Source: Candidatus Hydrogenedentota bacterium
GTDB taxonomy: Bacteria; Hydrogenedentota; Hydrogenedentia; Hydrogenedentales; JAGMZX01
DNA: 20,986 nt
Direction of reading: 5' to 3'
Assembly (NCBI GenBank): GCA_029556545.1
Contig: JAKQEQ010000001.1
Coordinates: forward strand, 1 to 20,986
In this document: positions 1 to 20,986 of the stretch, one piece after another
Position numbering within the stretch: position 1 is the first letter of the stretch
Layout of the letters: each line of letters begins with the position of its first letter
The notes under the pieces: generated by a model
Database searches by the model: none
The model's input: the letters and a program-made list of their open reading frames with translations, nothing else
What the model was told of the DNA's origin: nothing
Translations under genes and position numbers: made by a program

Positions 1-1
1 A

Positions 2-442
2 CTCGTGGGCGCGCGCCCAGTCGAGAAGAAGAAAGGGGCCGACAAGGGCATCGACGGGCGTTTGTATTTCCATGACGGACCCCGCGGCGGCAAGACAAAG
101 CAAGTGCTCCTTTCCGTAAAGTCAGGCAAGACCGGCGTTCGCGACGTACGGGACTTGCGCGCTGTAGTCGAGCGAGAAAGGGCGGAACTCGGAGCGCTCA
201 TCACAATGCACCCCACCACGCGTGACATGCGAGCGGAGGCCGTGCAAGCGGGAAGCTACGAATCGCCGTGGGGTAAACACCCCAAAATCCAGTTGCTGAC
301 GATCGCGGAAATTCTCGATGGTAAGCAGATTGACATGCCGCGCATTGAAGGCGCGAACGTAACTTTCAAACAAGCGCCGAAACGGGGCAAGAAGGGCGAT
401 GAACAACTCCACCTGCGAGAAGAACCTCTCGATTACGGTTGA
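2..442 (+). CDS. DNA methyltransferase-type protein, C-terminal Mrr-like nuclease domain (5' partial)
   Basis: The reading frame is open to the left edge, so this is the C-terminal ~146 residues of a longer protein; the GTG at 5 is probably internal. It starts with 'VGARPVEKKKGADKGIDGRLYF' in effect (split here: VGARPVEKKK then GADKGIDGRLYF) and continues to QVLLSVKSGKTG. The Asp of GIDG and the Lys of SVKSG fit the D...(Q/S)xK core of Mrr-type PD-(D/E)xK restriction endonuclease folds. Further on are RDLRAVVERE, LITMHPTTRDMRAEA and a tail with NVTFKQAPKRGKK. From memory, this combination forms the C-terminus of a family annotated as site-specific (N4/N6-type) DNA methyltransferase in many environmental genomes. 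The methylase half lies outside the window, so that part is family knowledge and not seen here. It may act in restriction-modification or phage defence. It ends in TGA. Confidence 0.75.
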   Translation, partial: LVGARPVEKKKGADKGIDGRLYFHDGPRGGKTKQVLLSVKSGKTGVRDVRDLRAVVERERAELGALITMHPTTRDMRAEAVQAGSYESPWGKHPKIQLLTIAEILDGKQIDMPRIEGANVTFKQAPKRGKKGDEQLHLREEPLDYG

Positions 443-481
443 CCGCGGGCGGAGTCGCCGACCTGTTCCATACCCAAGGGA

Positions 482-510
482 CCAAGCGGGCGATACGCCA
501 AGCGGGCGAT
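482..510. repeat. 13-bp direct repeat, 16-bp period
   Basis: CCAAGCGGGCGAT occurs exactly at 482-494 and again at 498-510, separated by ACG. The 16-bp period just upstream of a hairpin and a candidate promoter could be a tandem operator for a DNA-binding protein. No protein is identified; it could also be a simple duplication. Confidence 0.6.
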
Positions 511-527
511 CTCTCCGCCGGGAGAGA
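510..527 (+). terminator. hairpin, possible terminator of the methyltransferase gene
   Basis: TCTCTCC (510-516) and GGAGAGA (521-527) are perfectly complementary around a GCCG loop, 68 nt after the stop codon at 442. No T-run follows, so it is not a classical intrinsic terminator. It could equally be an operator palindrome next to the direct repeats. Confidence 0.3.
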
Positions 528-528
528 A

Positions 529-560
529 TTGGCGCAAACTGACCCCGATAGGCGTATAAT
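529..560 (+). promoter_or_regulatory. candidate promoter for the beta-helix gene
   Basis: A perfect TATAAT lies at 555-560. The best -35-like hexamer is TTGGCG at 529-534, but the 20-bp spacing is longer than the usual 16-18 bp. The support is therefore mostly the -10 box and its position after the hairpin and direct repeats. Confidence 0.35.
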
Positions 561-853
561 GAAGGCCGTGCTGGATGTGTCGGGATGCTCCGGTCCGGGA
601 GAGGCGTCAGAGCGCCCGCAACGTCGGGAGGATAAGGCATGGAACGGGGAAATGTGTTCAGGCGCAGTTCCGTGCCGTCGGTTATCCTTCGCGCCGGGCC
701 ACGCGCCTTTCCCGACCGCCTGACAGCCCGGTGCGATGCCGTCGCGCCCAACCGCGCCTGTAGCGTGTTGGTTGCGTATACGTGGGCGACCTTGTACTAT
801 GCCAAGGGGGCCAGGGGCCGGAATGGCGGGACAAATGGTAAGGGAGTCGGGTC

Positions 854-2881
854 ATGCGTATGAATGCACGGATACTCCTCTGGGGTCTGCTTCTCGCCGG
901 AATGCTTCCGGTCGAAGCGCAAACAGTGGTGTACGTCGATGCCTATGCTCCGGGCGCGAACACCGGCGACTCGTGGCTTCACGCGTACACCAATCTCCAG
1001 GATGCGCTCGCCGATTCTAGCGACGAGATCTGGGTCGCGCAGGGCGTCTACCGGCCCGCCCCCGCGGCGGGCGCAAGGACTGCCTCGTTCGCGCTGCAAT
1101 CCGGGCGGCGTCTCTATGGCGGATTCGCCGGCGGCGAGACCCACATCGAGGACCGGAACGTCGCACTTTACCCGACCGTGCTCAGCGGCGATCTCAACTA
1201 CGACGACGGCGATCCGGAATACGGGCCTTGGGCTGACATGAGCGACAACAGCTATCATGTCGTCACGGCGGTCGATGTCGACGAGACCGCCGTCCTCGAC
1301 GGTTTTATAATCACCCGCGGATGGTCCTGGGAATCCAGCGGCTACAACAGCGCGGGCGCCGGCATCTACATCAACGGTGGCGGTCCCACCATCGTGAATT
1401 GCACCTTCCAGGAGAATCTCGCCCATTCCGGCGCGGCCATGGTCTCCCTGAACGCCGTGCCGACCACCGCGAATTGTACCTTCCAGGACAATCTCGCGGA
1501 AGACGGACGCGGCGGCGCGATATATTTCAAGAGCGATAGCGTCATCACGCTGGCCATTACGGGCTCGACGTTCCGCCGCAACACCGCCACCACGGCCGCG
1601 GGGCCGGGCGACGCCGGCGCCATTTGGGCCGATTTCAATTGCGTGCTCGACCTCTACGACTGTCTCTTCGAGGAAAACACCGCCCGCTGGCGTTTCGCTA
1701 CGGGCAGCCTCTCCGCCAACGGCGGCGCTATCGTCAATTTCGGCGTCGGCAGCCGCATCGCTAATTGCATCTTCCGCAAGAACAGCGCCCATATCGGCGG
1801 CGCCCTCTGGATCGCCCGCAATACCGACGTCATCAATTGCGTCTTTGCCGGCAATACCGCTTTCCGCCAGAGCACCGGTTCTTATGACGTCGGCGGCTAT
1901 GGTGGCGCCATCGCCTGCTACGGCGGCATCGCCAATTTCATCGGCTGCACCATCTACGGTAACCATGCCTATACCGGCGGCGGCATCATCCAAGTCTCCC
2001 AAGGGAACCCCCACTTGCTCACTTCGATTCTCTGGGGTAATACCGCCACCGAATCGGAGGCGAAACCCCTAGAACATCAGATCGACGGGAACGCCGTCTT
2101 CCGCTACAGTTGCGTCCAGGACCTGTTCACCCCCGAGCCCGGCGAAGACCCGCCCAACCCCGACAATTATCCCGGCTGCATCGACGCCAACCCGCTCTTC
2201 ATCGACGCCGACGGATCCGATAACGTCCCCGGCACCGCTGACGACAACCCGCGCCTGAACCTCGGGTCACCCGCCATCGATGCGGGCGAGAACGGCGTCT
2301 TCCCAGACGATATTGAATTCGACATCGTCGGCAATCCGCGATTTCAGGACGACCCCGACACCCCGGACACTGGTCTCGGCACGTCGCCCATCGTTGACAT
2401 GGGCGCCTATGAATATAGCAGTATCCCCGGCGAAGGTGAGGGTGAGGGTGAAGGTGAAGGTGAGGGAGAGGGTGAAGGCGAGGGTGAGGGAGAGGGCGAA
2501 GGCGAGGGAGAGGGCGAAGGCGAGGGAGAGGGCGAAGGGGAAGGGGAAGGCGAGGGAGAAGGGCAGCCGCCCGCAATGCATACTGCCGACCAGAACGGTG
2601 ACGGGCAAATCGAGTTGACCGAACTCCTCCGCGTTATCCAGCTTTACAACTCCGCCGCACTGCATTGCGCCGACAACCCCGGCGACACCGAGGACGGCTA
2701 CGTCCCCGGCGTCGGCGCAAACCACGCCTGCGCCCCCCACGCCTCCGACTATAACGGCGGCCCCGACTGGCGCATCGACCTCACCGAGTTGCTCCGGCTC
2801 ATCCAGTTCTACAACATCGGCGGCTATCATCCTTGCCCCGGCGAAGACACCGAAGACGGCTACTGTCCAGGCCTTGACTAA
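854..2881 (+). CDS. exported Pmp-like right-handed beta-helix protein with Gly-Glu linker and dockerin-like tail
   Basis: A 675-aa secreted protein. Residues 1-22 are a signal peptide (MRMNARILLWGLLLAG, then PVEA-Q), with AGGGAG 7 nt before the ATG, which favours this start over the later one at 864 in another frame. Residues ~24-520 form a right-handed beta-helix like chlamydial polymorphic membrane proteins: repeated FxxN and GGA(I/L) motifs (CTFQENLAHSG, CIFRKNSAHIGGAL, CTIYGNHAYTGGG). Residues 526-570 are an uninterrupted Gly-Glu linker. From residue 579 there is a canonical EF-hand loop (DQNGDGQIELTE) followed by LLRVIQLYN. A second, slightly expanded loop (DYNGGPDWRIDLTE) is followed by LLRLIQFYN. 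Each half ends in a Cys-containing TEDGY segment. This resembles dockerin type I duplication and is probably a calcium-binding surface attachment or sorting module. Ligand and enzymatic activity cannot be deduced; no catalytic motif is evident. Confidence 0.88.
   Translation: MRMNARILLWGLLLAGMLPVEAQTVVYVDAYAPGANTGDSWLHAYTNLQDALADSSDEIWVAQGVYRPAPAAGARTASFALQSGRRLYGGFAGGETHIEDRNVALYPTVLSGDLNYDDGDPEYGPWADMSDNSYHVVTAVDVDETAVLDGFIITRGWSWESSGYNSAGAGIYINGGGPTIVNCTFQENLAHSGAAMVSLNAVPTTANCTFQDNLAEDGRGGAIYFKSDSVITLAITGSTFRRNTATTAAGPGDAGAIWADFNCVLDLYDCLFEENTARWRFATGSLSANGGAIVNFGVGSRIANCIFRKNSAHIGGALWIARNTDVINCVFAGNTAFRQSTGSYDVGGYGGAIACYGGIANFIGCTIYGNHAYTGGGIIQVSQGNPHLLTSILWGNTATESEAKPLEHQIDGNAVFRYSCVQDLFTPEPGEDPPNPDNYPGCIDANPLFIDADGSDNVPGTADDNPRLNLGSPAIDAGENGVFPDDIEFDIVGNPRFQDDPDTPDTGLGTSPIVDMGAYEYSSIPGEGEGEGEGEGEGEGEGEGEGEGEGEGEGEGEGEGEGEGEGEGEGQPPAMHTADQNGDGQIELTELLRVIQLYNSAALHCADNPGDTEDGYVPGVGANHACAPHASDYNGGPDWRIDLTELLRLIQFYNIGGYHPCPGEDTEDGYCPGLD
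2429..2563 (+). repeat. in-frame Gly-Glu coding repeat (45 residues)
   Basis: The 135-bp tract is built from the hexamer GGN-GAR, read as 22 Gly-Glu pairs plus a final Gly. Synonymous bases vary, but a higher-order 18-bp unit GGAGAGGGCGAAGGCGAG is seen at 2489-2506 and 2507-2524 and with changes at 2525-2542. This indicates expansion by duplication. The encoded acidic linker separates the beta-helix from the EF-hand tail. Copy number is likely to vary between strains. Confidence 0.9.
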
Positions 2882-3196
2882 AGAGAATCACCACGGAGCG
2901 GGCGGAAAAAGCACGGAACAGGTGTGTGTTTCAGGCTTTACCCTGCGGGGGTAATTGGGGTCTTGCTCTGCGCTCTTCCCGCCCCAGCGCCACTCCTTGC
3001 GCGAGGGTAACATATCCCTATGCTCGTGGATAAGCGAAGCAACGTGGACCGACCTTATCGCGCCTGAAGAACGGTACTTGCCTGATGTCGGCGCAGGGCG
3101 TTCGAAAACGAAAATCTCGCCTCATGGAACCATCTCGTTATTGTACATATAATTGTTAGAGATCAAACAACCGGCGAAAACCACCAGGAAAACGCC
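2882..3196. other. intergenic region, 315 bp
   Basis: No supported gene. A hairpin TTACCC/GGGTAA (2938-2954, 5-nt loop) lies 57 nt after the beta-helix stop; without a T-run it is only a weak terminator candidate. TATAAT at 3148-3153, inside an AT-rich stretch 44 nt before the next ATG, is a plausible -10 box for the glycoside hydrolase gene, but no good -35 hexamer stands 16-18 bp upstream. Confidence 0.4.
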
Positions 3197-5104
3197 ATGC
3201 GAAATATGACCAGTCTCGTGCTGTGCGTGGCTGTCTGTCCGGCCTGTGGCGTCGGCAACACGAAACCGGCCTCACCGCCGGTGGCGCTTGTCGGCGTCTG
3301 GCAATGCAACACTACAGTTCTCGACAAATCCGAAGAGGTCGAGCTTGGGCGAAAGCTCGACGTGGTCGTTCGCCTCCACATCCGGCCCGACGGGCGGGTT
3401 TCGGGCCAGGTGGGCTCGGCAATCCTCGAACAGTGCGTATATCAGCACAACCGCGGCCCAGTCGGCCGGAAGCTCAACATCAAGACAGACCATATCATCC
3501 GCGGCGGACGCATCGTCGGCCCCGTTTACGACGGCGACCTGGTCACGAAGCGCGAGTTTACGCTCCCCTTTCAGTTCGAAGACAGCCGACTCAAGGGCAC
3601 TATCATGGTCCTGGGCGCATGGGAATACCCCAACCCTCTCACCAGTCGACTCTCTCTTGAACGCGTGGATGTCGTCTTGCCAACGAATGCGTCCGCATGC
3701 CCGGAAGGAGCGGCGCAAGCGGACACCGGCGTCGCGGAATTCGACACCGATCGCGCGTTCACGCTGTGGGATTGGACCGCGCCGTGCCAAGACCTCGCGC
3801 TTTTTGATGCCTGGGTTGCGGATCTTGCCTCGCTCGGGTTTACACGCATCGAGATTTCCGCGCCATGGCGCGAACTCGAACCGGAACCCGGCGTCCACCG
3901 GACGGAATTCATCCGCAAACGGCTCGATGTGTGCAAGCAACATGGCCTCGGCCTTCGGGTGCGGCTGAACGACTGCTGGGGCGGGGCCACGCCCGGTTGG
4001 TACGACGGCGACTTCTGGCAGGACGCCGCCGGCAACCGCGTGCTGATGGGGTTGCCCTCAATCCATGACGAGCGGTTCTGGTCGCGCTTTGGCCCGCTAT
4101 GCACCGAAGTCGCGAGGGTCTTCGCGGGCGAGGACATCTACTGGAGCCCGTTCATCGGCGTGCACGCCGAACTCAAGTGGGCGAACTGGTGGTCCTTCGA
4201 TCCGTCAAGCATCGCGTTCTGGCGCAAGAGCATAACGGCGCCGCGCCCGGAGTGGCTGCGCGCCGTCGTACCGGATGAAGTCCCTCTGCCCGAGACGCCG
4301 CCCCTGCCCCCGGATACCGCCGGGACGCCGGACACAAACCCCGTGCATCGCGCGGTGATTGCCTTCCGCGAGGAATCCTGGCGCATGGCGCTGCGGCGTT
4401 TCGTGCGCGCGATCCGCGCGGGCCACGCAAACGCGCGCATTTCGGTGCCGCTTGGCGAGAGTTACCGACGCGAAAGCGCCCTCATGTCCAACCTGGACTA
4501 TTGGGGCCTGAGCCGTGGCGCAAACCAGGTCGTGCACTCTTACGACTTCTTCTGGCACGCCAAAGATCCCGCATGGATGGCAGGCGCGAGCGTCAGCGCA
4601 TTTCGCGGCATCACCCGGTTGCCCGTGTCGTTCGAACTGGACGGCCCCACTATCTTGACCGACCATGGCTGGACGCTTGATCGGCTGCTTGAAGCCGGGC
4701 GCAGCGCACGCGACGCCGGCGCCGGACTGAACGTTTCCAACTGGTCCTACACCAATATTCTTCCTTCTCGGCAGGAGGTGGTTCGCGCATTTGCCGAACT
4801 CTGGCGCGAACCCGTGTTGCGGCGGGAGCCGCCCTCCGACGAGACCGTGCTGTTGTTACTGTTCAAGTGGGAATTCTACAGTTTCCGCGAACCCGATGAA
4901 TGGCTCCATAACGCGCGATTCGGGACTTATAAGCATCTGGTTGATCACGGCGTTCCGGTCCGCATTATCTGCGAGGACAATCTGGATGAGGACCTGAGCG
5001 GCTACCTCGCCTTGGTCGTTGCGGGCGCGCCACAGGAGCTTATGCCACGCCAGGCTCGCGAGAAACTAGAAAAAGTCCCCCTGCCACGAACCGCTCCCCC
5101 GTGA
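3197..5104 (+). CDS. putative lipoprotein glycoside hydrolase (clan GH-A / GH42-like TIM barrel)
   Basis: A 635-aa protein. The N-terminus MRNMTSLVLCVAVCPACG has a short hydrophobic stretch and a possible lipobox cysteine (C17), so it may be a lipoprotein. Residues ~28-160 form a small beta-rich domain beginning LVGVWQC, of unknown role. From ~182 the sequence resembles beta-galactosidase-type TIM barrels: GFTRIEISAPWRELEPEPG, then a GLRVRLNDCWGG strand. Glu325 in IGVHAELKWANWW is a candidate acid/base, and Glu480 in PVSFELDG a candidate nucleophile. The last ~80 residues (VLLLLFKWEFYSF...DLSGYLALVVAGAP) resemble the start of a GH42 trimerisation domain but stop early. The substrate is unknown; the downstream pentose kinases suggest arabinose- or galactose-containing glycans. 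Family assignment is by motif memory and is less certain than the enzyme class. Confidence 0.65.
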   Translation: MRNMTSLVLCVAVCPACGVGNTKPASPPVALVGVWQCNTTVLDKSEEVELGRKLDVVVRLHIRPDGRVSGQVGSAILEQCVYQHNRGPVGRKLNIKTDHIIRGGRIVGPVYDGDLVTKREFTLPFQFEDSRLKGTIMVLGAWEYPNPLTSRLSLERVDVVLPTNASACPEGAAQADTGVAEFDTDRAFTLWDWTAPCQDLALFDAWVADLASLGFTRIEISAPWRELEPEPGVHRTEFIRKRLDVCKQHGLGLRVRLNDCWGGATPGWYDGDFWQDAAGNRVLMGLPSIHDERFWSRFGPLCTEVARVFAGEDIYWSPFIGVHAELKWANWWSFDPSSIAFWRKSITAPRPEWLRAVVPDEVPLPETPPLPPDTAGTPDTNPVHRAVIAFREESWRMALRRFVRAIRAGHANARISVPLGESYRRESALMSNLDYWGLSRGANQVVHSYDFFWHAKDPAWMAGASVSAFRGITRLPVSFELDGPTILTDHGWTLDRLLEAGRSARDAGAGLNVSNWSYTNILPSRQEVVRAFAELWREPVLRREPPSDETVLLLLFKWEFYSFREPDEWLHNARFGTYKHLVDHGVPVRIICEDNLDEDLSGYLALVVAGAPQELMPRQAREKLEKVPLPRTAPP

Positions 5105-5207
5105 TTCATCCCCTGCCATCACGGCGCCGGCGCGGGGTTGCAGGCCGCGGATTCGCAGCATAGAATCAGGCGATTGTTCGCGGGTCCCGCCTCCACGTGG
5201 GACTTGC

Positions 5208-5252
5208 GTCCACCAAGTCCACTAAGCCCACTGGGTCAACGGCGTCCGTGGG
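5208..5252. repeat. intergenic 9-bp tandem array A (degenerate)
   Basis: Five consecutive 9-mers start with G(T/C)C: GTCCACCAA, GTCCACTAA, GCCCACTGG, GTCAACGGC, GTCCGTGGG. The first two differ at one position; the rest are increasingly degenerate. The array sits between the glycoside hydrolase and araB genes, 38 nt before the araB start. It has the same unit length as arrays at 8470 and 15423. Confidence 0.6.
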
Positions 5253-5290
5253 AGAACTGGAACCCAAGGAACAGGGAGGAAGCGAGTGCA

Positions 5291-6976
5291 ATGAGCGCGA
5301 AGTACGCTATCGGTCTGGATTTCGGCACGAACTCGGTCCGCGCATTGCTCGTGGACGTGCGCACCGGCGAGGAGATCGCCACGACGGTGTGGGGCTTCCC
5401 GCACGGCGACGCGGGCATCCTGCTCGATGCGAAGGACCCGAACCTGGCACGGCAACATCCGCGGGATTACGTGGCGGGCATCGAGCGTGTGCTCTCGGAC
5501 ACACTCGATCAGGCGCGCGCGCGGGCGGGCTTCGCGCCGGGCGACGTCATCGGCATCGGCGTGGACACGACGGGCAGCACGCCCATCCCCGTGGACGCGG
5601 ACGGCACGCCGCTCGCGTTCCACAAGGAGTTCGAAGACGATCTCGCCGCCATGGCGTGGCTCTGGAAGGACCACACGTCCATCGCGGAGGCGGAGGCGTT
5701 CACGCGGCTCGCGCGCGAGCTGCGCCCGCAGTATCTGCTCAAGTGCGGCGGCGCGTATTCTTCCGAGTGGTACTGGGCGAAGACGCTCCACTGCCTGCGC
5801 ACGGCCCCCAAGGTCTTCGCGGCGGCGCACACCTGGGTCGAGTGCGCGGACTGGATTCCCGCGCTGCTCACGGGCACGACACATCCTTCTCGGGTGAAGC
5901 GATGCGTCTGCGCCGCGGGCCACAAGGCGAGCTACCACCCCTCTTGGGGCGGCTATCCCGACGCGGAATTCCTGGCGCGGCTCGATCCCGGCCTCGCGCG
6001 GCTGCGCGAGACCCTGCCAGACACGTGCTTCACCATCGCGGATACGGCGGGCGGCCTGACCGACGAGTGGGCCGCGAAGACGGGCCTGCGCGCGGGCATC
6101 CCCGTGGCCGTGGGCGCGTTTGACGCGCACCTCGGCGGCGTCGGCTCCGGCATTCAGCCGGGCGCGCTCGTCCGCGCGCTGGGCACCTCGAGCTGCGACC
6201 TCGCCGTGAGCCCGCTCGATCAACCGATGCCAGACATCCCCGGCCTCTGCGGCATCGTGCCCGAGTCAATCCTGCCCGGCCAGTACGGCCTCGAAGCCGG
6301 CCAGGCGGCCGTGGGCGACATCTTCAACTGGTTCGTGAACTACATGCAGCCCGGCGGCCCAGAGAAAGGCTCGCACGAGGCGCTCACGCGCGGCGCGGCC
6401 GCCCTCAAGCCCGGCGAGAGCGGCCTGCTCGCCCTCGATTGGCACAACGGCAACCGCACCGTACTGGTGGACCCGCGGCTGACCGGCGGCATTATCGGCC
6501 TTACGCTCCACACCCGGCCCGAGGAACTCTATCGCGCCCTCATCGAGTCCACCGCCTTCGGCGCGCGGATCATCCTCGAACGCTTCGAGGAATTCGGCGT
6601 CAAGATCGACCGCATCATCAATTGCGGCGGCATCCCGGTGAAGAACCCGCTCGTCATGCAGATTTACGCGGACGTCACCAACCGCGCCATGGAGGTCTCG
6701 CGCAGCGAACAGACCTGCGCGCTCGGTGCGGCGATGGCGGGCGCGGTGGTCGCGGGAAAACCCGCCGGCGGCCACGGCGACTTCGCCGAAGCCGCAGCGG
6801 CCATGACCGCCGTCCGGGAAAAGGAGTACGCGCCCGACGCGGCGAATCACGCGGTGTATGAACGGCTGTTCGCGCAGTACAAGAAGCTGCACGACTGTTT
6901 CGGAACGCGCGAATACGCCGAGAACCTTTTCGGCGTGATGAAGGAACTCCTGGCGCTCCGCGAGGAAACCCGGTAA
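5291..6976 (+). CDS. araB: L-ribulokinase (FGGY family)
   Basis: Phosphorylates L-ribulose to L-ribulose 5-phosphate with ATP in the cytoplasmic L-arabinose pathway. The 561 residues match the usual ~560 aa of AraB. Visible FGGY features include the N-terminal phosphate-binding segment GLDFGTNSVRALLVD (residues 8-22), the substrate-side motifs GVDTTGSTPIPVD and KCGGAYSSEWYWAK, GAFDAHLGGVGSG, ALGTSSCDLAV, YGLEAGQAAVGDIFNWFV and the C-terminal NCGGIPVKNPLVMQIYADV and CALGAAMAG. The ATG at 5291 was chosen because AGGGAGGA ends 10 nt upstream and the protein family starts at this point; the in-frame extension to 5138 crosses the 9-bp repeat and lacks homology. The next gene, 37 nt downstream, is an arabinokinase-like GHMP kinase. 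araA and araD are not in the window. Confidence 0.92.
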   Translation: MSAKYAIGLDFGTNSVRALLVDVRTGEEIATTVWGFPHGDAGILLDAKDPNLARQHPRDYVAGIERVLSDTLDQARARAGFAPGDVIGIGVDTTGSTPIPVDADGTPLAFHKEFEDDLAAMAWLWKDHTSIAEAEAFTRLARELRPQYLLKCGGAYSSEWYWAKTLHCLRTAPKVFAAAHTWVECADWIPALLTGTTHPSRVKRCVCAAGHKASYHPSWGGYPDAEFLARLDPGLARLRETLPDTCFTIADTAGGLTDEWAAKTGLRAGIPVAVGAFDAHLGGVGSGIQPGALVRALGTSSCDLAVSPLDQPMPDIPGLCGIVPESILPGQYGLEAGQAAVGDIFNWFVNYMQPGGPEKGSHEALTRGAAALKPGESGLLALDWHNGNRTVLVDPRLTGGIIGLTLHTRPEELYRALIESTAFGARIILERFEEFGVKIDRIINCGGIPVKNPLVMQIYADVTNRAMEVSRSEQTCALGAAMAGAVVAGKPAGGHGDFAEAAAAMTAVREKEYAPDAANHAVYERLFAQYKKLHDCFGTREYAENLFGVMKELLALREETR

Positions 6977-7013
6977 CGGCATGTTCGAATATCCGGGGGC
7001 ATGAGGACCGCCT

Positions 7014-8456
7014 ATGTGGAAACTGCCTGAAGTCGTCTCGAGCCGCGCGCCGGATGCGGCACGACTCGAACGGGAACTCGCGGCGCACGCGGACTTTTTC
7101 GCCGCGGACCGGCCGCTCGTCGTCTGCCGTGCCCCGGGTCGTCTCGACCTGATGGGCGGTTTCGCGGATTACAGCGGCGGCCTGGTCCTCGAGATGCCGC
7201 TCGAGCGCGCGGCCTTCGCCGCCGTCCAGGCGGACCCCGGGCCGCGCATCACCGTGCGCAGCGCCGATATCGGCGACGCGGGCAACGCGACGGTGTCGCT
7301 CCCGCTCGGGGAACTCGCCCCCGGCGGCGCCCCCATCGCATACGACGCGGCGCGCGCGCGCTTCAGCGACAGCCCCGCCGAACACTGGGCCTCGTACATC
7401 ATCGGCGCACTGCTGGTGTTGATGCGGGAGAAGGGCGTTCGCCTGGAACACGGCCTGCGCGCGCTGCTCGTCTCCGATGTGCCTCTAGGTAAGGGCGTCA
7501 GTTCCTCCGCCGCCATCGAGGTCGCCTCGATGCAGGCGATGGCCGCGCTGCTCGACGTGGAACTCGACGGGCGCGAACTGGCGCTGTTGTGCCAGAAGGC
7601 CGAGAACCTCGTCGTCGGCGCGCCCTGCGGCGTCATGGACCAAATTACCGCCGTCTTCGGCAGGCGCGACACACTCGTCGCGCTGCTTTGTCAACCGGCG
7701 GAACTGCAAGAGCCCGTGCCCATCCCGGAAAATACCGGCGTCTGGGCCATCGACTCGGGCATCCGCCACGCCATCACCGGCGCGGACTACACCTCGGTCC
7801 GCGTCGGGACCTTCATGGGCTATCGCATCATCGCGGACATGGCGGGCCTACCCGCGGCGGCGGCCGACGACGGTCGCGTGCGCATCGAGGACCCGATCTG
7901 GGGCGGCTATCTCGCGAACCTCGATCCATCGACATATGAAGCCCGGTTCCGAAGCCGGCTTCCCGAAACGATAAGCGGCCGCGAGTTCCTCGCGCATTAC
8001 GGCGGGACCACGGACTCCGTGACGCGCGTGGTCCCGAGCCGTCTTTACGCCGTCCGCCGCCCCGTCGAGCACCCCGTCTACGAGCAACAGCGTGTACGAC
8101 TCGTGCGCGCGCTCCTGCGGCGCGACGCGCCGGACGACGAGACGCTGCGGCTCATCGGCGAGATGATGTACCAGGCGCACGGAAGCTACAACGCCTGCAA
8201 CATCGGCTCCGACGGCACCGACCGGCTGGTCGCGCGCGCGCGCGAAGCCGGACCCCGGCGCGGCATATACGGCGCGAAGATCACCGGCGGCGGCAGCGGC
8301 GGCTTTGTCGCCTTGCTCGGGGGAGCCGACGCGGGCGATGCCGTGCGTGAAATCGCCGCACGTTACCGCGACGAGACCGGCAAGGGCGGCGAAGTGCTCC
8401 ATGGCGCATCTGACGGCGCGCTGGCCTTCGGCGCAGTCATCGCAAGACCAGGCTGA
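7014..8456 (+). CDS. GHMP kinase resembling plant L-arabinokinase
   Basis: A 480-aa sugar-1-kinase of the GHMP superfamily. Motif 1 is GRLDLMGGFADYSGG (42-56); the ATP loop is PLGKGVSSSAA (157-167); motif 3 is KITGGGSGGF (422-431). Galactokinases have G(R)VNLIGEHTDYNGG at motif 1, whereas the LMGG(F/I)ADYSG form is that of plant L-arabinokinase (ARA1). Other stretches I recall from ARA1 also match: WASYIIGALLVLMREKGVR, CQKAENLVVGAPCGVMDQ, GIRHAITGADY and YEARF. Plant ARA1 carries a glycosyltransferase-like N-terminal half that is absent here. The likely reaction is L-arabinose to L-arabinose 1-phosphate; galactose or another aldose remains possible. GAGGA lies 6 nt before the ATG, and the 37-nt gap suggests cotranscription with araB. 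Confidence 0.8.
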   Translation: MWKLPEVVSSRAPDAARLERELAAHADFFAADRPLVVCRAPGRLDLMGGFADYSGGLVLEMPLERAAFAAVQADPGPRITVRSADIGDAGNATVSLPLGELAPGGAPIAYDAARARFSDSPAEHWASYIIGALLVLMREKGVRLEHGLRALLVSDVPLGKGVSSSAAIEVASMQAMAALLDVELDGRELALLCQKAENLVVGAPCGVMDQITAVFGRRDTLVALLCQPAELQEPVPIPENTGVWAIDSGIRHAITGADYTSVRVGTFMGYRIIADMAGLPAAAADDGRVRIEDPIWGGYLANLDPSTYEARFRSRLPETISGREFLAHYGGTTDSVTRVVPSRLYAVRRPVEHPVYEQQRVRLVRALLRRDAPDDETLRLIGEMMYQAHGSYNACNIGSDGTDRLVARAREAGPRRGIYGAKITGGGSGGFVALLGGADAGDAVREIAARYRDETGKGGEVLHGASDGALAFGAVIARPG

Positions 8457-8469
8457 CCCCGCGCATTCC

Positions 8470-8505
8470 CGTCCATATCGTCCATACTGTCCATACCGTC
8501 CATAA
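8470..8505. repeat. intergenic 9-bp tandem array B
   Basis: Four head-to-tail 9-mers, CGTCCATAT, CGTCCATAC, TGTCCATAC and CGTCCATAA, fill half of the 76-bp gap between the convergent ends of the arabinokinase-like gene and udk. No separate terminator is obvious in this gap, though GGGC-CGCGC-GCCC just after it could form a short hairpin. Confidence 0.8.
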
Positions 8506-8532
8506 GGGCCGCGCGCCCGACCTTGAATTCCC

Positions 8533-9129
8533 TCAAGCCAGCCTCGCGAGGATACACGCGGCGGCGGCCTCGATCTCGAAGTCGCCCTCAATAACGACAT
8601 CGGCATACTGCCGGGACGGCGCGACGAAGGCGTCGTGCATGGGCCGCGCCTGCTCCAGATATTGCATGATAACGGACGCCGCCGTGCGCCCCCGTTCGCC
8701 CGTGTCGCGGCGCAATCGGCGCGCGAGGCGCAGATCCGCCGCCACATCGAGAAAGACCTTGACATCGATCAGCGCGCGCAGGTCCGCGTCATACAGCACG
8801 TGGAGCCCTTCGAGGATGAGTACAGGCCGCGGCCCAACACGCCGCGTCACCGCCGCGCGCGTGTGCGTGGTGAAGTCGTACTGCGGCGCGTCCACGACGT
8901 GCCCGGCCTTCAGCAGCGCAAGGTCGCGCGCCAGCCGTTCCATCTCGATTGCATCCGGGTGATCGTAATTCACTTGCAGGCGTTGCTCGATGCCGATATG
9001 CGACTGGTCGCGGTAGTACCAGTCCTGCGCAACGACTGCCGCGCGCGCGCCCAGCGCCTCGGCAAGAGCGGCCGACAGCGCCGTCTTACCCGAACCCGTG
9101 CCGCCCGCGATGCCGATGCACCGGATCAT
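8533..9129 (-). CDS. udk: uridine kinase
   Basis: Cytoplasmic pyrimidine salvage enzyme phosphorylating uridine (and usually cytidine) to the monophosphate. The 198-aa product begins MIRCIGIAGGTGSGKTALS, a Walker A P-loop at residues 8-16. The family motifs QDWYYRDQSHI, NYDHPDAIEMERL and DAPQYDFTTHTR follow, then ILEGLHVLYD and the lid-region arginines (LARRLRRDTGERGR). The ATG at 9129 is chosen over an upstream in-frame start because it places the P-loop at the usual distance and overlaps the preceding gene's stop by ATGA, a sign of translational coupling with the DUF4202 gene. Confidence 0.9.
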   Translation of the reverse strand: MIRCIGIAGGTGSGKTALSAALAEALGARAAVVAQDWYYRDQSHIGIEQRLQVNYDHPDAIEMERLARDLALLKAGHVVDAPQYDFTTHTRAAVTRRVGPRPVLILEGLHVLYDADLRALIDVKVFLDVAADLRLARRLRRDTGERGRTAASVIMQYLEQARPMHDAFVAPSRQYADVVIEGDFEIEAAAACILARLA

Positions 9130-9728
9130 GCCGAGTCGTCCCGCGCGGCCAACGCCCGTTCGAGGAGTTTCCGCGCGTCCTCGGAATACGCGAGCGTCCC
9201 GGCGTGCGCCCGCGCAGCCGCGCTCATCTTGCCCCACGTTTTGCGCAGGATGCCGATTATCTTCTCTTCGTCGGTTTTCTCGGCGAACCCGGCGAAATGG
9301 TGTTCGAGAAAGACAAGGCAGGCCGCATCCTCAAGGGATTGCGCGTCCGGGTCCGCGCCGAGACGCCGCTTCCGCACCAACGCCGCGACGCGATCGATGG
9401 TCTCGTCGTCATAACCCACCTCGCGCAGAATCGCCGCCACGGTGTCGGCGTGAAAACCGTACAGTTGCTTGCGCCAGATCAGGTAGCCGCGCCGGTCCAT
9501 GGGAAACGTATCGCGCGGAATCGCCCAACGCCGGACATGTTGCGCGCGACACGCCAGCCGAAGCGCCTCGGGCGCGTCCGGGCGCAAGCGTTCGAGCCAG
9601 GCGCTCATCCGCTGACCGTAGAGCAGTTCCTTCGGGTATTCGTGGCCCTCGAAAACCTCGACGTGCGGGTCCTCGCTGTTTGCGGCGTCGATGGCCGCCA
9701 CCGCCCGCTCGAACCGATCCGATCCCAT
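9126..9728 (-). CDS. DUF4202 family protein
   Basis: A 200-aa protein recognised by DUF4202 signature segments: an early IDAANSEDP, then YPKELLYGQRMSAWL, a central LACRAQHVRRWAIPRDTFP, RRGYLIWRKQL, a LEDAACLVFLEHHF segment and ILRKTWGKMS near the end. The family's molecular function is unknown to me; conserved His, Arg and Trp residues suggest an enzyme. The ATG at 9728 shares one base with the stop of the upstream LRR gene (TGATG), and its own stop overlaps the udk start (ATGA). The three genes are therefore probably one translational unit. The longer in-frame extension upstream only reads through the palindromic repeat and LRR gene in another frame. Confidence 0.85.
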   Translation of the reverse strand: MGSDRFERAVAAIDAANSEDPHVEVFEGHEYPKELLYGQRMSAWLERLRPDAPEALRLACRAQHVRRWAIPRDTFPMDRRGYLIWRKQLYGFHADTVAAILREVGYDDETIDRVAALVRKRRLGADPDAQSLEDAACLVFLEHHFAGFAEKTDEEKIIGILRKTWGKMSAAARAHAGTLAYSEDARKLLERALAARDDSA

Positions 9729-11188
9729 CACCACGCCGCATCCTCTTGCTCCAGAGGCGAGGGATAGAGTGAGGGTCCCTCCATATCCCCTCGCCCTGCG
9801 GGAGAGGGTTGGGGTGAGGGTTCCGCCCCCGCGCTGAACCCGATCTCGCACCCCGGCAAATGCCCGCGCAGCCAGGCCACCTTCTCCGCCGACACGCGCG
9901 TCTGGTAGAGGTCCAGTTCCTTCAGCCGCTGCAACCGCGCGAGATGCTGGAGTCCCGCGTCCGTGATGCCCGTGCCGAACAACTCGAGCGATTCCAAGCT
10001 GTCCAACTTCGCGATAGTCTCGAGCCCGGCGTCGGTGACGCCTGTCCCGGACAGCCCCAGATGTCGCAGCCGGCCTAGGTCGACGAGATGGACCAGCCCC
10101 GCGTCCGTGACGCGCGTCCGGCCAAGCCCGAGCCACGCGAGGCCCGTCAGGCCCGTCAGGTACTTCAGCCCCTCGTCCGAAACCGGCGTATCGTCGAGGG
10201 CAAGCCAGACCAAGTCCTTGTTCCGCGCCAAATGGCGCAGCGCGTCGTCATCGATGCGCGCGCCGACAAGGTCCAGTTCGCGCAAGCCGGACACGCCGTG
10301 CAGGAACGCCAGGTCAACTGCGTCCGCGCCGCTGATTTGCAGGCACACGTCGCCGCGCAATGGCACGCGCAGCGTGCCCCGCGCTTCCGTCGTGACATAA
10401 TCGAGCCAGCGCGCGTACCGTATGGTCCCGACGGCCTTGTCCGCCGGGAAACTGATCTGTCTGATCGGCGCGTGATAAAGCGCGAGCATGGTCAACGCGG
10501 CGCACGCGGTCACGAGCGCAACGCCGGTCGTGATGCCGCGCCGACGTCCCGTGTGCCGCGCGAACAACAACCCCGCGATGCCGCCCATCGCCGCGCACGG
10601 CGCGGCGACGAAAAGCAGCCCGCGCGGCAGCGCCAGCACGTAGGTGTCCATCACCAGCGGGAAGAACACCGCGACAGAACCGCAGGTAATCGCAACGAGC
10701 GCCATACTCAAACAGGCCCAGCCCGCGCCGCTGTGACGCCCGACCGCCGGACCGCGACGCGGCGGCGCAACGGCGGCGAGCATGAACAACAAAGCGCCGA
10801 GTTCGCCGCCGAGGCCCTTCCCGAGCACCGGGAACATCGCGCCGAAGAACGCGCCGACGATCGCCCCGATCACCGCCGCGCCGAGAATAGGCAGCGGGCG
10901 CCGCCCCGCCTGGTCGGGCGGCAGTTCGCGCGCGCCGCGCAACAGGAACCCCGCAATCAGGAACAGCACGGCGCATACGCCCGCCGCGATCCCCGTGTTC
11001 GGGCCGACGGCGGGCACTTCGTACAGGTTGCGGATGGTCGGCGTGCCGATAAACGCGCCAAGAAACGCGCCCACGATCAGACAGCCCACGGCGAAGAAGA
11101 AGCCGCGCAAGACGGGAAAGCGGCCATGTTGCGATCGCGTCCCCGCGGACCGAGAACCTCTTGCTTTCCGTTCAACACTCAACGACAT
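9728..11188 (-). CDS. membrane protein with C-terminal leucine-rich repeats
   Basis: A 486-aa protein. After a basic N-terminus, residues ~25-275 contain about seven hydrophobic segments rich in Gly and Ala (for example VLRGFFFAVGCLIVGAFLGA and ILGAAVIGAIVGAFFGAMF). After the membrane part come six repeats of 24 residues of the LxxLxLxxTxVTDAGLxxL type (for example LGLSGTGVTDAGLETIAKL), the style common in planctomycetes and relatives. The LRRs probably face one side of the membrane and bind a protein partner; no enzymatic motif is seen. The ATG at 11188 has GGGGAG 8 nt upstream, a better spacing than the ATG at 11194. The final ~30 residues (EPSPQPSPAGRG onward) are encoded by palindromic repeat DNA and are probably not part of the original fold. 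Confidence 0.8.
   Translation of the reverse strand: MSLSVERKARGSRSAGTRSQHGRFPVLRGFFFAVGCLIVGAFLGAFIGTPTIRNLYEVPAVGPNTGIAAGVCAVLFLIAGFLLRGARELPPDQAGRRPLPILGAAVIGAIVGAFFGAMFPVLGKGLGGELGALLFMLAAVAPPRRGPAVGRHSGAGWACLSMALVAITCGSVAVFFPLVMDTYVLALPRGLLFVAAPCAAMGGIAGLLFARHTGRRRGITTGVALVTACAALTMLALYHAPIRQISFPADKAVGTIRYARWLDYVTTEARGTLRVPLRGDVCLQISGADAVDLAFLHGVSGLRELDLVGARIDDDALRHLARNKDLVWLALDDTPVSDEGLKYLTGLTGLAWLGLGRTRVTDAGLVHLVDLGRLRHLGLSGTGVTDAGLETIAKLDSLESLELFGTGITDAGLQHLARLQRLKELDLYQTRVSAEKVAWLRGHLPGCEIGFSAGAEPSPQPSPAGRGDMEGPSLYPSPLEQEDAAW
9741..9824 (-). repeat. two REP-like palindromic units inside the end of the LRR gene
   Basis: Two related units lie ~46 bp apart, at 9787-9824 and 9741-9778. 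On the plus strand both show CCTC, then GAGGG, then GTGAGGGT(T/C)CC at matching positions. The first has a CCTCGCCC/GGGAGAGG hairpin and the second CCTCT/AGAGG. On the minus strand the text CTCACCCCAACCCTCTCCC is a widespread bacterial intergenic repeat type whose translation reads PSPQPSPAGRG. Here it is read in frame as the C-terminus of the LRR protein. Confidence 0.75.
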
Positions 11189-11237
11189 GATCATGACTCC
11201 CCTTCGTTCTCGCCCCTTCAGGGCACACCCACGCGCC

Positions 11238-11243
11238 ATTATA
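11238..11243 (-). promoter_or_regulatory. candidate -10 box for the LRR-DUF4202-udk unit
   Basis: Perfect TATAAT on the minus strand in the 84-bp gap, about 50 nt before the LRR start codon. No good -35 hexamer is found 16-18 bp upstream, so the call rests on the -10 box and its position. Confidence 0.35.
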
Positions 11244-11272
11244 TCGGACGTGGCGTCCCCGGGCTCGAACAC

Positions 11273-13456
11273 TTATGGATATAGTTTTGGCCGAATTCTC
11301 TCGTAGGCATCGAGTCCGGGCCGAAAACTCGCGACAATGTCCAACGCCGGCGTGGCGGCCTCGATCTGTTCCCGCACCGCAGGGCCGCCCGCGAGCGTAT
11401 CGAAGAAGGGGTTCCACGCGAATTCATCGGGATGCCGCCGCCGAATCGCGCGCAGGAGCGCGAGTGCCGTCGTGAACGGGCGCGCGCGCGCGGCGTCGAC
11501 CACGGCGACATGGATGCCGCGGCACAGTTGGTCGCGAAAGCGTGGATCGACGGCCCGGCCCGGGATCGAGCGGGGGGTGAAGAACGTCGGACGCAAGGCG
11601 CACCCCGCGTATTCCTCGGGCGCGAGTTCCTTGATCACGGCCAGTGGGTCGAGCCACGGCGTACCGACAAGGTGGAACGGTCGGTCGGTTCCGCGCCCTT
11701 CGCTGAGGTTCGTGCCCTCGAAAAGGCACGTGCCCACGTACAGCAGCGCCGTCTCGGGGTGTGGGATGTTGGGCGACGGCGCGACCCACGGCAGCGCGCA
11801 TTGATGAAACAGGAACGCGCGCGGCCAGTTGTCCAACAGGTTCACGCGCAGATCGAGCTTCTTGCCCTTGAGTTCCGTGTTCTGAAAGAAGACCGCGATT
11901 TCGCCCAGCGTCATCCCGTGCCGCACCGGCACCGCGCCCCAGCATACGGGCGAACCCGCGCGCTGCGCCACGGGCCCCTCCAGCGTCACGCCGCCCAACG
12001 GGTTCGGCCTATCGAGAACGATTACCGGCTTCTTCGCCTCGACGCAGGCGTGCAGGCATTCCTTCATCGTGTGCGCGTAGGTGTAGTAACGTGCGCCCAC
12101 GTCTGGCAGGTCGACGACGAAGTAGTCAATATCCTTGAGTTCATCGAGGCACGGGCGCTTTTGCGGGCCGTATAGACTCGTCACGGGGACCGCCCCCTGC
12201 CGCGACGCAACCGTCGCCCCAGCCTCGGCCTCGCCTTCGTAGCCGTGCTCCGGGCTGTAGATCCGCCGCAGCGCCACCTCGGAATGTAGTTGCAGCGTCT
12301 CGCGGATGCGCAGGCCCGTCTGGTTGATGGCCGCGCTGTTCGTCAGCAGTGCGACGCGCGCGCCCGCCAGCGGACGATAGAAATCCCACAGCACCCGATC
12401 GAGTCCGCCATGCGCATTCGTGCGCGACGTATAGAAGCGACGCGCCACCGCGCTGTGGAACGCGCGGCGCAGCGCGCGATTGTCCCGCCGCTGCCGTGAG
12501 GGATGGCACGTGTTGCTCAACAGGATCGCAAACAGGCCCGTCTCCCGGTCCAGCCAGAGGCTCGTGCCCGTCCACCCCGTATGGCCGAAGGCCGCGCGCG
12601 TCGGAAGATACCCCTCCGAACTGTCGCCCCACGGATCGACCTTCCAGCCGAGTCCCTGCCACGGATACGACGGCACTTGGCCGACGCGCGTCATCATCCG
12701 CAATGTCTCGGGCCGCAGGACTTGCCCGCCGAGCAACGCACGGCAGAACTTCGCCAAGTCCTGCGCCGTCGAGAACAGGCCCGCATGCCCCGCAACGCCC
12801 CCCGCCGCGAAAGCGTTCTCGTCATGCACCTCCCCAACAATGATCCGCTTACGCCACGCACAGTCCTCCGTGGCCGCGCACGCCGCCGCCCACTCCGCCG
12901 GCGGGCGAAAATCCGTGCGCGTCATGCCGAGAGGCCGCCAGAGCCGCGCGCGGCAAAACGCATCAAGCGCGTCGCCCGCAATCAGCTCGACCATCTTCCC
13001 GAGAATCATGAAGCCGATGTCCGAGTATTGACGCCGCGCGCCGGGCGTCCGCGCGAGTTCCAGAGCGGCGGCGCGTTGCAGCATCTCGGTCAGCGACGTC
13101 GCGTCGCGATACCAGGGCTGGCCGGCGGTGAGACCGGAGGTGTGCAGCAGCAGATGCCGGACCGTGAAGCGATTGAACGCCGGTACCGGGACGATGGCGC
13201 CCGCCGGCTGATCGAGATCGAAACGTCCTTCCTCCCAGAGCAGCAGAAGCGCCGTCGTCGTGGCAACAACCTTCGTCAGCGACGCGAGATCGTACGGCGT
13301 ATCCGTCCGCGCGGCAAGCGGCTCGGGAACCCGTTGCCGGTCGCCGAATGCGTCGATCAAGTAATCCGTCGTCGCGTCCCCTACGCACCCCACCGCGCCC
13401 GGAGCGCGCGCGTCACCCACAGCCTGTTTCAATGCGTCGCGAAGCGGATCGGACAC
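11273..13456 (-). CDS. fusion of AmiE-like serine hydrolase and NamZ exo-N-acetylmuramidase (DUF1343/GH171)
   Basis: A 727-aa two-domain protein. Residues ~1-345 are a class C beta-lactamase-like serine hydrolase with Ser59-Leu-Thr-Lys62, Tyr144-Ser-Asp and His292-Thr-Gly in the order of the active-site motifs. SLTKVVAT, YSD(I/L)GF and FGHTG(W/F)TGTS resemble Bacillus AmiE (YbbE), an N-acetylmuramyl-L-alanine amidase. Residues ~355-727 are DUF1343/NamZ (YbbC): YSPEHGYEGEAEAG with Glu403, DLPDVGARYYTYAHTM, VLDRPNPLGG and GTNLSEGRGTDRPF. NamZ releases MurNAc from muropeptide ends. Combined, the protein could strip peptide and MurNAc during peptidoglycan turnover. The start is uncertain: GTG at 13456 has GAGGA 11 nt upstream, GTG at 13474 and ATG at 13513 are alternatives. 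None gives a clear signal peptide, whereas the Bacillus proteins are exported. Confidence 0.85.
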   Translation of the reverse strand: MSDPLRDALKQAVGDARAPGAVGCVGDATTDYLIDAFGDRQRVPEPLAARTDTPYDLASLTKVVATTTALLLLWEEGRFDLDQPAGAIVPVPAFNRFTVRHLLLHTSGLTAGQPWYRDATSLTEMLQRAAALELARTPGARRQYSDIGFMILGKMVELIAGDALDAFCRARLWRPLGMTRTDFRPPAEWAAACAATEDCAWRKRIIVGEVHDENAFAAGGVAGHAGLFSTAQDLAKFCRALLGGQVLRPETLRMMTRVGQVPSYPWQGLGWKVDPWGDSSEGYLPTRAAFGHTGWTGTSLWLDRETGLFAILLSNTCHPSRQRRDNRALRRAFHSAVARRFYTSRTNAHGGLDRVLWDFYRPLAGARVALLTNSAAINQTGLRIRETLQLHSEVALRRIYSPEHGYEGEAEAGATVASRQGAVPVTSLYGPQKRPCLDELKDIDYFVVDLPDVGARYYTYAHTMKECLHACVEAKKPVIVLDRPNPLGGVTLEGPVAQRAGSPVCWGAVPVRHGMTLGEIAVFFQNTELKGKKLDLRVNLLDNWPRAFLFHQCALPWVAPSPNIPHPETALLYVGTCLFEGTNLSEGRGTDRPFHLVGTPWLDPLAVIKELAPEEYAGCALRPTFFTPRSIPGRAVDPRFRDQLCRGIHVAVVDAARARPFTTALALLRAIRRRHPDEFAWNPFFDTLAGGPAVREQIEAATPALDIVASFRPGLDAYERIRPKLYP

Positions 13457-13866
13457 GGCGTGCTGTTTCCTCACTGTATGATTTCGGTCCCGGCGACCGG
13501 TACGATACCGCATAGGCACGGACCGATGGAAGACGCGCCAAGGAGAACCCGTTCGGAACAGGCAAAGCGGACGACGACGCCCCAAGAAGACGCCGCCGCC
13601 CGCTTACCGGCCTAACCACCCAGGCAACGCGGTTGGCATCGCAAAAAAAAGAAAGAGAACGCCCCCTTCACTCGCGAAGCCGACACATCCTCTACAAGGA
13701 ACCCCTCCCGCCGTTAGGCGGCCGCTCCCTTTCGATAATCGGAGATTACCACCAAGGGTAGGCGTTCCCTTCCACCGTGCTCCGCGTGTGGAGTATGGCG
13801 TTCCCCTTGCGCCCGACTCAGGTCAAGGCGCGTTGCCCCCGTCAGGGGGACCGTCGAAGACCGCCG
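13457..13866. other. intergenic region, ~410 bp
   Basis: No supported gene on either strand. On the minus strand, downstream of the small Lys-rich gene, there is a hairpin CCGCC-GTTA-GGCGG (13708-13721). Farther on there is a weak CTTC/GAAG hairpin (13672-13685), followed on the minus strand by a T-rich run at 13642-13656. Either may help end transcription of the small gene, but neither is a textbook terminator. Upstream signals for the amidase-NamZ gene are not clear. Confidence 0.4.
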
Positions 13867-13992
13867 CTATTTCTTCTTCGCGGCTTTCTTCTTCGGCGCA
13901 GCCTTCTTCTTCGGCGCGGCCTTCTTCTTCGGCGCGGCCTTCTTCTTGGCGGCTGCCTTCTTCTTCGGAGCAGCTTTCTTCTTAGCGGGCAT
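13867..13992 (-). CDS. 41-aa Lys/Ala/Pro-rich histone H1-like peptide
   Basis: A very short gene, seen only by reading the minus strand. It starts MPAKKKAAPKKKAAAKKK and continues as repeats of KKKAAP to the final KKK and TAG. Of 41 residues, 21 are Lys; the rest are Ala, Pro and the initiator Met. The start is well supported: AAGGAGAG (13998-14005) lies 5 nt before ATG. The composition equals the C-terminal tails of eukaryotic histone H1 and of bacterial H1-like proteins such as chlamydial Hc1/Hc2, so DNA or RNA compaction is the likely role; that is inference from charge alone. It has no globular domain. Lysine codons are AAG-biased, giving the regular CTTCTT pattern on the plus strand. Lys-rich repeats could also change length by slippage. 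Confidence 0.75.
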   Translation of the reverse strand: MPAKKKAAPKKKAAAKKKAAPKKKAAPKKKAAPKKKAAKKK

Positions 13993-14047
13993 GCTAACTC
14001 TCCTTCTCTTGCTTTGCCCTATTGCCAACAACCCGGCGGACTACCTT

Positions 14048-14120
14048 ACACGACAACGGGTCGTGTGCCGCCGAAGCGCCTCCCGCTTGCGGGAAGCCGC
14101 CTTCACGGGCGCAAGCCCGT
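14048..14120 (-). other. three consecutive hairpins between the small hypothetical gene and the Lys-rich gene
   Basis: Three inverted repeats follow one another: ACACGAC-AACGG-GTCGTGT (14048-14066), TCCCGC-TT-GCGGGA (14081-14094, extendable with a G-T pair to nine base pairs) and ACGGGC-GCAA-GCCCGT (14105-14120). The last overlaps the stop codon of the 77-aa ORF. On the minus strand they would form a folded leader ending about 56 nt before the start codon of the Lys-rich gene. They could be a terminator/attenuator, RNA stabilisers or REP-type elements. Confidence 0.6.
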
Positions 14121-14353
14121 TAAAGCGCGACGGGAATCCATGCGCCATTCGGATCGTCTTCGGTCACGACTCGAAACCCGATCGTTGCCAGTCTCGATAA
14201 CGACTTCGCGAACACCGCTTCGCCACGCGTGACGCAATCGCCCGCGCGCGTCGCGTCGATTTTGCGCCATTTCGCGCGCCGCCGTTCACCTCGATCCGAG
14301 GGCTGCAAGATCGCGGATCGTCCTGTGTTTTCAATGCGATTCGCGATCATCAC
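14120..14353 (-). CDS. small hypothetical protein (77 aa)
   Basis: I do not recognise this protein. It begins MMIANRIENTGRSAILQP, has a basic middle (RGERRRAKWRKIDATRAGD) and ends with SRLATIGFRVVTEDDPNGA and IPVAL. There is no signal peptide or membrane segment. Codons are mostly GC-ending, as in its neighbours, and it lies in the same direction between ubiE and the Lys-rich gene. The ribosome binding site is weak (GGGTG directly before the ATG pair at 14353/14350), so it may be a chance ORF. Confidence 0.45.
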   Translation of the reverse strand: MMIANRIENTGRSAILQPSDRGERRRAKWRKIDATRAGDCVTRGEAVFAKSLSRLATIGFRVVTEDDPNGAWIPVAL

Positions 14354-14545
14354 CCGCGCATGTCATCGTCGATTCAACTTTTCGAGTGTCTGTCTTTAGC
14401 AAAGAAAGAGGAAAAAGTAAAGAACTTTTTTTCATCAGATTTCTTCCGGCGCTCCACGCCCCCATCGCGAGACATCATCATCAGACGCAAGAAGGCGGCG
14501 TGCGCGTCACGCATCAAGCGTGCGCGATGGAGAAGTGCGGCGCGT
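14354..14545. other. AT-rich gap downstream of ubiE
   Basis: The stretch 14396-14450 is clearly richer in A and T than the rest of the window. It contains an inverted repeat AAAAAGT-AAAGA-ACTTTTT (14412-14430) and pyrimidine-rich runs on the minus strand. This could serve as a terminator after ubiE, although the stem has only one G-C pair. No other feature is seen. Confidence 0.35.
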
Positions 14546-15289
14546 CTACACGACGACGCCGACGTACAACATGGCGATGCCGAAGGTGAGCGGAACGGCG
14601 CGAACTTCCACGAAGCCCGCCGCGCGCATCAGCGCGCAAAACGCTTCGCCGTACGGAAAGGTTTCGACGGTCTCGTTCAAGTACCGATATGCCTGAATAT
14701 CCCCTGAAATCAGGCCCCCGATGCGCGGCAGCACGCGACGGAAATACAACAGATACAACTCCCGAAGCAACGCGTTGCCCGGCAGCGAAAATTCGAGCAC
14801 CAGCGCGCGGCCTTTCCGCCGCAGCACGCGGCGCATCTCCCGAAGTGCCGCGTCCACGTCGATCACATTGCGGATGCCGAACGCGATCGTCGCCACGTCG
14901 AAGGATGCATCGCGCAACGCGAGACGCGTCGCGTCGACCCGCGCAAGACCGCACCGAGGAGCAGCAGCGTCCCGCCCCCGATTACGCCCCGGCCCTCGCG
15001 CAATCTTGACACGCGCGCGCGACAACATCCCCGAGGAAACATCCACGCCGAGCGCAAGTTCAATCCGCGGCTCGATCGCGCACAAAGACAGCATGACGTC
15101 GCCCGTTCCCGTGGCGAGATCGAGCAGGCGCAAAGCCGCGCCCTCCGGAAGATGACGCGCCATGCGCCTGCGCCACACCACGTCCCGCCGAAGCGACAAC
15201 ACGCGGTTGAGGAAATCGTAGCGGGGCGCAATCCGGTCGAACATCTCCCCCGCGCGTCGCCGACTGGGTCCTTCAGGCGCCGAATTCAT
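14546..15289 (-). CDS. ubiE: UbiE/MenG quinone C-methyltransferase
   Basis: SAM-dependent methyltransferase of menaquinone (and in some bacteria ubiquinone) biosynthesis, methylating the ring of the prenylated precursor at the membrane. The 247-aa product has the family opening MFDRIAPRYDFLNRVLSL, SAM motif I LLDLATGTGDVML, GVDVSSGML, then ATIAFGIRNVIDVDAALREM, VLEFSLP and a late GDIQAYRYLNETVETFP. The ATG at 15289 has GGAGGAG (15301-15307) 11 nt upstream; the earlier in-frame ATG at 15322 has no ribosome binding site. Whether it serves menaquinone or ubiquinone cannot be told here; anaerobic or PVC-type lineages usually use menaquinone. It is transcribed divergently from the flagellar operon. 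Confidence 0.92.
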   Translation of the reverse strand: MNSAPEGPSRRRAGEMFDRIAPRYDFLNRVLSLRRDVVWRRRMARHLPEGAALRLLDLATGTGDVMLSLCAIEPRIELALGVDVSSGMLSRARVKIARGPGRNRGRDAAAPRCGLARVDATRLALRDASFDVATIAFGIRNVIDVDAALREMRRVLRRKGRALVLEFSLPGNALLRELYLLYFRRVLPRIGGLISGDIQAYRYLNETVETFPYGEAFCALMRAAGFVEVRAVPLTFGIAMLYVGVVV

Positions 15290-15336
15290 CCTGCTCGTTT
15301 CTCCTCCACGGCAAAGCTGCATGTCTTTGCCCGCTG

Positions 15337-15365
15337 ATACTACGTAAGGCTCGACGCGTGTTCAA
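15337..15365 (-). promoter_or_regulatory. candidate sigma70 promoter of ubiE
   Basis: On the minus strand TTGAAC (15365-15360) and TAGTAT (15342-15337) are separated by exactly 17 bp, each matching four of six consensus bases. Transcription would start about 40 nt before the ubiE ATG. Confidence 0.4.
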
Positions 15366-15422
15366 TTCGACGACCAGCGCTCCAACCAAACTGACCGACG
15401 CTTTCCCGCTCGAGCCGGTGAA

Positions 15423-15494
15423 GATCGGTCTGATCCGTCCGATCCGTCCGATCCGTCCAATCCGTCCGATCCGTCCGACTTGCCCGACCCAGCC
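15423..15494. repeat. intergenic 9-bp tandem array C
   Basis: Eight contiguous 9-mers. GATCGGTCT is followed by three exact GATCCGTCC units, then AATCCGTCC and another GATCCGTCC. The last two units, GACTTGCCC and GACCCAGCC, are decayed. The array lies between the divergent ubiE and fliQ promoters, upstream of both. It has the same unit length and GTCC core as arrays A and B. Confidence 0.9.
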
Positions 15495-15529
15495 TTGGCA
15501 AACCCCCTTCACCCATCGCAACTTATTGT

Positions 15530-15569
15530 GATCAAAAGGGTTGATCGCCTCTATATGTTGTGGTATCCT
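15530..15569 (+). promoter_or_regulatory. candidate fliQ operon promoter with overlapping palindrome
   Basis: TTGATC (15541-15546) and TATCCT (15564-15569) are 17 bp apart, and TGG directly before the -10 makes an extended -10 element. The -35 is the right arm of a perfect inverted repeat GATCAA-AAGGG-TTGATC (15530-15546), which could be an operator. No sigma28 or sigma54 consensus was found by eye upstream of fliQ. Confidence 0.4.
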
Positions 15570-15626
15570 GTGCCTGTCGCAACAAGGGGACGTGGTGTCA
15601 ACGCCCCTTGCGGATGGTGTGCGCGC

Positions 15627-15902
15627 ATGACTATCGACGATATTACCTATATAGGCCAACAGGCGATGATCGTGACGTTGCTCGCCGCGGCGCCCATGCT
15701 CATTGCGGGCATGGTCGTCGGCCTAGTCATCAGCGTGCTGCAATCAGTAACCCAGATCCAGGAGATCACGCTGACGTTCGTGCCGAAGATCATCGCGGTG
15801 ATGGTCGCGTTCGTCGTCTTTCTTCCGCTCACTTCAGAAGTGATGTTGGATTTCGTGCGAGAGTTGTTCGACGGGATAAACCTGTACATCACCGCGCGAT
15901 GA
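15627..15902 (+). CDS. fliQ: flagellar export apparatus protein FliQ
   Basis: Small integral membrane subunit of the flagellar type III export gate, which assembles with FliP and FliR. The 91-aa product is of normal length and begins MTIDDITYIGQQAM. It has two hydrophobic hairpin helices around the family segment ISVLQSVTQIQEITLTFVPK, and ends at ELFDGINLYI. The ATG at 15627 fits the family N-terminus; the reading frame is open upstream to 15480 but that part crosses the repeat and promoter region. The Shine-Dalgarno is weak (GGATGG farther than usual). It is the first gene of fliQ-fliR-flhB-flhA-flhF; fliP, normally just upstream, is absent. Confidence 0.93.
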   Translation: MTIDDITYIGQQAMIVTLLAAAPMLIAGMVVGLVISVLQSVTQIQEITLTFVPKIIAVMVAFVVFLPLTSEVMLDFVRELFDGINLYITAR

Positions 15903-15934
15903 CGCCGACAAACTGACCAGCGGACTGAGACGCC

Positions 15935-16702
15935 ATGATCGAGTTGGAATACTTCAAGCTGTTCGTACTCGTGTTGGCGCGCTTCAGCGGCTTGATCGTG
16001 AGCGCGCCGATACTGGGCTCGGCTAATTTCCCGATGCCGGCCAAGGCGGGACTGTCCGCGCTGGCCGCGCTGGTGCTCACGCCCGTGCTCGGGCTGCCCG
16101 ATGCGCCGTTGCCGGACGAAACTTTCGCGTTCGCGGCCTACGGCGCCGGCGAATTCCTGATCGGGCTTCTGCTGGGTTTCGTGATGACGCTCGTCTTCGC
16201 CGCGATCCAGTTGGCCGGTCAGGTCATCGACCTGCAAACCGGCTTCGGCATGATGAACGTGTTCAATCCCGCACTCGAAACCCAGTTCCCCATCTTCGGC
16301 TTCTTCCTCTTTATCATCGGCGTGCTTTACCTCCTGGTAATCAACGGACACCACCTGATGATTCAGGCGCTCGTGGCCACCTATGACCACGTACCCGTCG
16401 GCGGCTTCGTGGCGCGGCCCGCGTTGTTGCTCGACGTGGCCGGGCTGGGCCAAGGCATCTTCGTCGAGGGTCTCATGCTGGCCGCGCCCCTCGCCGCGGC
16501 CATGTTGCTCGCTTATGTGACGATGGGGCTGCTTGGCCGCGTGGTGCCGCAGATTCATCTCTTCGTCGTGGGATTTCCCCTGACCATCGCCACGAGCCTG
16601 TTCCTGCTCGCCCTGTCCATCGGCGTATACCTCGCCGCGCTGGACGGCATGTTCGGGCGGATGTTCCGCAACGTGGATGCGCTGATCCGCGCACTGGGAT
16701 AA
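15935..16702 (+). CDS. fliR: flagellar export apparatus protein FliR
   Basis: Membrane subunit of the export gate, 255 aa, normal length. It has about six hydrophobic segments. Recognisable family stretches are LARFSGLIVSAPILGS near the N-terminus, GEFLIGLLLGFVMTLVFAA, AGQVIDLQTGFGMMNVFNP and GRVVPQIHLFVVGFPLTI. The gene follows fliQ after 32 nt and is 7 nt from flhB, consistent with one transcript. The structural expectation is that FliR joins FliP and FliQ in the export pore and contacts FlhB. Confidence 0.94.
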   Translation: MIELEYFKLFVLVLARFSGLIVSAPILGSANFPMPAKAGLSALAALVLTPVLGLPDAPLPDETFAFAAYGAGEFLIGLLLGFVMTLVFAAIQLAGQVIDLQTGFGMMNVFNPALETQFPIFGFFLFIIGVLYLLVINGHHLMIQALVATYDHVPVGGFVARPALLLDVAGLGQGIFVEGLMLAAPLAAAMLLAYVTMGLLGRVVPQIHLFVVGFPLTIATSLFLLALSIGVYLAALDGMFGRMFRNVDALIRALG

Positions 16703-16709
16703 CTGGACC

Positions 16710-17825
16710 ATGCCTGAAGACACCGGCGGCGAACGCAACATACCGGCGACCCCGCGGCGACGGGAAAAAGCCCGCGAGGAAGGAACGGTGGTCCGCAGTC
16801 AGGACCTGAGTTCCGCGTGGGCCTTGTTCATGGCGCTGCTCGCGTTCGTCTTGTTTGGTCCCGCCATGTTCTCGGTGCTCGAGGAGGCCGGACGCACCTT
16901 TCTCGGCCACACCGAAGAATTCCTCTCCGGCCGGGCGACGCAAGAAGAGACCGTGTGGCGCGCGATGATGCTCCTGTTCCGAGGCGCGGCCCCCTTCATG
17001 CTGCTCCTGCTTGTCGCCGGCCTCGCGATCAACCTGCTCCAGGTCGGTGTCCTCTTCACCGTCAAGCCGCTGATCCCGAAGCTCAAGCGCATCAACCCCA
17101 TTTCGGGTTTCGCCAAGTTCTTCACCGCCCGCACCGCGGTCGAACTCGCCAAATCGCTCGCGAAGCTCGCGTTCGTCGGCGCCATCGCGTGGTTTACCTT
17201 GAGCGCCCGCACCCGCGATATGATCCTCCTTGCCCTCCTCACGCCCGGCGAACTCGTCGACGCGATCAGTGCGATTATCTTCGCGCTGTGGTGGCGGGTC
17301 GTCGCCGCCATGACGTTCATCGGCCTGCTCGACTATGCGTTCCAGCGCTGGCAGAACGAGCGCGACCTCCGCATGACCCAGCAGGAATTCCGCCAGGAAA
17401 TGAAGGAGATGGAAGGGGACCCCCATATCCGCAGGCGCGTCCGACAACTCCAGCGGCAACTCGCCATGCAGCGCATGATGGCGGAAGTGCCCACGGCCGA
17501 CGTGATCATAACCAACCCGACCGAGTACGCCGTCGCCTTGCGCTACGCCATGAACGAAATGGCCGCGCCGGTCGTCGTCGCAAAAGGCGCGCGCATCATC
17601 GCCCAGCGCATCCGCGACCTTGCCGTCGCGCACGACGTGCCTATCGTCGAGCGCCCCGAACTCGCGCGAACCCTCTACCGGACCGTCGACATCGGCCGCG
17701 CGATCCCCGAGACGCTCTTCCGCGCCGTCGCCGAAGTGTTGTCCTTCGTATATCGAATCGACCGCCGCGTCGAGCGCGTCCGCGAACGCGAAGCCGCCTG
17801 GCGCGCAACCCGCGCCGCGGTGTAA
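16710..17825 (+). CDS. flhB: flagellar export switch protein FlhB, with variant NPTE cleavage motif
   Basis: A 371-aa export gate protein that switches substrate class from rod/hook to filament proteins. The N-terminal TPRRREKAREEGTVVRSQDLS is the typical FlhB opening. Four membrane segments lie between ~32 and ~215 (for example FMLLLLVAGLAINLLQVG), with KRINPISGFAKFF after the second. The cytoplasmic part has VPTADVIITNPTEYAVALRY, and Asn269-Pro270 is the expected self-cleavage site. The usual motif is Asn-Pro-Thr-His, but here the fourth residue is Glu272. Downstream APVVVAKGARIIAQRIRDLA and IVERPELARTLYR are conserved. Asn and Pro are retained, so cleavage may still occur, perhaps with altered rate. 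The C-terminal tail is basic. Confidence 0.94.
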   Translation: MPEDTGGERNIPATPRRREKAREEGTVVRSQDLSSAWALFMALLAFVLFGPAMFSVLEEAGRTFLGHTEEFLSGRATQEETVWRAMMLLFRGAAPFMLLLLVAGLAINLLQVGVLFTVKPLIPKLKRINPISGFAKFFTARTAVELAKSLAKLAFVGAIAWFTLSARTRDMILLALLTPGELVDAISAIIFALWWRVVAAMTFIGLLDYAFQRWQNERDLRMTQQEFRQEMKEMEGDPHIRRRVRQLQRQLAMQRMMAEVPTADVIITNPTEYAVALRYAMNEMAAPVVVAKGARIIAQRIRDLAVAHDVPIVERPELARTLYRTVDIGRAIPETLFRAVAEVLSFVYRIDRRVERVREREAAWRATRAAV

Positions 17826-17836
17826 GGAGGAAAACG

Positions 17837-17863
17837 ATGCAAGAGCACGAGCTGAAGGAGTAA
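17837..17863 (+). CDS. eight-codon ORF (MQEHELKE) between flhB and flhA
   Basis: The flhB stop codon is immediately followed by a strong Shine-Dalgarno AAGGAGG (17824-17830), 6 nt before an ATG that opens the eight-codon frame MQEHELKE, ending in TAA at 17861. The final codons CTG-AAG-GAG contain AAGGAG (17855-17860), which is the ribosome binding site for flhA. The ORF is not in frame with FlhA. It is possibly a translated leader that keeps ribosomes near the flhA start (coupling); it may also be a chance alignment of the two sites. Confidence 0.45.
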   Translation: MQEHELKE

Positions 17864-17867
17864 CCGT

Positions 17868-19949
17868 TTGGCGGTATCGGCACAGGACCTTCCGCAACGC
17901 GGGCGGTTCCTGATTGGCGGCAATCAGGACATCACGCTCGCCGTGTGCGTCATCGGCATCCTCGTCATGCTCCTGCTGCCCGTGCCGACGTGGCTCCTCG
18001 ATATCATGTTGACCATCAACATCTCGCTGTCCGTCGTGGTCCTGCTCGGCACAATCTACCTCCAGCAGCCCATCGAGTTCGCGGTGTTTCCCTCGCTGCT
18101 GCTCATCCTGACCCTGTTTCGGTTGAGCCTGAATGTGGCCTCGACCCGCCTCATCCTCGCCCAAGCGAACGCGGGCCAAGTCATCGCAGCCTTCGGCAGC
18201 TTCGTGACCAGCGGCAATCTTTTCGTCGGCATCGTCATATTCATCATCCTCGTCGTGATCCAGTTCGTCGTGATCACCCGCGGCGCCGGCCGCATCTCCG
18301 AGGTCGCCGCACGGTTCACCCTCGACGCCATGCCCGGCAAGCAGATGGGCGTGGACGCCGACCTGAACGCAGGCCTCATCACCGAGGACCAGGCCCGCGA
18401 ACGCAGACGCCGCATCGAGCGCGAGGCCGACTTCTACGGGGCCATGGACGGCGCCACGAAATTCGTGCGCGGCGACGCCATCGCCGGGATCATCATCACG
18501 CTCGTGAACATCATTTTCGGGCTGATTATCGGCGTGGCCATGCTCGGGCTCCCCTTCAGCGAGGCGGCCCGCGTCTATACCACCTTGACCATCGGCGACG
18601 GCCTCGTGTCCCAGATTCCCGCGCTCATCATCTCCACCTCGGCCGGCCTCGTCGTTACCCGCACCGTGTCCGAGGACAACCTCGGCGTCGATTTCTCGCG
18701 CCAGTTCACGCGTTATCCGCGCGCCCTCGGCGTCGCCGCCGTGATGCTTGCGCTGTTCGGCGTGGTGCCCGGCATGCCGACCGTACCCTTCGTGCTTGTA
18801 TCCGGCGTGCTCGCCTTCCTCGCCTTCGGCGCCTACCAGACGCGCCAGGAACTCGAACATCGCCAACGCATCGAGGAGGAGGCCGCGAAAGCCGCCCCGC
18901 CCGAACAGGCCCGCGAACGCACGGAAGACCTCCTGAGCATTGACCCGCTCAAGATCGAGTTGGGTTACGGTCTCGTGTCCATGGCCGACCCGCGCCATGG
19001 CGGCGATCTGCTGACCCGCATCCAGATCATCCGGCAGCAGATCGCCACGAAGATGGGATTCGTCGTACCCGTCATCCGCATCATCGACAATATGCGGCTG
19101 CGCGCCCACGAATACCAGGTCAAGCTGCGCGAATCGGTCATCGCCTCCTACGAACTGATGCCCGACCACTTTCTCGCCATGAATCCCGGCCTGGTCGAGG
19201 AGGAAATCGAGGGCTATCCCACAAAAGAACCGGCATTCGGCCTCGAAGCAATCTGGGTCACCAAGGAGAATCGCGATCGCGCCGAGCGCCTCGGGTACAC
19301 CCTCATCGAGCCTTCCGCCGTGCTCGCGACCCACCTGACCGAACTGATCTACGCGCACGCGGATGAACTGCTCACCCGAGAGGACGTCCAGACCCTCGTC
19401 AAGCACCTCAAGGAAGCCTCGCCCACCGTGGTCGACGAGTTGCTGCCGGCCATCCTCACTTACGGCGAGCTGCAGAAGGTCCTCCACCTCCTCCTGCGCG
19501 AGCGCGTCTCGATCCGCAACCTCGAGTCGATCCTCGAGGTGCTCTGCGATTTCGGCCCGCGCACCAAAGACCCCGAAATCCTCGCCGAGTACTGCCGCCA
19601 GGCGCTGGGCCGCCAGATTTGCGGCGCATACGTCGATGAGGACAACGTCTTGCGCGTCGTCACGGTCGACCCCAAACTCGAGAAGGAAATCCTCGACGCC
19701 GTGAGCCGCGCGGAAACCGGCTATATCCCCGTGCCGCCGGACCGGGCGGACCTCGTTGCCGAGAAGACCGCGGAGGCGCTGCGGCCGATGGTGGTGTCCG
19801 GTCAGGACCCGATCGTCTTGACCTCCGCGCCGGTGCGCCGGTACTTCCGGCGGATCATCGAACGGCGCATCCCAAAGATCGTCGTCCTTTCCTACAACGA
19901 GATTGATCCCGCGGTGCAACTGCAAAGCGAAGGACAGGTGAGTCTATAA
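17868..19949 (+). CDS. flhA: flagellar export gate protein FlhA
   Basis: A 693-aa protein (family ~690) that forms the nonameric export gate ring and uses the proton motive force. The membrane half (~20-320) has about eight hydrophobic segments; RLSLNVASTRLILAQANAG and FVRGDAIAGIIITLVN contain conserved charged residues, with Asp203 in the GDA motif corresponding to the functionally important Asp of characterised FlhA. The cytoplasmic half (~350-690) includes IELGYGLVSMADPRHGGDLL and SAVLATHLTELIYAHADELL, followed by EILAEYCRQALGRQIC. The start codon is TTG at 17868 with AAGGAG 7 nt upstream; no ATG or GTG is available in frame nearby, because TGA lies at 17853. TTG suggests reduced or coupled initiation. 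Confidence 0.94.
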   Translation: MAVSAQDLPQRGRFLIGGNQDITLAVCVIGILVMLLLPVPTWLLDIMLTINISLSVVVLLGTIYLQQPIEFAVFPSLLLILTLFRLSLNVASTRLILAQANAGQVIAAFGSFVTSGNLFVGIVIFIILVVIQFVVITRGAGRISEVAARFTLDAMPGKQMGVDADLNAGLITEDQARERRRRIEREADFYGAMDGATKFVRGDAIAGIIITLVNIIFGLIIGVAMLGLPFSEAARVYTTLTIGDGLVSQIPALIISTSAGLVVTRTVSEDNLGVDFSRQFTRYPRALGVAAVMLALFGVVPGMPTVPFVLVSGVLAFLAFGAYQTRQELEHRQRIEEEAAKAAPPEQARERTEDLLSIDPLKIELGYGLVSMADPRHGGDLLTRIQIIRQQIATKMGFVVPVIRIIDNMRLRAHEYQVKLRESVIASYELMPDHFLAMNPGLVEEEIEGYPTKEPAFGLEAIWVTKENRDRAERLGYTLIEPSAVLATHLTELIYAHADELLTREDVQTLVKHLKEASPTVVDELLPAILTYGELQKVLHLLLRERVSIRNLESILEVLCDFGPRTKDPEILAEYCRQALGRQICGAYVDEDNVLRVVTVDPKLEKEILDAVSRAETGYIPVPPDRADLVAEKTAEALRPMVVSGQDPIVLTSAPVRRYFRRIIERRIPKIVVLSYNEIDPAVQLQSEGQVSL

Positions 19950-19950
19950 C

Positions 19951-20986
19951 ATGGGCCAGCAATTCCAAAAAATCCGTGCGAAAACCCTCGACGAAGCCTA
20001 TAAGATCATGCGGCGGCAATTCGGCCTCGACGCCATCGTCGTCAGCACGCGCCACGTGAGCGCCGGCGGCGTCTTCGGCTTCTTCCGCGAGCGCATGGTC
20101 GAGATCACCGCGTCCGTGCCCACGCCCGAAGTGCGCGGCGGCCCGCGGCGGCCCAGCGCCGTCGAACGCAAGTACGCCGCGCAACGGTTGCCCGAGGAAC
20201 TCAAACGCAGTCTTGCCATCGAGCAATACGAGCAAATCGTCCGGGACGCCCAGAAGCGCATGCACGGCGAGGCGCCCCCCCCGGAAGTCGCGCCGCCGCG
20301 CCCCGCGGCGCGCGTCTTTGAAGCCGTCCCTGAAGAACCGGTCAAACCCGCTCCGACCCGCCCGGCTGCCTCAACCGCCCCGCCGAGTACGCCGGCGGCG
20401 CAGGCCGCGGCCGCCCCCGCGCCCGCGCAAGCCCCTGTGTTGCAATTTCGGAAGCCCGTCGAGGAACCGAGCGCCGAAGTGCTTCGTCGCGAGGTCCGCG
20501 AAATCCGAGAGATGCTCCAGGTCCTCTACTCCGAGACTCCCGGCGCGGGACTACCCACCGAGTTTGCCCCCTACTACCGCCTGTTGGTGAACCGCGGCGT
20601 GTCGCGCAAGGTGGCGGCGCAACTGCTGGGCGCGACGCTCCGCGACCGCGAGGCCGGCGTGCTGCGAAACCGCCGCCTCTTCGAAGAACGCCTGAGACTC
20701 GAAATTCGCCGGCGCGTGCGCGTCACGGGCGGTCTGGCCGTCGAGGCGGGCACACGCCGCGTCATCGTGCTGTGCGGCCCGACGGGCGTCGGAAAGACGA
20801 CTAACCTCGCCAAACTCGCCGCCCTCTACTCCGTCCGCGAACGTGCCCGCGTCGCCCTGCTCACGGCGGACACCTACCGCATCGCGGCCCCCGAGCAACT
20901 GCGCGTGTACGCGAACATCATTGGCTTGCCGCTGCGCGTTGTCAACGACGTCAAGGAACTGGGCGACGCGATCGAGGACCTGCGCC
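19951..20986 (+). CDS. flhF: flagellar SRP-like GTPase FlhF (3' partial)
   Basis: The frame is open to the right edge, so only the first 345 residues are seen. FlhF is an SRP-family GTPase that places the flagellum and guides early export parts. The N-terminal FQKIRAKTLDEAYKIMRRQF with DAIVVSTRHV is typical. Residues ~105-165 are a Pro/Ala-rich low-complexity linker. The N-domain helices follow (~170-265), then the G domain with P-loop GPTGVGKTT (276-284, Lys282) and TADTYRIAAPEQLRVYA (Asp307). The ATG starts 1 nt after the flhA stop (TAACATG region), so it is cotranscribed with flhA. In other bacteria flhG/fleN commonly follows, outside this window. Confidence 0.93.
   Translation, partial: MGQQFQKIRAKTLDEAYKIMRRQFGLDAIVVSTRHVSAGGVFGFFRERMVEITASVPTPEVRGGPRRPSAVERKYAAQRLPEELKRSLAIEQYEQIVRDAQKRMHGEAPPPEVAPPRPAARVFEAVPEEPVKPAPTRPAASTAPPSTPAAQAAAAPAPAQAPVLQFRKPVEEPSAEVLRREVREIREMLQVLYSETPGAGLPTEFAPYYRLLVNRGVSRKVAAQLLGATLRDREAGVLRNRRLFEERLRLEIRRRVRVTGGLAVEAGTRRVIVLCGPTGVGKTTNLAKLAALYSVRERARVALLTADTYRIAAPEQLRVYANIIGLPLRVVNDVKELGDAIEDLR

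Follow-up and report, generated by a model that had tools for sequence, protein, structure and literature searches.

The window, a stretch of 20,986 nucleotides from a Candidatus Hydrogenedentota bacterium, carries three short intergenic arrays that belong to a genome-wide family of repeats. Each unit of this family consists of a fixed core (GTCC, in a given array GTCCAT, GTCCGA, GTCCYT etc.) followed by freely varying bases, in a strict 9-bp register. Arrays usually comprise 3–5 units, and in some genomes they form inverted pairs. The units are not plain copies of one another: the core is constant, and the spacer after it is random in a relative (G010) and partly so in the host. Such arrays may be sites for a putative DNA-binding factor. 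The window is a contig of the host genome (G000), which is assembled into 195 contigs totalling 6.1 Mb, and its three arrays are as follows.

Array A, 5208..5252, forward strand: five 9-bp units, three with exact GTCC cores and two degenerate; co-directional gap (5104+/5291+), with an FGGY-family carbohydrate kinase gene (Pfam) downstream.
Array B, 8470..8505, forward strand: four GTCCAT units with spacers ATC, ACT and ACC; convergent gap (8456+/8533-), the stop codon of a galactokinase-like gene (Pfam) lying 14 bp before the array.
Array C, 15423..15494, forward strand: GTCCGATCC-type units, five exact GTCC cores, both end units degenerate; divergent gap (15244-/15627+) between a ubiE-type methyltransferase gene and a fliQ-type (Bac_export_3) gene (Pfam).

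In the GTCC register, array A reads GTCCACCAA GTCCACTAA GCCCACTGG GTCAACGGC GTCC, a decayed array with three of five cores exact; array B reads GTCCATATC GTCCATACT GTCCATACC GTCCATAAG, and array C GTCTGATCC GTCCGATCC GTCCGATCC GTCCAATCC GTCCGATCC GTCCGACTT. Tandem Repeats Finder (TRF) placed period-9 arrays at 5208-5231, 8469-8504 and 15423-15478. The numbers of GTCC cores in 9-bp register (three in A, four in B and five in C) were rarely reached when each gap was shuffled (P = 0.0006, <0.0002 and <0.0002, respectively). With two units degenerate, array A is the weakest of the three. These results confirm the three 9-bp arrays with a GTCC core described in the first-pass annotation, and its gap types (co-directional for A, convergent for B, divergent for C) match the gene calls. 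Its statement that none lies inside a gene holds for the gaps of A, B and C and fails genome-wide, where 9 of 32 arrays overlap called genes.

Weak period-9 repeats were also detected by TRF within genes of the window. Other repeats there are coding: an 18-bp tandem repeat (6.3 copies) makes up a very short Lys/Ala-rich gene (13867-13992, reverse strand) that by eye resembles small histone-like proteins, and a 6/18/24-bp repeat (2429-2556) encodes a Gly-Glu linker in a secreted beta-helix protein. Separately, a single gene (11273-13456, reverse strand) joins a beta-lactamase-family domain with both NamZ (exo-beta-N-acetylmuramidase) domains.

The family is strongly enriched in the host genome. 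The pattern GTCCA-N4-GTCCA-N4-GTCC gave 104 matches against 0 for the reversed pattern, and four GTCC at 9-bp spacing gave 110 against 0. For TRF we used a 0.89 Mb sample (~0.86 Mb without masked N, ~14% of the genome), composed mostly of long contigs, some already known to hold strict-pattern matches. Here, three consecutive GTCC occurred 42 times at period 9 and 0–10 times at other periods. Intergenic TRF arrays numbered 13 at period 9, plus 6 at period 18 and 2 at period 27, compared with 6, 7, 1, 3, 1 and 3 at periods 6, 7, 8, 10, 11 and 12; shuffled intergenic DNA yielded 0.1 period-9 arrays per replicate. The majority of the period-9 intergenic arrays contain GTCC or GGAC. In a motif-blind scan of every 4-mer at periods 5–24 in intergenic DNA, GTCC/GGAC at period 9 ranked first. 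It occurred in 17 gaps of the first sample and in 39 of 741 gaps of an enlarged sample, the latter not an unbiased rate because the added part of the sample was picked for hits; this part was used for context and for statistics within arrays. Setting aside 4-mers of the same arrays, the runners-up in the enlarged sample were CGAG at period 6 (13) and AGGG at period 7 (9).

In the first sample, where 87% of the DNA is coding, 23 of the 32 arrays were intergenic. Further host arrays keep GTCC with other bases after it (GATCC, CTTTG, TATCG). General over-representation of the tetramer was rejected, as the observed/expected ratio of GTCC outside arrays is 0.93 in the host and 0.92 in its congener G001. 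The excess of 9-bp units over 6–12 bp units and over shuffled intergenic DNA, on which the first-pass annotation had made its case depend, is thus present in the 0.89 Mb sample. The genome-wide intergenic enrichment supports its proposal of a process generating or maintaining 9-bp arrays at the borders of genes; this process is specific to a core rather than a general 9-bp machine. The host also contains 7-bp AGGG-type and 6-bp CTCGTN-type intergenic arrays, as well as a 22-copy 7-bp CGCATTC array on contig C24 (L050:186-340). AGGG arrays are rare in G001, in a search whose reversed-pattern control was not clean, as members of this repeat family can also fit the pattern when reversed.

The contrast between core and spacer was quantified by a leave-out test, in which arrays were detected by one part of the core and likeness was scored at the positions left out. 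Neighbouring units in the host were 0.94–0.96 alike at the first two core positions (G1 and T2) and 0.40–0.59 alike at spacer positions. For G010 the values were 0.98–1.0 in the core and 0.26–0.29, equal to random, in the spacers. Identical neighbouring spacer triplets were in excess in the host (27% versus 8.7% after shuffling, P = 0.0002), which indicates local unit duplication there, with a contribution from slippage. The corresponding values in G010 were 2.9% and 5.0%, and its neighbouring spacers are not mutual copies (0.235 versus 0.349 after shuffling). Exact chains of two, three and four units numbered 22, 16 and 17, with no steep fall.

Arrays of the GTCCATNNN type were found in 32 of 68 Hydrogenedentota genomes, with no control match. 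Match counts differ sharply between congeners in this phylum (169/4/0, 152/32 and 88/10/3/1). In G001, the orthologous gaps of arrays B and C contain no array; neither does the DNA upstream of the kinase gene, the counterpart of array A, where the preceding gene has moved to another contig. A 289 kb sample of G001 held almost no intergenic tandem arrays. Analysis of the array A–C junctions through G001 was abandoned, its intergenic DNA being too diverged for alignment. Among other members of the host's order, G014 is unlike the other listed genomes and unusually repeat-rich, with 727 pattern matches and 289 in the reversed control.

Another pair, G010 and G046 (~92% identical, G046 being of the same order as the host), has several arrays in common. 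Copy number, singled out by the first-pass annotation for comparison between relatives, does vary here: the arrays differ by whole units (9 or 18 bp) and by spacer changes, and at one locus (L256) an array is present in G010 and absent from G046. The G010 array at L262:13267-13307 has as its G046 counterpart (L284:1501-2197) ~500 bp that by eye resemble a small HicA/HicB-type toxin-antitoxin pair. A first ortholog count, which gave 2% core divergence and strong conservation, was discarded as biased, since arrays had been chosen for intact cores and a decayed locus was omitted. In a recount with this sampling bias removed, the values depend on the genome in which the arrays were found. Spacer divergence was 32% (found in G010) or 28% (found in G046), versus 12.0% or 11.5% in the flanks (P = 2e-6 and 4e-5). 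This excess is firm, although mispairing of units after gain or loss may inflate the figure. Core divergence was 10.4% versus 12.0% in the flanks for arrays found in G010 (P = 0.6) and 4.4% versus 11.5% in the opposite direction (P = 0.008). The non-significant value from the G010 side arises because some arrays decay in G046, and selection on the core between these genomes is not firm.

Beyond Hydrogenedentota, a scan of named genomes detected GTCCAT arrays at least in Sumerlaeota, Lentisphaeria, Verrucomicrobia, Chlamydiae, Chlorobi, Desulfomicrobium and others; many carrier records are metagenome bins, so single taxon assignments may be wrong. Inverted pairs with random spacers occur in Chlamydiae, Sumerlaeota, Desulfomicrobium, Chlorobi, Lentisphaerae and Hydrogenedentota. 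In 15 such genomes, matches range from 5 to 182 per genome, with none for the control pattern. Among carriers, the culturable Oligosphaera ethanolica DSM 24202 (genome G079) has 102 matches. Of the 40 pairs at all searched loci, 36 run from a GGAC arm to a GTCC arm and 4 in reverse, and arms of 4–5 units are the commonest.

With respect to genes, host gaps with arrays are densest between convergent genes (0.69 per kb), followed by co-directional (0.34) and divergent ones (0.24). In co-directional gaps the arrays sit nearer to the stop codon of the preceding gene (mean relative position 0.38, P = 0.012). Promoter avoidance would explain this placement. In G010, 9 of 14 clusters are inverted pairs, mainly between divergent genes and ~100 bp from each start. 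No fixed position relative to promoters emerged across species (host and G010). Array strand in the host agreed with that of the gene in 17 cases and opposed it in 10, with no clear preference. A coding role was rejected because spacers contain stop codons in the obvious frames and arrays are mostly intergenic. Neither DNA bending, raised in the first-pass annotation, nor a helical structural role gained support: a 9-bp period does not keep phase with the helix, and the arrays showed no conserved location.

We tentatively favour the reading of the arrays as sites for a putative DNA-binding factor that keeps the core, with copy number changing through slippage or unequal exchange. A sequence-specific protein of this kind would recognise the core and cause it to be retained, slippage or unequal exchange would alter the number of units, and the spacers would be under no constraint. 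The factor would be dispensable, as the whole array set is gained or lost among congeners. Symmetric pairs and arrays without a clear strand preference suggest action on DNA rather than RNA. Also counted in favour of a binding factor are the first rank in the motif-blind scan, the 104–110 matches against none, the leave-out contrast, spacer divergence above that of flanks, the low core divergence in one direction, the prevailing pair arrangement, the 17 to 10 strand count and the chains without a steep fall. Counted against it are the core-to-flank comparison from G010, the lack of the family in G001, the lack of a fixed promoter-relative position across species and local unit duplication in the host.

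Nearly as likely, and close to the binding-factor reading, is exchange without function, in which dispersed arrays would swap units by template switching or short-homology gene conversion. The core would then be the region of homology and become homogenised, and reshuffled spacers would look random and outpace their flanks. This agrees with the spacer divergence between G010 and G046, with adjacent G010 spacers not being mutual copies, with turnover of whole units at one locus and with the strong variation among congeners. However, swapping within a genome would by itself leave the hexamer core common to several phyla unexplained, and no donor spacer was traced. The same hexamer across phyla thus favours a binding factor over exchange, while the spacer excess together with the equivocal core test favours exchange over a binding factor. 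It is also possible, though doubtful, that the arrays form a dispersed cross-phylum element: hexamer sites in exact 9-bp register, often arranged as mirror-image pairs of 4–5 sites per arm, with putative mobile or dispensable machinery, and spacers that would outpace neutral DNA through exchange between arrays.

It is unlikely that the arrays are ordinary slippage minisatellites sharing a GC-rich core by chance. Slippage would account for the identical adjacent triplets in the host, for the 9- and 18-bp indels between species and for long arrays with identical spacers, found in Chthoniobacter, Geomonas and actinobacteria, many of them within long open frames; these look like ordinary repeats. 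It fits poorly with the dominance of a single core over all 4-mers and periods, the sharp conservation contrast within the unit and the lack of any trace of copying in G010. One core genome-wide combined with random spacers makes plain slippage insufficient.

We consider an RNA-level element, such as a terminator, an mRNA 3' end, a Rho loading site or a site for a GGA-recognising regulator (e.g., CsrA), improbable. The proximity of host arrays to upstream stop codons and their density in convergent gaps would suit it, as would the strong predicted RNA folds of most inverted pairs tested: five of six pairs from relatives and one host pair (z from −3.7 to −13.7), the pair without a strong fold being a stretch that misses most of an arm. 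Against this, strand preference is not clear, the pairs in G010 lie mainly between divergent genes, and arrays B and C of the window gave no RNA fold (z near 0). Hairpin formation belongs to the paired form and not to the window arrays. Least probable is a transposase by-product (REP-like elements mobilised by a Y1 transposase, or GTCC target sites duplicated over 9 bp): the arrays are dispersed, intergenic and patchy, and L256 has one in G010 and none in G046, but PF01797 does not track them (none found in G009 with 114 matches, six copies in G029 with 5 matches), and a target-site duplication would copy all 9 bp, yet G010 spacers are random.

Short intergenic repeat families are usually put down to slippage; in this family, a unit's core and its spacer behave differently. 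With this contrast, the recurrence of the core in distant phyla and congeners that range from many arrays to none, the old question of whether a protein or recombination maintains such families becomes directly testable. In these groups, which are mostly uncultured, the arrays can also disturb assembly and strain typing. The analysis extends the first reading of the window by the fixed-core, free-spacer layout, the inverted pairs in relatives, the spread over phyla and the published heptamer analogues.

Our literature search, which covered mostly sources outside subscription journals, found no description of a GTCC 9-bp family. Several known systems share some of its properties. The arrays have the general trait of short-tandem-repeat families: the host has many intergenic loci at which one short unit is repeated head to tail. 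STRR heptamers of heterocystous cyanobacteria (Calothrix) are degenerate short-period intergenic arrays with several sequence types per genome; they are set apart by description, having a 7-bp period and other motifs. The GTCC unit is 9 bp, not 7 bp, separate 7-bp AGGG arrays coexist with it, and its units are not near-identical over their whole length. In omega repressor heptads and MraZ boxes, oligomeric proteins bind short sites that follow one another in fixed register, in direct or inverted orientation. These sites occur at one or a few promoters and their protein is known, whereas GTCC arrays occupy many loci per genome. REP/BIME elements and REPINs with RAYT (Y1) transposases are likewise dispersed, intergenic and patchy between relatives, but consist of single palindromes rather than hexamers in fixed register, and the GTCC arrays show no Y1 link.

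Closer analogues are the intergenic GGGAATC heptamer arrays of Xanthomonas, located on average 28 nt from the upstream ORF end, with frequent inverted pairs and 83% of sites conserved between two Xanthomonas, and the GGGGA(C/T)T heptamer arrays of Nostoc (Rehm et al. 2015, PMC4692102). Like these, GTCC arrays are short, intergenic, numerous in a genome, near the upstream ORF end and variable in length between relatives, and they share the inverted pairs of Xanthomonas. In contrast to the 7-bp units with quadruplex-forming G tracts of both groups, they have a 9-bp unit, no G tract and, in some genomes, a random spacer, and they are strongly lost between congeners where the Xanthomonas sites are mostly conserved. 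TAACTGA direct repeats of marine Beggiatoaceae are intergenic, with 2–6 copies per set, patchy over distant phyla, contiguous in their 7-bp unit, mostly forward and just upstream of start codons (MacGregor 2015, PMC4679880). Both families have one favoured sequence, a patchy distribution across phyla and whole-unit indels between close relatives; the GTCC arrays combine a fixed core with free bases, and their strand preference in the host is not clear. Unit length, the division into core and spacer, and the range of taxa thus set the family apart from the heptamer and TAACTGA repeats.
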